A stretch of 64,000 nt of DNA from an uncultured Paracoccus sp. (GTDB taxonomy: Bacteria > Pseudomonadota > Alphaproteobacteria > Rhodobacterales > Rhodobacteraceae): assembly GCF_947496875.1 (NCBI RefSeq), contig NZ_CANMEH010000004.1, positions 124,001 to 188,000 of the forward strand. Reading direction: 5' to 3'. Below the pieces are notes generated by a model, which saw nothing but the letters and a program-made list of their open reading frames with translations, did not search any database and was not told the origin of the DNA. Positions 1 to 64,000 of this stretch are shown one piece after another (within the stretch, counting starts at the first letter, position 1; the number at the start of each line of letters is the position of its first letter). The position numbers were made by a program, and so were the translations under genes.

Positions 1-768
1 GTTGATGTTGTTGTAGGACAGTTCCTTGCCCTGCCACTGCGTCGCGGTGGCGACGCCCGGCCGCGCGGAGCCGTCGGTATAGAACGCCCCCGCCTGGTGC
101 GGGTTTTCCCCGTAGCGCAGGGTCTGGGCCAACGTCCCCGCAAAGACCCGCCGGCGCGGGGCCGCTTGTCCGATCGCACCGGCCATCCAGCCGGACACTG
201 ACGCGTCATACGAGGCGGTGCGGGCAAAGGCGACCTGCGCCATCGTCTTGCGAAACCCCGCCGTCGTCGCGCCGTCATGCGCGTCGAGTTCGTCCAGCAG
301 CGCCTGATAGTCCTGCACGTCCACGATCGTCGTGACATAGGCGTGGTTCTTGGCCGCGGCGCGGATCATCGCCGGCCCGCCGATGTCGATGTTCTCGACG
401 CATTCCGCGTAACCGGCGCCGCGGGCGACCGTCGCCTCGAACGGGTAGAGGTTCACCACCAGCAGATCGATCGGCTCGATCCCGTGTTCCGCCATGCTGG
501 CGCGATGGCCTTCATCATCGCGCAGCGCCAGCAGCCCGCCATGGACGCGCGGATGCAGCGTCTTGACCCGGCCGTCCATCATCTCGGGGAACCCGGTCAG
601 ATCGGCGACGTCGCGCACCGTCAGCCCGGCCTCCCGCAGGGCGGTCGCGGAACCGCCGGTGGACAGCAACTCGACCCCGCGGGCCGCAAGGCCCTGGGCA
701 AGTTCGGTAAGCCCGGACTTGTCGGATACCGAAATGAGGGCGCGGCGCAGCGGGATGGGATGGGTCAT
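1..768 (-). CDS. purH: PurH, AICAR transformylase/IMP cyclohydrolase (N-terminal part)
   Basis: Catalyses the last two steps of de novo IMP synthesis: formylation of AICAR and ring closure. The visible 256 codons are the N-terminal IMP cyclohydrolase (MGS-like) domain, starting [19 protein letters not shown], with LLSTGGSA, the [20 protein letters not shown] stretch, NLYPFEATV and [18 protein letters not shown], then the beginning of the transformylase domain (LRYGENPHQ). The start ATG reads leftward from 768. The C-terminal half lies beyond base 1, so the gene is cut by the window edge, not broken. The next gene upstream, an Lrp-type regulator, is on the same strand with a 29-base gap. Confidence 0.95.
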
Positions 769-797
769 GGGCGTCTCGTGTCTGCGATGCCGTTCCC

Positions 798-1277
798 CTA
801 TCCCCCGTGGGCGCGAAGGTCCAGCACGCCGCGGTCCTTGACCGTGCGCAGCACGATGTCCGACCGGACCTGGCCCACCTGCGGATGCGGCAGCAGGTGG
901 TCGTGGATGAAGACCGCGAACGCTTCCAGGTCGGCGCAGCGCACGTCCAGCACGTAATCGGCGTCGCCCGAGACGGAGAACGCCGACTGCACCACGGGTT
1001 CGGTGTCGATGAACCGGACGAAATCGTCGTCGCTGCGCTTGCCGTGGGCGCGCAGGTTGACCCGCACGATGGCGCGCAGCCCGATCCCCAGCCGCGCGGC
1101 GTCCAGCCGCGCGACATAACCCTTGATCACGCCGGCCTGCTCCAGCGCGGCCCGGCGGCGCGCGCACTGGCTGGGCGACAGGTTCACCAGCTGCGACAGC
1201 GCCGCCGCCGTCATGGACCCGTCGCGCTGCAGCGCGCGCAGCAAGGCGATGTCGTGGTGATCGAGACTGATGGTCAT
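798..1277 (-). CDS. Lrp/AsnC-family transcriptional regulator
   Basis: A 159-residue DNA-binding regulator of the leucine-responsive family. Residues about 5-60 form the winged helix-turn-helix ([16 protein letters not shown], then [20 protein letters not shown]), and about 70-150 form the ligand-sensing RAM domain ([17 protein letters not shown]). It is divergent from 4-hydroxyphenylpyruvate dioxygenase, with 112 bases between the starts. Family members often control aromatic amino-acid catabolism genes next to them, so it probably regulates that gene and itself; that is inferred from position. Confidence 0.9.
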
Positions 1278-1353
1278 GATCGACCGACCTTGTGCGTCTT
1301 CTTCGCATGGATCCGCTCGAAGGGCTCAAGTTTGCGCCCACCCTGCAGTTAGC

Positions 1354-1372
1354 ATGCGCCATATTGACGCAT
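1354..1372. promoter_or_regulatory. Inverted repeat in the lrp-hppD intergenic region
   Basis: ATGCG, nine bases, CGCAT forms an inverted repeat with an AT-rich centre, 17 bases before the dioxygenase ATG. Lrp/AsnC proteins bind such imperfect dyads with AT-rich centres. It may be an operator for the adjacent regulator, but the arms are only five bases. Confidence 0.3.
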
Positions 1373-1389
1373 GATGCAGGAGGAAATCC

Positions 1390-2508
1390 ATGGGTCCGTT
1401 TCCACATGACGCCCCGAAAGCGCAGATTTCACCCGAAAACCCCGCGGGCACCGACGGATTCGAGTTCGTCGAGTTCGCCCATCCCGACCCGCAGGTGCTG
1501 GACAGACTGTTCCGGCAGATGGGGTTCAGTCCCGTTGCCAGACACCGCAGCAAGGCTGTCACGCTGTATCGTCAGGGCGACATCAACTATCTGCTGAACG
1601 CCGACCCGGGCAGTCACGCGGCGCGGTTCGTGTCCGAACACGGCCCCTGCGCACCGGCGATGGCCTGGCGGGTCGTCGATGCCCGGCACGCGCTGCGGCG
1701 CGCGGTCGATCTGGGCGCGACGGAATACACTGGCCCGGGCAAGTCGGTCGAGGCCCCTGCCGTGTTCGGGATCGGCGGGTCGCTGCTCTACTTCATCGAC
1801 CGCTATGGCGACGCGGGCAGCTGCTATGACGCCAACTTCGCGTGGCTGGGTGACGCCGATCCGCGCCCGGCCGGGGTGGGGTTCTACTACCTCGACCATC
1901 TCACCCACAACGTCATCCGCGGCAACATGGACTCGTGGTACAAGTTCTACCGCGACACCTTCGGCTTCCGGGAAATCAGGTTCTTCGACATCCGGGGGAA
2001 GCAGACGGGGCTGACCAGCCGGGCGCTGACCTCGCCCGACGGCAAGATCCGCATCCCGATCAACGAATCCACCGACGCGCACAGCCAGATCGAGGAATAC
2101 CTGCGCGAATACAAGGGCGAGGGCATCCAGCATATCGCCGTCGGGACCGAGGACATCTATGCCGCGACGGATGCGATCGCCGCGCGGGGGATCGAGTTCA
2201 TGCCCGCACCGCCGGACACCTATTACGAGATGTCGTACACGCGCGTGCAAGGCCATGACGAGCCGCTCGACCGGATGAAGCGGCACGGCATCCTGATCGA
2301 TGGCGAAGGTGTGGTCGGCGGCGGCGAAACCCGCATCCTGCTGCAGGTCTTCTCGAAGACAGTCATCGGGCCGATCTTCTTCGAGTTCATCCAGCGCAAG
2401 GGTGACGACGGGTTTGGCGAAGGCAACTTCCGCGCGCTGTTCGAATCGATCGAGGAGGACCAGATCCGCCGGGGCGTGCTGCCGGCGGCGGCCCGCAGCG
2501 GGGGCTAG
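1390..2508 (+). CDS. hppD: 4-hydroxyphenylpyruvate dioxygenase
   Basis: Non-haem Fe(II) enzyme converting 4-hydroxyphenylpyruvate to homogentisate in tyrosine catabolism. The 372 residues match the family length and hold two vicinal-oxygen-chelate domains. Probable iron ligands are a His in LDHLTHNV (about 170), a His in GIQHIAVGT (about 248) and a Glu in [17 protein letters not shown] (about 332). The ATG at 1390 follows a strong AGGAGG site. The homogentisate-degrading genes (hmgA, maiA, fahA) are not recognisable nearby. The stop overlaps the stop of convergent tctA in a shared CTAG. Confidence 0.95.
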
Positions 2509-3989
2509 GACCGCTTCCGACGCGCCGCTTGCCAGACCGACCACACGATCAGCATGGCGCTGGCCGCGACGAAGCCGGCCGCGATCGGCCGTTCGAGGAA
2601 CACCAGCGGATCGCCGCGCGAGATCAGCAGCGCACGGCGCAGATTGGTCTCGATCAGCGGCCCCAGGACAAAGCCCAGCAGCAGCAACGCGGGATTGAAC
2701 CGCGCCATCGCCAGCAGGTGACCGGCAGCGCCGATCACCGCGACCGCCATGACGTCGAAACTGCTGGACCGTACCGAATAGACGCCGAGGCAGACGAACA
2801 CGATGATCGCCGGGTACAGCCAGCGGAACGGCAACCGCAGGATCGACACCCACAGCCCGATCAGCGGCAGGTTCAGGATCAGCAGCAGCAGGTTGCCGAT
2901 GCCGAAACTGACCACCAGGCCCCAGAACATCTCGGGCCGCGCCTCGAGCATCATCGGACCGGGCTGGACGCCGTGAATCACCAGCGCCCCCAGCATCAGC
3001 GCCATGATCGGATCGCCGGGGATGCCCAGGGTCAGCGTCGGGACAAAGGCGGTGATCGCGGCGGCGTTGTTGGCGGCCTCGGGGCCCGCGACGCCTTCGA
3101 TCGCCCCCTTGCCGAACCGCTCGGGGCGGCGCGAGACCCGACGCTCCATCGCGTAGGACAGAAATGACGAGATCGTCGATCCGGTGCCCGGCAGCGCCCC
3201 GAAGAAGCTGCCCAGCGCGGTGCCGCGCAGGGTGGGCATCGCCATGCGGCGCAGATCGTCACGGGTCGGCATCATCTGGGCCAGTCGGACCCGGTCGGGC
3301 TGGCCGCGATCGCCGCGGCGGATGTTGCCGATCACCTCGGCCACCCCGAACAGCCCCATGGCTAGCGCAACCAGGTTGATCCCGTCCATCAACTGCGTCG
3401 ACCCGAAGGTCATCCGCTGCGCGCCGCTGTTCACGTCGGTGCCGACGGTCCCCAGGATCAGGCCCAGCACCACCATCGCCAGCCCCTTGGCGGGGGCCCC
3501 CGATCCGATGGTCGAGGCTGCCACCAGACCCAGCACCATCATCGCGGCATAGTCGGCGGCCCCGAACGACGTCGCGACCCGGCCCAGCCAGCCGGCCAGC
3601 ACCACCAGCACCACGATGCCCAGCATCGATCCGACGAAAGACGACAGCATCGCCGCGAACAGCGCCTGTCCGCCCCGCCCCTGCACGGCCATCGGATACC
3701 CGTCCAGCGCGGTGACCGCCGATTGCGGGGTCCCTGGCAGGCGCAGCAGGATCGACGCCACGGCGCCGCCATACTGCGATCCGTAATAGACGCCGGCCAG
3801 CATCACCAGCGCCGACTCGGCGGAGATGTAGTAGGTGATCGGCAGCAGCAGCGAGATGGCGGCCATCGCGCCGATCCCGGGCAGCACCCCGATGAGGGTG
3901 CCCAGCGCGACCCCGAAGAAGCAGTACAGCAGCACCGATGGCTGGGTGGCGACGCCCAGCCCGTAGATCAGCCCGTCCCATGCGCCCAT
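2505..3989 (-). CDS. tctA: TctA-family tripartite tricarboxylate transporter large permease
   Basis: The large membrane subunit of a TTT-type secondary transporter, 494 residues and highly hydrophobic. It carries the family's glycine/proline motifs near residues 35-50 ([20 protein letters not shown]) and in the middle ([13 protein letters not shown]). It works with TctB and the periplasmic TctC. All three genes are present in order C-B-A reading leftward, and the start is one base from the tctB stop. TTT systems import di- and tricarboxylates and sugar acids; the sugar-acid genes alongside suggest an aldonate or related acid, which is inference from context. Confidence 0.93.
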
Positions 3990-3990
3990 G

Positions 3991-4440
3991 CTAGCGCAGT
4001 CCCGCCGGCCAGAGCGGGATCGTCATCTGCAAGCCGACGCCGAACACCAGCCATGTCAGGGCGGTGACGATGCCGGCCAGCGCCACTCGCCAGCCGACGC
4101 CGGGGCGCGGCGCCGGCCAGCTCGCCAGCAGCACCGCCAGCGCCGTGGTGACGACCAGACCCAGGCGCGACAGACCCGCCCCGAACAGGACCACCGCGGC
4201 GAGCACGGCCACCGCCTCGGGAAGGTGGAACGGCCGCGCCTCGCCGGCGCGGGCCCAGGCAGGAACGGCGATCATCACGCCCAGCACCGCCAGCAGGCCG
4301 CCCAGCACGGCCGGAAAGAACCCCGGCCCCATGGCGCGCAACGTGCCGAACTCGAATGACGTCAGCGCGTGGCCGGCGACAGCCAGCCCCAGGGCGGCCA
4401 GTCCAAGGCCGCCCCACAGATCATGTTGGTCGCGCTGCAT
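3991..4440 (-). CDS. tctB: TctB-family small permease subunit
   Basis: Small membrane subunit of the TTT transporter, 149 residues with about four hydrophobic segments (for example LGLAALGLAVAGHALTS near the N-terminus and VALAGIVTALTWLVFGVGLQ near the C-terminus). TctB is poorly conserved in sequence; the assignment rests on size, hydrophobicity and its position between tctC and tctA. It begins MQRDQHDLWGG at 4440, 27 bases downstream of the end of tctC. Confidence 0.85.
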   Translation of the reverse strand: MQRDQHDLWGGLGLAALGLAVAGHALTSFEFGTLRAMGPGFFPAVLGGLLAVLGVMIAVPAWARAGEARPFHLPEAVAVLAAVVLFGAGLSRLGLVVTTALAVLLASWPAPRPGVGWRVALAGIVTALTWLVFGVGLQMTIPLWPAGLR

Positions 4441-4467
4441 GTCCGCCAGTCGCCGTCGTCGCCAGGG

Positions 4468-5466
4468 TCAGTTGCCCGCCGCCTCGACCCGGTCGATCAC
4501 CGCGCCCCACATGGCGGTGTCGGCCTCGATCCGCGCGGTCAGGTCCTCGGGCGTGCCCGGCTGCGCCTGCCAGCCGATCGCCAGCAGCTTCTCGACGACC
4601 GCCTCGTCCTGCAAAATGGCGTTCAGTTCGGTGTTCAGGCGCTCGATGACCGCAGGATCGGTGCCCGACGGTGCAATGAACGCATTCCACAGCTCCGCCT
4701 TGAAATCGGCGGGCAGGCCGGCCTGCCCCGCGATCACCGGGACGTCCGGCGCCAGCGGCGATGGTTCCGCCGAGGTGATGCCCAGCAGCCGCATCGTCCC
4801 CGCCTGCACCTGCGGCAGGGCGGCCGATGGGGCCATGAAGCCGGCGTCGATCTCGTTCCCGACGATCGAGGTGGTGACCTCGGCATAGCTGGTGAACGGC
4901 ACGTGCAGCATCTCGATGCCTGCGGCGGCGTTGAACAGCTCGGCCGTCAGATGCGCGCCCGACCCCTGCCCAACCGAACCATAGGTCAGATCGCCCGGCG
5001 CCGACTTCGCCAGTTCGACGAATCCGGCCAGGTCCTGCGCCGGCGACGCGGCGTTGACACCCAGCACCAGCGCGCTGGTGGCGATCAGGGCGACGGGGGC
5101 GATGTCCGTCGCCGGGTCATAGGACAGGTCCTTGACCAGCCGCTGCGAGGTGGTCAGCGGCCCGTTGATCGTGGTGGCAAAGGTGTGCCCGTCCGTGCCG
5201 GTCAGCATCGATTGGACGCCGATCACCCCGCCGGCGCCCGGCTTGTTTTCCACGACGACCGGCTGGCCCAGGCGCTCGGCCAAGGGCTCGGTGATCAGGC
5301 GGGCCAGCGTGTCCGGCGACGAGCCGGCCGGAAATCCGACGATCACGCGGACCGGACCCGTGGGCCAGTCGGTTGCGGCGGTCTGGGCCGTTCCCGGCCC
5401 CGCCAGCAGCGTCATGGCGGTGATGGCGGCGGCGGCGATCGCGCCCCGGCGGGTGATGTCGGGCAT
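4468..5466 (-). CDS. tctC: TctC/Bug-family periplasmic solute-binding protein
   Basis: Periplasmic receptor for the TTT transporter, 332 residues. The N-terminus, MPDITRRGAIAAAAITAMTL, has twin arginines and a hydrophobic stretch ending near AQTAA, a probable Tat or Sec signal peptide. The mature part has Bug-family hallmarks: WPTGPVRVIVGFPAGSSPDTLAR, VVVENKPGAGGVIG and YGSVGQGSGAHLTAELF. It is the first gene of the leftward tctCBA operon. The carboxylate bound cannot be read from sequence. Its start is 96 bases from the divergent alpha/beta hydrolase gene. Confidence 0.93.
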   Translation of the reverse strand: MPDITRRGAIAAAAITAMTLLAGPGTAQTAATDWPTGPVRVIVGFPAGSSPDTLARLITEPLAERLGQPVVVENKPGAGGVIGVQSMLTGTDGHTFATTINGPLTTSQRLVKDLSYDPATDIAPVALIATSALVLGVNAASPAQDLAGFVELAKSAPGDLTYGSVGQGSGAHLTAELFNAAAGIEMLHVPFTSYAEVTTSIVGNEIDAGFMAPSAALPQVQAGTMRLLGITSAEPSPLAPDVPVIAGQAGLPADFKAELWNAFIAPSGTDPAVIERLNTELNAILQDEAVVEKLLAIGWQAQPGTPEDLTARIEADTAMWGAVIDRVEAAGN

Positions 5467-5562
5467 CTCAGCGCTCCCTTGCTTGGTGACGGGGGACTGT
5501 TGCCTGCCGGTGCAAGCGGCGTCAATCTGCCCGAAGGATTACCCGACCGCAGAGGATCGTCG

Positions 5563-6453
5563 ATGACCGACAGCGCGCAGCCGGCGCAGGCCCGCCCTGA
5601 CCGGGCCGAAATGGACCGACAGTACAACGCCCGCGAGACCGTGCCCTCCTTCGAGGCCGAGCTTGCGCGCTATCAGGCGGAAAGCGACCGGGTGCGCCGC
5701 GACATCCCGCATCAGCGCGACATCGTCTATGACCCAGTCAGCGGCGAGACGCTGGATTTCTATCCCGCAGCGCCGGGAAGCCGCCTGTTCATCTGGATCC
5801 ACGGCGGCTACTGGCGCGCGCTGTCCAAGGATGACAACGCCTTTGCCGTGCGCGGCCTGCATGACCGCGGGTTCCACGTGGCGGTGGTGGACTATACCTT
5901 AGTTCCCAACGCCGATCTGGACGAGATCGTCCGCCAGGTGCGAACCGCCGTGGCCTTTCTGGCGCAGAACCGGGACAGGTTCCGGATCGGGCCAAGGCCC
6001 CTGGCGGTGGGCGGATCATCGGCTGGCGGGCATCTTGTCGGGATGCTGCTGGCGGGCGGATGGACGGACCGGTTCGGGATCCCGGGGGACACGATCGGGG
6101 TGGGGCTGGCGTTGTCCGGAATTCACGACCTGGAACCGCTGCGGCACAGCTATGTCAACGACTTCATGCAGTTCGACGAGGCGTCAGTCGATCGCAACAG
6201 CCCGATCCGGCACATCCCCGCAGGCAGCCGCGCCACGCTGCTGGCCGCGGCCGGCGGCGACGAGACGGCCCAGTTCGCCCGCCAGACGCGCGCCTATGTG
6301 GACGCCTGGCGTGCGGCGGGAAATCGGGCCGAACTGGTCGACATGCCGGGCTTCCACCATTTCGACATCGCGCTGAGCCTAGTCGACCCGGACGGCACGC
6401 TGGCGCGCGCGGTGGATGCGGCGCTGCCGGACCCCGCGATCCGACCGGGCTAG
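5563..6453 (+). CDS. Alpha/beta hydrolase, kynurenine formamidase-like
   Basis: A 296-residue alpha/beta hydrolase. The oxyanion-hole motif HGGYW lies at residues 80-84 and the nucleophile elbow GSSAG puts the catalytic serine at about 153; a His in GFHHFDIAL near the C-terminus probably completes the triad. HGGYW is typical of the esterase-type kynurenine formamidase group, which opens N-formylkynurenine, but the same group contains other esterases and lactonases. A kynureninase gene lies at 23249, while tryptophan dioxygenase is not in the window, so a role on a sugar lactone is also possible. The frame runs open a long way upstream, antisense to tctC; ATG 5563 is chosen because recognisable sequence begins there. 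Confidence 0.8.
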   Translation: MTDSAQPAQARPDRAEMDRQYNARETVPSFEAELARYQAESDRVRRDIPHQRDIVYDPVSGETLDFYPAAPGSRLFIWIHGGYWRALSKDDNAFAVRGLHDRGFHVAVVDYTLVPNADLDEIVRQVRTAVAFLAQNRDRFRIGPRPLAVGGSSAGGHLVGMLLAGGWTDRFGIPGDTIGVGLALSGIHDLEPLRHSYVNDFMQFDEASVDRNSPIRHIPAGSRATLLAAAGGDETAQFARQTRAYVDAWRAAGNRAELVDMPGFHHFDIALSLVDPDGTLARAVDAALPDPAIRPG

Positions 6454-6475
6454 CGGCGATCCGGGCGCGGTCGCA

Positions 6476-7993
6476 TCAGCCGCGCAGGTCACCCTCCAGT
6501 ATGTAGTCGGGCAGGTTCTGGAAGCATACCGGCCGCAGAAAACGCCGGATCGACAGGGTGCCGACGCTGGTCGCGCCGAAATTGGTCGAGGCGGGATAGG
6601 GTCCGCCATGGACCATCGCGTCCGCCACCTCGACCCCGGTCGGAAAGCCGTTGACCAGAACCCGGCCCGCCTTCTGCGCCAGAACCGGCAGCAGCCGCCG
6701 CGCCAGCGCGGCGTCGGCTTCGTCGCTGTGCAGCGTCGCGGTCAGCTGGCCCGGAAAGCCGCGGGCGATGCGCAGCATCTCGTCGGGCGTGCCGGCCCGG
6801 ACGATCAGGCCAGCCGGACCGAACACCTCTTCGGTGAGGCTGTCTTCGCCCAGGAACTCATCGGCCGTGGTCTCGTACAGGTTGGGCCCCGCGCTCCGAT
6901 CGCTGCTGTCGGTGTTCAGGACGGGCTTGACCGCGTTGGACTGGCCCAGTCGGTCGATCCCTTCACGATAGGCGGATGCGATCCCGTCAGTCAGCATCGT
7001 CTGCGGCGCCGCATCGGCAAGGGCGCGGCGCGCGGCGTCCACCACCCTGTCGGCGTCGGGACCGTCCAGCACCACGGCGATGCCCGGATTGGTGCAGAAC
7101 TGCCCTGCCCCCATCGTCAGCGATCCGGCCCAGCCGGTGCCGATCTCGTCGGCGCGCGCCGCGGCGGCGGCCGGCAGGACGAACATCGGGTTCACCGAGC
7201 CCAGTTCGCCGAAGAAGGGGATCGGTTCGGGGCGCGCGGCGCACAGGTCGAACAGCGCCCGTCCGCCGGCAAGACTGCCGGTAAAGCCCACGGCCTTGAT
7301 GCGGGGATCGGTGACCAGCGCCTCGCCGACCTTGCGGTTGCCGCCCTGGATCAGGGCGAACACCCCTGGTGGCATGCCGGTGCGCGCGATGGCGGCCTTG
7401 ATCGCCTCGGCCACGATCTCGCCGGTGCCGGGATGGGCGGAATGGCCCTTGACCACCACCGGACAACCGGCGGCCAGCGCCGCGGCCGTGTCGCCACCGG
7501 CCGTCGAAAACGCCAGCGGAAAGTTCGAGGCGCCGAACACGGCGACCGGACCGACGGGCAGCTGGATCATCCGCAGTTCGGGTCGGGCGGCGGGCTGGCG
7601 GTCGGGCAGCGCCGTGTCGATCCGGCGGTCGAGATAGTCGCCCTTGCGGATATGGTCCGCGAACAGGCGCAGCTGGCCTGTGGTGCGCCCCCGCTCGCCC
7701 TGCAGTCGCGCTTCGGGCAGCCCGGTTTCCTGGGTGCCGATCTCGGTGATGGCATCGGCACGCGCGTCGATCTCGTCGGCGATCGCCTCCAGAAACGCGG
7801 CGCGCGCCTCACGCGAGGTCGCGGCGTAATCGTCGAACGCGTCGGCCGCCGCCGCACAGGCCCGCGCCACCAGGTCCGGCGTACCGGCTGCATAATTATG
7901 GGCCGGTCCATGCGCGGGCGACGACCGGAAGGTCGCGTCGCCCCCGATCCATTCCCCGCCGATCAGGTGCTTGCCGTGAGGTGTGAAGGTCAT
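6476..7993 (-). CDS. Aldehyde dehydrogenase, probable 2-oxoglutarate semialdehyde dehydrogenase
   Basis: NAD(P)-dependent aldehyde dehydrogenase of 505 residues. Visible landmarks are the cofactor region VVVKGHSAHPGTGEIVAEAI, the general-base Glu in FFGELGSVNPMF and the nucleophilic Cys in GAGQFCTNPG. GEWIGGDATFRSSPAHGP at the start and VCFQNLPDYIL at the end are typical of 2,5-dioxovalerate (alpha-ketoglutarate semialdehyde) dehydrogenases that finish oxidative pentose and hexarate pathways. The FAH-family and DapA-family genes just upstream would make that substrate. It has its own 96-base upstream gap containing a probable GntR operator at 8061-8072. Confidence 0.88.
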   Translation of the reverse strand: MTFTPHGKHLIGGEWIGGDATFRSSPAHGPAHNYAAGTPDLVARACAAAADAFDDYAATSREARAAFLEAIADEIDARADAITEIGTQETGLPEARLQGERGRTTGQLRLFADHIRKGDYLDRRIDTALPDRQPAARPELRMIQLPVGPVAVFGASNFPLAFSTAGGDTAAALAAGCPVVVKGHSAHPGTGEIVAEAIKAAIARTGMPPGVFALIQGGNRKVGEALVTDPRIKAVGFTGSLAGGRALFDLCAARPEPIPFFGELGSVNPMFVLPAAAAARADEIGTGWAGSLTMGAGQFCTNPGIAVVLDGPDADRVVDAARRALADAAPQTMLTDGIASAYREGIDRLGQSNAVKPVLNTDSSDRSAGPNLYETTADEFLGEDSLTEEVFGPAGLIVRAGTPDEMLRIARGFPGQLTATLHSDEADAALARRLLPVLAQKAGRVLVNGFPTGVEVADAMVHGGPYPASTNFGATSVGTLSIRRFLRPVCFQNLPDYILEGDLRG

Positions 7994-8060
7994 GACGTGC
8001 CCTTTCGCGATTGCGCCGACTGCCGGCGAGACATGGACGCTGCGCCCGGACGAGTCAAAT

Positions 8061-8072
8061 CTGGTATGCCAG
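8061..8072. promoter_or_regulatory. Probable GntR operator upstream of the aldehyde dehydrogenase gene
   Basis: CTGGTATGCCAG differs by one base from the perfect palindrome CTGGTATACCAG at 10248. It lies in the 96-base gap before the leftward aldehyde dehydrogenase gene, 68 bases from its start. Its recurrence only in promoter gaps of this cluster makes it a likely site for the clustered GntR regulator. Confidence 0.6.
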
Positions 8073-8089
8073 GTTGATCCCGGGCGGCA

Positions 8090-9232
8090 TCACGCCAGCA
8101 GCCCCCGCCCTGCCAGGCTGCGCATCAGCGCGGCCGTGCCGAACGTCCAGGACGGGCAGTCGGTGCACGACCGGACGGTGTTGGTCAGCGCCCCCAGCGC
8201 CGGTTCCCGGATCGTGACGATGTCGCCGGGATGATGGGTAAAGCCCTGCCCCGGCGCGTCGCGGTCCTGGGTGGGTGCGAACAGCGTGCCGAGATACAGC
8301 ATGAACCCGTCCGGATACTGGTGATGCCGGCCGATCGCCTGCGCCACCAGATCGGCGGGGTCGCGGCTGATCTGCGACATCGAGGACCGCCCGTCCAGCA
8401 CGAAGCCGTCGGTCCCTTCGACCCGCAGCGTCAGTTCGGCGGCGCGCACCTGGTCCAGCCCCCACTCGGCATCGAACATCCGGATGAAGGGGCCGATCGC
8501 GGCCGAGGCGTTGTTGTCCTTGGCCTTGCCCAGCAGCAGGGCGGATCGCCCCTCGACGTCGCGCAGGTTGACGTCGTTGCCCAGCGTGGCGCCGCGGACC
8601 CGGCCGCTGCTGTCCACCGCCAGCACGATTTCCGGTTCGGGGTTGTTCCAGCGGCTGATCGGATGCAGGCCGACATCCGCCCCCCAGCCCACCGACGCCA
8701 TCGGCTGGCACTTGGTGAAGATCTCGGCGTCGGGGCCGATCCCAACCTCGAGATACTGGGACCACAGCCCCTCCGACTTGAGGATGCGGGCGACCTCGGC
8801 GGCCCGGTCCGAGCCGGGCACGATGCCGCGCAGGTTGGCGCCGATCGCCTCGCCGATGCGGGCGCGGATGGCGGCGGCCTGATCGGGATCGCCCGCCGCC
8901 TGCTCCTCGATCACCCGTTCCACCATCGACGCGGCAAAGGTCACGCCGCTGGCCTTGATCGCCTGCAGGTCGGCAGGGGACAGCAGCCGCGGATCATTCC
9001 CGCCCGCCCCCATGACGGCGAAATCCGACAGCGATCCGATGTCTGCGCCCCGCTGCGCCTGCAACCACCCCACGGGGTCATCGCGTTCCAGCAGGTCGCG
9101 CATCGTCGTGACTTCGGGGCAGGTCACGTCCAGCAGCCGTCCGTCCCGGTGAACCACCACGGCCGGGCCGATGTCGGGCCGCCACACCCGACCGACAAAG
9201 ACGCCCTCGTCCGGCAGATCCGGTTGCGGCAT
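8090..9232 (-). CDS. Fumarylacetoacetate hydrolase-family protein, probable 2-keto-3-deoxy-aldonate dehydratase
   Basis: A 380-residue FAH-fold protein. The C-terminal half carries NNPEPEIVLAVDSSG (a metal-binding Glu-X-Glu) and GATLGNDVNLRDVEG, then LLLGKAKDNNASAAIGPFI. This arrangement is shared with 2-keto-3-deoxy-pentonate dehydratases of the XylX/KdaD type, which yield 2-oxoglutarate semialdehyde in Weimberg-type pentose oxidation. The downstream aldehyde dehydrogenase fits that step. Its start is one base from the end of the DapA-family gene, so the two form one operon. The exact stereoisomer is unknown. Confidence 0.8.
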   Translation of the reverse strand: MPQPDLPDEGVFVGRVWRPDIGPAVVVHRDGRLLDVTCPEVTTMRDLLERDDPVGWLQAQRGADIGSLSDFAVMGAGGNDPRLLSPADLQAIKASGVTFAASMVERVIEEQAAGDPDQAAAIRARIGEAIGANLRGIVPGSDRAAEVARILKSEGLWSQYLEVGIGPDAEIFTKCQPMASVGWGADVGLHPISRWNNPEPEIVLAVDSSGRVRGATLGNDVNLRDVEGRSALLLGKAKDNNASAAIGPFIRMFDAEWGLDQVRAAELTLRVEGTDGFVLDGRSSMSQISRDPADLVAQAIGRHHQYPDGFMLYLGTLFAPTQDRDAPGQGFTHHPGDIVTIREPALGALTNTVRSCTDCPSWTFGTAALMRSLAGRGLLA

Positions 9233-9233
9233 C

Positions 9234-10145
9234 CTAATTCCCCCAGCGCAGGACGAGCGGATCGAGCCGCCTCGCCAGTTCGACGGTCATCGCGCGCGTC
9301 GCCGGATGCAGCGGCGCGATCGGATGGCGGCAGTATTCGGATGCGATCACGCCGCCTTCCTTCATCAGCACCTTGGCGGCGCGGAACCCGGCCTGCCGGT
9401 TCTCGTGATTCACGAAGGGCAGCACCCGGGCATAGGCATCGGTCGCGCCAGCCCGGTCACCGGCGGCCCACAGGTCCAGCACCGGCCTGATCTGGTCCAC
9501 GATGGAGGCCGAGGTCATCGACCCCGTCGCCCCCGCGTCCAGGTCGGCCAGCAGGGTGATGGCCTCTTCGCCGTCCATCGGTGCCTCGATCGCATCGCCG
9601 CCCTCGGCGATGAGGGCGCGCAGCTTGGCCGCGGCCTGCGGGCACTCGATCTTGAACAGCTTCACCATCTCGATCTCGCGGGCCATCCGGACCAGCAGCG
9701 CAACCGGCAGATCGACCCCGGACAGCGGCGCGTCCTGGACCATGATCGGAATCCCGACCTCACCCACGGCGCGGAACTGTTCGAAGGTCTGCTCGGCGGT
9801 GCCGCGCATCAGGGCGCCGTGATAGGGCGGCATCATCATCACGGCCGCGGCGCCCAGGTCCCGGGCCCGCTGCGCGCGTGACACGGCGATCGCGGTCGCG
9901 AAATGGCTGATGGTGACAATGACCGGAACCCGGCCCGCCACATGTTCGAGCGACAGCCGGGCCAGCGTCTCGCGCTCGTCATCCGACAGCAGGAACTGTT
10001 CCGAAAAGTTTGCCAGGATACAGATGCCGGTCGAACCCTGGTCGATCATGCAGTCGAGAACCCGGCGCATGCCCTCGGTATCGATCGCCCCGTCCGGATG
10101 GAACGGCGTCGGCGCGACCGGCCAGATCCCCTCATATCCCGGCAT
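9234..10145 (-). CDS. Dihydrodipicolinate synthase-family aldolase/dehydratase
   Basis: A 303-residue (beta/alpha)8 barrel of the DapA/NAL family, starting MPGYEGIWPVAPTPFHPDGA. The Schiff-base lysine is probably in MVKLFKIEC and the active-site tyrosine in MMPPYHGALMRG. Members act as 2-keto-3-deoxy-sugar-acid dehydratases (arabonate or glucarate type) or as aldolases. ATG 10145 is preferred over the upstream ATG at 10187 because a GGGGGGAA ribosome site precedes it and the upstream ATG lies inside the operator palindrome. It leads a leftward operon with the FAH-family gene. Confidence 0.85.
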   Translation of the reverse strand: MPGYEGIWPVAPTPFHPDGAIDTEGMRRVLDCMIDQGSTGICILANFSEQFLLSDDERETLARLSLEHVAGRVPVIVTISHFATAIAVSRAQRARDLGAAAVMMMPPYHGALMRGTAEQTFEQFRAVGEVGIPIMVQDAPLSGVDLPVALLVRMAREIEMVKLFKIECPQAAAKLRALIAEGGDAIEAPMDGEEAITLLADLDAGATGSMTSASIVDQIRPVLDLWAAGDRAGATDAYARVLPFVNHENRQAGFRAAKVLMKEGGVIASEYCRHPIAPLHPATRAMTVELARRLDPLVLRWGN

Positions 10146-10175
10146 GCCATTCCCCCCTGCTGAGTAACCCAGCGG

Positions 10176-10187
10176 ATGGTATACCAT
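10176..10187. promoter_or_regulatory. Probable GntR operator, copy 1 in divergent promoter
   Basis: ATGGTATACCAT is a perfect 12-base palindrome, 31 bases upstream of the DapA-family start. The TGGTATACCA core matches the GT...AC pattern bound by GntR/FadR-type regulators. A second copy lies 72 bases away, centre to centre, on the side of the IlvD-family gene. Confidence 0.72.
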
Positions 10188-10247
10188 TCCCGTCGTGCTG
10201 CAAGACAGCGGCCGCGCACCGGGCAGAGCTTTACAGCTTCCGCGTGG

Positions 10248-10259
10248 CTGGTATACCAG
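10248..10259. promoter_or_regulatory. Probable GntR operator, copy 2 in divergent promoter
   Basis: CTGGTATACCAG, a perfect 12-base palindrome, ends 29 bases before the ATG of the IlvD-family dehydratase. Together with copy 1 it brackets the divergent promoter region, a placement suited to repression of both operons. The gntR gene is the last gene of the rightward operon. Confidence 0.72.
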
Positions 10260-10288
10260 ACCACGCAGGTCATGCAGGGGGGGTGGGG

Positions 10289-12070
10289 ATGTCCGACACG
10301 CGCGCCAACAAGCGGTTTCGCAGCCAGGAATGGTTCGACAACCCGAACAACCCGGGCATCACTGCGCTGTACCTGGAACGCTACCAGAACCAGGAATACA
10401 CGCGCGAGGAACTGCAGGGTGAGCGGCCGGTGATCGGGATTGCCCAGACCGGCAGCGACATCGCCCCCTGCAACAAGATCCACGTGTTCCTGATGGACCG
10501 GATCAAGGCGGGTATCCGCGACGGCGGCGGTATCCCGATGGAATTTCCCGTCCATCCGATCCAGGAGACCGGCAAGCGGCCCACCGCCGCGCTGGACCGT
10601 AACCTGGCCTATCTGTCACTGGTCGAAGTGCTGCACGGCTATCCGATCGACGGCGTGGTCCTGACCACCGGCTGCGACAAGACCACACCGGCCATGCTGA
10701 TGGGCGCGGCAACGGTCGACCTGCCGGCGATCACCCTGAATGGCGGGCCGATGCTGGACGGCTGGTGGCAGGGCAAGCGCGCCGGGTCCGGCACGATCGT
10801 CTGGGAAAGCCGCCGGCTGCTGGCCGAGGGCAAGATCGACTACGACGAGTTCATCAGCCGGGTCTGCGCCTCTGCCCCCAGCCTGGGGCATTGCAACACG
10901 ATGGGCACCGCCAGCACGATGAATGCCATGGCCGAGGCGCTGGGCATGTCGCTGCCCGGCTGTTCGGCGATTCCGGCGCCGTTCCGCGAACGGATGGCGA
11001 TGGCCTATCAGACCGGCAAGCGCATCGTGCAGATGGTGCTGGACGACCTGAAGCCCAGCGATGTGCTGAGCCGGGCCGCGTTCGAGAACGCGATCCGCGT
11101 CAACACCGCGATCGGCGGGTCCACCAACGCCCCGCCGCATCTGCAGGCGATCGCCCGCCACGCCGGTGTCGAACTGGACGTGCGCGACTGGGAAACCGTC
11201 GGTTTCGACCTGCCGCTGCTGGTGAACATGCAGCCGGCCGGCCAGTATCTCGGCGAAAGCTTCTTCCGCGCCGGTGGCGTCGCCGCGGTCATGGGCGAGC
11301 TGCAGCAGGCCGGTCTGCTGAACGACGACGCGATGACGGTCACCGGCCGCACCGCCGGCGAAAATGTCGCCGAATGGCGCTCCACCGATCACGACGTGAT
11401 CCGCCCCGTCGGCAATCCGTTGCGCGAAAAGGCCGGGTTCCTGGTGCTGTCCGGCAACCTGTTCGACAGCGCGCTGATGAAGACCAGCGTGATCTCCGAC
11501 GATTTTCGCCGGCGCTTCCTCTCCGATCCCGGCAACGAGGGGGTTCACGAAGGCCGCGCCATCGTGTTCGAGGGACCCGAGGACTATCATGACCGGATCA
11601 ACGATCCGGCCCTGGGCATCGACGAGCAGTGCATCCTGTTCATCCGGAATGTCGGCTGCGTCGGCTATCCCGGCAGCGCCGAGGTGGTGAACATGCAGCC
11701 GCCCGACGCGCTGCTGAAGGCCGGAATCAATCACATGCCCACGGTAGGCGACGGACGGCAGTCCGGCACCTCGGAAAGCCCGTCCATCCTGAACGCCAGC
11801 CCCGAGGCGGCGGTCGGCGGCGGGCTTGCCCTGCTGCAGACCGGCGACCGGGTGCGGCTGGACCTCAATGCACGGCGTATGGACGCGCTGGTCGACGACG
11901 CCGAATGGCAGGCGCGACGCGCCGCCTGGACCCCGCCCGAACTGGTCAACCAGACGCCGTGGCAGGAACTGTATCGCCGCACCGTCGGCCAGCTGGCGGA
12001 CGGGGGCTGTCTGGAACTTGCCACCGCCTATCACCGCGTCGCCCGCGACCTGCCGCGCGACAATCACTAG
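10289..12070 (+). CDS. IlvD/Edd-family sugar-acid dehydratase (xylonate/arabonate type)
   Basis: Iron-sulfur-dependent dehydratase of 593 residues, converting an aldonate to its 2-keto-3-deoxy acid. Conserved cysteine motifs are SDIAPCNKIH, TTGCDKTTPAMLMGA and LGHCNTMGTASTMNAMAE, the likely cluster ligands. The opening RFRSQEWFDNPNNPGITALYLER and the overall length fit the pentonate dehydratase branch (XylD or L-arabonate dehydratase), not the biosynthetic IlvD. ATG 10289 follows a G-rich site; the frame is open further upstream but that runs through the operator region. First gene of a five-gene rightward operon. Confidence 0.88.
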   Translation: MSDTRANKRFRSQEWFDNPNNPGITALYLERYQNQEYTREELQGERPVIGIAQTGSDIAPCNKIHVFLMDRIKAGIRDGGGIPMEFPVHPIQETGKRPTAALDRNLAYLSLVEVLHGYPIDGVVLTTGCDKTTPAMLMGAATVDLPAITLNGGPMLDGWWQGKRAGSGTIVWESRRLLAEGKIDYDEFISRVCASAPSLGHCNTMGTASTMNAMAEALGMSLPGCSAIPAPFRERMAMAYQTGKRIVQMVLDDLKPSDVLSRAAFENAIRVNTAIGGSTNAPPHLQAIARHAGVELDVRDWETVGFDLPLLVNMQPAGQYLGESFFRAGGVAAVMGELQQAGLLNDDAMTVTGRTAGENVAEWRSTDHDVIRPVGNPLREKAGFLVLSGNLFDSALMKTSVISDDFRRRFLSDPGNEGVHEGRAIVFEGPEDYHDRINDPALGIDEQCILFIRNVGCVGYPGSAEVVNMQPPDALLKAGINHMPTVGDGRQSGTSESPSILNASPEAAVGGGLALLQTGDRVRLDLNARRMDALVDDAEWQARRAAWTPPELVNQTPWQELYRRTVGQLADGGCLELATAYHRVARDLPRDNH

Positions 12071-12104
12071 CGGTCACGCGCACAAGGCCGTCAAAGGGGG
12101 ACGC

Positions 12105-12839
12105 ATGCCAGGATCCATCATCATCACCGGGGCGGGCAGCGGCATCGGCCGCGTCACCGCCCGGACATTCCTGCAGGCCGGCTGGCGGGTCGGGCTGATC
12201 GGCCGGCGTGCCGACGCGCTGAACGAGACCGCGGGTGACAGCGGCGCGCTGGTCCTGCCCTGCAACGTCACCGACGCGGCCGCCGTCGACGCCGCGTTCG
12301 ACCGGACCGCGGCAGAGTGGGGCCGGGTGGACGTGCTTTTCAACAACGCCGGAACCGGGCTGGTCACCCAGACACCGGATCAGGTCGATCCGGACGAGTT
12401 CCGCCGGGTGATCGACGTGAACGTCAACGGCGTGTTCAACGCGGCGCGCGCGGCGTTCCGGGTCATGCGCGCCCAGGACCCGCAGGGCGGACGGATCATC
12501 AACAACGGTTCGGTGTCGGCCCACGCGCCGCGCCCCGGCTCGATCGCCTACACGGCGTCCAAGCATGCGGTCACCGGGATCACCCGGTCGCTGTCGCTGG
12601 ACGGGCGGCCGTTCAACATCGCCTGCGGCCAGATCGACATCGGCAACGCCCTGACCGAAATGGCCGAGGCGATGACGCGGGGGGTGCCGCAGGCCGATGG
12701 TTCGAACCGGATCGAGCCGGTGATGGACGCCCAGGTGGTCGCCGATGCCGTCCTGCACATGGCCAGCCTGCCGGAGGGCGCGAACGTCCAGTTCATCACG
12801 GTGATGGCGACCAACATGCCCTTTGTCGGACGGGGCTGA
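12105..12839 (+). CDS. SDR-family oxidoreductase
   Basis: Short-chain dehydrogenase of 244 residues. The NAD(P)-binding motif TGAGSGIG is at residues about 8-15, NNAG near 83 and the catalytic YxxxK in YTASKHA near 150, preceded by the SVS serine. It has the FITVMATNMPFVGRG ending found in a subgroup beside sugar-acid genes. It probably oxidises a sugar or a keto-sugar acid in the pathway of the preceding dehydratase; substrate unknown. ATG 12105 follows AAAGGGGG, 34 bases after the dehydratase stop. Confidence 0.82.
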   Translation: MPGSIIITGAGSGIGRVTARTFLQAGWRVGLIGRRADALNETAGDSGALVLPCNVTDAAAVDAAFDRTAAEWGRVDVLFNNAGTGLVTQTPDQVDPDEFRRVIDVNVNGVFNAARAAFRVMRAQDPQGGRIINNGSVSAHAPRPGSIAYTASKHAVTGITRSLSLDGRPFNIACGQIDIGNALTEMAEAMTRGVPQADGSNRIEPVMDAQVVADAVLHMASLPEGANVQFITVMATNMPFVGRG

Positions 12840-12842
12840 GGC

Positions 12843-13610
12843 GTGTCGCTGGCCCTGTTCGACCTGAGCGGCCGCCGCGCCCTGATCACCGGGTCGTCCC
12901 AGGGGATCGGCCTGGCGCTGGCCGGCGGCCTGGCCGCCGCCGGGGCCACCATCCTGCTGAACGGCCGCGATCCCGCCCGGCTGGAGGCGGCCGCGACACG
13001 GCTGCGCGAGGGTGGCGCCGACGTCGAGCTTCATCCGTTCGACGTCACCGATCATGCCGCGGTCCGCACCGCGGTGGACCGGATCGAGGCGACGACCGGG
13101 CCGATCGACATCCTGATCAACAACGCCGGCATGCAGCACCGCGCGCCGCTGGAGGATTTCCCGCCCGAGGCGTTCCAGCAGATGCTGCAGACCAACATCG
13201 CCAGCGTGTTCAACGTGGCGCAGGCCGTCGCCCGTCACATGATCCCGCGCGGGAAGGGCAAGATCGTCAACATCTGTTCGGTCCAGACTGCGCTGGCGCG
13301 GCCCGGGATCGCGCCCTACACCGCGACGAAGGGCGCGGTAGCCAACCTGACCAAGGGCATGGCCACCGACTGGGCCCGTCACGGGCTACAGTGCAACGGC
13401 CTGGCGCCCGGCTATTTCGACACGCCGCTGAACGCCGCGCTGGTCGCCGACCCGGCGTTTTCCGACTGGCTGGCCCGCCGCACCCCGGCCGGGCGCTGGG
13501 GCCGGGTCGAGGAACTGGTCGGCGCCGCGATCTTTCTGTCCTCGGCCGCGTCGTCGTTCGTCAACGGGACGACGCTCTACGTGGACGGCGGGATCACCGC
13601 ATCACTTTGA
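12843..13610 (+). CDS. SDR-family oxidoreductase, gluconate 5-dehydrogenase-like
   Basis: Short-chain dehydrogenase of 255 residues with a GTG start three bases after the previous stop. It shows TGSSQGIG near residue 17, NNAG near 95, SVQTALARPG before the catalytic YTATKGA (near 160), and the C-terminal DGGITASL. LFDLSGRRALITGSSQGIG at the start and HRAPLEDFP resemble gluconate 5-dehydrogenase (IdnO/Gno), which interconverts aldonates and 5-ketoaldonates. The second SDR in the operon suggests that the pathway includes a redox isomerisation of the acid. Confidence 0.83.
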   Translation: MSLALFDLSGRRALITGSSQGIGLALAGGLAAAGATILLNGRDPARLEAAATRLREGGADVELHPFDVTDHAAVRTAVDRIEATTGPIDILINNAGMQHRAPLEDFPPEAFQQMLQTNIASVFNVAQAVARHMIPRGKGKIVNICSVQTALARPGIAPYTATKGAVANLTKGMATDWARHGLQCNGLAPGYFDTPLNAALVADPAFSDWLARRTPAGRWGRVEELVGAAIFLSSAASSFVNGTTLYVDGGITASL

Positions 13611-13633
13611 CACATTTCTGACAGGGAGGTCGC

Positions 13634-14611
13634 ATGACCCGGGTTCTGGCGATCGGCATTTATGCAGACATCGATCACACCGCACTGGTCGAGGAAGAGG
13701 GGGCTGCGATGCTGGCGACCCTGGATGATCTGGCAGGGATGCCGCAGGCGGACCGGGACAGGATCGAGGCCGTGGCCTATCGGGGGCACGCCCCCTTCGG
13801 CCCGGACCAGATGGCGTTGCTGCCACGGCTGCGGGTGATCGCCAACAACGGCGTGGGTTATGACGCGATCGACGTTGCCGCCGCGACGGAACGGGGCATT
13901 GTCGTCACCAACACGCCGGGCGTGCTGAACGACGACGTGGCGGATCTTGCCGTCGCGATGCTGGTCGCCCAGAGCCGCGATTTCGAGCGCGGGATGCGCG
14001 CGGTGCGCGATGGCAGCTGGGCGCAGACCGGCGAGTTGCCGCTGGCCCGCAAGCTGTCCGGTCGCACCGTCGGCATTCTGGGGATGGGCCGGATCGGACG
14101 CGAGATCGCCGACCGGCTGGTCGCGTTCAAGTGCAGGATCCATTACCAGTCCCGTACGCCCAAGGACACGCCCGCCGGGTGGACCTACCATGCAGATCCC
14201 GTCGATCTGGCGCGTGGAGTCGACGATCTGGTGGTGTCGGTCGTCGGCGGGCCGGCCACCGAAGGGATGGTGTCGGCCCGGGTGCTGGACGCGCTGGGGC
14301 CGGACGGCGTGCTGGTCAACATCTCGCGCGGATCGGTCGTGGACGAGGCGGCGCTGATCGAGGCGCTGGAACAGGGCCGGATTCGCGGCGCGGCGCTGGA
14401 CGTGTTCCGCAACGAGCCCGATGTCGATCCGCGCCTGGCGCGGCTGCCGAACCTGCTGCCGCTGCCGCATGTCGGATCGGCCACCGTCGAGACCCGCGCG
14501 GCGATGGGCGCGCTGCAGCGGCGCAACCTGCGCGCCATGCTGGAGGGCCATGCCCCCGAAACCCCGGTCAACGATCCGGCGGCCGTGGTCCGGCAAGCCG
14601 CCGGCGGATGA
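13634..14611 (+). CDS. D-2-hydroxyacid dehydrogenase (glyoxylate/hydroxypyruvate reductase-like)
   Basis: NAD(P)-dependent 2-hydroxyacid dehydrogenase of 325 residues. The Rossmann motif is GILGMGRIGREIA (about 145-157). Catalytic residues are the Arg in NISRGSVVDE, Glu in FRNEPDVDP and His in PHVGSAT. Close relatives reduce glyoxylate or hydroxypyruvate or act on 2-keto sugar acids. In this operon it could remove glyoxylate or another two-carbon product if the keto-deoxy acid is cleaved by an aldolase. The start at 13634 follows GGGAGG. Its stop overlaps the gntR start by ATGA. Confidence 0.87.
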   Translation: MTRVLAIGIYADIDHTALVEEEGAAMLATLDDLAGMPQADRDRIEAVAYRGHAPFGPDQMALLPRLRVIANNGVGYDAIDVAAATERGIVVTNTPGVLNDDVADLAVAMLVAQSRDFERGMRAVRDGSWAQTGELPLARKLSGRTVGILGMGRIGREIADRLVAFKCRIHYQSRTPKDTPAGWTYHADPVDLARGVDDLVVSVVGGPATEGMVSARVLDALGPDGVLVNISRGSVVDEAALIEALEQGRIRGAALDVFRNEPDVDPRLARLPNLLPLPHVGSATVETRAAMGALQRRNLRAMLEGHAPETPVNDPAAVVRQAAGG

Positions 14612-15318
14612 CCGGCAGGGCGGGCCGCGGGGACAGCAGCCGCGGCCGCGAAACCGCGACCACCTATCCCGGGACGATCGCCGCGCAGTTGCGGCGCGAG
14701 ATCCTGACCGGCGTGCTGCCGCCCGGCAGCCCCATCAAGGAACGCGACCACGCCGAACGGCTGGGGGTCAGCCGCACCCCGCTGCGCGAGGCCGTGCGGA
14801 TGCTGGCGAAGGAAGGTCTCGTCACCCTGCGCCCGCTGCGCAGCCCCACGGTCATCGACATGACCCTGGACGAGGCGCTGGACGAGGTCGCGGTGCTGCG
14901 GCAGCTGGAACTGTTCGGCGGCGAACTCGCCTGCCGCAACGCCACCCCGGAGGAGATCGTCGCCATCCGCCGCCTGTGCGAGACCATCGAGGCCGATCAC
15001 GCCAGCGGCGACAAGGTCGAGGTGTTCGACGCCGACATGCAGATGCACCGGGCCATCGTCGCCGCCTCGCACAACCCGGCCCTGACCCGCACCCATGGCG
15101 AATATCTGTCGCGGCTGTGGCGCATCCGGTTCCTGTCCGCCCGGGAACGCACCGACGCCATGCGCGTGCTGGCCGACCACCGCGGCATCGTGCGGGCGCT
15201 GGAATCCCGCGACGCCGCTGCAATGCGCCGGCACATGGAATCACATCTGGACGGTCTGGTCAGGAACCTGACGCGGCAGATGAGCCCGGCCGAGGAAACG
15301 GATCAGCCCCGCGGCTGA
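14608..15318 (+). CDS. GntR-family regulator with FCD domain
   Basis: A 236-residue repressor-type regulator of the FadR subfamily. The winged helix lies at about residues 20-88 (AERLGVSRTPLREAVRMLAKEGLV). The effector-binding FCD domain fills the rest, with likely metal-binding residues in FDADMQMHRAIV and the His of DHRGIV and MRRHMESHL. Such proteins usually sense a pathway organic acid. It is the last gene of the IlvD operon, overlapping the previous gene by four bases. The three GGTATACC-type palindromes in the cluster are its probable operators. Confidence 0.9.
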   Translation: MTGRAGRGDSSRGRETATTYPGTIAAQLRREILTGVLPPGSPIKERDHAERLGVSRTPLREAVRMLAKEGLVTLRPLRSPTVIDMTLDEALDEVAVLRQLELFGGELACRNATPEEIVAIRRLCETIEADHASGDKVEVFDADMQMHRAIVAASHNPALTRTHGEYLSRLWRIRFLSARERTDAMRVLADHRGIVRALESRDAAAMRRHMESHLDGLVRNLTRQMSPAEETDQPRG

Positions 15319-16205
15319 GGGTTTGCCGTGGCCGGCGTCTCGATCCGGTCGACATGGCGCAGCCACAGCCCTGCCGCGATGATGATCGCGCCGCCGATCA
15401 GGACCTCGGGGCCCGGCACGCTGCCAAAGACCAGATAGGCCAGCGAGCTGACGAACAGCAGCTGCAGATAGATCATCGGGGCCAGCACCGATGCAGGCGC
15501 CATCCGGTGGGCCAGCGCCGCCAGGCTGTGCGAACTGAGCCCGAAGACGCCGATCAGCGCGAAGATCAGCCATTCCATGGGCCGCTCGGGCCAGGTCGCC
15601 TGCCACAGGATGAATGGCGCGAGACACAGGGTTGCGACCGCGCCCGCCCAGATCTGGTGGGTGGCATTCGCCTCGTGGGACAGCCGGCGGGTCAGGATGA
15701 AGTACATCGAGACCGACAGCACCGACCCGATCGACAGGATCATCGCCGGCGAGAAATTCTCGCTCCACGGCTGGACGATGTACAGGACCCCGACAAACCC
15801 CAGCACCACCCCGGCGATCCGCCGCGGCGTCACCCGCTCGCCCAGCAGCGGGATGGACAGCAGGGTGGTGAAGATCGGTCCGGAAAACAGGATCGCGGTG
15901 GTCAGCGACAGCGGCAGGTGGCGCAGCGCGAGAAAGTTGAACAGCGTGGACAGGAACAGGCAGGCCGACCGCGCCAGCTGCAGCCGGGGCGACACCGATC
16001 GCAGCACCGCCGTCCCCTGCGTCGGCAGGGTGACGGCCAGGATCAGCATCAGATGCCCGGCATAGCGGGCGAACACCACGACGAGCGGCGCGAGCCCTGC
16101 CGTGATCAGCCACTTGGCCGAGGTGTCGATGCAGCCGAACAGTGCGACGCTCATGGCGAATATCGCCAGGCCGCGCAGCTTTCTGTCGATCGGCACGGAC
16201 GACAT
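15303..16205 (-). CDS. DMT-superfamily permease (EamA)
   Basis: A 300-residue membrane protein with about ten hydrophobic segments in two EamA repeats (about 10-145 and 155-285). Charged and proline-rich loops such as LLGERVTPRRIAGVVLGFVG are typical of drug/metabolite transporters. It converges on gntR with a 16-base coding overlap. It starts seven bases downstream of the end of the UxaA-type gene on the same strand, so it probably belongs to that operon. The substrate is unknown. Confidence 0.85.
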   Translation of the reverse strand: MSSVPIDRKLRGLAIFAMSVALFGCIDTSAKWLITAGLAPLVVVFARYAGHLMLILAVTLPTQGTAVLRSVSPRLQLARSACLFLSTLFNFLALRHLPLSLTTAILFSGPIFTTLLSIPLLGERVTPRRIAGVVLGFVGVLYIVQPWSENFSPAMILSIGSVLSVSMYFILTRRLSHEANATHQIWAGAVATLCLAPFILWQATWPERPMEWLIFALIGVFGLSSHSLAALAHRMAPASVLAPMIYLQLLFVSSLAYLVFGSVPGPEVLIGGAIIIAAGLWLRHVDRIETPATANPQPRG

Positions 16206-16212
16206 CGGGCGG

Positions 16213-17709
16213 CTACATCACCGCCCCGATCTGCCACGGCACGAATTCGTAGTCGCCCAGGTCCTGGGCCTCGGACTTGGACCGCTCGCCCGAGGCGACC
16301 CGCAGCAGCAGCTCATAGATCTCGCGCCCCACCTCCTCGACGCTCGCCGCGCCGTTCAGGATCCGGCCGGCATCGACATCCATGTCGTCGCGCATGCGGG
16401 CAAACATCTCGGAGTTGGTGGCGATCTTGATGCACGGCGAGGGCTTGGACCCGAAGGCCGATCCCCGGCCGGTCGTGAACGCCACCAGATTGCAGCCCGA
16501 GGCGATCTGCCCGGTGACGCTGGCCGGGTCATAGCCGGGGCTGTCCATGAAGGTGAAGCCGCGCCCCGTCACCGGCTCGGCATAGCGGAACACACCGTTC
16601 AGCGGCGTGGTCCCGCCCTTGGCCGCGGCCCCCAGGGATTTTTCCAGGATCGTGGTCAGCCCACCCTTCTTGTTGCCGGGGCTGGGATTGTTGTCCATGC
16701 TGCCGCGATTGCGGGCGGCATAATCCTCCCACCAGGCGATCAGCTCCAGCAGCTTGTCGCCCACATCGGGACGGGCGGCGCGCGCGGTCAGCAGATGTTC
16801 CGCCCCGTAGATTTCCGGCGTTTCCGCCAGAACGCCGGTTCCGCCCTGCGCCACCAGCAGGTCGCAGGCATGCCCCAGCGCGGGGTTGGCGGTGATCCCC
16901 GACCAGGCGTCCGACCCGCCGCATTGCAGTGCCACCATCAGGTCCGACGCCGGGCAGTCCTCGCGCGTGGCGGCGTTGACCACCGGTAGCATCTCCTCGA
17001 CCTTGCGGATCCCCAGCGCCACGGTTCGCGCCAGCCCCCCGACATCCTGGATGTTCATGGCCTGGAACAGCGGACCGGGGGTCAGGCCATAGGCCTCGAT
17101 CAGCCAGTCGATCTGCATCATCTCGCAGCCCAGCCCCGCCATCAGCACCCCGCCGACGTTGGGGTTGCGGGCATAGCCCCACAGCGTGCGCTGCAAGGTC
17201 TCGAACCCGGTCCCGTCGCCCCCCATGGCACATCCCGTCCCGTGCACGAAGGCGGTCACCCCGTCGACGTTGGGATAGGCGGCCAGCCGCTCGGCGGTGA
17301 AATGATCGGCGATCTTGCGGGCCGCGGTCGCCGAACAGTTCACCGAGGTCAGGATGGCGATGAAGTTGCGCGTGCCCACCGCGCCATTCGCGCGCCGGTA
17401 GCCCCTGAAGCTGTCGCGGCGGGCAGGCGCCGGCGCCGGCCGCAGGTTGGACCCGTAGCTGTGCGCATGGGCCAGGTTGCGGAATTCCACGTTGTGGGTG
17501 TGGACATGGTCCCCCGCGGCAATGTCCGTCGAGGCCCAGCCGATCACCTGGGCGTATTTCACGACGGTCTCTCCCGTCGCGATGGCCTGCCGGGCGATCT
17601 TGTGCCCCCGCGGGATCGTCTGGTTGGCACCCTGCTCACCAACGTTCAGGGTGGCCGTGACCGTTGCGACATTGTCGGACGGATCAAGCGTGACGAGCCG
17701 GGCGGTCAT
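16213..17709 (-). CDS. UxaA-family altronate/galactarate-type dehydratase
   Basis: Dehydratase of 498 residues with both UxaA parts: an N-terminal SAF domain (about 10-90, with GHKIARQAIATGETVVKYAQ) and the large C-terminal domain (from about 105, GYRRANGAVGTRNFIAILTSVNCSA). Conserved features include HGTGCAMGG, GLGCEMMQ, ALQCGGSDAWSGITANPALG and EIYGAEHLL. The family dehydrates altronate, galactarate or related acids to 2-keto-3-deoxy acids. It is divergent from the SDR plus FAH pair at 17975-19631, which would accept such a product. It may therefore act on a deoxy-sugar acid; that is inference. Confidence 0.88.
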   Translation of the reverse strand: MTARLVTLDPSDNVATVTATLNVGEQGANQTIPRGHKIARQAIATGETVVKYAQVIGWASTDIAAGDHVHTHNVEFRNLAHAHSYGSNLRPAPAPARRDSFRGYRRANGAVGTRNFIAILTSVNCSATAARKIADHFTAERLAAYPNVDGVTAFVHGTGCAMGGDGTGFETLQRTLWGYARNPNVGGVLMAGLGCEMMQIDWLIEAYGLTPGPLFQAMNIQDVGGLARTVALGIRKVEEMLPVVNAATREDCPASDLMVALQCGGSDAWSGITANPALGHACDLLVAQGGTGVLAETPEIYGAEHLLTARAARPDVGDKLLELIAWWEDYAARNRGSMDNNPSPGNKKGGLTTILEKSLGAAAKGGTTPLNGVFRYAEPVTGRGFTFMDSPGYDPASVTGQIASGCNLVAFTTGRGSAFGSKPSPCIKIATNSEMFARMRDDMDVDAGRILNGAASVEEVGREIYELLLRVASGERSKSEAQDLGDYEFVPWQIGAVM

Positions 17710-17974
17710 GACGCGGGCGACCCGGGCAGGCCCGTGGGCCGGACCTGCTGACCATCAAGGAAGACTGGCCTTGTCGCCATCGTTTCGACCCCGAACAGAA
17801 AGGCTGTGTGCAGGTCGCACGCTAGGGTAAGGTCCACATGCCCGCAATGCCGATCTGGGCCCCGGACGAACCCGTGGTCGCGGGCCCGACCGGCAAATCG
17901 GCTTGCGACAGAATATCCTTTCGGCGCAGCCTGTCACCCGGCAGGCCGCAGCACCGGCGGCAGGGGGGAAACAC

Positions 17975-18724
17975 ATGGCGGGACGGCTTTCGGGCAAGCG
18001 GATCATGATCACGGCCGCAGGTCAGGGGATGGGCCGCGCCGCGGCACTCGCCTGCGCGGCCGAAGGGGCAGAGGTGCTGGCCACCGACCGCGATCCCGGG
18101 CTGCTGTCCGACTTGTCCGCATCGGGTCTGACCACGGCGCAGCTGGACGTCACCGATGCAGATGCCGTGGCACGGGTCGGCGCAGGGGCGGGCGATCTCG
18201 ACGGCCTCTTCAACTGCGCGGGGGTCGTCGTGAACGGTGACATCCTCGACTGCACCCAGGCCGACTGGGACACGAGCTTTGCGATCAACATCCACGCGAT
18301 GTTCCACGTCACGCGCGCGGTGCTGCCAGGCATGCTGCGGCAGGCCGACCGGACCGGCGCGGCGTCCATCGTCAACATGGCCTCGATGGCGTCCAGCGTG
18401 AAGGGATTCGTGAACCGCTGTGCCTACGGCACGACGAAGGCGGCGGTGATCGGGCTGACGAAATCCGTCGCCGCCGATTTCGTCCAGCGCGGTCTGCGCG
18501 CCAACGCGTTGTGCCCCGGCACGGTGGACACGCCCAGCCTGCGCGAGCGCATCGCCGGCGCACCCGACCCGGCCCAGGCGGAACGCGACTTTGTCGCGCG
18601 CCAGCCGATGGGGCGCCTTGCAGTGGTGGACGACATCGCCCCGATGGTGGTTTATCTGCTGTCCGACGAAAGCCGCTTCATGACTGGCCAGGCGGTTCTG
18701 GTCGATGGCGGCGTGACGATCTGA
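17975..18724 (+). CDS. SDR, 2-keto-3-deoxy-L-fuconate dehydrogenase-like
   Basis: A 249-residue short-chain dehydrogenase. ITAAGQGMGRA at the N-terminus, FNCAGVV, MASSVKGFVNRCAYGTTKAAV with the catalytic YxxxK, and CPGTVDTPSLRERI closely parallel mammalian DHRS6/BDH2 and bacterial 2-keto-3-deoxy-L-fuconate dehydrogenases. It would oxidise C4 of a 2-keto-3-deoxy sugar acid to the 2,4-diketo compound. The FAH-family hydrolase 55 bases downstream fits the next step. ATG 17975 follows AGGGGGGAA; an in-frame ATG at 17903 lacks such a site. Confidence 0.85.
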   Translation: MAGRLSGKRIMITAAGQGMGRAAALACAAEGAEVLATDRDPGLLSDLSASGLTTAQLDVTDADAVARVGAGAGDLDGLFNCAGVVVNGDILDCTQADWDTSFAINIHAMFHVTRAVLPGMLRQADRTGAASIVNMASMASSVKGFVNRCAYGTTKAAVIGLTKSVAADFVQRGLRANALCPGTVDTPSLRERIAGAPDPAQAERDFVARQPMGRLAVVDDIAPMVVYLLSDESRFMTGQAVLVDGGVTI

Positions 18725-18779
18725 CGGCTGGCCCGGCCAACCCGCGCCCCGGCCTCCGTCGCCTTGTGAAGGAGCGAGA

Positions 18780-19631
18780 ATGAAACTGCTGCGCTATGGC
18801 CCGCAAGGGCAGGAGAAACCCGGCCTGCTGGACGATCAGGGCCGGGTCCGGGACCTGTCCGGCCACGTCCCCGACATTGCCGGGGACGCCCTGACCCCGG
18901 CGGGGCTGGACCGGTTGCGCGGGCTGGACCCGGCAGATCTGCCGCTGGTCGATGGCACGCCGCAGCAGGGGCTGCGCCTGGGTGCCTGCGTGGGGAACGT
19001 GCGCAAGTTCGTCGCGATCGGGCTGAACTATGCCGATCACGCGGCGGAATCCGGGATGCCGGTCCCGTCCGAACCGGTCGTCTTCAACAAGTGGACCAGC
19101 TGCATCGTCGGCCCCGATGATGACGTGCACATTCCGCGGGGCGCCACCAAGACCGACTGGGAGGTCGAATTGGGCGTCGTGATCGGCGCACCGGCCCGGG
19201 ACGTGCCGGAGGACCGGGCCATGGACCACGTCGCCGGCTATTGCGTGGTCAATGACGTCAGCGAACGGGAATGGCAGCTGGAACGGACGGCCACCTGGGA
19301 CAAGGGCAAGGGCTTCGACACCTTCGGGCCGATCGGTCCGTGGCTGGTCACGGCCGACGACATCCCCGACCCGCAGGACCTGGACCTCTGGCTGGAGGTG
19401 GACGGCCGCCGCTACCAGGACGGAACGACCCGCACGATGGTGTTCGGGGTGGCGGCCCTGGTCAGCTATTGCTCGCGGCTGATGACGCTGCTGCCCGGCG
19501 ACGTGATCACGACCGGAACCCCGCCGGGCGTCGGCATGGGGCAGAAGCCGCCGGTCTTCCTAAAGGGCGGCGAGACGATGCGGCTGGGCATCAGCGGCCT
19601 GGGCGAACAGACCCAGAAGGTCGTGGCCTGA
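18780..19631 (+). CDS. FAH-family hydrolase, 2,4-diketo-3-deoxy-L-fuconate hydrolase-like
   Basis: A 283-residue FAH-fold enzyme: KFVAIGLNYADHAAESGMP near residue 78, the metal-binding DWEVELGVVIG near 123, and KGKGFDTFGPIGPWLVTADD near 175. The group includes 2,4-diketo-3-deoxy-L-fuconate hydrolase (products pyruvate and L-lactate) and proteins annotated ureidoglycolate lyase. Pairing with the DHRS6-like SDR favours the diketo-acid role. GGAG precedes the ATG at 18780. Same operon as the SDR. Confidence 0.85.
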   Translation: MKLLRYGPQGQEKPGLLDDQGRVRDLSGHVPDIAGDALTPAGLDRLRGLDPADLPLVDGTPQQGLRLGACVGNVRKFVAIGLNYADHAAESGMPVPSEPVVFNKWTSCIVGPDDDVHIPRGATKTDWEVELGVVIGAPARDVPEDRAMDHVAGYCVVNDVSEREWQLERTATWDKGKGFDTFGPIGPWLVTADDIPDPQDLDLWLEVDGRRYQDGTTRTMVFGVAALVSYCSRLMTLLPGDVITTGTPPGVGMGQKPPVFLKGGETMRLGISGLGEQTQKVVA

Positions 19632-19671
19632 CCGCTGGGGCCGTCCCGGCACGGATCGACGGCCACCTCTG

Positions 19672-20277
19672 TCAGGCGCAGGCCGCGTCATAGGCGGCGA
19701 CGATCGTCGCCGCCGCCGACCCCGTGGCGTCGGCGGACTGGCCGGGACGGTACAGCGCCGTGCCGATCCCGAACCCGTCGGCGCCTGCGCCCCGCCACGC
19801 GGCAAAGTTCGACGCCCCGGCACCGCCCACGGCGTAGACCGGCGCCTCGGGCGGCAGCACCGCGCGGATGGCCGCCAGCCCCGCGGCCCCGATCAGCGAC
19901 GCGGGGAACAGCTTCAGCCCGGTGGCCCCGGCCGCCAGCGCGGCAAAGCATTCGGTGGGCGTCATCACCCCCGGCCAGCTCTCCATCCCGGCCGCGCGGG
20001 TGGCGGCGATCACCGCGGCATCGGCATTGGGCGACACCACCAGATGCGCCCCGATCCCCGCGAGCAGATTCACCTGACCGACCGTCAGGACGGTCCCCGC
20101 ACCGATCCGGGCCCGGTCGCCGAACCGCGCCAGCAAGCGGGAGATGCTGTCGAACGGATCGGGCGAGTTCAGCGGCACCTCGATCATCGTGATGCCGGCG
20201 CCGATCAGGGCTGCGGCGTGATCCTCGACCTCGTCCGGGGTGACGCCGCGCAGGATGGCGATGATGTTGCGGGTCAT
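19672..20277 (-). CDS. dgoA: 2-dehydro-3-deoxy-6-phosphogalactonate aldolase
   Basis: Class I aldolase of 201 residues that cleaves KDPGal to pyruvate and glyceraldehyde 3-phosphate. Catalytic Glu is in MIEVPLNSP and the Schiff-base Lys in GLKLFPAS; FFGIGTA-type phosphate-binding sequence appears as GFGIGTALYRPGQ. Distinction from KDPG aldolase (Eda) rests on MIEVPLNSPDPFDSI and on the neighbouring kinase. Its ATG overlaps the dgoK stop (ATGA), so the two are translationally coupled. It converges on the FAH-family hydrolase gene. Confidence 0.92.
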   Translation of the reverse strand: MTRNIIAILRGVTPDEVEDHAAALIGAGITMIEVPLNSPDPFDSISRLLARFGDRARIGAGTVLTVGQVNLLAGIGAHLVVSPNADAAVIAATRAAGMESWPGVMTPTECFAALAAGATGLKLFPASLIGAAGLAAIRAVLPPEAPVYAVGGAGASNFAAWRGAGADGFGIGTALYRPGQSADATGSAAATIVAAYDAACA

Positions 20278-21221
20278 GCGCTCTCCCTTGCCGCCAAAGC
20301 GCGGGCACGGCTCAGCCCGGCCAGCACCGCGCGTTCCGCCGGCAGGGTGCGGGACGTCACGCCCATTGCCGACAGGGCGCGGCCATAGCGCCCCGCCATC
20401 GCGTCATCACCCACGATCAGCACGTCGCGGCCCAGCCACCACGGGCGAGCCGCGACCAGCTCCGCCCCGATCAGCAGCCCCGACAGCCGCGCCCGGGCAG
20501 CGGCTGCGGGCAGGCCGGTCAGCAGGGCTTCGGCCCGCAGGGTGAACAGCCTCGCGGCCAGCGCTTCGGGGCGGGCCGCCCCATCCAGCACCGCGGCATC
20601 GAATGCCGCCTCGTCGTCGTCGCCGCTGCCGGCCAGGCCATGGCGCAGCACCGACCGGGTGGACAGCAGGGCGAACAGTTCGCCGGTCATGAAGCTGCGA
20701 AAGCTCACGACCTCCCCCGCCGAGATTTCGGCCCACTTGCTGTGGGTTCCCGGCAGGCACACGACCCCGTCCCATCCGGGTTCGAGCGCCATGACCCCGG
20801 CGATCTGGGTTTCCTCGCCGCGCATCACGTCGGCCGAGGGCCGCAGCTGCGACAGCCCCGGCACGATCCCGACCCGAATCCGGGAATCGGAAACCGGCGG
20901 CACCGTCAGCGGCAGGGCCAGCGGCGCGCAGGGCACGGGGCGATAGCCCGCCTCGGCCCAGCCCTGGCGCGCACCGACCATGCCGCAGGCGATCACCGGA
21001 ATGGTCCCGGCGGCCGGCAGCCATCCCCCGATCAGCGCCAGCAGGGCCGGCTCGAACCCCTCCGGGTCCAGACCGCCCATGCCTTGGTCCGACCGGCCGC
21101 GGTCCAGGACCGTGCCGTCATCCGCCATCGCCCAGACCCGCAGCGCGCTGGTTCCCCAGTCGACGGCGATCCAGTCCGGCCGGGCGCCGCCTGCTGAAGG
21201 CTCGTACCCGGCGTTCTCCAT
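20274..21221 (-). CDS. dgoK: 2-dehydro-3-deoxygalactonokinase
   Basis: A 315-residue kinase phosphorylating 2-keto-3-deoxygalactonate, the step before DgoA in the De Ley-Doudoroff route. It has the DgoK opening DWIAVDWGTSALRVWAM (from about residue 16), IACGMVGARQGWAEAGY, and the LPGTHSKWAEI and SFMTGELFALL motifs. The start at 21221 (MENAG) has GGAG nine bases upstream; an in-frame ATG at 21245 is a weaker choice. No galactonate dehydratase (DgoD) is seen; the substrate may come from the UxaA-type dehydratase or elsewhere. Confidence 0.92.
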   Translation of the reverse strand: MENAGYEPSAGGARPDWIAVDWGTSALRVWAMADDGTVLDRGRSDQGMGGLDPEGFEPALLALIGGWLPAAGTIPVIACGMVGARQGWAEAGYRPVPCAPLALPLTVPPVSDSRIRVGIVPGLSQLRPSADVMRGEETQIAGVMALEPGWDGVVCLPGTHSKWAEISAGEVVSFRSFMTGELFALLSTRSVLRHGLAGSGDDDEAAFDAAVLDGAARPEALAARLFTLRAEALLTGLPAAAARARLSGLLIGAELVAARPWWLGRDVLIVGDDAMAGRYGRALSAMGVTSRTLPAERAVLAGLSRARALAARESA

Positions 21222-21492
21222 CGACTGTGTCTCCGCCGTCACCATCGCCCCGGCCGCTCGCCTGCCGTGTTCCGGTTCATGCTGCATCCTTTCGGGGGCG
21301 GTCGGCGCCGCCCGGCCTCCTGTCAGGTCCGGATCAGCTAAGACGAGGCGCCCCGTCGACGCAATGGCCCCGGGGGTCCGCCGTCCCCCTTGCCAAGCCC
21401 GTCCCCGGCATCGAAGCTGCGCGTCCAGCGCACGCCAGCACAGGGGACCAGCGCATGAGCCGCACCCATCCTTCACCGGGAACCGGACCGCG

Positions 21493-22449
21493 ATGACCGA
21501 ACTGCGGCAGAATGCGGCGGCCCGCACCGGCCGCCCGCTGGCGGTGCTGAGCGTCGGCGAGGCGATGGTCGAGATGTCCCCCGCGGACGAGCCCTCGCTG
21601 TGGCGGCTGGGCTTTGCCGGGGACACGCTGAATACCGCGTGGTATCTGCGCCGGCTGCTGCCGTCGGACCGGGCCATCGGCTTCATGTCGCGCATCGGGG
21701 TGTCGCCGTTTTCCGACGGGATGCGCAAGTTCATCGAGGCCGCGGGCCTGGACGTCACCCACATCTCGCGCGATCCGGCGGCCGAGGTCGGGCTCTACGC
21801 CATCCACCTGACCGGGGGCGAACGCAGCTTCAGCTACTGGCGCGGCCAGTCGGCGGCGCGGGGCCTTGCGGATGACGGCACTGCACTGGACCGCGCCTTT
21901 GCTGCGGCCGACTGGATCTACCTGTCCGGCATCACCCTGGCGATTCTGCCCCCTGCGGGACGTGACCGGCTGCTCGCGTCCCTGGCCCGCGCCCGCGAAA
22001 ACGGCGCCCGCGTCGCCTTCGACCCCAACCTGCGCCCCAGGCTGTGGGCGGATGCGGCCACAATGCGCGGCACGGTCGAACGGGCCGCGGCGCTGGCCGA
22101 CGAGATGCTGCCCAGCTTCGACGATGAGCACGGCCAGTTCGGCGACCCCGACCCGCAGGCGACGATCGATCGCTATCTGGCGGCGGGGGCGCGGCAGGTG
22201 GTGGTCAAGGCTGGCGGCGAGCCGGTCCGGTTCGGGGGCGCGGACGGAACCGGATGCGTGGACGAGCTGCGCCGCGAGGCGCCGGTCGACACCACGGCGG
22301 CCGGCGACAGCTTCAATGCCGGCTATCTGGCGGCGCGGCTTGCCGGCCACGGCGTCGCCGATGCGATCCGGGCCGGGCACGCGGTCAGTCGTCAGGTGAT
22401 CCGCCAGCGCGGTGCGCTGGTCGAGATCGACGGGGGATCAGTCATCTGA
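21493..22449 (+). CDS. kdgK: PfkB-family sugar kinase, 2-dehydro-3-deoxygluconokinase-like
   Basis: Ribokinase-type kinase of 318 residues. The start VLSVGEAMVEMSPA and GFAGDTLNTAWYLRR, then FSYWRGQSAAR and the C-terminal signature DTTAAGDSFNAGYLAARL with the catalytic Asp, match 2-keto-3-deoxygluconate kinases. It would phosphorylate KDG for cleavage by an aldolase; DgoA nearby is KDPGal-type, so KDPG aldolase may be elsewhere. It is divergent from dgoK with 271 bases between. Its last 12 bases overlap the end of the convergent broken HAD gene. No strong ribosome site is visible before ATG 21493. Confidence 0.85.
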   Translation: MTELRQNAAARTGRPLAVLSVGEAMVEMSPADEPSLWRLGFAGDTLNTAWYLRRLLPSDRAIGFMSRIGVSPFSDGMRKFIEAAGLDVTHISRDPAAEVGLYAIHLTGGERSFSYWRGQSAARGLADDGTALDRAFAAADWIYLSGITLAILPPAGRDRLLASLARARENGARVAFDPNLRPRLWADAATMRGTVERAAALADEMLPSFDDEHGQFGDPDPQATIDRYLAAGARQVVVKAGGEPVRFGGADGTGCVDELRREAPVDTTAAGDSFNAGYLAARLAGHGVADAIRAGHAVSRQVIRQRGALVEIDGGSVI

Positions 22450-23073
22450 CCCGTCCCCCAGGCCCGCGTCGGGCGCCAGCAGCCCCCGTGCGACCAGCGC
22501 CCGGCCCAGCGCCGCCGGATCGGTGAACCGGACAGCCTGCATGCCCACCGCCCGTGCGCCCGCAACATTCTCGGCGCTGTCGTCGATGAACAGGCACGCG
22601 GCCGGGTCCAGCGCGTGCCGGGCGGTCAGCAGCCGATAGATGGCCGCGTCGGGCTTGGCCACGCGTTCGCGTCCGGACACGATCACGTCCTGGAAGGCAC
22701 GGCCCAGCCGGGGATGCAGCGCGACCGCCACCGGCCAGCTCTCGGCGGAAAAATTGGTGATCGCCCAGATCGCGTGGCCGCCGTCGCGCAGCCGCTCCAG
22801 CAGGTCCCAACTGCCCTCAATCGGATCGCGGATGCTGTCGGCGAAGCGGTCGGGATACAGCACCGCCGGATGCGCCCGCGGCCCCAGCCGGCGCTGCAGC
22901 GCCGCGACGTTGTCGGCCCAGGAGGTGCCGCGGTCCGCCGCCATGTTCCAGTCACGGAACCCGATCTCGGCAAGATACGCCTCTCGCGCTACGCCGTCCG
23001 GAAAGCTGTCCCGGAACACCGCCGCCGGGTCCTACCGGATCAGCACGTTGCCGATGTCGAACACGATGTTCAC
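22438..23073 (-). pseudogene. HAD-superfamily hydrolase broken by an in-frame stop
   Basis: Read leftward from a GTG at 23073, the frame gives VNIVFDIGNVLIR, then TAG at 23034-23032, then DPAAVFRDSFPDG and about 190 more HAD residues (FNFSAESW-like ITNFSAESWPVA, VAKPDAAIYRLL, LFIDDSAENVAGA). Relatives normally have Trp after the Arg (DIGNVLIRWDP), and TGG to TAG is a single change. The stop falls just after motif I, so any product restarted downstream lacks the nucleophilic Asp. The rest of the frame is intact, so the lesion is recent or a sequence error. YihX-like sugar phosphatases are the closest type. Confidence 0.85.
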
Positions 23074-23248
23074 GCCAGATCCTGCCTGCTGCTGCCTGCT
23101 GCCCTATCGCGGCGCGGCGCCACGTGACAGCCCGCACCTAGACATCCGCATCGCGCGGTCCCCGCATTGTGCCGTTGCAGCGATCCCGGCCAGATGCGAA
23201 GACGGCCCACCGCCATCGGTGACAGGGCAGCCCAGTGACGACGCCGCG

Positions 23249-24442
23249 ATGACCGACTTCGACCGGACCCGGGGCCTGTTCCAGATCCCCGACGGCGTCA
23301 TCTACCTGGACGGCAACTCGCTGGGCCCATTGCCCCGGAACGTGCCCGACCGGTTGGCCGCGGTCGCCCGGGACGAATGGGGCGGGATGTTGATCACCGG
23401 CTGGAACCGCGCCGGTTGGATGGAGTTGCCGCGCCGGGTAGGGGACCGGGTTGCTCGCCTGATCGGCGCGCCGCCGGACAGCGTCGTGATGGGCGACACG
23501 CTGTCGATCAAGGTGCACCAGGCGCTGGCCGCGGCGCTGGCGATGCGACCCGGCCGCAAGGTGGTGCTGTCCGACACCGGCAACTTTCCGTCCGACCTCT
23601 ATATTGCGCAGGGCCTGCTGCAGATGCTGGACGCAGGCCACGACTTGCGGCTGGTCGCGCCCGACGACGTCGCGGGCGCCATCGACGACAGCGTGGCCGC
23701 GATCCTGATCACCGAGGTCGATTACCGCACCGGGCGCCGCCACGACATGGCCGACCTGACCGCCCGCGCCCACGCCGCAGGCGCGCTGGCGATCTGGGAT
23801 CTTGCCCATTCCGCCGGGGCCCTGCCTGTGGACGTGGCGGGCGGCGGGGCCGATTTCGCGGTCGGCTGCACCTACAAGTATCTGAATGGCGGCCCCGGCG
23901 CCCCGGCATTCATCCACGTCGCCCCGCAGCATGCCGATCAGGTGCATCCCGCGCTCAGCGGCTGGCTGGGGCACCGCCAGCCCTTCGCGTTCGACCTGAC
24001 CTATGCCCCGGGCGAGGGGATCGAGCGGATGCGGGTCGGCACGCCGCCGGTGCTGGCGCTGGCGGCGCTGGACGCCGCCCTGGATGTCTGGGACGGCGTC
24101 TCGATGGGGGACGTGCACGCAAGGTCGATCGAGCTGTCGCAGGCCTTCATCGCCGCCGTCGAGGCGGACTGTCCGGAGCTGACCCTCGCCTCGCCCCGTG
24201 AACCGGCGCGCCGCGGCAGCCATGTCAGCTTTCGCCACCCGCAGGGCTATGCCGTCATACAGGCGCTGATCGCCGCCGGGGTGATCGGAGATTTCCGCGC
24301 CCCCGACATCCTGCGCTTCGGGATCACGCCGCTCTATCTCGGCACCGACGACATCGCGCGCGCCGCCGCGACGCTTGCCGGGATCCTGCGGGACCGCAGC
24401 TGGAGCGCGCCGCGGTTCCAGCAGCGCCACGCGGTGACCTGA
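23249..24442 (+). CDS. kynU: Kynureninase
   Basis: PLP-dependent hydrolase of 397 residues, converting kynurenine to anthranilate plus alanine (or the 3-hydroxy form). Features: VIYLDGNSLGPLP near the N-terminus, GWNRAGWMELPRRVGD, DTGNFPSDLYIAQG, ITEVDYRTG, DLAHSAGALPVD, and CTYKYLNGGPGAPAF with the PLP-binding lysine. The length fits. The frame is open far upstream, but recognisable sequence begins at MTDFDRTRGLFQIP. The ribosome site is poor. An IclR-type regulator follows 33 bases downstream. Confidence 0.93.
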   Translation: MTDFDRTRGLFQIPDGVIYLDGNSLGPLPRNVPDRLAAVARDEWGGMLITGWNRAGWMELPRRVGDRVARLIGAPPDSVVMGDTLSIKVHQALAAALAMRPGRKVVLSDTGNFPSDLYIAQGLLQMLDAGHDLRLVAPDDVAGAIDDSVAAILITEVDYRTGRRHDMADLTARAHAAGALAIWDLAHSAGALPVDVAGGGADFAVGCTYKYLNGGPGAPAFIHVAPQHADQVHPALSGWLGHRQPFAFDLTYAPGEGIERMRVGTPPVLALAALDAALDVWDGVSMGDVHARSIELSQAFIAAVEADCPELTLASPREPARRGSHVSFRHPQGYAVIQALIAAGVIGDFRAPDILRFGITPLYLGTDDIARAAATLAGILRDRSWSAPRFQQRHAVT

Positions 24443-24475
24443 TGGAACCGTCGCCATGACACCGGAGGACTGAGC

Positions 24476-25339
24476 ATGCCATCCGATCCGCCCCGGCCCG
24501 ACGTTTCCCGTGTCGTCGCCCGCGCCCTCGACACGGTGCTGGCGCTGGCCGCGGCGGACGGAATTAGCCGCGCCGAACTGGCGCGCCAGCTGGACCTGCC
24601 ACCCACCACCGTGCTGCGGCTGCTGACCACCCTGGCCGAACGCCGGATGGCCGAACTCGACCCCGCGAGCCAGCTGTGGACGGTGGGGCCGGCGGCATTC
24701 CGGCTGGGCGCGGCGTTCCTGCGCCGCGGCGGCCTTGGCGACCGGGCCCGGCCGATCCTGCGGGCGCTGGCGGATGACAGCGGCGAAACCGCGCTGCTGG
24801 CGGTCGCTGACGGGGACGGCGCCCTGATCGTCGCGCAGGCGCAACCGCCCCACCCGGTGCGGGCCGACCTGCCTGACGGCACCCGCCTGGCCCTGCACGC
24901 AACGGCCGCCGGCAAGGCGCTGATCGCGCATCTTCCCTTGCAGCGCGTGCATGCGCTCCTGGGGCGCGGCGACCTGCCGGCGCTGACCGCGGCCACGCGG
25001 ACCGACCAGGGCGACCTGACCGCCGACCTCGCCACCATCCGCCACAGCGGCGTGGCGCGCGAGATCGACGAGGCCGCCGAGGGCCTGTCGGGGCTCGCCG
25101 CGCCGGTCTTTGGCGGTCTGGGCGATCCGGTCGCCGCACTGGCGCTGGCCGGCCCGTCCGCGCGGCTGACCGCCGCCCGCATCGACCTGATGGCGCCCCG
25201 TGTCGTCACGGCCGCCCGGGCCCTGGGCACCGCGCTGGGCGGCCCGGGCGGCGCCGATCCGGTGCGGCGGGAGCTACGGTCTCGCGCCCCGTCGGACCGC
25301 TCGCCCGGGCCTCTTTCCGGCGCCGCCACCAGGCGCTAG
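24476..25339 (+). CDS. IclR-family transcriptional regulator
   Basis: A 287-residue regulator. The winged helix is at about 12-70 (ISRAELARQLDLPPTTVLRLLTTLAERRMAEL), and the effector domain follows (SGETALLAVADGDGALIV, LHATAAGKALIAHLP, GVAREIDEAAEGLSGLAAPVFG). The C-terminal 30 residues are an arginine- and proline-rich extension beyond the usual fold. It probably controls kynU or the nearby kdgK/dgo genes, on position alone. ATG 24476 follows GGAGGA. Confidence 0.88.
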   Translation: MPSDPPRPDVSRVVARALDTVLALAAADGISRAELARQLDLPPTTVLRLLTTLAERRMAELDPASQLWTVGPAAFRLGAAFLRRGGLGDRARPILRALADDSGETALLAVADGDGALIVAQAQPPHPVRADLPDGTRLALHATAAGKALIAHLPLQRVHALLGRGDLPALTAATRTDQGDLTADLATIRHSGVAREIDEAAEGLSGLAAPVFGGLGDPVAALALAGPSARLTAARIDLMAPRVVTAARALGTALGGPGGADPVRRELRSRAPSDRSPGPLSGAATRR

Positions 25340-25350
25340 TCTGCCCGCCG

Positions 25351-26793
25351 ATGACCGCTGCGCTTGCCTGCCTTCCCGACGCCGATGCGGCGCTGACCGC
25401 CGGACTGGGACGCCTGCTGGCGGCGGTTCTGCGCCCCGGCGACTGCCTGCTGCTGCAGGGCCCGGTCGGCGCCGGCAAGACCCATTTCGCCCGCGCCCTG
25501 ATCCGGGCCAGCGCCGGCGATCCGGACGCCGAGGTGCCCAGCCCGACCTTTACCCTGGTGCAAAGCTACGACACGCCACGCGGCGAGATCTGGCACGCCG
25601 ACCTCTACCGGCTGACCGACCCGGCCGAGCTGGTCGAACTGGGGCTTGACGAGGCGTTGGCGCAAGCCATCACCCTGATCGAATGGCCCGAGCGGATGGA
25701 CCCCCCGCCGCCCGACACGCTGACCGTCGCGCTGCGGGAAACCGCCCCCGAGCGGCGGGCCATCACGCTGACGGGCGATCCAGACAGATGGACAGACATC
25801 CCGCGTCTGACCCATATTGCGCAGTTCCTGCACGGCGCGGGCTGGTCCGAGGCGCAGGTGCTGCCGCTGGCCGGCGACGCCTCGACACGCCGCTATTTCC
25901 GGCTGCGGGACGCTGACCGCAGCGCGGTGCTGATGGACGCCCCGCCCGGATCCTGCGAACCCTATCTGGCAATGACCAGCTGGCTGCGCGACCGCGGATT
26001 CGCGGCCCCCGCGGTGCTGGCGCAGGATCCCGCACAGGGGCTGCTGCTGCTCGAGGATCTGGGCGACGATCTGGTCGCGCGCGTGCTGCAGCGCGACCCG
26101 GCACGCGCCGCCCCGCTGCACGACCGGATTACCGATCTGCTCGTCGACCTGCACCGCCACCCCCCGCCGGACACCCTGCCCCGCCTCGACGGGCCGGCGC
26201 TGGCCGACCAGGTTGGCCTGTTCGCCGAGTGGTATGCCCCGGCGGCGGGTGCGCCCGGGCGCGGCGCCGGGATCGGTGCCGCGGTCCGGACCCTGCATGA
26301 AGCCCTGTGCGCCGATGTTGCCCCGGTGGTCGGATTGCGTGACTTTCATGCCGAGAACATCGTCGACCGTGGCGATGACCTGCCCCTCGGCTTGCTGGAT
26401 TTCCAGGACGCGGTGGCGGTCCATCCGGCCTATGACCTGGTCTCCGTCCTGCAGGATGCGCGCCGCGACGTGGATGTCGGGCTGGAACGGGCCCAGATCG
26501 ACCGCTACCTCGCGGCGACGGGCCTGCCGCGCGACCGCTTCACCGCCGCCTATGCGCTGCTTGGGGCCGCGCGCAACCTGCGGATCACGGGGATCTTCGT
26601 GCGCCTGTGCCTGACCGGCGGCAAGCCGCGTTACCTGCAGTTCCTGCCGCGGGTCTGGGACGCTGTCCGGCGCGATGTGGCGCACCCCGCGCTCGCACCG
26701 CTGGCGGCGGCGCTTGACGACATCCCGGCCCCCACGCCCGACCTGATCGAAAGGATCGCTGCCCGATGCGGCCAGACGCACCCGACCGGCTGA
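25351..26793 (+). CDS. tsaE-amgK: TsaE-AmgK fusion: tRNA t6A ATPase plus sugar kinase
   Basis: One 480-residue protein with two domains. Residues about 10-150 are TsaE, the ATPase that supports threonylcarbamoylation of tRNA A37, with Walker A GPVGAGKTHFARAL and VPSPTFTLVQSYDT. Residues about 155-480 are an aminoglycoside-phosphotransferase fold resembling AmgK, the anomeric MurNAc/GlcNAc kinase of cell-wall recycling, with LRDFHAENI (catalytic Asp) and LLDFQDAV. The next gene is murU, the partner of AmgK, overlapping by 28 bases. The fusion is continuous, with no frameshift. It begins 11 bases after the iclR stop. Confidence 0.92.
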   Translation: MTAALACLPDADAALTAGLGRLLAAVLRPGDCLLLQGPVGAGKTHFARALIRASAGDPDAEVPSPTFTLVQSYDTPRGEIWHADLYRLTDPAELVELGLDEALAQAITLIEWPERMDPPPPDTLTVALRETAPERRAITLTGDPDRWTDIPRLTHIAQFLHGAGWSEAQVLPLAGDASTRRYFRLRDADRSAVLMDAPPGSCEPYLAMTSWLRDRGFAAPAVLAQDPAQGLLLLEDLGDDLVARVLQRDPARAAPLHDRITDLLVDLHRHPPPDTLPRLDGPALADQVGLFAEWYAPAAGAPGRGAGIGAAVRTLHEALCADVAPVVGLRDFHAENIVDRGDDLPLGLLDFQDAVAVHPAYDLVSVLQDARRDVDVGLERAQIDRYLAATGLPRDRFTAAYALLGAARNLRITGIFVRLCLTGGKPRYLQFLPRVWDAVRRDVAHPALAPLAAALDDIPAPTPDLIERIAARCGQTHPTG

Positions 26794-27455
26794 TGCTGTT
26801 CGCCGCGGGTCGCGGCACCCGCATGGCGCCGCTGACCGACCATACACCCAAGCCGTTGATCCCGGTTGCGGGCCGCACCCTGCTGGACCGGGCGCTGGAT
26901 CTGGCACGCAACGGCGGCGCCCGCCGGATCGTCGTCAACACCCATCACCTGGGCGATCAGATCACGGCGCATCTGGCCGGCAGCGACGTGGTGATCTCGG
27001 ACGAATCCGACCTGCTGCGGGAAACCGGCGGCGGGCTGCGCCACGCGCTGCCGCTGCTGGGGGGCGGTCCGGTCATCACGATGAACCCCGACGTGGTCTG
27101 GACCGGCCCAAACCCGGTGGCCGCCCTGCGCGCGGCTTGGGACGGCGACCGGATGGACGCGCTGCTGATGCTGGTGCCGCACGACCGGGCAAGCGGCCGG
27201 GTCGGCGCCGGCGACTTCGCGCTGGACCCGCAGGGGCGGATCGCGCGCGGGGGCGACCACGTCTACGGCGGCTGCCAGATCATCCGCACCGACCGGCTGG
27301 CGGGGATCGGCGAGGAGGTGTTTTCGCTGAACCGCCTGTGGGACCTGCTGATCGCCGACGGTCGCGCCTTTGGCCTGGTCCATCCGGGCGGCTGGTGCGA
27401 TGTCGGCCGCCCCGACGCGATCCCGCTGGCCGAGGCGCTGATCCGCAATGGCTGA
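26766..27455 (+). CDS. murU: MurU-type nucleotidyltransferase
   Basis: N-acetylmuramate 1-phosphate uridylyltransferase type enzyme, 229 residues. It makes UDP-MurNAc from recycled peptidoglycan sugar and so bypasses de novo synthesis. The signature is LFAAGRGTRMAPLTDHTPKPL, with NTHHLGDQI, ETGGGLRHALP, TMNPDVVW and GWCDVGRPDAI. It overlaps the TsaE-AmgK gene by 28 bases and addB by eight, so it is cotranslated with both. Confidence 0.9.
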   Translation: MRPDAPDRLMLFAAGRGTRMAPLTDHTPKPLIPVAGRTLLDRALDLARNGGARRIVVNTHHLGDQITAHLAGSDVVISDESDLLRETGGGLRHALPLLGGGPVITMNPDVVWTGPNPVAALRAAWDGDRMDALLMLVPHDRASGRVGAGDFALDPQGRIARGGDHVYGGCQIIRTDRLAGIGEEVFSLNRLWDLLIADGRAFGLVHPGGWCDVGRPDAIPLAEALIRNG

Positions 27456-30453
27456 TCTGGGCGGGCTCTACGCGGTGCCGCCCGGCGCCGACTTTGCCGC
27501 GGCCTTCGCCGACGGGCTGCTGGCGCGGCTGGCCCCCAGCCCGCCCGAGGCGCTGGCCCGCGTCACCGTGTATGCGAATTCCGGCCGCACCCTGACCGCC
27601 CTGCGCGCCGCGTTCGAGGCGCGGGGGCCGCTGCTGCTGCCGCGGCTTCGGCTGTTGGCCGACCTGGGGGCCGACGGCGCCGACCAGCCGCTGGCCGCGC
27701 CACTGGCCCGGCGCCTGCAGCTTGCCCGGCTGATCGAGGCGGTCCCCGCCCATGCCCGTCCGGGGCAGAGCGTGCCCGAGCTCGCCGGTTCGCTGGCGCA
27801 GCTGATGGCCGAGATGCAGACCGAGGGGCTGGGTCCCGATGCGCTGGACCGGATCGACGCCGCCGACCACGCCGCCCACTGGCAGCGGGCGCTGGCCTTC
27901 CTGCGCATCGCCGCGGAGTTCCACCTGACCGGGCCCGCGCTGGACCGCGAGGCGCGCCAGCGCCGGGCGGCCGAACGGATGGCGGCGGACTGGGCGGCGG
28001 GCCGCAACCTGCCGGACGCGCCGGTGATCGTCGCGGGATCGACCGGCTCGCATGGCGGCACCCGGCTGTTCATGCAGGCGGTGGCCGCGCTGCCGAACGG
28101 GGCGGTGGTGCTGCCCGGCTTCGACTTCGACACGCCCCTGGAGATCTGGGACCGGCTGGCGCGGGATGGCACGGGCGACGGACAGGCCGGTGCCGCGCCA
28201 GGCCATGCCCCCGACGACCATCCGCAGGCGCGGTTTGCGCCACTGGTCGCCCGCTTCAGCCAGCCGCGCCCGTGGGTCGACGCGGCGGCGCCGGATCCCG
28301 CCCGATCGCGGCTGGTGTCGCTGGCGCTGCGCCCCGCGCCGGTGACCGACCAGTGGATCGCGCACGGCCCGGCGCTGGGCGACCTGCGCCCTGCCACAGG
28401 GAACCTGACCCTGATCGAGGCCGAGAACCCCGCGGAAGAGGCGGACGCCATCGCGCTGGTGATCCGTGCCGCCGTCGAGGACGAGCAGACGGTCACGCTG
28501 ATCGCCGCCGACCGTACCCTGACCCGGCGCGTCCAGGCGGCGCTGGATCGCTGGTGCCTGATCCCGGACGACAGCGCCGGTCAGCCCCTGTCACTGACCG
28601 CCGCCGGCCTGTTCCTGCGCCACGTCGCGGGGCTGTTCGGCCAGCCGCTGACCATCGACCGGCTGCTGGTGCTGCTGAAACATCCGCTGACCGCCACCGG
28701 CAGCGCCGCCTTGCCCCGCCGCGACCACCTGCGCCAGACCCGCGAGCTGGAACTGCAGCTGCGCCGCCACGGCCCGGCCTTTCCCGACGGCGCCGCCCTG
28801 CGCGACTGGGCCGGGCGGCCCGGCAGGCACGGCACCGACCCGGATCCGCAGCGGGCGATCTGGGCCGGCTGGGTGGCGGCGATGCTCGACCGGATGGCGC
28901 CGCTGGGCGATGACCGGGCCGCGCGGCCGCTGGCCGACCGGATCGACGACAGCCGCACTCTGGCCGAGGCGCTGGCCGCCGGGCCGGATGGCGATGTGGC
29001 GCAGTCGCGGCTGTGGGCCGAACAGCCCGGCGAACTGGCCCGCGCGGTGCTGGACCACATGGCCGAACACGCGGCCCTCGGGCCGCCCGCGACCGCTGCG
29101 GACCACGCCGACCTGCTGCTGGACCTGCTGCAGGCGCAGGCCGTCCGCCAGGACGTCGCCGCCCACCCCCTGGTCCGCATCCGGGGCCCGCGCGAAGCCC
29201 GCACCGAGGCCACCGGCCTGGTCATCCTGGCCGGCCTGAACGAGGGCGGGTGGCCGCAGGCGCTGCCGCCCGATCCCTGGCTCAGCCGGCAGATGCGCCG
29301 CCAGGCGGGGCTGACCCTGCCGGAACGGCGGATCGGCCTGTCCGCCCACGACTTCCAGATCGGGCTGGGCGCCCCACGGGTGATCCTGACCCGCGCCCGC
29401 CGCGACGCCGAGGCGGAAACCGTCCCCTCGCGCTGGCTGAACCGGCTGGTCAACCTGATCCGCGGGCTGGATGGCGACCAGCATGGCCCCACCGCGCTGG
29501 CCGACATGCAGGCGCGTGGCCGGGTCTGGCTGGACCACGCCCGGCAACTGCGCGCGCCCGGCAGCTTGGGCACTCCCGAACCACGCCCCTCGCCGATCCC
29601 GCCGCCCGGGGCGCTGGCCGACCTGTCGGTCACCGGGGTCGCACGGCTGATCCGCGACCCCTACGCGGTGTACGCGCAGAAGGTCCTTGGCCTGCGCCCG
29701 CTGGACCCCTTGCGGCCGCAACCGGATGCGGCAGAGCGCGGCACCATCCTGCACGACATCGTGCACGATTTCCTGACGCCGCCGCCGGGCCCGCTGGACG
29801 GGCCGGACATCCTGCGCGACCGGCTGCTGCAGGCAGCCGACCGGGTGCTGGAACGGGATGTGCCCTGGCCCGCCGCGCGGCTGTTCTGGACCGCGCGGAT
29901 CCGCCGCATCGCCGACCGGCTGGCCGCCGACGAACATGCAAGGCTGCAGCTTGGCAGCCCTGCCCTGGTCGAGGACCGCCACACCGTGCCGGTGCCGGGG
30001 CTGGATGTGCGCGGGCGCGCGTTCCGCCTGACCGCGAAGCCCGACCGCATCGACCATCTGCGGGACGGCACCGCGCATGTCTACGACTACAAGTCCGGCA
30101 AGCCCCCCAGCGACAGCCAGATGGCGGCCTTCGACAAGCAGCTGCTGCTCGAGGCGGCGATGGTCGAACGCGGCCTGCTGGGCGAACGCCGCCGCGTGTC
30201 CGGGATCAGCTATATCCGCCTGGGCGGGCCGGGCGAGACCGAGACGCGCGCCGCCTCGGCCGATCTGTTCACCGAGACATGGGACAGGTTCGTAGACCTG
30301 ATCTCGTGCTATCTGGCCGGCGGACAGGGATTCACCGCACGCGCCGCGCTGCAGTCGGTGACCGACCGCAGCGACTACGACGGCATCTCGCGGTTCGGCG
30401 AATGGACGACCGCCGATGCGGCGCACCCGCAGCAGGTGGGCGACCATGACTGA
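27448..30453 (+). CDS. addB: AddB, double-strand break repair nuclease subunit
   Basis: Subunit of the AddAB helicase-nuclease, the alphaproteobacterial counterpart of RecBCD, 1001 residues. The C-terminal RecB-type nuclease motif is visible in HVYDYKSGKPPSDSQMAAF near residue 875. LAGLNEGGWPQALPPDPWLSRQMRRQ and RVILTRARRDAEAETVPSRWLNRL are typical of the family. There is no Walker A, as expected for the alphaproteobacterial AddB. It overlaps murU upstream and addA downstream by eight bases each. Confidence 0.95.
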   Translation: MADLGGLYAVPPGADFAAAFADGLLARLAPSPPEALARVTVYANSGRTLTALRAAFEARGPLLLPRLRLLADLGADGADQPLAAPLARRLQLARLIEAVPAHARPGQSVPELAGSLAQLMAEMQTEGLGPDALDRIDAADHAAHWQRALAFLRIAAEFHLTGPALDREARQRRAAERMAADWAAGRNLPDAPVIVAGSTGSHGGTRLFMQAVAALPNGAVVLPGFDFDTPLEIWDRLARDGTGDGQAGAAPGHAPDDHPQARFAPLVARFSQPRPWVDAAAPDPARSRLVSLALRPAPVTDQWIAHGPALGDLRPATGNLTLIEAENPAEEADAIALVIRAAVEDEQTVTLIAADRTLTRRVQAALDRWCLIPDDSAGQPLSLTAAGLFLRHVAGLFGQPLTIDRLLVLLKHPLTATGSAALPRRDHLRQTRELELQLRRHGPAFPDGAALRDWAGRPGRHGTDPDPQRAIWAGWVAAMLDRMAPLGDDRAARPLADRIDDSRTLAEALAAGPDGDVAQSRLWAEQPGELARAVLDHMAEHAALGPPATAADHADLLLDLLQAQAVRQDVAAHPLVRIRGPREARTEATGLVILAGLNEGGWPQALPPDPWLSRQMRRQAGLTLPERRIGLSAHDFQIGLGAPRVILTRARRDAEAETVPSRWLNRLVNLIRGLDGDQHGPTALADMQARGRVWLDHARQLRAPGSLGTPEPRPSPIPPPGALADLSVTGVARLIRDPYAVYAQKVLGLRPLDPLRPQPDAAERGTILHDIVHDFLTPPPGPLDGPDILRDRLLQAADRVLERDVPWPAARLFWTARIRRIADRLAADEHARLQLGSPALVEDRHTVPVPGLDVRGRAFRLTAKPDRIDHLRDGTAHVYDYKSGKPPSDSQMAAFDKQLLLEAAMVERGLLGERRRVSGISYIRLGGPGETETRAASADLFTETWDRFVDLISCYLAGGQGFTARAALQSVTDRSDYDGISRFGEWTTADAAHPQQVGDHD

Positions 30454-33400
30454 CCTGACCCCGCCGACCCCCGCCCCGGCGCCCGCGGGTGCGACCGCCG
30501 ATCCGGACGACGCCACCCGCGCCCAGCGCCGGGCCGCCGATCCGGCGCGCTCGACCTGGCTGACCGCGAATGCCGGATCGGGCAAGACGCGGGTGCTGAC
30601 CGACCGGGTCGCGCGGCTTCTGCTTCGTGGCACTCGGCCGGAGCGGATCCTGTGCCTGACCTACACCAAGGCCGCCGCGTCCGAGATGCAGAACCGCCTG
30701 CTGTCGCGCCTGGGCAGCTGGGCGATGCTGCCCGACGGACAGCTGACCGGCGAACTGCAGCGTCTCGCCCCCGGCGACACGCCCGACCTGCGCGCCGCGC
30801 GCCGCCTGTTCGCCCAGGCGATCGAGACGCCCGGCGGGCTGAAGGTGCAGACGATCCACAGCTTCTGCGCCGCCGTGCTGCGCCGCTTTCCGCTGGAAGC
30901 CGGGGTGCCGCACGGGTTTGCCGAGCTGGACGACCGCTCGGCCGCGAATCTGCGGGCCGAAATCGTCGAACAGATGGCCCGGCAGGGCGACCCCACCCTG
31001 ACCGACATCGCCATGCTGCTGACCGACGACCGGCTGGACCGGTTTCTGGCCTCGCTGCGCGACTTCGATTCCGCGCCCTGCCGCGCGACGATCTGGGACC
31101 AGGTGGATCTGCCGGACGGCTTCACCCCCGACAGCCTGCTGGCCCATGTCTTTCCCGACGGGGACTGCAGCGTGATCGCCGAACTGCTCCCGCATCTGCG
31201 GACCAGTGGTTCCAGGGACCGGACGGCCGGCGACCGGCTCGCCGCCGGACGCTGGGACCAGCCCGGCATCAACGAACTGATCCTGCTGGAACACTGCCTG
31301 CTGACCGGCGCGAAGGCGACGGCGCCGTTCACGGCCAAGATCGGCGGCTTTCCGGCCAAGGCCCTTCAGACCGGCGCCTGCGCGGCCCTGATGGAGGCGC
31401 TGACCGCGCTGATGGAACGGGTCGAGATCGCGCGCCCCCGGCGGCTGGCGCTGGACCATGCCCGCCGCACCCTGGCGCTGCAGGCGTTCGGCTGCGAATT
31501 CTGCCGCCGCTACGCGGAGGCCAAGCAGGCCGGCGGCTGGCTGGATTTCGACGACCTGATCACCCGCACCGCGCGGCTGCTGTCCGATTCGACCATGGCG
31601 CCATGGGTGCTGTTCCGGCTGGACGGCGGCATCGACCACATCCTGGTGGACGAGGCGCAGGACACCTCGCCCGGGCAGTGGCGGGTGATCCAGCGCCTGA
31701 CCGACGAATTCACCGCCGGCGCCGGGGCGCGGGCGGCGGCCCCGCCCGGTGACGCCCGCCCGGACGGCAGCACCCGCACGCTGTTCGTGGTCGGCGACCC
31801 CAAGCAGTCGATCTATTCCTTCCAGGGCGCCGACATCGCCGTGTTCGAGGAACGGCAGCGCGATTTTCAGACGGCGTTTTCGGTGCTGGACCCGCCCATG
31901 CAGCAGGCCGCCCTGGAACATTCGTTCCGCTCCTCGCCCGCGATCCTGTCGCTGGTCGATGCGGTCTTCGCGGGCGATGCGGCGCGCGGCCTCGGCGCCC
32001 CCCCGCACCACATCGCATTCCGCGCCGACCTGCCCGGCCGGGTCGACCTGTGGACCCCGGTCCCGGAACCCGAGGGCCCGCCGCCGCGCGACTGGCACCG
32101 GCCCGTGGATGCCCCCGCACCCAATGCCGCCACGACCGTGCTGGCCCAGGCCGTGGCCAGTCGGATCGAGTCCATGCTGGGCCAGCCGATCACCTCGGTG
32201 CGCGACAACCGCACCCGCCCGATCCGCCCCGGCGACATCCTGGTGCTGGTCCAGCGCCGCAGCCGGCTGTTTCCGGAACTGATCCGCGCGCTGAAGGCCC
32301 GCGGCCTGCCGGTCGCCGGCGCCGACCGGCTCAAGCTCGCGGCCGAGATCGCGGTCCGCGACATCCGCGCGGTGCTGTCCTTCCTGGCCACGCCAGAAGA
32401 TGACCTGGCGCTGGCCACCGCCCTGCGCTCGCCTCTGTTCGGCCTGTCCGAGGATGATCTCTACCGCCTGGCCGCGCCGCGCCGCGGCTATCTGTGGCAG
32501 GCGCTGCGCGACAGCGCGCCGGACAGCGCGGGCCGCGTCGCCTATGACCTGCTGGCGGATCTGCAGGGACAGGCCGATTTCCTGCGCCCGCACGACCTGA
32601 TCGCCCGGCTGCTGATCCGTCACGGCGGCCGTGCCCGGCTGATCGGCCGGCTGGGGCACGAGGCCGAGGACGGCATCGACGAACTGATGTCGCAGGCACT
32701 GACCTACGAACGGGCCGAGGTGCCGTCGCTGACGGGGTTCCTCGTCTGGCTGGCCGAGGATGAAACCGAGGTCCGGCGCCAACCCGGCGCGGCGGGCGAG
32801 GGCGCGGGGCTGATCCGGGTGATGACGGTGCACGGGGCCAAGGGGCTGGAAAGCCCCATCGTCATCCTGCCCGACACCGCCGAGCGCCGGGCGAACGACC
32901 AGGCGCAGATCCTGACCCCGCCGACAGGACCGCCGGCGATCTGGCGCGGGCGCAGCGACGAAAGGCCCGAGCCGGTCAGCCGCTGGGTGAAAGACGAGGT
33001 CCGGCGCAGGGACGAGGAAAACCGCCGCCTGCTCTATGTCGCGCTGACCCGCGCCGAAAGCTGGCTGATCGTCGCCGCCGCCGGCAAGACCGGCCCGGAT
33101 TGCTGGCACGGGCTGGTCAGCAGCGGCATGGACCGGCTGACCGGGGCTGTCGATCCCGCCGCCGGTGCCGCCCCGGCCCTGACCGAATCGCACCACGAGA
33201 TCCCCGGCATCGGCCGGGTCCGCCGCCTGACCTTCGGCGACTGGCCACAGCTCCCCGGCGACGCGCCCCCGGCCCCGCCAACCACGCCTGCCCCGCTGCC
33301 GCTCTGGGCCGCCGCCCTGCCCGCCACGCCGCCGCGCCCGCCCCGCCAGCTGGCCGCGACCGGCCTCGGCGGGGCCAAGGCGCTGGGCAGCATGGCCGAC

Positions 33401-33982
33401 GCCGACCGTCAGGCCGCGATGCTGACCGGAACCCGCCTGCACCTGCTGCTCGAGGAACTGCCCGGCCGCGACCCCGCCGACTGGCCGGCCATCGCCCGCG
33501 CCACCCTGGCCGGGGCCGAGGGTGGACTGCCCGACGCGGCGACGCTGGACACGCTGCTGGACGAGGTCGCGGCGGTGATCGGGGCCGCGGATCTCGCCGC
33601 GCTGTTCACCCCCGACGACCCCGGCGCCACCGTGCTGCAGGAGGTTCCGCTGACGGCCACGCTACCCGGGATCGGACCGCTCACCGGGACCATCGACCGG
33701 CTGATCGTGGCGCCCGACCGGGTGCATCTGATCGACTACAAGTCGAATGCCGACCTGCCCGGCACGGCGGCCGAGGTGCCCGAGGGGATCCTGCGCCAGA
33801 TGGCCGCCTATCGCGCCGCCCTGGCGCTGATCTATCCGGGCCGGGCGCTGCGGGCCAGCGTGCTCTGGACCCGCGGGCGGCGGCTCATGGACCTGCCCGA
33901 TCCGCTGCTGGATGCCGCGCTGGACCGGGCCCGGGCGGCGCTCGACGGCACCGGCCCGGCCGCCCACCCGACGGGCCGGTGA
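30446..33982 (+). CDS. addA: AddA, ATP-dependent helicase/nuclease subunit
   Basis: UvrD-type helicase plus nuclease, 1178 residues. Motif I is [17 protein letters not shown] near residue 40, followed by [12 protein letters not shown]. Helicase motifs include [48 protein letters not shown] and [10 protein letters not shown]. The C-terminal nuclease domain has [14 protein letters not shown]. It resects double-strand ends for RecA loading. ATG 30446 overlaps the addB stop; 30 bases upstream an in-frame start is less likely. Followed by trxA after a 94-base gap. Confidence 0.96.
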
Positions 33983-34076
33983 CCGCCGGGGCTGCCGTCC
34001 CGCACCCGCGGGGTTGACCGGACCGGACCCCGTCCATAGCTCTGATCCGACCAGACCCCTCTGCAGGAGCTTTGCA

Positions 34077-34397
34077 ATGGCTACCCAACACGCCACCGAC
34101 GCCGATTTCGACAGCGTCGTGCGCCAGTCCGACACCCCCGTCGTCGTCGATTTCTGGGCCGAATGGTGCGGCCCCTGCCGCCAGATCGGCCCCGCCCTGG
34201 AAGAACTGGCCACCGAATATGACGGCCGCGTCAAGATCGTGAAGGTCAACGTGGACGAGAACCCGGACGCACCCGCGCAGCTTGGCGTGCGCGGCATCCC
34301 GGCGCTGTTCCTGTTCAAGGACGGCCAGGTCGTCTCGAACAAGATCGGCGCGGCACCCAAGGCCTCGCTCAAGGCCTGGATCGACGAGAACGTCTGA
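34077..34397 (+). CDS. trxA: Thioredoxin
   Basis: A 106-residue thioredoxin with the active site [10 protein letters not shown] at about residues 28-37, the cis-proline loop [11 protein letters not shown] and the ending [12 protein letters not shown]. Cytosolic disulfide reductase, reduced by thioredoxin reductase. The start follows CAGGAG. It has a leader gap after addA and probably its own promoter. GC-rich inverted repeats from 34399 may help termination, but no T-run is present. Confidence 0.97.
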
Positions 34398-34457
34398 TCC
34401 GGCCGCGGCCGGCCGTCCCTGGGACCGGCCCGGCCATCACCGAAAGTCGGGCGGCGG

Positions 34458-35381
34458 TCAGATCGGCCAGCCGCCCCGACGCATGGCGGCCCTGATCCGG
34501 TCCGGCGCGTCGGGCCGCGTCGCGTTGATCGCCTGCATCTGCAGGAACCAGTAGAGATAGCGGTCGAAGGCCGGTGCGTGATCCGGCGCCCGGTCCAGCG
34601 CCGTCTCGACGCCAAGCGCCGCGACGTTCAGCCCGATATGGTGAAAGTCGATCTGCCCGAACAGCACCGCGGGCTTGTGCAGCAGGAACCCGTCGAAACA
34701 CACCGCGCTGTTCTGCGCCGCGACCCAGGCGCAGTCCCGCAGCAATGCGGCGCTGTCGCCCCCGATCGTCAGGTTCGGGTGCCGCGCCGCCAGCGCGGCC
34801 AGCGCCGCCCGGTCGTCGGCGTCGTAGCGTTCGCGCGGATGCAGCGTCGCCGCCACCGGCAGGCCGGTGGCGCAGACGCGGTCCAGCATCGCCACGGGGC
34901 TCATCGTCTGGAACGACCGGCAGCGCCGGACATGCCCCTGCAGCGGCACCAGCACATGCCGGCCGCGCCGCGGCGGCGGGCCGGGCAGCACCCGCGCCCG
35001 CAGCCGCTCGGCAAACGCCGCGGCAGCGGCGCCGTCGATCTGTGCGGGGTCGAAGGCCGCGCGCGCCACCGCAAAGCGCCAGCGCTCGGCCACCGGCTCG
35101 ATGAACCAGAACGGATAGTGATAGGCGCGGCGAAAGCTCAGCGCCCGGGGATGGGACGGCCGCCGCATATGGTGCAGCGCGTGCACGCCTTCGGGCAGAT
35201 CGTCCCCGTCGGCCGCCGGTCCCTCGGGCAGCAGCGCGACCTGCCACCCGGCATCGCGCACCGCGTCGGTCAGCACGTTCAGGAAATTGAACCGCCGCGC
35301 CCGCGCGTTCGCCAGCATCGGTCCGTCCAGATGGATGCGCAGCAGCTTGGGGCGTCGGTCGGCGGGCGGGCGCGCGGGCAT
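34458..35381 (-). CDS. KpsS/capsule polysaccharide biosynthesis-like protein
   Basis: A 307-residue protein on the opposite strand to its neighbours. It opens [22 protein letters not shown]. The C-terminal part, [45 protein letters not shown], has the layout of capsule polysaccharide biosynthesis (KpsC/KpsS-type) glycosyltransferases, where a Ser and the HKPAVLFG loop bind the sugar nucleotide. No other polysaccharide genes are nearby. It may be a conserved single-copy gene at this trxA-hslV position; the substrate is unknown. Confidence 0.65.
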
Positions 35382-35463
35382 GGCCGCAGGCTATCCGGCC
35401 CCCCGCGGTTGCGGAAGATGGCGCCCGCGCCTATCTCGGGCGCCGAAGACTGAAGGGACGCGA

Positions 35464-36021
35464 ATGAGCGACGACAGATTTCCCGGGTGGCACGGCACCA
35501 CGATCCTGGCGGTCCGGCGCGGCGGCCGGGTGGTCGTTGCCGGCGACGGCCAGGTCAGCGTCGGGCAGACGGTGATGAAGGGCACGGCCCGCAAGGTCCG
35601 CCGCCTGTCGCCCGGCGGCCATGACGTGGTGGTGGGCTTTGCCGGATCGACCGCCGACGCCTTCACCCTGCTGGACCGGCTGGAGAAGAAGCTGGAAGCC
35701 TCGCCCGGACAGCTGCAGCGCGCCTGCGTCGAGCTGGCCAAGGACTGGCGCACCGACAAGTACCTGCGCAACCTGGAAGCGATGCTGATCGTCACCGACG
35801 GCGCCCAGCTGTTCGTGGTGACCGGCGCCGGCGACGTGCTGGAACCCGAACACGACGTGGCCGCCATCGGCTCGGGCGGCAACTTCGCGCTCGCCGCCGC
35901 CCGGGGGCTGATGGACACCGACCGGGACGCCGAGTCGGTGGCCCGCGCGGCCATGGCCATCGCCGCCGACATCTGCGTCTACACCAACGGCAATCTGACC
36001 GTCGAAACCATCGAGGCCTGA
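35464..36021 (+). CDS. hslV: HslV, ATP-dependent protease peptidase subunit
   Basis: Proteasome-like threonine peptidase of 185 residues forming the HslVU complex. The catalytic Thr is exposed after removal of the short leader [11 protein letters not shown] (sequence [10 protein letters not shown]). Other family stretches are [32 protein letters not shown] and [19 protein letters not shown] 35464 follows AAGGGACG. hslU begins four bases after the stop region, forming an operon. Confidence 0.97.
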
Positions 36022-36024
36022 GCC

Positions 36025-37323
36025 ATGACCGACATGACCCCGCGCGAGATCGTCAGCGAACTCGACCGCTTCATCATCGGCCAGGCCGCCGCCAAGCGCG
36101 CCACCGCCGTCGCCATGCGCAACCGCTGGCGCCGCCAGCAGCTGCCCGACGACCTGCGCGACGAGGTGTATCCCAAGAACATCCTGATGATCGGCCCCAC
36201 CGGGGTCGGCAAGACCGAGATCAGCCGCCGCCTGGCGCGGCTGGCCGGCGCCCCGTTCGTCAAGGTCGAGGCGACCAAGTTCACCGAGGTGGGCTATGTC
36301 GGCCGCGACGTCGAACAGATCATCCGCGATCTGACCGACGCTGCCGTGGCCGAGACCCGCGACCGGATGCGCGAGGCGGTCAAGGCCCGGGCCCACCAGG
36401 CCGCCGAGGAACGCGTCATCGCGGCGCTCGCCGGCGACCAGGCCCGCGACCAGACCCGCGAGATGTTCCGCGGCAAGCTCAAGCGCGGCGAACTGGACGA
36501 CACCGTGATCGAGCTGGAGCTGACCGACCACTCCAACCCGCTTGGGATGGAGATCCCGGGCCAGCCGGGGCTGGGCAACATGATGGACCTGTCGGGGCTG
36601 ATGAAGGCCTTTGGCGGCCGCCGGGTGCGCCGCAAGGTCACGGTCGCCGCGTCCTACGACCTGCTGATCGCCGAAGAGGCCGACAAGCTGCTGGACGACG
36701 ACCAGATCAAGGCCGCGGCGCTGGACGCCGTGCAGCAATCCGGCATCGTCTTCATCGACGAGATCGACAAGGTCTGCGCCCGCAGCGACGCGCGCGGCGG
36801 CGAGATCAGCCGCGAGGGGGTGCAGCGCGACCTGCTGCCGCTGATCGAGGGCACCACCGTCAGCACCAAGTACGGCCCGGTCCGCACCGACCACATCCTG
36901 TTCATCGCCAGCGGCGCGTTCCACATCGCCAAGCCCAGCGACCTGCTGCCGGAACTGCAGGGCCGGCTGCCGATCCGGGTCGAGCTGCGCGCCCTGACCG
37001 AGGAGGACTTCGTCCGCATCCTGACCGAAACCGACAACGCCCTGACCCGCCAGTACACTGCGTTGATGGCGACCGAGGGGGTGACCGTCAGCTTCACCGA
37101 CGACGGCATCGCGGCGCTGGCCCGGATCGCCGCCGAGGTGAACGGCAGCGTCGAGAACATCGGCGCCCGACGGCTCTACACGGTGATGGAACGGGTGTTC
37201 GAGGATCTGTCCTTCACCGCCCCCGACCAGGGCGGATCGCAGGTCACGGTCGACGCGGACTTCGTCGAATCGCAGCTGGGCGACCTGTCCCGCTCGGCCG
37301 ACCTGTCGCGCTACGTCCTCTGA
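36025..37323 (+). CDS. hslU: HslU, ATPase subunit of HslVU protease
   Basis: AAA+ unfoldase of 432 residues that feeds substrates to HslV. Walker A is [17 protein letters not shown] near residue 52, with [22 protein letters not shown]. The I domain spans roughly 110-230. Walker B is [13 protein letters not shown] near 245, and the ending [15 protein letters not shown] is the C-terminal tail that docks into HslV. It follows hslV directly. Confidence 0.97.
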
Positions 37324-37463
37324 CCCGCTGACGGGCGGACCCTGGACAGGTCCGGCCGGACTGTGGCGCGGGCGGCGGGCCCGCGGGAACCCCCTGCCCC
37401 GCGAACGGTTGTCCCGGCAGGGCATCCGCCGCCACCACCCCCATCCCTGCCGCAGGAGACATC

Positions 37464-37655
37464 ATGTCCAACCTCTTCAATGGCCTGATCGGCCTCGTCA
37501 TCTTTGCCCTGGACGTCTGGGCGATCGCCTCGGTCATCAACTCGAACGCGTCGGGCAAGTCCAAGATCCTGTGGGTCATCCTGATCGCGATCCTGCCGGT
37601 GCTGGGCCTGATCATCTGGTATTTCGCAGGGCCCAAGGCGAACTACCGCCGCTGA
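37464..37655 (+). CDS. Small membrane protein with PLDc_N-type domain
   Basis: A 63-residue protein with two hydrophobic helices (about 6-26 and 35-54) separated by a short polar loop NSNASGKSK, ending WYFAGPKANYRR. This layout matches the phospholipase D N-terminal (PLDc_N) domain that also occurs alone in small membrane proteins. Function unknown. The ATG is preceded by GCAGGAG. A strong intrinsic terminator follows at 37681, so it is probably a short transcript. Confidence 0.85.
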   Translation: MSNLFNGLIGLVIFALDVWAIASVINSNASGKSKILWVILIAILPVLGLIIWYFAGPKANYRR

Positions 37656-37680
37656 GCGACGCCGGGACGACACGGCACGA

Positions 37681-37704
37681 GGCCCCCGCATGCGGGGGCC
37701 TTTT
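37681..37704 (+). terminator. Intrinsic terminator after the small membrane protein gene
   Basis: A perfect 20-base palindrome, GGCCCCCGCA/TGCGGGGGCC, is followed by TTTT, 26 bases after the stop codon. It is the clearest rho-independent terminator in the window and may also serve the convergent gene at 37793. Confidence 0.85.
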
Positions 37705-37792
37705 CCGTTTGGTGTCCCCGGGCACCGCACGGCGATGCGCCCGCCGCCCCACCGGCACCATCCCGGCCCCCAGCCCCACGGCCGGGCTGCCG

Positions 37793-38224
37793 TTACAGGA
37801 TGCCGTGCTGTCTCAGCACCGCCTCCTCGTCGCCCGCGATCCAGCCAAAGACCTTCGCCGCCCCGTCCAGGACCTGGACCAGATAGTGCACATCGAAATC
37901 GACCGTCGTCGCGGGCAGGTCGTCACGGGCATAGCTTGCCGTCCACGCGACATGGGCCACACAATGCAGGTCATCGATCGGCGCGATACGGACGTCCCGG
38001 ACGCGCATCCCGGTCGTGCCGATCGCGCGATAGCGCTCGAACCCCTGCGCCATCACCTGCCGCAGCTGTTCGTCGTTCCGCCCCGTGATGACGCCGGACG
38101 GCGACGCGGCGATGAAGTCAGACGCGTACAGCGACGACCCCTCATCCAGATCGATCTCCCCGGCAAGGGACCGGTTGAAGAAGTCTTCATATCGCGCGAA
38201 CAGCGTGCGGACCGCTTGCTCCAT
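37793..38224 (-). CDS. NTF2-like (SnoaL-type) protein
   Basis: A 143-residue protein with the cone-shaped NTF2 fold suggested by an N-terminal helix (EQAVRTLFARYEDFFNRSLAG), GSSLYASDFIAASPSGVITGRNDEQLRQVMAQGF, and a C-terminal sheet (CVAHVAWTASYARD, VDFDVHYLVQVLDG). Such proteins are small hydrolases, isomerases or ligand binders; nothing here defines which. The start MEQAV at 38224 fits the fold better than the open frame to 38320, which lies in the AT-richer leader. It faces the terminator at 37681. Confidence 0.65.
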   Translation of the reverse strand: MEQAVRTLFARYEDFFNRSLAGEIDLDEGSSLYASDFIAASPSGVITGRNDEQLRQVMAQGFERYRAIGTTGMRVRDVRIAPIDDLHCVAHVAWTASYARDDLPATTVDFDVHYLVQVLDGAAKVFGWIAGDEEAVLRQHGIL

Positions 38225-38594
38225 CAGGTGCTTTCTTCGGTTTTGTTCTAAGCATATCGGCTCGGACACATGCGCAAAGACGATGTGTTGTTCGACGCGG
38301 ATCCGTTCCAAGCGAATCATAACTGCGACAAATCGACTGTCGCGCTTCAGCCCCGCAACTTTGCGTTGTGTCGCTGTAATGGAGTTTCATCTTCTGACAC
38401 TTCTCGCGTGGCGCGAGTCAACGCGATTGCCAGATTGACAGTTGGGACAGACTCGCTTGACTCAAGCAAATCCAAGCACATGCAACCACGGCGAGACGTC
38501 CTTTCCGCAACACTGTCGAAAAAGGCAAGTTGGAATCGCCGCTTCAATTCTCTCTGCTGGACAAGATGCACCGCTATTGAGGATGGAGCACGCC
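38225..38594. other. 370-base AT-richer gap between divergent genes
   Basis: No convincing gene. Base composition drops: the 60-base line from 38281 has 30 G+C, against 45 in a line of addB (29101). It holds two inverted repeats, CTCGCG-TGG-CGCGAG (38403-38417) and GCTTGA-C-TCAAGC (38455-38467). A TTGACA hexamer lies at 38435 without a good -10 partner. It probably contains promoters for the two divergent genes. Confidence 0.5.
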
Positions 38595-39494
38595 ATGGAC
38601 GGGACATTCCGTCGCTTCCGACTTTCTTTGTCAATTCGTTTTACTTCTGCATTTCTGCAAGCTGGCGCGACCCGGGACCACGGATTTGCCCGGAATAGTC
38701 GCCACACACATAAGGCTCGATCATCCAAGAATTGCAGGGCCACGAACCCGGTAGTTCGACCGCGGGGTTGGTCCGGGTTGCGCCGGCGCTGGCAGGCAGG
38801 TCTCGCCGCTGCGGCATGCGGCGCTTGGGGCGGGACGGCGCTGGCAGGGGGCTATGTCGCGCCCATGCTCAACGTCGCTCCGTCTGCGCCCGCCGTGACC
38901 GCAGGCGCACCGCAGAACTGGTGGATGGCGCTCATTCCCCTGTTCCTGCTGGCGCTTGCCTCGCGGGGCGGCGGCGGCCGCGGCAACGACGATTTCACGC
39001 CCCTGCCGCCAGATCACGGCTACATCTGTTTCGGCGAAGGGACCCTGATCTGGCTCGAGCGCGGCTGGGTCCCCGTTGAGGAGATCCAGACGGGCGACCG
39101 GATTGTCACCTCGCGCGGGATCCAGACGATCCTGACGGTCGAATCCTGGCAGCCGGTGGAATACCGAGACCGCCCAGCGGTGTTCGAGAATGTGCGCTTG
39201 TCGCCCAATCACGGCATCAAGGTCGGCAACATCATCGTTCCCGCCTGCAACCTCACCACCGTGCGGTCGCGCATCGACGGGTCGCGGTACTTCCACATCC
39301 TGGTCGAGGACCACAGTTGGCTGTTTGCCAAGGCCGACGCCGACGGGACGATCATCCGGGCTGAAAGCCTCTGCATGACTGCGGACCTGAAGCTGGCCAA
39401 GACCTTTCCGGACCTCGTGGCCCGCCACGCCAGCGACCCGGTCGCCCAAATCCGCGTCGACCCGAAGGACCCCACCGCGCGCAGGGCTGCCTGA
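38595..39494 (+). CDS. Hint-domain (Hedgehog/intein-type) secreted or membrane protein
   Basis: A 299-residue protein. Residues about 1-70 are basic and atypical, then a signal-like helix (AGLAAAACGAWGGTALAGG), a spacer rich in Val/Ala/Pro, a hydrophobic segment NWWMALIPLFLLALASRGGG, and from about 148 a Hint domain: CFGEGTLIWLERGWVPVEEIQTGDRIVT, then RLSPNHGIKVGNIIVPA and RYFHILVEDHSWLFA. Hint domains cleave or rearrange a peptide bond at the Cys. ATG 38595 has GGAG five to six bases upstream; a shorter form starting nearer the signal-like helix is possible. The first ~140 bases are AT-richer than the rest. Confidence 0.72.
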   Translation: MDGTFRRFRLSLSIRFTSAFLQAGATRDHGFARNSRHTHKARSSKNCRATNPVVRPRGWSGLRRRWQAGLAAAACGAWGGTALAGGYVAPMLNVAPSAPAVTAGAPQNWWMALIPLFLLALASRGGGGRGNDDFTPLPPDHGYICFGEGTLIWLERGWVPVEEIQTGDRIVTSRGIQTILTVESWQPVEYRDRPAVFENVRLSPNHGIKVGNIIVPACNLTTVRSRIDGSRYFHILVEDHSWLFAKADADGTIIRAESLCMTADLKLAKTFPDLVARHASDPVAQIRVDPKDPTARRAA

Positions 39495-39658
39495 CCCGGC
39501 AGTGCGAGTTGCGTGTCGGCACGGCAGTGGGACTTTTCAATGCCGGCCGGCCGGGCCCTCGCCCAAGCCAGCCGGGATGAGCGAATGACACTTGCTGGGG
39601 GCTGGCAGTGCAGTCGAGCGCAATCGGCCTCCGCTTCCAGCGTCATGCGGTTCGGCGG

Positions 39659-40195
39659 TCATCCCTCCTGCTGCACCCGGATCAGCCCGTCCACGTCGAA
39701 CCCCTTGTCGCGGGCGATGCCGACCAGGCGCTGATAGGTGGCCTCGTTCATCGTCGGGTCGCGCGACAGGATCCACAAATAGCCGCGGTTCGGGCCCGAG
39801 ATCATCGCCCAGCGATAATCCGCATCCAGTTCGAACACGTGGTATCCGCCGGGAAAGCCGGGGAAGAAGCTGACCGCCAGGCTGGCGGTCGCGGGATCGC
39901 CAAGGGACCGGGCGGTGGCCCGGGCCTCCTTCCACCTGCCATTGCGCCGGCCGCGGTTGACCACCTGCACCGACCCGTCCGGGTTCAGGTCGTATCGCGC
40001 AGTCACATGGGTCATGTCGCGCTCGAACCGGTGGTCCAGTCGCGCGATCTCGTACCAGCGGCCCAGATACCGGGTGATGTCGAAGCCGGTGACCGGGCTG
40101 ATGCCGGCCGGCCTGCGGGTCATCACGCCGCGGGCGGCGAGGCTGGCTGCGACGGTGGCGGTCAGCGCCACGGCGACGGTGCGGATCGGGGTCAT
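39659..40195 (-). CDS. Lipocalin-family protein (Blc-like)
   Basis: A 178-residue bacterial lipocalin. After a hydrophobic N-terminus (TVAVALTATVAASLAARG), the family signature is FDITRYLGRWYEIARLDHRFERDMTHVTARY, followed by GGYHVFELDADYRWAMISGPNRGYLWILSRDP. It binds a small hydrophobic ligand, probably at the envelope. The N-terminus lacks a Cys for lipidation, unlike E. coli Blc. ATG 40195 follows AAGGAGAAAG; an open frame extends to 40357 without a better site. Stop at 39659. Confidence 0.9.
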   Translation of the reverse strand: MTPIRTVAVALTATVAASLAARGVMTRRPAGISPVTGFDITRYLGRWYEIARLDHRFERDMTHVTARYDLNPDGSVQVVNRGRRNGRWKEARATARSLGDPATASLAVSFFPGFPGGYHVFELDADYRWAMISGPNRGYLWILSRDPTMNEATYQRLVGIARDKGFDVDGLIRVQQEG

Positions 40196-40334
40196 CTCGG
40201 CTTTCTCCTTCGGCGGATCGGGGCACCGGTCGGGCGGTGGTCCCGGGCTGCGGTTCGGCGGCTCAACGCGCGATCCCGGGGAAAGGCTGCGCGCGGCCGG
40301 CATCACCGCACGTTGCGGGATATGTGCAGAACGA

Positions 40335-40367
40335 TGCATGAAAACTGCATGAACCATGCGTGAACAT
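40335..40367. repeat. Three 11-base direct repeats before the lipocalin gene
   Basis: TGCATGAAAAC, TGCATGAACCA and TGCGTGAACAT lie head to tail with an 11-base period, about one helical turn, just after the rluA stop and 140 bases before the lipocalin start. Same-face spacing suggests a protein-binding array, but no regulator is identified. Confidence 0.4.
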
Positions 40368-40369
40368 CG

Positions 40370-41017
40370 TCAGAATGGTGCAGGGGCCGAAAAGCTCATG
40401 CTGAGGTTGCTGTCGGGGTGGCGCAGCCGCAGCGTTTCGGCATGCAGCATCAGCCGCGGATGGTCCGCGGCCGCCCCCGACGCGTACAGCGTGTCGCCCA
40501 GGATCGGGTGTCCGAGGCTCGCCATGTGCACCCGCAGCTGGTGGCTGCGCCCCGTCACCGGCGTCAGCCGCACCCGCGTCTCGGCGTCACCGGCACGCAC
40601 CACCCGCCACTCGGTCCGCGCCGGCCGGCCGGTCTCGTGATCCACCTTCTGCCGCGGCCGGTTCGGCCAGTCCACGATCAGCGGCAGGTCCACGGCCCCC
40701 GTCGCCGGCACCAGCCGCCCGGACACCCGGGCGATGTAGGTCTTCTTCACCTGACGCTGCTCGAACTGCCGGCCCAGATGGCGCTGCGCATGCGGCGTCA
40801 GCGCAAAGACCATGATCCCCGACGTGTCCAGGTCCAGCCGGTGCACAAGTAGCACGGTGGGAAAGGCGCGGCCCAGCCGGGCGATCAGGCAATCGGCCCG
40901 GTCCGGCCCGCGCCCCGGCACCGACAGCAGCCCGGCCGGCTTTTCGACCACCAGGATCTGGTCGTCGTCATGGATCAGCCGCGGCGGCTCGTCGGTGGGT
41001 CGATAGACAAAGCTCAT
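40370..41017 (-). CDS. rluA: RluA-family pseudouridine synthase
   Basis: A 215-residue pseudouridine synthase. The catalytic motif HRLDLDTSGIMVFAL holds the essential Asp at about residue 62. Others are VVEKPAGLLSVPGRG, KKTYIARVSG, TPVTGRSHQLRVHMASLGHPILGD. The short single-domain form without S4 resembles RluA, which modifies 23S rRNA U746 and tRNA U32. The ATG overlaps the stop of the LysE gene by four bases. Frames reading past the start through the LysE region are out of register with that gene. Confidence 0.9.
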   Translation of the reverse strand: MSFVYRPTDEPPRLIHDDDQILVVEKPAGLLSVPGRGPDRADCLIARLGRAFPTVLLVHRLDLDTSGIMVFALTPHAQRHLGRQFEQRQVKKTYIARVSGRLVPATGAVDLPLIVDWPNRPRQKVDHETGRPARTEWRVVRAGDAETRVRLTPVTGRSHQLRVHMASLGHPILGDTLYASGAAADHPRLMLHAETLRLRHPDSNLSMSFSAPAPF

Positions 41018-41640
41018 CGCGCCACCAGCCGCAGCGCCAGCCCCGCGAACATCACCGCCGCGACCCGGTTCAGCACCCGCATGTGCCGGCCCAGCATCTG
41101 CCCCAGATACCCGGCCACGACGCCATAGCCCATCGTGACGATCGTTCCGGTCACCACAAAGATCAGCCCCAGCCCCAGGATCTGCTGCCAGATCGGCCCA
41201 TAGGCCAGCCGCGTGAATTGCGGCAGGAAGGCCAGCAGGAACAGCACCGGCTTGGGATTCAGCAGGTTCGACAGCATGCCGCGGCGGACGATGGTCCACG
41301 GGCGCACCGCCGCCCGGACGGACAGCTGTACGGGTCCGGCCGTCCAGCTTTTCCACGCCAGCCACAGCAGGTAGAAGGCGCCGGCCCAACGGATCAGGCG
41401 CAGCGCCTCGGGGTGCGCGGCCACGATTGCGCCCAGCCCGACCGTGGCCATCAGCACGTGGCACAGCGCCCCCATCCCCACGCCGAACCCCGCCAGCGCC
41501 CCGGCGCGCGGCCCGCCCTGCACCCCGCAGGCGCTGGCGAAGACGACGTCCTGGCCCGGCGCAAAGTTCAGGACCAGCCCGCCCGTGACAAACGCCGCAA
41601 GCTGCGCAGGCGGGATGTTTCCCAGCGTCTCCCAGATCAC
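41014..41640 (-). CDS. LysE/RhtB-family amino-acid exporter
   Basis: A 208-residue membrane protein with about six helices. Family motifs are NFAPGQDVVFASACGVQGGPRAG near the N-terminus and GMLSNLLNPKPVLFLLAFLPQF in the middle. It exports an amino acid or derivative; specificity is not readable. The GTG at 41640 is chosen because homologous sequence begins just there; the ribosome site is weak. It is coupled to rluA. Confidence 0.87.
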   Translation of the reverse strand: MIWETLGNIPPAQLAAFVTGGLVLNFAPGQDVVFASACGVQGGPRAGALAGFGVGMGALCHVLMATVGLGAIVAAHPEALRLIRWAGAFYLLWLAWKSWTAGPVQLSVRAAVRPWTIVRRGMLSNLLNPKPVLFLLAFLPQFTRLAYGPIWQQILGLGLIFVVTGTIVTMGYGVVAGYLGQMLGRHMRVLNRVAAVMFAGLALRLVAR

Positions 41641-41722
41641 CCGCGCAAACCCCGCCGCAACTGCCACGGCGGGCCGGAGAGCGCCGGCACAAGTCGTACG
41701 GCACCGGACAGGCCGCCTGCGC

Positions 41723-42124
41723 TCACTGCCTGTCCTCCTGCGGCACACCGTCGGCGATGTCGTAGTAGTCGCCCTTGTCGCCAACCCAGATATGCCGCTC
41801 CAGCTGCAGCCCGGTCGGGGACTCGATGCAGCCCAGAGCCACGTCGATCTGATCGCTGCCGGTGGCGCGCCAGAACATCGAGGATCCGCAGGTGGTGCAG
41901 AACCCCCGCTCGGCCGCGGCGGACGACGGGTACCAGCGGACATGCGCCGCGCCCTCGATCGTCAGCTGGTCGCGGGGGACCGGAATGGCGGCCCAGACAT
42001 GCCCGGACCAGCGCCGGCACTGGCTGCAATGGCAGGCGGCCGCGTCGGACAGCGCCCCACGGATGGTGACGCGGACTGCGCCGCACAGGCACGCGGCGTG
42101 CCGCTCAGAGTTTTCCAAAGACAT
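41723..42124 (-). CDS. GFA-family (CENP-V/Gfa-like) zinc protein
   Basis: A 133-residue protein with the paired zinc-binding cysteine pattern: ACLCGAVRV, ACHCSQCRRWSG and GFCTTCGSSMFW. Named after glutathione-dependent formaldehyde-activating enzyme, though that activity is doubtful for most members. Its start overlaps the 3' end of the frameshifted gene at 42105-42556 by 20 bases, so the two are probably cotranscribed. Confidence 0.9.
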   Translation of the reverse strand: MSLENSERHAACLCGAVRVTIRGALSDAAACHCSQCRRWSGHVWAAIPVPRDQLTIEGAAHVRWYPSSAAAERGFCTTCGSSMFWRATGSDQIDVALGCIESPTGLQLERHIWVGDKGDYYDIADGVPQEDRQ

Positions 42125-42556
42125 TCTGCATCATCCCTTCCAGGCCGGCCTGATCGGCGGCGGTAAAGGCGTCGGGCCGATTGCTGTCGATGTCCAGCAC
42201 TCCGATCAGCCGCCCGTCGGCCCCGAAGACCGGCACCACGATTTCGGACCGGGTCGACTGGCACACGCGATGTGGTCCGGGAACGCATCGACGTCCGGCA
42301 CCAGTTGCGTCCGGCCCGTTCGGGCCGCGGCGCCGCACACCCCGCGTGAAAACGGGATCGTCAGGCAGCCATGCCCGCCCTGATAGGGCCCGATCTTCAG
42401 CAGCTCGGGCCCGACCACGCGATAGAAGCCTGTCCAGTCGAAGCGATCATCGGCGTGGTGGATCTCGCAGGCGAGCGTGGCCATCAGCGCCACCTCGTCG
42501 GTTTCGCCCGCGGTGAGCGAGCGGATGCGTGCGGCAAGGGCGGGGTAATCGACCAT
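42105..42556 (-). pseudogene. msrC: Free methionine-(R)-sulfoxide reductase (GAF domain), frameshifted
   Basis: The N-terminal frame from 42556 gives MVDYPALAARIR through IPFSRGVCGAAARTG and DVDAFPDHIACAS. The C-terminal half (STRSEIVVPVFGADGRLIGVLDID) is in another frame, ending at 42105. Joining them at about 42258-42261 needs one base restored (GCCAG-TCGACC where GCC AGN TCG ACC is expected). The enzyme reduces free Met-R-sulfoxide, and the redox cysteines precede the break. A single-base deletion or a sequencing error explains it; everything else looks intact. Confidence 0.85.
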
Positions 42557-42631
42557 GCCGCACAGGCTACCCGCGCGGCACCGGCCGCAAAAGCCCCCTT
42601 GGCCCGGCAGGAAAGGGGTCGTCAGGGATGA

Positions 42632-43687
42632 TCAGGGCACCGGGGTCCACAGCACGTCGTCGATCCGCGGCACCCCGGTGGCCAGCATCACCAGCCGATC
42701 GAATCCCAGCGCGATGCCGCTGGCCGGTGGCATGCGGCTGAGCGCATCCAGCAGGTCGTCATCCAGCGGATAACGCTCACCGTGCACCCGCTGCTTCTCG
42801 TCCATCTCGGCCACGAACCGGCGGCGCTGTTCGTCGGCGTCGGTCAGTTCGCCGAAGCCGTTCCCCAGTTCCACCCCGCAGGCATACAGCTCAAACCGCT
42901 CGGCGACGCGGGGGTCATCGGGCGCGCGCCGGGCCAGGGCGGCCTCGGGGGCGGGATAGCGGTCCAGGATCGTGGGGCGGCCGTGGCCGAGATGCGGCTC
43001 GATCCGGTCCACCAGCACACGGCTGAGGATATCGCCCCAGCTGTCGTCCGCCGCCACCCGCAGGCCGGCCGCGCGGGCCTGCGCGGCCAGGGCATCCCGG
43101 TCCGTCTGCCCCTGCACGGTCACGGTGGCCAGCAGGTCGATGCCGGCGTGTTTGGCGAACGCGTCGGCCACCGACAGCCGCTCGGGGTCCGCAAGCGGGT
43201 CGCAGGTGCGGTCGCGGAACCGCAGGACGGGCGTCCCGGCGGCCCCGGCGGCCAGCCGCAGCATCGCGGCGCAGTCATCAATCAGCACGCCGTAGGATTC
43301 GCCCACCCGGTACCATTCCAGCATGGTGAATTCCGGGCTGTGCAGGGGACCCCGTTCGCGATTGCGCCAGACATGGACGAAGGCCGCGATGCGGGTTTCA
43401 CCGGCGGCCAGCAGCTTCTTCATGGCGAATTCGGGGCTGGTGTGGAGGTACATCCGCCGCCCCTGCCCGTCATTTCCGATCGCCTCGGTCGCAAAGCCGT
43501 GCAGATGCGCCTCGTTGCCCGGACTGATCGCCAAAGCCGCAGGATCCACCTCGGTGAAGCCCTCGGCCTCCAGCCAGCCACGGATCGCCCGCTGGATGCG
43601 GTTGCGGGTGATCAGAACAGGCCGACGGTCGGCATGGCGGCCGCGGTCCCACCACGGGGTCTGCGTCGCCGGTGTCGGACGGGGCAT
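42632..43687 (-). CDS. epmA: EpmA, EF-P lysine-tRNA-synthetase-like ligase
   Basis: A 351-residue class II aminoacyl-tRNA synthetase core without an anticodon-binding domain, which separates it from LysRS. Motif 2 region is RIAAFVHVWRNRERGPLHSPEFTMLEWYR, and motif 3 is ASGIALGFDRLVMLATG; GVELGNGFGELTDADEQ is also typical. It attaches (R)-beta-lysine to the conserved lysine of EF-P, whose gene is divergent 85 bases away. The aminomutase EpmB is not in the window. Confidence 0.93.
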   Translation of the reverse strand: MPRPTPATQTPWWDRGRHADRRPVLITRNRIQRAIRGWLEAEGFTEVDPAALAISPGNEAHLHGFATEAIGNDGQGRRMYLHTSPEFAMKKLLAAGETRIAAFVHVWRNRERGPLHSPEFTMLEWYRVGESYGVLIDDCAAMLRLAAGAAGTPVLRFRDRTCDPLADPERLSVADAFAKHAGIDLLATVTVQGQTDRDALAAQARAAGLRVAADDSWGDILSRVLVDRIEPHLGHGRPTILDRYPAPEAALARRAPDDPRVAERFELYACGVELGNGFGELTDADEQRRRFVAEMDEKQRVHGERYPLDDDLLDALSRMPPASGIALGFDRLVMLATGVPRIDDVLWTPVP

Positions 43688-43772
43688 CGGCGCACCTCTG
43701 GCGATTTCGCGCGTGATGCGCTAAGCACCGCGGCGATAATCCACGCATTCCCAGATCGCAAGAAAGTCGCAA

Positions 43773-44339
43773 GTGAAAGTCATCGCCTCCAGCCTCCGCA
43801 AGGGCAACGTTGTCGAGATCGACGACAAGCTGTATGTCGTGCTGACCGCCCAGAACTTCCACCCCGGCAAGGGCACCCCCGTCACCCAGGTGGACATGCG
43901 CCGGATCGCCGACGGCGTGAAGGTCAGCGAGCGCTGGCGCACCACCGAACAGGTGGAGCGCGCCCATGTCGACGAACGCGGCTACGACTTCCTGTATGAG
44001 GACGGCGAAGGGTTCCACTTCATGGAGCCCGAGACCTATGAGCAGGTCGTCGCCCCCGCCGACATGGTCGGCGACCAGAAGGCCTATCTGCAGGAAGGCA
44101 TGCGGGTGTCCCTGCAGGTGTTCAACGGCGCCCCGATCGCGCTGGAACTGCCGCAGAGGATCACCGTCGAGGTCACCGAGACCGAGCCGGTGGTCAAGGG
44201 ACAGACCGCGTCGTCGTCCTACAAGCCCGCGACCTGCGACAACGGGCTGCGGGTGATGGTGCCCCCCCATATCGGCGCCGGTACGCGGATCGTGATCAAC
44301 ACCGAAGACAACAGCTACGTCGAACGGTCCAAGGACTGA
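43773..44339 (+). CDS. efp: Elongation factor P
   Basis: A 188-residue EF-P that relieves ribosome stalling at polyproline. The modified lysine is in the loop HPGKGTP at about residue 33. Three beta-barrel domains are present, with [18 protein letters not shown] and the ending [19 protein letters not shown]. The target Lys agrees with beta-lysylation by the adjacent EpmA. It is convergent with selD. Confidence 0.97.
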
Positions 44340-44351
44340 ATGCGCCGGGCA

Positions 44352-44368
44352 CCGGCCGGATCGGCCGG
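44352..44368. terminator. Possible bidirectional terminator between efp and selD
   Basis: CCGGCCG-GAT-CGGCCGG forms a seven-base stem 12 bases after the efp stop and 12 bases beyond the selD stop. There is no T-run, so it is only a candidate for the two convergent genes. Confidence 0.35.
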
Positions 44369-44380
44369 GGCCGCGCTTGA

Positions 44381-45424
44381 TCAAAGGACGGTCACACCGC
44401 CGCCTTGCTCGACCCCGCCGATCACGGCAGCCAGCGGATAGCCTGCCTCGTGCAGCCGGTCGATCCAGCCCGGCGCCGAGTCCGCCGCGACGGACACCAG
44501 CAGCCCGCCGGAGGTCTGCGGATCGCACAGCAGCGCCCGCTGCCAGTCGGGACAGTCGGGCGGCAGCGTGATGTCGTCGCCATAGGCGGCCCAGTTGCGG
44601 TGCGAGGCGCCGGTCACGAACCCCGCCTGCGCCAGGTCGTCCGCCCGGCTCAGCCGTGGCAGGGCGGCGCGATCGATCACCAGCCGAACGCCGGACGCCC
44701 GCGCGACCTCCAGCCCGTGGCCCAGGATACCGAAACCGGTCACATCGGTGATCGCACGGACCGCCGGATCGTCGGCCAGATCGACCCCGATCCGGTTCAG
44801 CAGGGTGGTCGAGGCGATCATCTCGTCGATCCCCGCCTGATCCAGCGCATCCTTCTTGATCGCGGCGGAATAGTGGCCGACGCCAAGCCCCTTGGTCAGG
44901 ATCAGCACATCCCCGGGCTGTGCATCGGCATTGCGGCGCAGCTTGCCGGGATTGACGATGCCGATCACCGCCAGCCCGTAGATCGGCTCGACCGAGTCGA
45001 TGGAATGCCCGCCGGCGACCGGAATCCCCGCCTCGGCACAGACCGACTGGCCGCCCTGCAGGATGTCGCGGATGGTGCCGGCCGGAAGCCGGTCGACGGG
45101 CATCCCGAGAATCGCCAGCGCCATGATCGGCCGGCCGCCCATCGCATAGATGTCGGAAATGGCATTGGTGGCGGCGATGCGGCCAAAGGCATGGGCATCG
45201 TCGACCATCGGCATGAAGAAATCCGTCGTGGCGATCACCGCGGTCTGATCGTCCAGCTGCCACACCGCGGCATCGTCGGCGGTCTCGTTTCCGACGAGCA
45301 GCTGCGGGAACATCTGGCCCACGGGCTGGTCGGCCAGCAGTTCGCGCAGGACGGCCGGCGCCAGCTTGCAGCCGCAGCCGCCGCCGTGGGACAGTTGGGA
45401 CAGGCGGAGATCGGTCTGGGCCAT
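44381..45424 (-). CDS. selD: SelD, selenide water dikinase
   Basis: ATP-dependent synthesis of selenophosphate, the selenium donor for tRNA-Sec. The 347 residues include the N-terminal catalytic loop [16 protein letters not shown] (a Cys form, not selenocysteine), [17 protein letters not shown] and [17 protein letters not shown]. It lies on the opposite strand, divergent from the formate dehydrogenase-selAB run. It supplies that module. Confidence 0.96.
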
Positions 45425-45646
45425 CGGACATCCTTTCGTGGGCGTGCGGCCGTGTGCCGGCGATCACAGATGGGCATTCAGGGCGTCCGTCCCGCGCAGA
45501 TGTCAACCCGCCGGACACGGGACCGACAGCCTGGCCCGGTTGACCCCGATCCGAACCAGCCCAGGCCGAGTGTTTCTTGACTTGATCCCGGATTGCTCCA
45601 AGATGGTCGGACCTATCTTGGTGGACAGGCAACAACGGAGGACCCG

Positions 45647-48600
45647 ATGAACATCGACCTCTCGCGTCGCAGCTTCCTGAAGCTGGCGGGCGCGGGTGTC
45701 GCGGCAACATCGCTCGGAGCGATGGGCTTTGGCGAGGCAGAGGCGGCCGAACTTGCGCATGTGCGCGATTTCAAGCTGGTCGCCACGACCGAAGCACGCA
45801 ACACCTGCCCCTATTGCTCTGTCGCATGCGGCGTCATCCTGTATTCGCGCAAGGACGAGCAGACCGGCAAGAACCGCATCTTCCATATCGAAGGCGATGC
45901 GGATCACCCGACCAACCGTGGGACGCTGTGTCCCAAGGGCGCGGCGCTGCGCGGTTTCGTGAATGCCGAGACGCGCCTGACCCAGCCGATGATCCGGCGG
46001 GCCGGCGGCACCGCGTTCGAGCCGATCAGCTGGGACGATGCGCTGAACAAGATCGCCCGGACCATGAAGGACGATCGCGACGCGAACTTCATGACCCTGA
46101 ACGAGGTGGGCATCCCGGTGAACCGGTGGACCACCGCGGGGTTCCTGGCCGCTTCGGCCACCACCAACGAAACGGCCTGGGCGACCTACAAGGTGGTCCG
46201 GTCGATGGGTATTGTAGGTTTCGACAACCAGGCACGCGTCTGACACGGCCCCACGGTGTCCAGTTTGGGCCCGACATTTGGCCGTGGAGCGATGACGAAC
46301 TCCTGGACCGACATCAAGAATACCGACCTTGTGATCGTGATGGGCGGCAATGCCGCCGAAGCCCACCCCTGCGGGTTCAAGTGGGTAACCGAGGCCAAGC
46401 ACCATCGCGGGGCCAAGCTGATCGTCGTGGACCCCCGGTTCACGCGCACCGCATCGGTGTCCGACTACTATGCCCCGATCCGTCCGGGGACCGACATCGT
46501 GTTCCTCATGGCCCTGATCCGGTACATGATGGAGAACGACAAGATTCAGTGGGATTACGTTCGCAACTACACGAACGCGTCGCTCATCGTGAAGGACGAG
46601 TTCGGGTGGAAGGACGGGCTGTTCACCGGCTATGACGAGGAAAAGCGCGACTATGACAAGTCGAGCTGGGACTATGTCATCGGCGAGGACGGCTACGCCG
46701 AGGTTGACCCGACCCTGGAGAATCCCCGTTGCGTGTGGCAGTTGCTGCGCGCGCATGTCGACGCGTACACGCCCGAGATGGTGGAACGCGTCTGCGGGAC
46801 ACCCAGCGACAGGTTCCTGAAGATCGCGGAAATGATCGGGGAATGCTCGTCGCCCACCAAGACGATGACCTCGATGTACGCGCTGGGCTGGACGCAGCAT
46901 TCCAAGGGCGCCCAGAACATCCGCGGCATGGCGATGCTGCAGCTGATCCTGGGCAATATCGGGGTCCGGGGCGGCGGGATGAACGCGCTGCGCGGCCATT
47001 CCAACATCCAGGGGCTGACAGACATCGGTCTGATGTCCAACCTGATCCCCGGCTATCTGAACATTCCCACGGAAAAGGAACCCAGCTGGGAATCGTACAT
47101 GAAGAGCCGGGCGTTCAAGCCGCTGCGCCCGAACCAGACCAGCTACTGGCAGAACTATCCCAAGTTCATGGTCAGCTTCATGAAGGCAATGTGGGGTGAC
47201 GCCGCCACCAAGGAGAACGACTGGGCCTACAACTATCTGCCCAAGCTGGATGTCCCTACCTATGACGTCCTGCGGATGTTCGAGCTGATGGATCAGGGAC
47301 GCTGCAACCTGTACTTCTGCCAGGGCTTCAACCCGCTGCTGGCCTTCCCCGACCGGGGCAAGGTCACACGGTCGCTGTCCAAGCTGAAGCTGCTGGTGAC
47401 GATGGACCCGCTGGAAACCGAGACCGCCCGCTTCTGGGAAAACCACGGCGAGCACAATCCGGTGGATTCCGCCGCCATCCAGACCGAAGTGATCCAGCTG
47501 CCGTCGTCCTGCTTTGCCGAGGACGAAGGTTCGCTGACCAACTCGGGCCGCTGGCTGCAGTGGCACTGGCCGGGCGCCGAGCCGCCGGGTGACGCCAAGC
47601 TGGACACTTGGATCATGGCGCAGATCTTCCTGCGGGTGCGCGATCTGTACCTGAAGGAAGGCGGCGTGTTCCCCGATCCCATCGTGAACCTCACCTGGGA
47701 TTACGCCGACCCGAACGATCCCACCGCCGAAGAACTGGCGAAGGAGATGAACGGGCGGGCGCTGGAGGACGTCACCGATCCTGCTGACCAGGCCAAGGTG
47801 CTGGCCGCCAAGGGCAAGCTGGTGAAGAACTTCACCGAGTTGCGCGACGATGGTTCGACCTCGTGCGGCTGCTGGATCTATTCCGGCTGCTGGAACGAGG
47901 ACGGCAACAACATGGCGCGGCGGGACAATTCCGACCCCGACGAAACCGGCGCCTATGCCAACTGGTCGTGGAGCTGGCCGGTCAATCGCCGGACGCTGTA
48001 CAACCGGGCCTCGGCCGATCTGGCGGGCAATCCCTGGGATCCGGAACGTCCGCTGATCTGGTGGACCGGCGAGAAATGGACGGGGTACGACGTCCCTGAC
48101 ATCGCACCCACCGCCAAGCCCGACGAGGTGGGCCCGTTCATCATGAACCAGGAAGGCGTATCGCGCCTGTTCACCCGGGGCATGATGCGGGATGGTCCGT
48201 TCCCGACCCACATGGAGCCGTTCGAAAGCCCCATGGCGAACGTGTTCAACGCCAAGATGCGCGGGAACCCGGTCGCGCGCCTATTCGAAAGCGACGTGGC
48301 GCATCTGGGCGACAGCACGGAGTTCCCGTTCGTCGCCACCAGCTATCGCCTGACCGAACATTTCCACTACTGGACCAAGCACAACGTGGTGAATGCCTCG
48401 CTGCAGCCCGAATTCTTCGTGGAAATCAGCGAGGAGCTGGCCGCGGAGCGCGGAATCACCCGCGGCGGGCAGGTGCGTGTCTGGTCCAAGCGTGGCGAGG
48501 TCTGGGCCAAGGCGCTGGTGACCAAGCGGATCAAGCCGATGATCTGCGACGGCAAGACCGTCCATGTCGTCGGAATTCCGCTGCACTGGGGCTTTGTCGG

Positions 48601-48727
48601 CGCCGCACGCAAGGGGTGGGGGCCGAACAGCCTGACGCCCTTTGTCGGTGACGCCAACATCGAGACGCCGGAATACAAGGCGTTCCTGGTGAACATCGAA
48701 CCCGCAGTCGGGGAGGCCGTGTCGTGA
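45647..48727 (+). CDS. fdoG: Formate dehydrogenase alpha subunit, selenocysteine-containing
   Basis: The 1026-residue molybdopterin catalytic subunit of a membrane-bound FDH-N/O-type enzyme, oxidising periplasmic formate. The N-terminus has a Tat signal ([14 protein letters not shown]), then one [4Fe-4S] set in [14 protein letters not shown] and GTLCPKGAA. Codon 199 is UGA at 46241-46243, in the context [26 protein letters not shown], exactly where FDH-N/O carries selenocysteine. Downstream comes the rest ([23 protein letters not shown]). A short ORF ending at 46243 plus a second from 46256 would be a misannotation. The start follows CGGAGGA. It overlaps the beta subunit gene by four bases. 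Confidence 0.96.
46244..46286 (+). promoter_or_regulatory. SECIS element of the formate dehydrogenase mRNA
   Basis: Directly after the UGA, CACGGCC (46244-46250) pairs with GGCCGTG (46280-46286), CGG (46254-46256) with CCG (46271-46273), and GTCC (46258-46261) with GGGC (46267-46270) around the loop AGTTT. The unpaired T at 46257 is base 17 counting from the U of UGA, the place of the bulged U bound by SelB in E. coli. The loop contains GU as expected. Confidence 0.85.
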
Positions 48728-49719
48728 CCGTATCACCCATGATGGACAGCCCGCGGACCGCGGCGGCCAATCCGCCGGTCCAGCCGGTGCAGGGCAATAT
48801 GGGCCAGGCCGCCGTGGTGCGATCCTCGGCGGGGGGGCCGGTCGCCGCCGAACCCACCGCCCTAACGCCGGTCGCCAAGCTGATCGACGTCAGCAAGTGC
48901 ATCGGCTGCAAGGCGTGCCAGTCGGCCTGCGTCGAATGGAACGACACCCACCCCGAGATCGGGGCGAATGTCGGGGTCTACGAAAATCCGCTGGATCTGA
49001 CCCCCGACATGTACACGCTGATGCGGTTCGCCGAATACGACAACCCCGACAGCGGCGACTTCGAATGGCTGATCCGCAAGGATGGCTGCATGCACTGCGC
49101 CGAGCCGGGCTGCCTTACGGCCTGCCCCGCACCCGGCGCGATCGTGCAGTATTCGAACGGCATCGTCGACTTCATCCAGGAGAACTGCATCGGTTGCGGC
49201 TATTGCGTCAGCGGGTGCCCGTTCGACATCCCGCGGCTGGGTCGGGCGGACCACAAGGCGTACAAGTGCACGCTGTGTTCCGACCGGGTCGCCGTCGGCC
49301 AAGGACCGGCCTGTGCCAAGGCGTGCCCGACCAAGGCGATCACCTTCGGCACCAAGGACGACATGACCGCCCTGGCGGCCGAGCGGGTCGAGGATCTGAA
49401 GTCACGCGGCTACGACAATGCCGGGATCTACGATCCTGAAGGCGTCGGGGGGACGCATGTCATGTACGTCCTGCACCACGCCGACAAGCCCGGCATCTAC
49501 AACGATCTGCCGGAAAATCCGCAGATCGCCGGGGTTGTCGAGAACTGGAAAGGTCCCACCAAGACCTTCGGCCTGGCTGCGATGGGGCTCGCCGCGGTGG
49601 GCAGCCTCGTGATGGGGCTGATGACCCGCAGTGACGTGGAGGCCGAAGACGAACAGAGGGCCGCTGACATGGTCGACCGCGCGGCCGACCCGGCGGCACC
49701 ACCGGAGGAGCAGGTCTGA
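48724..49719 (+). CDS. fdoH: Formate dehydrogenase beta subunit (iron-sulfur)
   Basis: The electron-transfer subunit, 331 residues, with four [4Fe-4S] sites in ferredoxin-like cysteine clusters: [44 protein letters not shown] and CTLCSDRV...CAKACP. A C-terminal hydrophobic helix ([20 protein letters not shown]) anchors it next to the gamma subunit. The first 45 residues are an Ala/Pro-rich extension. The GTG start overlaps the alpha-subunit stop. Confidence 0.95.
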
Positions 49720-50405
49720 TGGCGCGTCGCGTCTATTCCGAGCCCGGCGACCGGATCGTGTCCCGCGATCCGGTCGAGGTCAAACGCTATGGCGGGCTGA
49801 CCCGGCTGAACCACTGGGTGACGGCAATAACCCTGATCCTGCTGGCGCTGTCCGGTTTCGCCTTCTTCGATCCGTCCCTCTACTGGCTGTCGGGACTGTT
49901 CGGCGGCGGCGAGACCACGCGCTGGCTGCACCCCTTCATCGGGATCGTGCTGTTCCTCAGCTTCATGCTGCTGTTCCTGCAGTTGTGGCGCTACAATATC
50001 ATGCGGCGCGAGGATCTGGTCTGGCTGTCCAACTTCCGTGACGTGGTTTCCGGGCATGAAGAACGTTTGCCGGAACTCGGAAAGTACAATTTCGGGCAGA
50101 AATTTGTCTTCTGGGCGATGTTCTGGCTGATCCTTGTGCTGATCATCTCTGGCGTGATGATCTGGTACCAGTTCTTTCCCGACCTTGTTTCCGTCGAGAC
50201 CCGTCGGATCGCTCTGCTGACCCACTCGGTCTCCGCGGTGCTGATCATCCTGACCCTCATCCTGCACATCTTCGCGGCCTTCTGGACCCGGGGAACCCTG
50301 CAGGCGATGGTCTCGGGCCGGGTGACCGGGGGCTGGGCCTGGCGGCACCACCGCAAGTGGCTGCGGGAACTGGCTAGACGCCAACGGGCCGATCCGGCAG
50401 AGTGA
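49719..50405 (+). CDS. fdoI: Formate dehydrogenase gamma subunit, cytochrome b556
   Basis: Membrane diheme cytochrome b subunit of 228 residues passing electrons to quinone. Four helices are visible, for example LNHWVTAITLILLALSGFAFF, LHPFIGIVLFLSFMLLFLQLW, FVFWAMFWLILVLIISGVMIW and LLTHSVSAVLIILTLILHIFAA. Histidines in the first, second and fourth (LNHW, LHPF, LTHS, LILH) are likely haem ligands. The ATG overlaps the beta-subunit stop. Confidence 0.94.
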   Translation: MARRVYSEPGDRIVSRDPVEVKRYGGLTRLNHWVTAITLILLALSGFAFFDPSLYWLSGLFGGGETTRWLHPFIGIVLFLSFMLLFLQLWRYNIMRREDLVWLSNFRDVVSGHEERLPELGKYNFGQKFVFWAMFWLILVLIISGVMIWYQFFPDLVSVETRRIALLTHSVSAVLIILTLILHIFAAFWTRGTLQAMVSGRVTGGWAWRHHRKWLRELARRQRADPAE

Positions 50406-50433
50406 CCCCTCACGGCGCTCGCCCGGGGGAACG

Positions 50434-51351
50434 ATGACGCAGGACGTCCAGCCCAGACCTGACATGATCGGCGGCGTACCCACGCCGCCGTTGGCCATTC
50501 TGCCCCAACCCGAACGGCTGTTCGCGGCACGGGCGGATCGATTTGCCTTCTTGGCCGAAACATCGAAGCTGGGACCGTATCTGCGTTTCCTCGCCGAACT
50601 GTCACGGGTGCAGGACAGGATGTGCCGATCCCTGCCCGCCCCCGCTGCTTTGCCCGCCGATCGAATTGCGCTGGCCCGTTCATCCCGGATGCCGCCGATT
50701 GATAGACATGCGCTGATCGACGATCCGAACCTGACCACTACCCTTGAACAGTTCTGTCGCGAGGCCGACGGCATCGACATGCCGGCCCCGGCACGGCTCG
50801 CGTTGCAGGCGCTGACTGCCGCAACCAACGATGACCGGCGCTGGCTGGTCGGGAATGTCCTGGACGACGCCGTTCCGGCCGACAGCGCAGCGCCGCATCT
50901 GTTCGTGGCGGCTGCGATCCAGGTGCATTTGGGCCGTATGGCTGCCGCGCTCGACGCCGGCCAGCTGGTTGCGATCCGCACCGGCGTCTGTCCATCCTGC
51001 GGCGGCAAGCCCGTGTCCTCGGTCGTCATTGGAATCCAGGGCGCCGAAGGCACCCGCTATGCTGTGTGCAACTGCTGTCAGACGCAGTGGAACGAGGTTC
51101 GGGTGAAATGCCTGTGCTGCGGATCGACGAAAGGGATCGGTTTCCGGTCGCTGGACGACGGTTCCGGCGAGGCGACGATCAGGGCAGAAACCTGCGAGGA
51201 ATGCGGATGCTGGGTCAAGCAGATGCTGCAGACCCGCAACCCCTCGCTCGACCCGGTGGCCGACGATGTCGCCAGCATGGGGCTGGACGCCCTGATGCAG
51301 TCGGAGCCCTGGCGCCGCGGCGGCCTCAACCCCTTTCTGATCGGCTACTGA
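50434..51351 (+). CDS. fdhE: FdhE, formate dehydrogenase accessory protein
   Basis: A 305-residue cytosolic maturation factor for Tat-exported formate dehydrogenases. The C-terminal half has four CxxC metal motifs: [24 protein letters not shown] and [11 protein letters not shown]. Positioned right after the gamma subunit and overlapping selA by one base (TGATG), it belongs to the operon. Confidence 0.93.
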
Positions 51352-52715
51352 TGCAGGCGCTGCGCGACCTGCCGTCACTCGACCGGCTTCTCGCCGGCTC
51401 GGCGCAGGACCTGACACACCGACACGGACGCGCTGCCGTTACGGACGCCCTGCGCGCCACGCTGGACGCCGCGCGCGATACCATACGCGCCGGGGGGGCG
51501 GCACCGAGTGCCGCAGCGCTGGTCCGGTCCGCCGGCGAACGGCTGGACGCCGAGACGATCAGCAGTTTGCGTCCGGTGATCAACCTGACCGGAACCGTGC
51601 TGCACACCAACTTGGGCCGAGCCGTGCTGGCCGAGGCCGCCATCGCCGCGGCGGTAGACGCAATGCGCCATCCCGTTGCGCTGGAATACGATCTGGGCAC
51701 CGGCCGCCGGGGTGAGCGGGACGATCACGTCTCGCAGCTTCTGTGCGACCTGACCGGCGCCGAGGCGGCCACGGTCGTCAACAACAATGCCGCCGCTGTC
51801 CTGCTGGTGCTCAACGCACTGGCGCGGGGGCGCGAGGCGATCGTGTCGCGGGGCGAACTGGTCGAGATCGGCGGGTCGTTCCGCATCCCCGACATCATGG
51901 CACGAGCGGGCGTGACGCTGATCGAAGTGGGCACCACCAATCGCACTCATGCGCGGGACTATCGCGACGCGGTTACTGATCGTTCCGCCCTGATGATGAA
52001 GGTTCACCCGTCCAATTACCGGATCGAGGGCTTCACGGCTGCGGTGCCGGCGGACGACCTCGCCGCCATCGCGCGCGAGGCGCGGCTGCCGATGGTGCAT
52101 GACCTCGGGTCCGGGACGCTGGTCGATCCCGCCCGTTGGGGCCTGCCGGCGGAAACGACGGTCGCACAGGCGGTGGCCGAAGGCGCCGATCTCGTGACGT
52201 TCTCTGGCGACAAGCTGCTGGGCGGCCCCCAGGCCGGCTTCATCGTCGGACGGGCCGAGCTGATCAAGCAGATCAACCAGGACCCGCTCAAACGGACGCT
52301 GCGGGTCGACAAGATCCGCCTTGCAGCGATCGCGGCGACCTTGCGACTGTATCGCGATCCGGACCGTCTCGCCGAACGGCTGCCGACCCTGCGCCTGCTG
52401 ACTCGCACGCGGGACGATATCGCGGCGCAGGCCCGTCGGTTGAGGGGCCCGGTCGGCGCCATGCTGCCGGACCATCAGCTGGACGTCGTCGATTGCATGA
52501 GCCAGATCGGATCGGGCGCGATGCCCGTCGAGACATTGCCGTCGGTAGCACTGTCGTTGCGCGGTCACGGGGGCGATGCGCCGGACCGGCTGGCCGCGCG
52601 ACTGCGGGCACTGCCGGTGCCGGTCATCGGGCGCATCCGGGACGGTGCCCTGCTGCTCGATCTGCGTTGCCTGACCGATGACGGGGCGCTGCTGGGCACC
52701 CTTTCGCATCTATGA
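51351..52715 (+). CDS. selA: SelA, L-seryl-tRNA(Sec) selenium transferase
   Basis: PLP enzyme of 454 residues that converts Ser-tRNA-Sec to Sec-tRNA-Sec with selenophosphate. The PLP-binding lysine is in [19 protein letters not shown]. Others are [56 protein letters not shown] and [12 protein letters not shown]. The ATG at 51351 is set by the overlap with fdhE; an upstream open frame is not coding. It overlaps selB by four bases. Confidence 0.96.
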
Positions 52716-54634
52716 TCGTCGGCACGGCCGGACATATCGACCACGGCAAGACTGCGCTGGTGCGGGCGCTGACCGGGGTCGACGCAGATCGGCTGGCCGA
52801 GGAAAAGGCCCGCGGGATCACCATCGAACTGGGATTCGCCTATGCCGATCTGGGCGGCGGGGCAATTACCGGCTTTGTCGACGTGCCGGGGCATGAACGG
52901 TTTGTCCATACCATGCTCGCCGGGGCCGGCGGGATCGACATGGCCCTTCTGGTGGTGGCCGCGGACGACGGGGTGATGCCGCAGACGCGCGAGCATCTGG
53001 CCATCCTGGATCTGCTCGGCGTGCACCGTGGCATCGTCGCCCTGAGCAAGGCGGATCTGGCCGGGCCGGAACGTCGCGCCGACGTGACGGCGCAGATCCG
53101 GGCGCTGCTCGACGAAACCGGACTGGCGCAGTCCGATGTGATCCCCGTGTCATCGATCACCGGCGAAGGGGTCGGGCAACTGAGGGACGCGCTTGCGGCG
53201 GCGGAGGCGGCAACCGTGGCCCGTAGCGCGACCGGCAGGTTCCGGATGGCGGTCGATCGCAGCTTTACGCTGAAGGGCGCGGGGACCGTGGTGACCGGGA
53301 CCGTCCAGACCGGACGCGTCTCGGTCGGAGACACGGTCGTCATCTCTCCGGCCGGGCTGTCCGGCCGGGTGCGGGCGATCCATGCCCAGAACCAGCCAGC
53401 GGCGACCGGGCTGGCCGGGCAGCGCTGTGCCGTGAACCTGGCGGGCGAGGCGATCAGCCGCGACAGTATCCATCGCGGCGACGTGGCGCTTGACCCTGTG
53501 CTGCATGTACCCACCGACCGGATCGACGCCGTGCTGCGGGTGCTGCCGTCCGAGCCCAAGCCGATCTCGACGTGGTTCCCCGCGCGGCTTCACGTCGGTG
53601 CCGTGGAAACGGGGGTCCGGATCGTCCCCCTGGGCGGTGACCTAGGGCCCGGGGATAGCGGGCCGGTTCAGCTGGTGCTGGACCGCCCTATCGCCGCCAT
53701 GGTGGGCGAACGGTTTATTCTGCGCGACGTCTCGGCTCGGCGGACGCTGGGCGGGGGCGACTTCCGCGACCTGCGCGCCCCGGCGCGCCGTCGCCGCACA
53801 CCCGAACGACTACAGGTGATCGCCGCAAACGGGACGACCGACCCGGAAGTCGCACTGAATGACCTGCTGGCCTTGCCGCCCCATTTCGTGGAGCTCGACG
53901 GGTTTGCCCGGGATCGGGCGCTGTCGGACGAAATCGTGGCACGGCTCGCCACCGCGCAGCACACGATCAATGCCGGGGACACGACCCTGGTCATGGCGGC
54001 CGACACGATCCGCGGTCTGGACGCGATGCTGATCGACAGGCTGTCGACATTTCACGTGGAACATCCCGAGATGCAGGGCATCGGTCGCGAGCGCTTGCGC
54101 CTGGCGCTGACGCCGCGCCTGCCTCCCGCGGCCTTCACGGATTACCTGTCCAGCCGGTCTCGAGACGGCGTGATCGTGGTCGAGGGCGGGTTCGTGCGGC
54201 TGGCCGGACATACCGCCCGACTGTCCCCAGCAGACGACGCGCTCCTGGACAGGCTGCTGCCCCATCTGGGCGGCGCTGCCCGCTTCCGCCCGCCACGGGT
54301 CCGGGATCTCGCGACCGAAATGGACGTGCCAGAGGCGGATGTCCGCCGGGTCATGCGCATGGCCGCCCGCCAGGGACGGGTGGACCAGTTGCGCCACGAC
54401 CATTTCTTCCTGCGAACGACAACGGCAGAGATGGTGCGGATCATCGCCGACGTGCAGCGATCAGCCGAGGACGGCTGGGTCACCGCCGCCGCGTTCCGCG
54501 ACAGGCTCCAGAACGGGCGCAAGGTGGCGATCGAACTGCTCGACTTTTTCGACCGGCATGGCGTAACACTGAGGCGCGGCGATCTGCGGCGCATCAACCC
54601 ACATCGCGCAGACATGTTCGCCGACGGGCTCTGA
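52712..54634 (+). CDS. selB: SelB, selenocysteine-specific elongation factor
   Basis: A 640-residue GTPase that carries Sec-tRNA-Sec to UGA codons marked by a SECIS. EF-Tu-like domains occupy about 1-340: G1 [20 protein letters not shown]2/G3 [15 protein letters not shown] and [20 protein letters not shown]4 LSKADL. The remainder is the winged-helix SECIS-binding part (for example [31 protein letters not shown]). tRNA-Sec follows 19 bases after the stop. Confidence 0.96.
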
Positions 54635-54653
54635 GGTGGACCGGCCCTGAGTT

Positions 54654-54749
54654 GGAGGAGAATCGTCCCCGGTGGGGCGGCCGGACTTCAAATCCGGTTG
54701 GGGCAGCGCGCCTGTCCCGGGTGGGTTCGACTCCCATTCTCCTCCGCCA
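54654..54749 (+). tRNA. selC: tRNA-Sec (anticodon UCA) with encoded CCA
   Basis: An eight-base-pair acceptor stem, GGAGGAGA (54654-54661) with TCTCCTCC (54738-54745), discriminator G and encoded CCA (54747-54749). The anticodon arm is CCGGA-CTTCAAA-TCCGG with anticodon TCA at 54688-54690. A long variable arm and GGTTCGACTCC-type T arm are present. The 8-bp acceptor and UCA anticodon identify selC. It lies directly after selB. Confidence 0.97.
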
Positions 54750-54774
54750 GTCCGGCCCATGCAGCCGGCACCCC

Positions 54775-55731
54775 TCATCCGGCGAGGTCGACACCGCGTG
54801 CGGTCGGCGGCTGCCACGTCTTGGACTCCGGCAATGCGCCCGCGGGGTTGGTGCCGATCATCGATCCGCCCAGACCGCCGGTCCAACCTGTCGAGCCCTC
54901 GTTGCCGGGGGCGGTCCCGTCAGCGTTCTCCTGTTCGGGTTCGGTCGCCGCGGTCGCTACGCCGTCCGAGCCGGCGCCATCCTGCGCGGCAACCGCGACT
55001 GTCGCCTCGTCGGCTCCCTCGCTCGACTGCGCTGACGCAGGATCGCCCTGCCCTTCGTCCTGGTCGAACAGAAAGACCGGGGTGATCGCAGGTGCACCGG
55101 CAATGGCTGCCACTTCCTCCGGCGTCAAGCCGATGCCGACCTGTGATTTTGCCTGTACCGTCGACGCATACTGGCGCGCGGCGGCAGCCTGATCCTCGGC
55201 AGTGGCCGCAGCGTCCTGCTGTTCCTCATCCTCAGGTGCCTGCCCCGCAGCTGCCGCCGGGGTGGTCGCTGCAGTTGCCGCCGTGTCGCGGACCGGATCG
55301 GTGGATGCGTCCGGGGGAGAGGTGTTGGCGTTCTGCGGGCCAGGCTGCTGATCATTCACGCTGACGCCGGCAGCGTCCGCCGCAGAGGCGTCCGGATCGG
55401 CCATGGTCGGGGTGGCCAGCGCTTCCTGCGTGCTCGCCGGCATCTCGGTCTGAGCAGGTTCGAGCGCGCCCGGGGCGATCTCTGCCGGAGCCGGGGCACC
55501 CGTCTCGGCCGGCGTCGAGACGATCTGCTGGTCGTCACTCGCCAGACTGGCGGCGCCGGCCTGCTCTTCTGTTCCGGCTGAGGGCTGTGTGGACGGAACC
55601 TGCACCGTGTCCGCAGGCGCGGCGGCGCTGCCGGGTTCCTGCAGGGGTACGGTCATTTGCGTGTTCTGTGCTGCTGCGGGGGCGGTCAGCAGCGCAAGGC
55701 TGAGCAAGAGATGAGGCGTGAACTTCGGCAT
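54775..55731 (-). CDS. Secreted Ala/Pro/Glu-rich low-complexity protein
   Basis: A 318-residue protein not assignable to a family. It has a Sec signal peptide (FTPHLLLSLALLTAPAAAQN, cleavage near AAAQ). The mature part is acidic and rich in Ala, Pro, Thr, Gln and Glu with few hydrophobics, so largely disordered. The most ordered stretch is about 190-225 (YASTVQAKSQVGIGLTPEEVAAIAGAPAITPVFLFDQDEG). The tail has GGLGGSMIGTNPAGALPESKTW. It ends 26 bases from selC on the opposite strand. Envelope location is likely; function unknown. Confidence 0.7.
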   Translation of the reverse strand: MPKFTPHLLLSLALLTAPAAAQNTQMTVPLQEPGSAAAPADTVQVPSTQPSAGTEEQAGAASLASDDQQIVSTPAETGAPAPAEIAPGALEPAQTEMPASTQEALATPTMADPDASAADAAGVSVNDQQPGPQNANTSPPDASTDPVRDTAATAATTPAAAAGQAPEDEEQQDAAATAEDQAAAARQYASTVQAKSQVGIGLTPEEVAAIAGAPAITPVFLFDQDEGQGDPASAQSSEGADEATVAVAAQDGAGSDGVATAATEPEQENADGTAPGNEGSTGWTGGLGGSMIGTNPAGALPESKTWQPPTARGVDLAG

Positions 55732-55900
55732 CGGACTGGCTTTCTTCTGCGGGTCTGGCGCGAGGCGGCCAGCTTCAGACTAGCGCGGCATCATCCGCCC
55801 GTCACGAGTCTTGTCACCGCACCGACGCTGCTGGTGCTGGCCGCTCTCTCCCTGCCCTGCGATGGCGCGGCGCACCTTGTGGGCGCGCCCGCCGCCGCCG

Positions 55901-56542
55901 TCATGGCAGGTCGTCGGCGCTGCGGATCACCTTGCTGAGCAGACCGTAGTCGATGGCTTCCTGGGTATTCAGCCAGAAGTCCCGCTCCGTGTCGGCAGCA
56001 ACGCGGTCGATCGACTGCCCGGTGGCATCCGCAAAGATCTGGTTCAGGCGGTCCCGCATCAGACGCAGCTGCTCGGCCTGGATCATCATGTCGGAACTGG
56101 TGCCGCCGATCCCGCCCGAGGGCTGGTGGATCAGGAACCGCGTGTTGGGCAGGCAGAACCGGTTTTCCCGCTTTGCACCGACAAAGATCAAGGCCCCCGC
56201 ACTGGCGACCCAGCCTGAGCCGATGGTCCGCACCGGGGGGCGGATGAAACGGATCACGTCGTGGATCATGTCGCCGGATTCGACGTGCCCACCGGGCGAG
56301 GAGATCAGGACGTTAATCGGCTTGTCGCTGTCCTCGGCCAGGGCCAGCAGGTGCGACACGGTGCGCTGCGCCAGCTTGTCGTTGATCGTCCCGGCAACGA
56401 TCACGGTGCGCGACCGGAAATACAGCTTGTCGATTGCAGGGCTTTGCGGAAGGCCCAGATCCTCGCCCTGTTGCCCGTCCTCGCGCGGCCGCTCATCGTC
56501 GTCATCATCGTCATCGTCGTCGAGGCGGTGGCGCAGCATCAT
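55901..56542 (-). CDS. clpP: ClpP-type serine peptidase with poly-Asp N-terminus
   Basis: A ClpP-family peptidase of about 213 residues. Triad: Ser in GWVASAGALIF, His in RFLIHQPSGG and Asp in ERDFWLN. VIVAGTINDKLAQRTVSHLLAL and INVLISSPGGHVESGDMI complete the fold. The N-terminus has nine consecutive aspartates and then an acidic, polar stretch, unlike the usual housekeeping ClpP. Two ATGs lie at 56542 and 56539; AGGA at proper distance favours 56539, and an in-frame GTG lies at 56554. No clpX/clpA is adjacent, so this may be a second ClpP. Confidence 0.88.
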   Translation of the reverse strand: MMLRHRLDDDDDDDDDERPREDGQQGEDLGLPQSPAIDKLYFRSRTVIVAGTINDKLAQRTVSHLLALAEDSDKPINVLISSPGGHVESGDMIHDVIRFIRPPVRTIGSGWVASAGALIFVGAKRENRFCLPNTRFLIHQPSGGIGGTSSDMMIQAEQLRLMRDRLNQIFADATGQSIDRVAADTERDFWLNTQEAIDYGLLSKVIRSADDLP

Positions 56543-56686
56543 CGATCCTTTCACGTGAACGGCAGCGGACGCGATCGTTCCGCCGCCGTCTTACCTAGGC
56601 AGGGTTTGAAGGTCCGTAAAGGACCCGATCGCCCGCGGCGCGGCAATGTCCGGTCGCTGCCAAACCCCGAGCAGGACCGAGGGACG

Positions 56687-57283
56687 TCAATTCTGCTGCG
56701 AGGTCGCCGGCTGGGCAGTCTTCTCGGCGGGCATCGACGACACCCCCACCTGTGCCGCACGCAGCAAGCGGTCATGCAGCATGAAACCGTTCGCCATAAC
56801 CTGGATGATGCTGCCGGCGGTCGTGCCGGGCACCGCCGCCTCGAACATCGCCTCGTGCACCTTCGGGTCGAAACGGTCCCCGATGGCAGGGTTCACGACG
56901 ACAACGCCGTGCTTCGTCAGAACGTTCGTCAGTTCACGCAAGGTCAATTCCACACCCTCGATCAGGGCCGCGTTCGACTCGGTTCTTTCGCCCGCCGCAT
57001 CCAGTGCGCGGCTGAGGGCGTCGTGGACCGGCAGCAGGTCACGCGTCAGACGAGAACCGCCATATTGTTCCGCCTCGCGCCGGTCCTTCTCGGCCCGCTT
57101 GCGCGCGTTTTCGGCATCCGCCAGGGCGCGCATGAAGCGATCCCGATAATCGTCGCGCTCGGCCTCGAGCGCCTGAATCCGGCCGTCGTCGCCGTCCCGA
57201 TCGGCCGCGTCCAGCGCGCCATCCTCGTCATATTGCTGATCGAGATCGCCGGTCTCGATCTGCCCGGTCAGTGTATCGTTCAT
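56687..57283 (-). CDS. grpE: GrpE, nucleotide exchange factor of DnaK
   Basis: A 198-residue co-chaperone. An acidic N-terminus is followed by a long coiled coil (about 35-90: IQALEAERDDYRDRFMRALADAENARKRAEKD) and the beta domain with VNPAIGDRFDPKVHEAMFEAAVPGTTAGSIIQVMANGFMLHDRLLRAAQVGVS, the family signature. hrcA ends six bases upstream, so hrcA-grpE is one operon. Confidence 0.96.
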   Translation of the reverse strand: MNDTLTGQIETGDLDQQYDEDGALDAADRDGDDGRIQALEAERDDYRDRFMRALADAENARKRAEKDRREAEQYGGSRLTRDLLPVHDALSRALDAAGERTESNAALIEGVELTLRELTNVLTKHGVVVVNPAIGDRFDPKVHEAMFEAAVPGTTAGSIIQVMANGFMLHDRLLRAAQVGVSSMPAEKTAQPATSQQN

Positions 57284-57288
57284 TCGTC

Positions 57289-58338
57289 CTACCCTTTTCG
57301 GCCGGACAGCACCCGGCCGACAAGCTGCGCGGTGTAGTCCACAATCGGAACGATCCGGCCATAGTTCAACCGTGTCGGACCGATCACCCCGACAGCGCCC
57401 ACTATTCGTCGATCAGCGTTCATATATGGCGAAACGACGAGAGAGGAACCCGAAAGTGAAAAAAGCTTGTTTTCGGACCCGATGAAAATCCGGACGCCCT
57501 CGCCCTCTTCCGCCAGTTCCAGGAACTGGGCGATGTCGCGCTTTCTCTCCAGGTCGTCGAACAGCACCCGGACACGGTCCAGATCGGCGGATTCGTTGGC
57601 CAGCAGATTGGCGCGTCCCTTGACGATCAGGCGGGGATCCGGCGCGTCCGAATCCCACATCGCCAGCCCGGCAGAGACCAGATCGGCGGCAAGCCGGTCG
57701 ATCTGCTGCCGGTTCTGCGCGATGGCGTCGCCCAGACTGGCCCGCAATTCGGCGAGCGTGCGGCCTTCGGCCTGCGCATTCAGGAAGTTGGCCGCTTCGC
57801 GCATCGAACTCGGCGTCTGGCCCGGCGGGGGGCTGAACACCCTGTTCTCGACCCGCCCGTCGGCGAAGACCAGAATGACCAGGGCACGACCGGGGGCCAG
57901 GCTGACGAACTCGATATGACGGACCGGGGCCTCCTGCTTGGGCATCAGGACGACGGAGGCGCCCTGTGTCATCATCGACAGGGCGGTGCTGACGCGATCC
58001 AGCAGGACCGGCGTGTCCGGGTCATCATGCCCCAGCGTTTCCTCGATCCGCGCGCGGTCCGCCGGGGCAACGGGATCGATCTCCATCAACCCGTCCACGA
58101 AAAGGCGCAGGCCCAGATGGGTGGGCTGCCGACCGGCGGAGACATGGGGACTGTCCAGCAGGCCCAGGAACTCGAGATCCTGCATGACGTTGCGGATGGT
58201 CGCGGCGGACACCGACATGCCACGGGTCAGCGTGCGCGATCCGACCGGCTCGCCGGTTTCCAGATACCCCTCGACGACCCGGCGGAACACCTCACGCGAG
58301 CGGTCGTTCAGGTCGGAAAGCAGATCGCGGCTGTTCAT
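57289..58338 (-). CDS. hrcA: HrcA heat-inducible transcription repressor
   Basis: A 349-residue repressor that binds CIRCE elements of chaperone operons. Winged helix at about 1-75 (LNDRSREVFRRVVEGYLETGEPVGSRTLTRGM, SAATIRNVMQDLEFLGLLDSPHVSAGRQPTHLGLRLFVD), with conserved C-terminal blocks such as FIGSENKLFSLSGSSLVVSPY and GVIGPTRLNYGRIVPIVDYTAQ. MNSRD at 58338 matches family starts. No CIRCE (TTAGCACTC-N9-GAGTGCTAA) appears in the 100-base gap to rph. Confidence 0.95.
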   Translation of the reverse strand: MNSRDLLSDLNDRSREVFRRVVEGYLETGEPVGSRTLTRGMSVSAATIRNVMQDLEFLGLLDSPHVSAGRQPTHLGLRLFVDGLMEIDPVAPADRARIEETLGHDDPDTPVLLDRVSTALSMMTQGASVVLMPKQEAPVRHIEFVSLAPGRALVILVFADGRVENRVFSPPPGQTPSSMREAANFLNAQAEGRTLAELRASLGDAIAQNRQQIDRLAADLVSAGLAMWDSDAPDPRLIVKGRANLLANESADLDRVRVLFDDLERKRDIAQFLELAEEGEGVRIFIGSENKLFSLSGSSLVVSPYMNADRRIVGAVGVIGPTRLNYGRIVPIVDYTAQLVGRVLSGRKG

Positions 58339-58438
58339 GGAACCGTCGGGGTGCAAGGTCATGTGAGACAGGCTGCTAGGGTTGCGGTCAGGGCGGGGGC
58401 GCCTGTATCTGACGAGCATCATCCTGAAAGGACACTGC

Positions 58439-59152
58439 ATGCGCCCCTCTGGCCGAAATCTAGACCAACTGCGCCCGATTTCAATCGAAACCGGCGTCAT
58501 GCGGCATGCAGAGGGGTCCTGCCTGATCAAGTGCGGCGACACGCATGTGCTGTGTTCGGCGTCGATCGAGGACAGGCCCCCGCCGTTCCTGCGGGGCACC
58601 GGACAGGGCTGGGTCACCGCGGAGTACGGGATGCTGCCCCGTGCGACCACCACCCGGAACCGGCGCGAGGCCGCGGCGGGCAAGCAGGGCGGTCGGACGG
58701 TCGAGATCCAGCGACTGATCGGACGCGCCCTCCGGGCCGGGGTTGACCGCCAGGCGTTGGGCGAACGGCAGATCGTGGTCGACTGCGACGTCATCCAGGC
58801 CGACGGGGGCACCCGCTGCGCCGCGATCACCGGGGGATGGGTCGCGCTGCGCCTGGCGGTGAATAAGCTGCTCGCCGTCAAGATGGTGACCGTCGACCCG
58901 ATCCTGGATCACGTTGCCGCAGTCAGCTGCGGAATCTATGCCGGTCAGCCCGTCGTCGACCTCGATTACGCCGAGGACAGCGTCGCGGGCACCGACGGGA
59001 ATTTCGTCGTGACCGGTGCGGGTCGGCTGATCGAGGTTCAGATGTCAGCCGAAGGATCGACGTTCTCGCGCACGGAACTGGACCAGTTGATGGAACTTGT
59101 TGATCAGAGCCGCGCGACGCTGATCGACGCACAGAAGTCCGCGGTCGCATGA
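58439..59152 (+). CDS. rph: RNase PH
   Basis: Phosphate-dependent 3'-exoribonuclease maturing tRNA ends, 237 residues. [19 protein letters not shown] at the start, [42 protein letters not shown] and [24 protein letters not shown] are characteristic. Divergent from hrcA (100 bases apart). ATG 58439 follows AAAGGA. rdgB overlaps its end by four bases. Confidence 0.96.
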
Positions 59153-59754
59153 GACGGTTGACCGAGCGGCGCCTGCTGGTCGCGACGCACAATGCCGGAA
59201 AGCTCGACGAGTTGCGCGCCCTATTCGCCCCTCACGGGATCGACGTTGTCGGTGCGGCCGAACTGGGTCTGGCGGAACCCGAGGAAACCGAAATGACGTT
59301 TCTGGGCAATGCCCGGATAAAGGCGCGCGCCGCGATGCAGGCGACGGGCCTGCCCGCGCTTGCGGACGACAGCGGGATCTCGGTTGACGGGCTGGACGGG
59401 GCGCCTGGCGTCCACACGGCGGACTGGGCGGAAACCCAGACGGGCCGCGATTTCATGCAGGCGATGACCCGCACATGGCGAGAACTGGAGGCCCGTGCCG
59501 TTCCAGAGCCGCGGACGGCGAAGTTTCACGCAACCTTTGTCCTGGTCTGGCCCGACGGACATGAGGAAGTTTTCGAGGGCGTTGTAGCGGGCCGGCTGGT
59601 CTGGCCCGTCCGCGGCGAGCTTGGCCATGGCTACGATCCCATGTTCGTGCCGGATGGACAGGATCGGACCTTTGCCGAGATGAGTGCAGAGGAGAAGAAC
59701 CGCATCAGTCACCGGGCCGACGCCTTCCGCAAGCTGCAGGCGATTTTCGAGTGA
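59149..59754 (+). CDS. rdgB: RdgB/HAM1, XTP/dITP pyrophosphatase
   Basis: House-cleaning nucleotide pyrophosphatase of 201 residues that removes dITP and XTP. Signature [15 protein letters not shown] at residue 10-24, [23 protein letters not shown] near 73, [20 protein letters not shown] and [14 protein letters not shown]. It overlaps rph by four bases, so the two form an operon. Confidence 0.95.
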
Positions 59755-59885
59755 CGTGCTGGCCTCTTTGCCAGAGCCGCTGCGCACTCCCGCTGCACCT
59801 GTAAGGGCCCACGCATTGATATGCCCTTGGAACGGACTAGCTAAACGGTCTGATCCGCCGGCGATGAGATCGGGATGGCGGAAGT

Positions 59886-61124
59886 ATGACTGAGGAACGG
59901 GAACACGCCAAATTGTTGCATTTGCAACCATCTCACGAGCACGAACCTGTCCGACAACTTTCCTCCGTCGCGGAGGATTGGCGCGCCGGCGGGTTCGGGC
60001 TGTACGTTCATTGGCCGTTCTGCGCCGCCAAGTGCCCCTACTGTGACTTCAACAGCCACGTGGCGCTCACCATCGACGAACCGCGCTGGACCGCCGCGTT
60101 CCGTGCCGAGATCGCGCGCGTGGCGACCCAGGTTCCCGGACGGGTCCTGAACAGCATTTTTTTCGGCGGGGGCACGCCGTCGCTGATGTCGCCCGAAACC
60201 GTCTCCGCCATCATTGAGGCGGCGCGATCGGCCTGGCCGGCGGCGAACGACATCGAGGTCACGCTGGAGGCAAATCCCACCAGCGTCGAGGCGGAGCGAT
60301 TCCGGGGCTATCGCGACGCCGGCGTGAACAGGCTGTCGATGGGCGTCCAGGCCTTGCACGATGCGGATCTGCACCGGCTGGGACGACAGCACAGCGCTGC
60401 CGAGGCGCGCGCCGCATTCGACATCGCGCGGCAGACATTCGACCGGGTCAGCTTCGATCTCATCTATGCTCGACAAGGGCAGACGCGTAGTGCCTGGCGC
60501 CGGGAGCTGAACGACGCGCTGGCGATGGCGGCAGACCACCTGTCGCTGTACCAGCTGACTATCGAGCCCGGCACCGCGTTCGGGATGCGCCATGCGGCAG
60601 GACAATTGAATGATCTGCCGGACGAAGACCTCTCCGCAGACATGTACTTCGACACGCAGGAGATCTGCGACCATCACGGCTATGCCGGCTACGAAATCTC
60701 CAACTACGCGGCGGTCGGGTCGGAATGTCGCCACAACCTGATCTACTGGCGCCAAGGTGACTGGGCAGCTGTTGGGCCCGGTGCCCATGGTCGGCTGAGT
60801 CTGGGCGAGTACCGGCGCGCCACCGAAGCGATTCGTGCACCCGGCGCTTGGCTGAAGGCAGTCGAGGCGCAGGGCAGCGGCGACTTGGCGGCCGTCGATC
60901 TGTCGCGCAGCGATCGGGCCGTGGAATACATGCTGATGTCGATGAGGCTGGGCGAGGGAATGGACATGGCCCGGTTCGCCCGCCTGAACGGCACAGCCGT
61001 CGACGCGGATCGCGTAGCGTCCCTTGCGGAGCTGGGGCTGGTCACCGTTGCCGACGGTCGTCTGAGGGCGACCGCCACGGGTCGGCCGGTGCTGAACGCC
61101 CTGCTGCGCGAACTTGCGCCCTAG
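59886..61124 (+). CDS. hemW: HemW-like radical SAM heme chaperone
   Basis: A 412-residue radical SAM protein. The cluster motif is WPFCAAKCPYCDFNSH at about residue 42, then FFGGGTPSLM and MGVQALHDADLHRLGRQH. HemW proteins were once annotated coproporphyrinogen oxidase but bind heme; the fourth Cys (CPYCDF context) is present. It converges on parB, sharing a CTAG stop at 61121-61124. The N-terminus before residue 30 is variable. Confidence 0.92.
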   Translation: MTEEREHAKLLHLQPSHEHEPVRQLSSVAEDWRAGGFGLYVHWPFCAAKCPYCDFNSHVALTIDEPRWTAAFRAEIARVATQVPGRVLNSIFFGGGTPSLMSPETVSAIIEAARSAWPAANDIEVTLEANPTSVEAERFRGYRDAGVNRLSMGVQALHDADLHRLGRQHSAAEARAAFDIARQTFDRVSFDLIYARQGQTRSAWRRELNDALAMAADHLSLYQLTIEPGTAFGMRHAAGQLNDLPDEDLSADMYFDTQEICDHHGYAGYEISNYAAVGSECRHNLIYWRQGDWAAVGPGAHGRLSLGEYRRATEAIRAPGAWLKAVEAQGSGDLAAVDLSRSDRAVEYMLMSMRLGEGMDMARFARLNGTAVDADRVASLAELGLVTVADGRLRATATGRPVLNALLRELAP

Positions 61125-61999
61125 GCGGATCCCCCGAGAAGCTGGCACAACCGGTCGAGCTGATCCAGGTCACGATAGGTAATCGTCACGCGGCCACCGT
61201 CCTGTCCGGCCTGATCGATGCGGACACGCATCTTGAGTTGGGCACCAAGGTCCGCCTCCAGCGACCTGGTATCGGCATCCTTGGCGGGTTCCCGGCGCGG
61301 TGCACGGGCAACGGGCGAGGCGCCCTGATCCCGCACGAGCTGTTCGGTTTCGCGCACCGACAGGCCTTTTTCCACCACCCGACGCGCAAGCCCCACGGGA
61401 TCATCCGCCGTGATCAGGGCCCGTGCGTGGCCAGCCGTCAGACTGTCGTCGCGCAGCATGGCTTGCACCTGCTCCGGCAGGTTCAGCAACCTGAGAACGT
61501 TCGAAATGTGGCTGCGGCTCTTGTTCAAGGCTTCGGCGAGCTTCTCCTGCGTGTGCCCGAACCGGTCCATGAGCTGGCGATACGACGCGGCCTCTTCGAT
61601 CGCGTTCAGATCGGCGCGCTGAATGTTCTCGATCAGCGCGACTTCCAGCACCTCGGCGTCGTCCAGATGGCTGACGATCACAGGCAGGTCGTGCAGTTGC
61701 GCGATTTGAGCGGCGCGCCACCGTCGCTCACCCGCGACGATCTGATAGAGATCACCGCCATCCGGATGCGGCCTGACAATCAGGGGCTGCAATACGCCGC
61801 GGCTTCGCAACGACTCAGCCAACTGCTGCAGCTGCTCCGGCTTGAAATCACGACGCGGCTGGGCCGGGTTCGGGATCAGCTGTTCGGTTGGCAGTCTTTG
61901 GGACGCGGGGACGGGCGCGTCCGGGGTCAGTGCCACGTCCGCCATCAAGGCCGACAACCCGCGCCCCAAGCCACGACGTTCGGATTTTCGATCAGACAT
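61121..61999 (-). CDS. parB: ParB chromosome partition protein
   Basis: CTPase that binds parS and spreads around the origin, 292 residues. N-terminus SERRGLGRGLSALM (ParA contact), IPNPAQPRRDF, IVAGERRWRAAQIAQ, ENIQRADLNAIEEAASYRQLMDRFGHTQEKLAEALNKSRSHISNVLRLLNLP (helix-turn-helix), and a C-terminal dimer part. MSDRK at 61999 is preferred to an upstream ATG at 62050. It overlaps the parA stop by eight bases. Confidence 0.96.
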   Translation of the reverse strand: MSDRKSERRGLGRGLSALMADVALTPDAPVPASQRLPTEQLIPNPAQPRRDFKPEQLQQLAESLRSRGVLQPLIVRPHPDGGDLYQIVAGERRWRAAQIAQLHDLPVIVSHLDDAEVLEVALIENIQRADLNAIEEAASYRQLMDRFGHTQEKLAEALNKSRSHISNVLRLLNLPEQVQAMLRDDSLTAGHARALITADDPVGLARRVVEKGLSVRETEQLVRDQGASPVARAPRREPAKDADTRSLEADLGAQLKMRVRIDQAGQDGGRVTITYRDLDQLDRLCQLLGGSA

Positions 62000-62783
62000 T
62001 CTGCTTGCCTCGGGCTGGATGTTTTCTGCGCTGCAGGAATTCCTTTGCAACAGCGCGGTACGCGGCGCTGCCCTTGGAACCCGGATCGTAATGGATGACC
62101 GGCTTTCCGTGCGACGGGGACTCGGAAACCCTTACATTGCGGGGGATCACCGTGGAGAAGACCAGCTCTCCCAAGGTGGACCGCGCGTCAGCCTCGACCT
62201 GAATGGCAAGATTGTTTCGATTATCCGACATCGTCAGCAGAACGCCTTCGATCCGCAGATCGGGATTGGCGGACTGGCGCACCTCGCGGATGGTGAGCAG
62301 CAGTTGCGACAACCCTTCAAGAGCATAGAACTCCGCCTGCAGTGGCACGAGCACGCTCTGCGCCGCGACCATGGCGTTCAATGTCAGCAGACCGAGCGCC
62401 GGGGGGCAGTCGATCAGCACGAACTCGCTCTTCGACTGCGATACGGCCTGCCGCAACAATTTCGTCCGGCTGCTCCGCGCCGAGAGGTCGATATCGGCCG
62501 AGGACAGGTCCGCGTTGGCGGGCACGATCGACAGGCGGGGAATCGCCGTGTCGCGTACAGCATCGGCCAACCCGGCTTCGCCCGTCAGCAGATCATAGCT
62601 GCTCGGTTCGCGCTGATCGGGATCCAGTGAAAGGCCCGTCGAGGCGTTGCCCTGCGGGTCCAGGTCGACCAACAGCACGCTGTGCCCAAGATCGGCTAAG
62701 GCGGCGCCGAGGTTGATGGCGGTGGTAGTTTTTCCCACACCACCTTTTTGATTGGCAATGGCGACGATTGCGGGTTCAGGCAT
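61992..62783 (-). CDS. parA: ParA chromosome-partition ATPase
   Basis: Deviant Walker ATPase of 263 residues that forms the gradient moving ParB-parS complexes. Walker A is IANQKGGVGKTTTAINLGAAL near residue 10; LLVDLDPQGNASTGL and FVLIDCPPALGLLTLNAM follow. MPEPAIV at 62783 sits eight bases inside the rsmG end, so it is coupled with rsmG. ORF extension to 62843 is inside rsmG. Confidence 0.97.
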   Translation of the reverse strand: MPEPAIVAIANQKGGVGKTTTAINLGAALADLGHSVLLVDLDPQGNASTGLSLDPDQREPSSYDLLTGEAGLADAVRDTAIPRLSIVPANADLSSADIDLSARSSRTKLLRQAVSQSKSEFVLIDCPPALGLLTLNAMVAAQSVLVPLQAEFYALEGLSQLLLTIREVRQSANPDLRIEGVLLTMSDNRNNLAIQVEADARSTLGELVFSTVIPRNVRVSESPSHGKPVIHYDPGSKGSAAYRAVAKEFLQRRKHPARGKQNV

Positions 62784-63351
62784 GCCGGATGTCCGAGAGC
62801 TGCAGGATGGCTGCGCCGGGCCGGGTTCGGCTCGGATGAACATTCAGGGTGAATCGCCAGTCATTCCGCACCGAATCTACCTCGTTCTGCCATGCCTCGC
62901 CCTTCATGAGCCAAGCGGTTCCGTGGGGGGCGAGATGCCGCGCCACGTATGGCACGAGCCTCTCGAGTGGAGCAAGCGCACGGGCACTGATATGTTCTGC
63001 TGTTGCGGGAATGCGCTGTTCGATGCGCATGTTCGTGACGCGCACGTTAGGCAGATCGAGTTCGCGCGAGCAGGTTCGCAGGAAGGCGCACTTTCGGGCA
63101 TCCGCCTCGAGCAGTTCAACACTCATTGTGGGACGGAGAATGGCGAGTACAAGCCCGGGCAACCCGCCGCCCGAGCCGAGATCCAGCCAAGAGGGCGCTT
63201 CAGGGGCGACATCGGCGAGTTGTGCGCTGTCCAGAATGTGTCGATCCCACAGGTCGGTGAGCGTGCTTGCTGCCACCAAGTTTATCGACGGACTCCATTT
63301 CTTGACCAGAGCGGCATAGCAGCGAAGCTGCGCTTCACGTGAAGCAATCAC
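62776..63351 (-). CDS. rsmG: RsmG, 16S rRNA G527 methyltransferase
   Basis: SAM-dependent methyltransferase of 191 residues making m7G527. The SAM loop is SWLDLGSGGGLPGLVLAI near residue 54, with VELLEADARKCAFLR and ISARALAPLERLV. GTG start at 63351 overlaps the mnmG stop by four bases. It sits in the mnmG-rsmG-parA-parB order found near many bacterial origins. Confidence 0.95.
   Translation of the reverse strand: MIASREAQLRCYAALVKKWSPSINLVAASTLTDLWDRHILDSAQLADVAPEAPSWLDLGSGGGLPGLVLAILRPTMSVELLEADARKCAFLRTCSRELDLPNVRVTNMRIEQRIPATAEHISARALAPLERLVPYVARHLAPHGTAWLMKGEAWQNEVDSVRNDWRFTLNVHPSRTRPGAAILQLSDIRHA
63332..63345. other. parS-like palindrome
   Basis: GCTTCACGTGAAGC is a perfect 14-base palindrome inside the start of rsmG. 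The surrounding 16 bases agree with the parS consensus TGTTTCACGTGAAACA at 13 positions. Lying next to parAB, it may be a ParB loading site. Confidence 0.45.
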
Positions 63352-64000
63352 GCGGATTGACGAGACTGGCGTCTGATCAATGCGAGCAGCAGCGTCAGGG
63401 CAGCGGGTGTCATGCCCTCGATCCGCGCAGCTTGGGCGATTGTTTCAGGCTGAGAAGCCGACAACTTCTGCTTCAGTTCACCGGATAATCCGGACACTGT
63501 TCCGAAAGCGAAGTCGGGTGGTATGGCAATCGCCTCTTCCCGCCTCAGCGCATCCGCGTCACGAGCTTGCCGGTCCGTGTACTGGGCATAGAGCGCATCC
63601 CGCTGTAGCTGCTCGACGATAAGGGCGTCCACCCTTGCGAGATCGCTGTCGAGAGCCGCGATCCGGTCGTGGGATGTGCCCGCCTGACCAAGCAGCGCGT
63701 AAAGGGAGCGCCGCTGCCCGTCGGCACGAACCTCTATTCCACGTGCGCCGAGTTCGGCCGGGGTGAAGACTGTATTCTTGGCGATGGCCTCGGCCCGGCG
63801 ATACTCGCGGACCTTCCTTTCATGGTGATGCCACCGTTCGTCGCGAACGATACCCAGCTCCCTGCCGAACTGCGTCAGCCGCTGGTCGGCATTGTCTGCC
63901 CGCAGGGACAGCCGGAACTCGGCCCGCGACGTGAACATGCGGTAGGGCTCAGAGACACCGCGTGAGGTCAGATCGTCGATCATCACCCCGATATAGCTCG
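63348..64000 (-). CDS. mnmG: MnmG (GidA) tRNA wobble-uridine modification enzyme, C-terminal part
   Basis: FAD-dependent partner of MnmE that makes cmnm5U34 in tRNA. The visible 217 codons are the C-terminal third, SYIGVMIDDLTSRGVSEPYR then MFTSRAEFRLSLRADNADQRLT, and FTPAELGARG onward to the helical MnmE-binding end. The N-terminal FAD domain is beyond base 64000. It precedes rsmG with a four-base overlap. Confidence 0.95.
   Translation of the reverse strand, partial: SYIGVMIDDLTSRGVSEPYRMFTSRAEFRLSLRADNADQRLTQFGRELGIVRDERWHHHERKVREYRRAEAIAKNTVFTPAELGARGIEVRADGQRRSLYALLGQAGTSHDRIAALDSDLARVDALIVEQLQRDALYAQYTDRQARDADALRREEAIAIPPDFAFGTVSGLSGELKQKLSASQPETIAQAARIEGMTPAALTLLLALIRRQSRQSA

Follow-up and report, generated by a model that had tools for sequence, protein, structure and literature searches.

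Conserved palindromes in a putative Weimberg-type gene cluster of Paracoccus are probably operators of the GntR/FCD regulator encoded in the same cluster

The 64-kb stretch of Paracoccus DNA analysed here (the window) contains two operons that diverge from a 143-bp gap, one beginning with a DapA-family gene and the other with an IlvD-family gene, together with an aldehyde dehydrogenase (ALDH) gene. The rightward operon ends in the gene for a GntR/FCD transcription factor, designated GntR-A. These genes and the three palindromic sites considered are listed below by window position.

6476..7993, minus strand: aldehyde dehydrogenase (Pfam Aldedh), candidate alpha-ketoglutaric semialdehyde dehydrogenase
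8061..8072, no strand: candidate operator 3, CTGGTATGCCAG, centre 73.5 bp 5' of the ALDH start codon
8090..9232, minus strand: FAH-family protein, candidate D-2-keto-3-deoxypentonate dehydratase (FAH protein PDB 9kkt, 415 bits)
9234..10145, minus strand: DapA (DHDPS)-family protein, L-2-keto-3-deoxyarabonate (L-KDA) dehydratase-like (PDB 7c0c, 3fkk)
10176..10187, no strand: putative operator 1, ATGGTATACCAT, centre 36.5 bp 5' of the DapA-family start codon
10248..10259, no strand: putative operator 2, CTGGTATACCAG, centre 35.5 bp 5' of the IlvD-family start codon
10289..12070, plus strand: IlvD/Edd-family sugar-acid dehydratase (PDB 5oyn, 857 bits)
12105..12839, plus strand: SDR dehydrogenase 1 (longer frame)
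12843..13610, plus strand: SDR dehydrogenase 2 (over the cut-off of subfamily NF005711)
13634..14611, plus strand: D-2-hydroxyacid dehydrogenase family (no NCBIfam model exceeds its cut-off)
14608..15318, plus strand: GntR-A, GntR/FCD transcription factor (Pfam GntR and FCD), last gene of the IlvD operon

The enzymes resembled those of a Weimberg-type pathway. The IlvD-family protein also matched galactonate dehydratase 7m3k (827 bits) and L-arabinonate dehydratase 9evv (502 bits), and scored 548.5 bits against the L-arabinonate dehydratase model NF009559, under the cut-off of 882; it represents the sugar-acid dehydratase of the pathway at the family level. Both types of 2-keto-3-deoxypentonate dehydratase were found by sequence match, the DHDPS type for the L form (369 bits to L-KDA dehydratase 7c0c/3fkk over residues 2–302 of 303) and, as a candidate, the FAH type for the D form. 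SDR dehydrogenase 2 fell under the cut-off of the gluconate 5-dehydrogenase model. For ALDH, the NCBIfam matches shown were all far under cut-off, including GucD (91 bits; cut-off 770) and 2,5-dioxovalerate dehydrogenase (111.5 bits; cut-off 750). The structure matches of the IlvD, DapA and FAH proteins agree with the original prediction that these are probably pentonate-type operons. Weimberg clusters, exemplified by the Caulobacter xyl and Azospirillum L-arabinose genes, likewise combine an IlvD-type dehydratase, a DHDPS-family L-KdpD, a FAH-family D-KdpD and an ALDH; here, however, the two dehydratase types are adjacent and the regulator is of the FCD type, whereas Caulobacter XylR is of the LacI type. 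The available text of PMC7374468 is the source for the family assignment of the L-KdpD (DHDPS) and D-KdpD (FAH) Weimberg enzymes.

The core palindrome TGGTATACCA begins at positions 10177 and 10249, both within the divergent gap, and the weaker variant TGGTATGCCA, one base off the exact core, begins at 8062. The 12-base starts in the original prediction (10176, 10248 and 8061) were all reproduced, as was its centre-to-centre spacing of 72 bp for the exact pair; its statement that tctC, uxaA and dgoK lack a copy held for the gaps examined, where no motif with two or fewer mismatches was found. A search of the window for TGGTATRCCA with at most one mismatch gave 8 strand-counted matches, whereas 100 shuffles averaged 1.93 and peaked at 7. 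With a weight matrix derived from sites of other genomes, the three sites were the top scores in the window (21.5, 17.0 and 13.2 bits; next 0.7). The maxima of 20 simulated windows averaged 4.6, and the largest reached 17.7; a single site by itself is therefore unremarkable. Sites in the same gap were also present in four congeneric loci, and divergent-gap sites in congeners lay 33–53 bp ahead of start codons. Because a simple scan of positions 7950–10320 for sigma-70 promoters and terminators found none, overlap of the sites with promoters is judged from distances only.

GntR-A has the domain structure of the FadR subfamily, with an N-terminal GntR winged helix (57.3 bits; cut-off 27) and an FCD effector domain (95.4 bits; cut-off 24.3). 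In an alignment of 25 rows, R46, R56, D143, H147, H191 and H213 were invariant; the last four align with Asp and His residues of 3sxy and 3fms, and we take this set of one Asp and three His to be the FCD metal site. Two specific identities were rejected: GntR-A scored 51.1 bits against the E. coli UxuR equivalog model NF007588 (cut-off 442) and 97.0 bits against the PhnR-type model TIGR03338 (cut-off 271.5). The palindrome itself has TKGT/ACMA boxes with GT and AC 2 nt apart (TGGT-AT-ACCA), within the 2–3 nt expected for such an operator. The portion of Suvorova et al. 2015 (PMC4494728) consulted assigns FadR-subfamily operators with 2-nt spacing to the UxuR, HypR, PrpR and GntR groups, and these share with the present case the TKGT/ACMA palindrome and an FCD regulator. 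Judged by its sequence, the motif belongs to this known UxuR-like spacing class, although UxuR differs from GntR-A in targets and in model score. The same text describes "separate double site" divergons, with each site near its own operon, which the DapA/IlvD gap resembles.

We compared the distribution of the palindrome with that of the regulator in 149 genomes of the family. Orthologs of GntR-A were present in 27, which contained 115 exact copies (mean 4.26), compared with 105 copies (mean 0.86) in the 122 genomes without one (p 5e-12, own genome excluded). The reversed pattern showed no such excess (mean 1.44 with GntR-A vs 1.81 without). Among 28 named ortholog loci the core occurred 51 times, spread over 25 of them, whereas each of 29 alternative palindromes built from its half-site letters gave 0–2 copies; 52 paralog loci contained nine copies, in five loci. 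In a tree of 130 rows, GntR-A fell in a clade of 56 rows (support 100/98) with the motif in the loci of 47 and no exact copy in the other 9, compared with 6 of the 74 rows outside it, some of whose loci are shorter. Beyond this clade, the motif was carried by one Pandoraea locus and by a distinct clade of four rows, made up of Halomonadaceae/Burkholderia regulators. In 35 of 53 ortholog loci, the 300 bp preceding the gntR-A match contained an exact copy. Two or more copies were found there in 24 loci, 21 of them with a spacing of 55–58 bp, which is no whole number of helical turns.

The link was also tested starting from the IlvD-family gene. Among its 29 best matches, the source genome's own gene not counted, an exact copy lay within 400 bp upstream of 16 of 17 IlvD homologs in GntR-A genomes and of none of the 12 in other genomes (p 2.5e-7); with three further homologs the counts were 16/18 and 0/14. 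The IlvD homologs of GntR-A genomes also show a slightly higher sequence similarity (78–90%, vs 72–85% elsewhere), so common ancestry contributes to the contrast. These computations directly show that the sites exist, that they are conserved and that they are linked to GntR-A and IlvD. Through conservation and co-occurrence they back what had been proposed from the single sequence: that the sites are probably operators and that the GntR/FCD gene closing the rightward operon probably encodes their binder.

The ALDH and gluconolactonase sites did not generalize. Of the ALDH homologs examined, 1 of 28 in GntR-A genomes (1/12 and 0/16) and 0 of 17 in others had an exact copy upstream; no gluconolactonase homolog did (0/2 and 0/8, respectively). 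Because homologs in GntR-A genomes nearly all lack an exact copy, neither ALDH nor gluconolactonase is supported as a conserved target. The ALDH site was seen besides in two other loci (L119 and L131); in G023, of the same genus, the 400 bp ahead of ALDH contained neither an exact copy nor one with a single mismatch. As a conserved operator, the ALDH site is thus a poorly supported candidate.

The genome-wide scan proposed with the original prediction yielded five exact copies of TGGTATACCA in 3.95 Mb and none of the reversed control. The claim that the motif occurs only in the gaps of this cluster held within the window but fails genome-wide, because two of the exact copies are 93 kb distant on this contig and a third is on a different one. 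The pair at 93 kb precedes two genes, one gluconolactonase-like and the other hydroxyacid-dehydrogenase-like; the latter diverges from a gene resembling D-erythronate dehydrogenase. The pair contradicts the further claim that the regulon is limited to the operons at hand. The regulon of the source genome probably extends to this separate gene group, which adjoins the gene for a second GntR/FCD protein:

G000 (own genome) C4:225229-225600, minus strand: GntR-B, second FCD regulator, distant cluster

The remaining copy, on contig C17, had the best score of the five; it lies beside conjugation and OLD/UvrD-type genes, which have no sugar-acid link. The variant TGGTATGCCA had a single genome copy, the ALDH site, and its control 2 strand-counted matches. 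When one mismatch was tolerated, the motif matched at 17 places, a count that includes the five exact copies, and the reversed control at 41. Outside the window there were 11 one-mismatch places, which do not resemble further operators of this set: 7 of them fell in high-GC3 stop-to-stop frames in a crude test. Two of the 11, C6:12060 and C15:47758, have another FCD match no more than 300 bp away.

That the palindromes arose by chance, or form a general motif unlinked to GntR-A, would be in keeping with the C17 copy, which lacks a plausible target, with the larger number of one-mismatch places for the reversed control, and with our estimate of about 0.8 chance copies of a 10-base site of such composition in a genome of this size. 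Against this stand the conservation and co-occurrence across family genomes, loci, tree and IlvD homologs, and the upstream IlvD copies in particular contradict it; these comparisons reduce chance to a negligible prospect, and we consider it ruled out. A more substantial question was whether GntR-B is the main binder, or whether both paralogs compete or form mixed dimers. In the source genome, one exact copy is no more than 1.5 kb from GntR-B, and four congeners (G023, P. halophilus, P. yeei and P. laeviglucosivorans) carry GntR-B in a gene run starting at the same divergent gap. In G023, DapA and FAH are followed in this run by the D-erythronate dehydrogenase-like gene, GntR-B and an SDR gene. 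Copy numbers in family genomes with GntR-B only also slightly exceeded those in genomes with neither regulator (1.27 vs 0.77, p 0.015). However, the 19 genomes with GntR-A and no close GntR-B still averaged 4.53 copies, and outside the genus the core lay within about 1.5 kb of GntR-B homologs in none of 28 loci examined, although these loci (2.6–3.7 kb) represent the stronger GntR-B matches and offer less sequence to search than those of GntR-A. This last result disfavours GntR-B as the main binder, and we regard a leading or shared role for it as unlikely. It is similarly doubtful that a Rhodobacterales-wide FCD pentonate regulator shares TGGTATACCA operators with GntR-B at the same divergent gap in Paracoccus, such that two sensors, perhaps of D-/L-pentonate or erythronate signals, would be integrated by competition or mixed dimers.

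GntR-A might also bind as an activator or dual regulator and not as a simple repressor. FadR, which acts both as activator and as repressor, is a precedent, and the ALDH and gluconolactonase sites, about 72–76 bp ahead of the start codon, are at a position open to an activator too. The divergent sites, about 36 bp before the start codons (33–53 bp in congeners), suit repression instead, and PMC12288454 describes DgoR, ExuR and UxuR, which are FadR-type regulators for sugar acids, as repressors; activation or dual action therefore seems improbable. We conclude, with a probability of about 0.86, that the palindromes are operators of GntR-A, which would repress the divergent Weimberg-type operons until relieved by a sugar acid.

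Comparable systems have been predicted in Halomonas. According to the text available in PMC5507952, AraR2 is a predicted GntR-family regulator of L-arabinonate genes, whose predicted targets are araE, a lactonase gene and an operon that includes araD. Because AraR2 is predicted to control pentonate dehydration genes and a lactonase, the one-regulator logic is similar, although its transporter is of a different type (TRAP). The same text presents GguR as a predicted galactarate/glucarate regulator with TctABC, which, as here, combines a GntR-family protein, aldarate genes and a Tct transporter. Three Halomonadaceae loci (L154, L172 and L181) contained a TctA homolog and the core motif, and their regulator may be GguR; it falls in a clade separate from GntR-A, and the pathway differs. 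Among the matches listed, no literature containing TGGTATACCA was on bacterial regulators by title and none concerned GntR-A by title or abstract start; a text search for GGTATACC plus GntR gave no match.

We infer from sequence that GntR-A binds the sites and represses rather than activates, and likewise the effector, the exact enzyme substrates and any working role of the ALDH site. A GntR-A dimer would occupy each TGGTATACCA palindrome. Because each exact site lies about 36 bp before its own start codon, it probably blocks its own promoter: the site nearest the IlvD start would block the IlvD-SDR-SDR-hydroxyacid dehydrogenase-gntR operon and the other, probably, the DapA-FAH operon. GntR-A would repress its own gene as well, because gntR-A belongs to the IlvD operon. 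A carboxylate in the FCD pocket, probably pentonate or 2-keto-3-deoxypentonate, would free GntR-A from the DNA. The enzymes would then convert pentonate to 2-keto-3-deoxypentonate (IlvD), this to alpha-ketoglutaric semialdehyde (DapA type for the L form, FAH type for the D form), and the semialdehyde to alpha-ketoglutarate (ALDH).

The sites thus very probably serve a repressor that senses sugar acids and whose gene closes the same operon; such a switch for the use of pentose sugar acids is conserved, yet ordinary and expected biology. The GntR-operator pair could possibly serve as a pentonate-responsive biosensor in Weimberg-pathway engineering. For the 27 of 149 family genomes that encode this FCD regulator, its pairing with the operator and with the core target IlvD provides a testable assignment.

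Scanning of the sequence placed the core sites in the window where the original prediction had put them, with the two exact copies of the palindrome TGGTATACCA 72 bp apart, center to center.

Core sites in the window
10177-10186: exact TGGTATACCA, approximately 36 bp before the start codon of the DapA-family gene (9234-10145, minus strand); from sequence scan
10249-10258: exact TGGTATACCA, approximately 36 bp before the start codon of the IlvD-family gene (10289-12070, plus strand); from sequence scan
8062-8071: TGGTATGCCA, one base off, 73.5 bp before the start codon of the aldehyde dehydrogenase (ALDH) gene (6476-7993, minus strand), within the gap of 96 bp that follows the FAH-family gene (8090-9232, minus strand)

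The divergent gap is 143 bp, from the DapA start codon at 10145 (−) to the IlvD start codon at 10289 (+). The longest DapA ORF, a mechanical call (9234-10187), has its ATG at 10187, within the operator; the start at 10145 fits because the alignment with L-2-keto-3-deoxyarabonate dehydratase begins at residue 2 of the 303-residue form. No core site with two or fewer mismatches was present in the gaps examined upstream of tctC, uxaA, and dgoK, as the original prediction had stated.

In the whole genome (3,946,491 bases, 112 contigs) exact TGGTATACCA occurs five times and the reversed pattern, a control motif, not at all. With up to one mismatch allowed, the motif was found at 17 places vs. 41 for the reversed pattern; therefore, counts are informative for exact copies only. 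Two of the five are in the window, one is on contig 17, and two are on the same contig as the window but 93 kb away, before other genes, which does not agree with a regulon confined to the window operons. One of these distant copies is centered 34 bp upstream of a gene that belongs to the 6-phosphogluconate/3-hydroxyisobutyrate dehydrogenase family (Pfam NAD_binding_2, 139.6 bits; NAD_binding_11, 54.6 bits), for which no NCBIfam equivalog scored above cut-off; its divergent partner resembles D-erythronate dehydrogenase (NF043036, 391 bits vs. a cut-off of 325). The other lies approximately 72–76 bp before an SMP-30/gluconolactonase-like gene.

The contig 17 copy (C17:30914; L008:6915) had the top matrix score, 25.8 bits, among the genome copies scored, and is probably due to chance. 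It directly follows an ORF stop and precedes an AAA_15/OLD-TOPRIM (OLD-like) gene and then a UvrD helicase gene, a Gabija-like pair (region L008:6914-11019); TraG and VirB11-type conjugation genes are nearby. Cores with one mismatch at C6:12060 and C15:47758, on two further contigs, each lie <300 bp from another FCD match and are perhaps operators of those neighboring regulators.

The genome has 15 FCD matches, including GntR-A (14608-15318, plus strand), the candidate in the window, and GntR-B, in the distant cluster. Because the start of GntR-A overlaps the end of a 2-hydroxyacid dehydrogenase gene by 4 bp, GntR-A closes the rightward operon. Orthologs of GntR-A (>140 bits and at least 41% identity; the next best genome had 38% and 127 bits) were present in 27 of 149 family genomes, our own included. 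Exact copies averaged 4.26 in these genomes vs. 0.86 in the other 122, and the reversed pattern 1.44 vs. 1.81. The 28 named ortholog loci (at least 43% identity) contained 51 exact copies, distributed over 25 loci; 29 other palindromes of the same half-site letters occurred there 0–2 times each. In a tree of 130 rows, the motif was present in 47 of the 56 rows of the GntR-A clade (support 100/98) and 6 of the 74 rows outside it, with varying locus lengths; named paralog loci, mostly equal in span, had it in 5 of 52 cases. Of 53 loci, 35 had the motif no more than 300 bp upstream of the gntR-A match, and 24 of these had two or more copies there, spaced 55–58 bp apart in 21. The GntR-B homolog loci examined from outside the genus, which are shorter than the GntR-A loci, lacked it (0/28).

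Among named organisms, Paracoccus halophilus has the closest GntR-A (69% identity), by both comparison and tree, which makes a Paracoccus-like member of the Rhodobacterales the likely source. Two orthologs (L070 in G088 and L081 in G089) have one in-frame TGA inside the matched stretch, and may be broken genes or reflect an alignment edge. Paralogous FCD regulators at L164, L176, and L178 have other perfect GTATAC-core palindromes upstream (TTCTGTATACAGAA, TAATGTATACATTA), perhaps their own operators.

Of the best 29 IlvD matches beside our own, examined from the target side, 16 of 17 in genomes with GntR-A and 0 of 12 in genomes without it had an exact copy no more than 400 bp upstream. Three further matches, in G125 (GntR-A present) and in G004 and G054 (absent), had none, giving 16/18 vs. 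0/14. These cases are not independent, because the IlvD homologs of GntR-A genomes are on the whole closer. In some genomes, including G005, G056, and G027, IlvD and GntR-A are on separate contigs. Exact copies preceded 1 of 28 ALDH homologs examined in GntR-A genomes vs. 0 of 17 in others, and no gluconolactonase homolog (0/2 and 0/8, respectively). These counts make IlvD a core target, with ALDH and gluconolactonase lineage-specific targets at best. Two loci (L119, L131) in which ALDH homologs near GntR-A are preceded by exact copies lend slight support to the ALDH site. The site before the distant dehydrogenase-like gene is likewise supported by L073, where the divergent arrangement recurs together with an exact copy, and by exact copies before more distant homologs in L118 and L069. 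We consider it well supported that the palindromes are a real, conserved operator set with predicted binding by GntR-A, itself a well-supported regulator, and with one core target.

Four congeners (G023, P. halophilus, P. yeei, and P. laeviglucosivorans) have D-erythronate dehydrogenase-like and GntR-B genes after DapA, so the two clusters of our genome look like one regulon divided in two. Copy spacing in the IlvD/DapA gap is 72 bp in our genome, 85 in P. halophilus, and 54 in both P. yeei and P. laeviglucosivorans; the G023 gap is shorter, with a single copy. Across these five gaps only, spacing seems to rise with gap size, resembling the divergons described by Suvorova et al. (PMC4494728), where every site acts on its own operon and spacing grows with the gap. 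Upstream of gntR-A in other genera, spacing is almost constant, matching the pattern given there for co-operative pairs. That text also gives GT-N2-AC spacing as a minority class, for UxuR, HypR, PrpR, and others; the core shares this spacing with the UxuR class, but GntR-A itself failed the NCBIfam test for UxuR.

GntR-A would repress from these operators, and a sugar acid would release repression. This is suggested by the operator positions, by the invariant Asp and three His aligned in its FCD domain, and by known FadR-type sugar-acid regulators, which are described as repressors in PMC12288454; no sigma-70 promoter was recognized by a simple scan of 7950-10320, and action through activation is a possible alternative. 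As far as literature searches show, the operator set is new for this regulator, although RegPrecise, supplements, or subscription papers could list it; its kind is ordinary.

Adjoining GntR-A, without operators, are UxaA-family dehydratase, SDR, and 2,4-didehydro-3-deoxy-L-rhamnonate hydrolase-like genes (16213-19631), homologs of which are near GntR-A in many ortholog loci. The hydrolase-like gene, whose class is 'Route III' type in PMC6336799, scored under the model cut-off.

The IlvD protein matched the dehydratase 5oyn, presumably the Caulobacter xylonate enzyme, with 857 bits; the 5oyn record names the IlvD/Edd family. ALDH was assignable to superfamily only. The DapA protein matched L-2-keto-3-deoxyarabonate dehydratase (369 bits) and the FAH protein an FAH-family structure (415 bits). 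According to PMC7374468, KDP dehydratases specific for the L form carry a DHDPS-family annotation and those specific for the D form an FAH-family annotation. Because genes of both types adjoin here, the organism may use both D- and L-pentonates.
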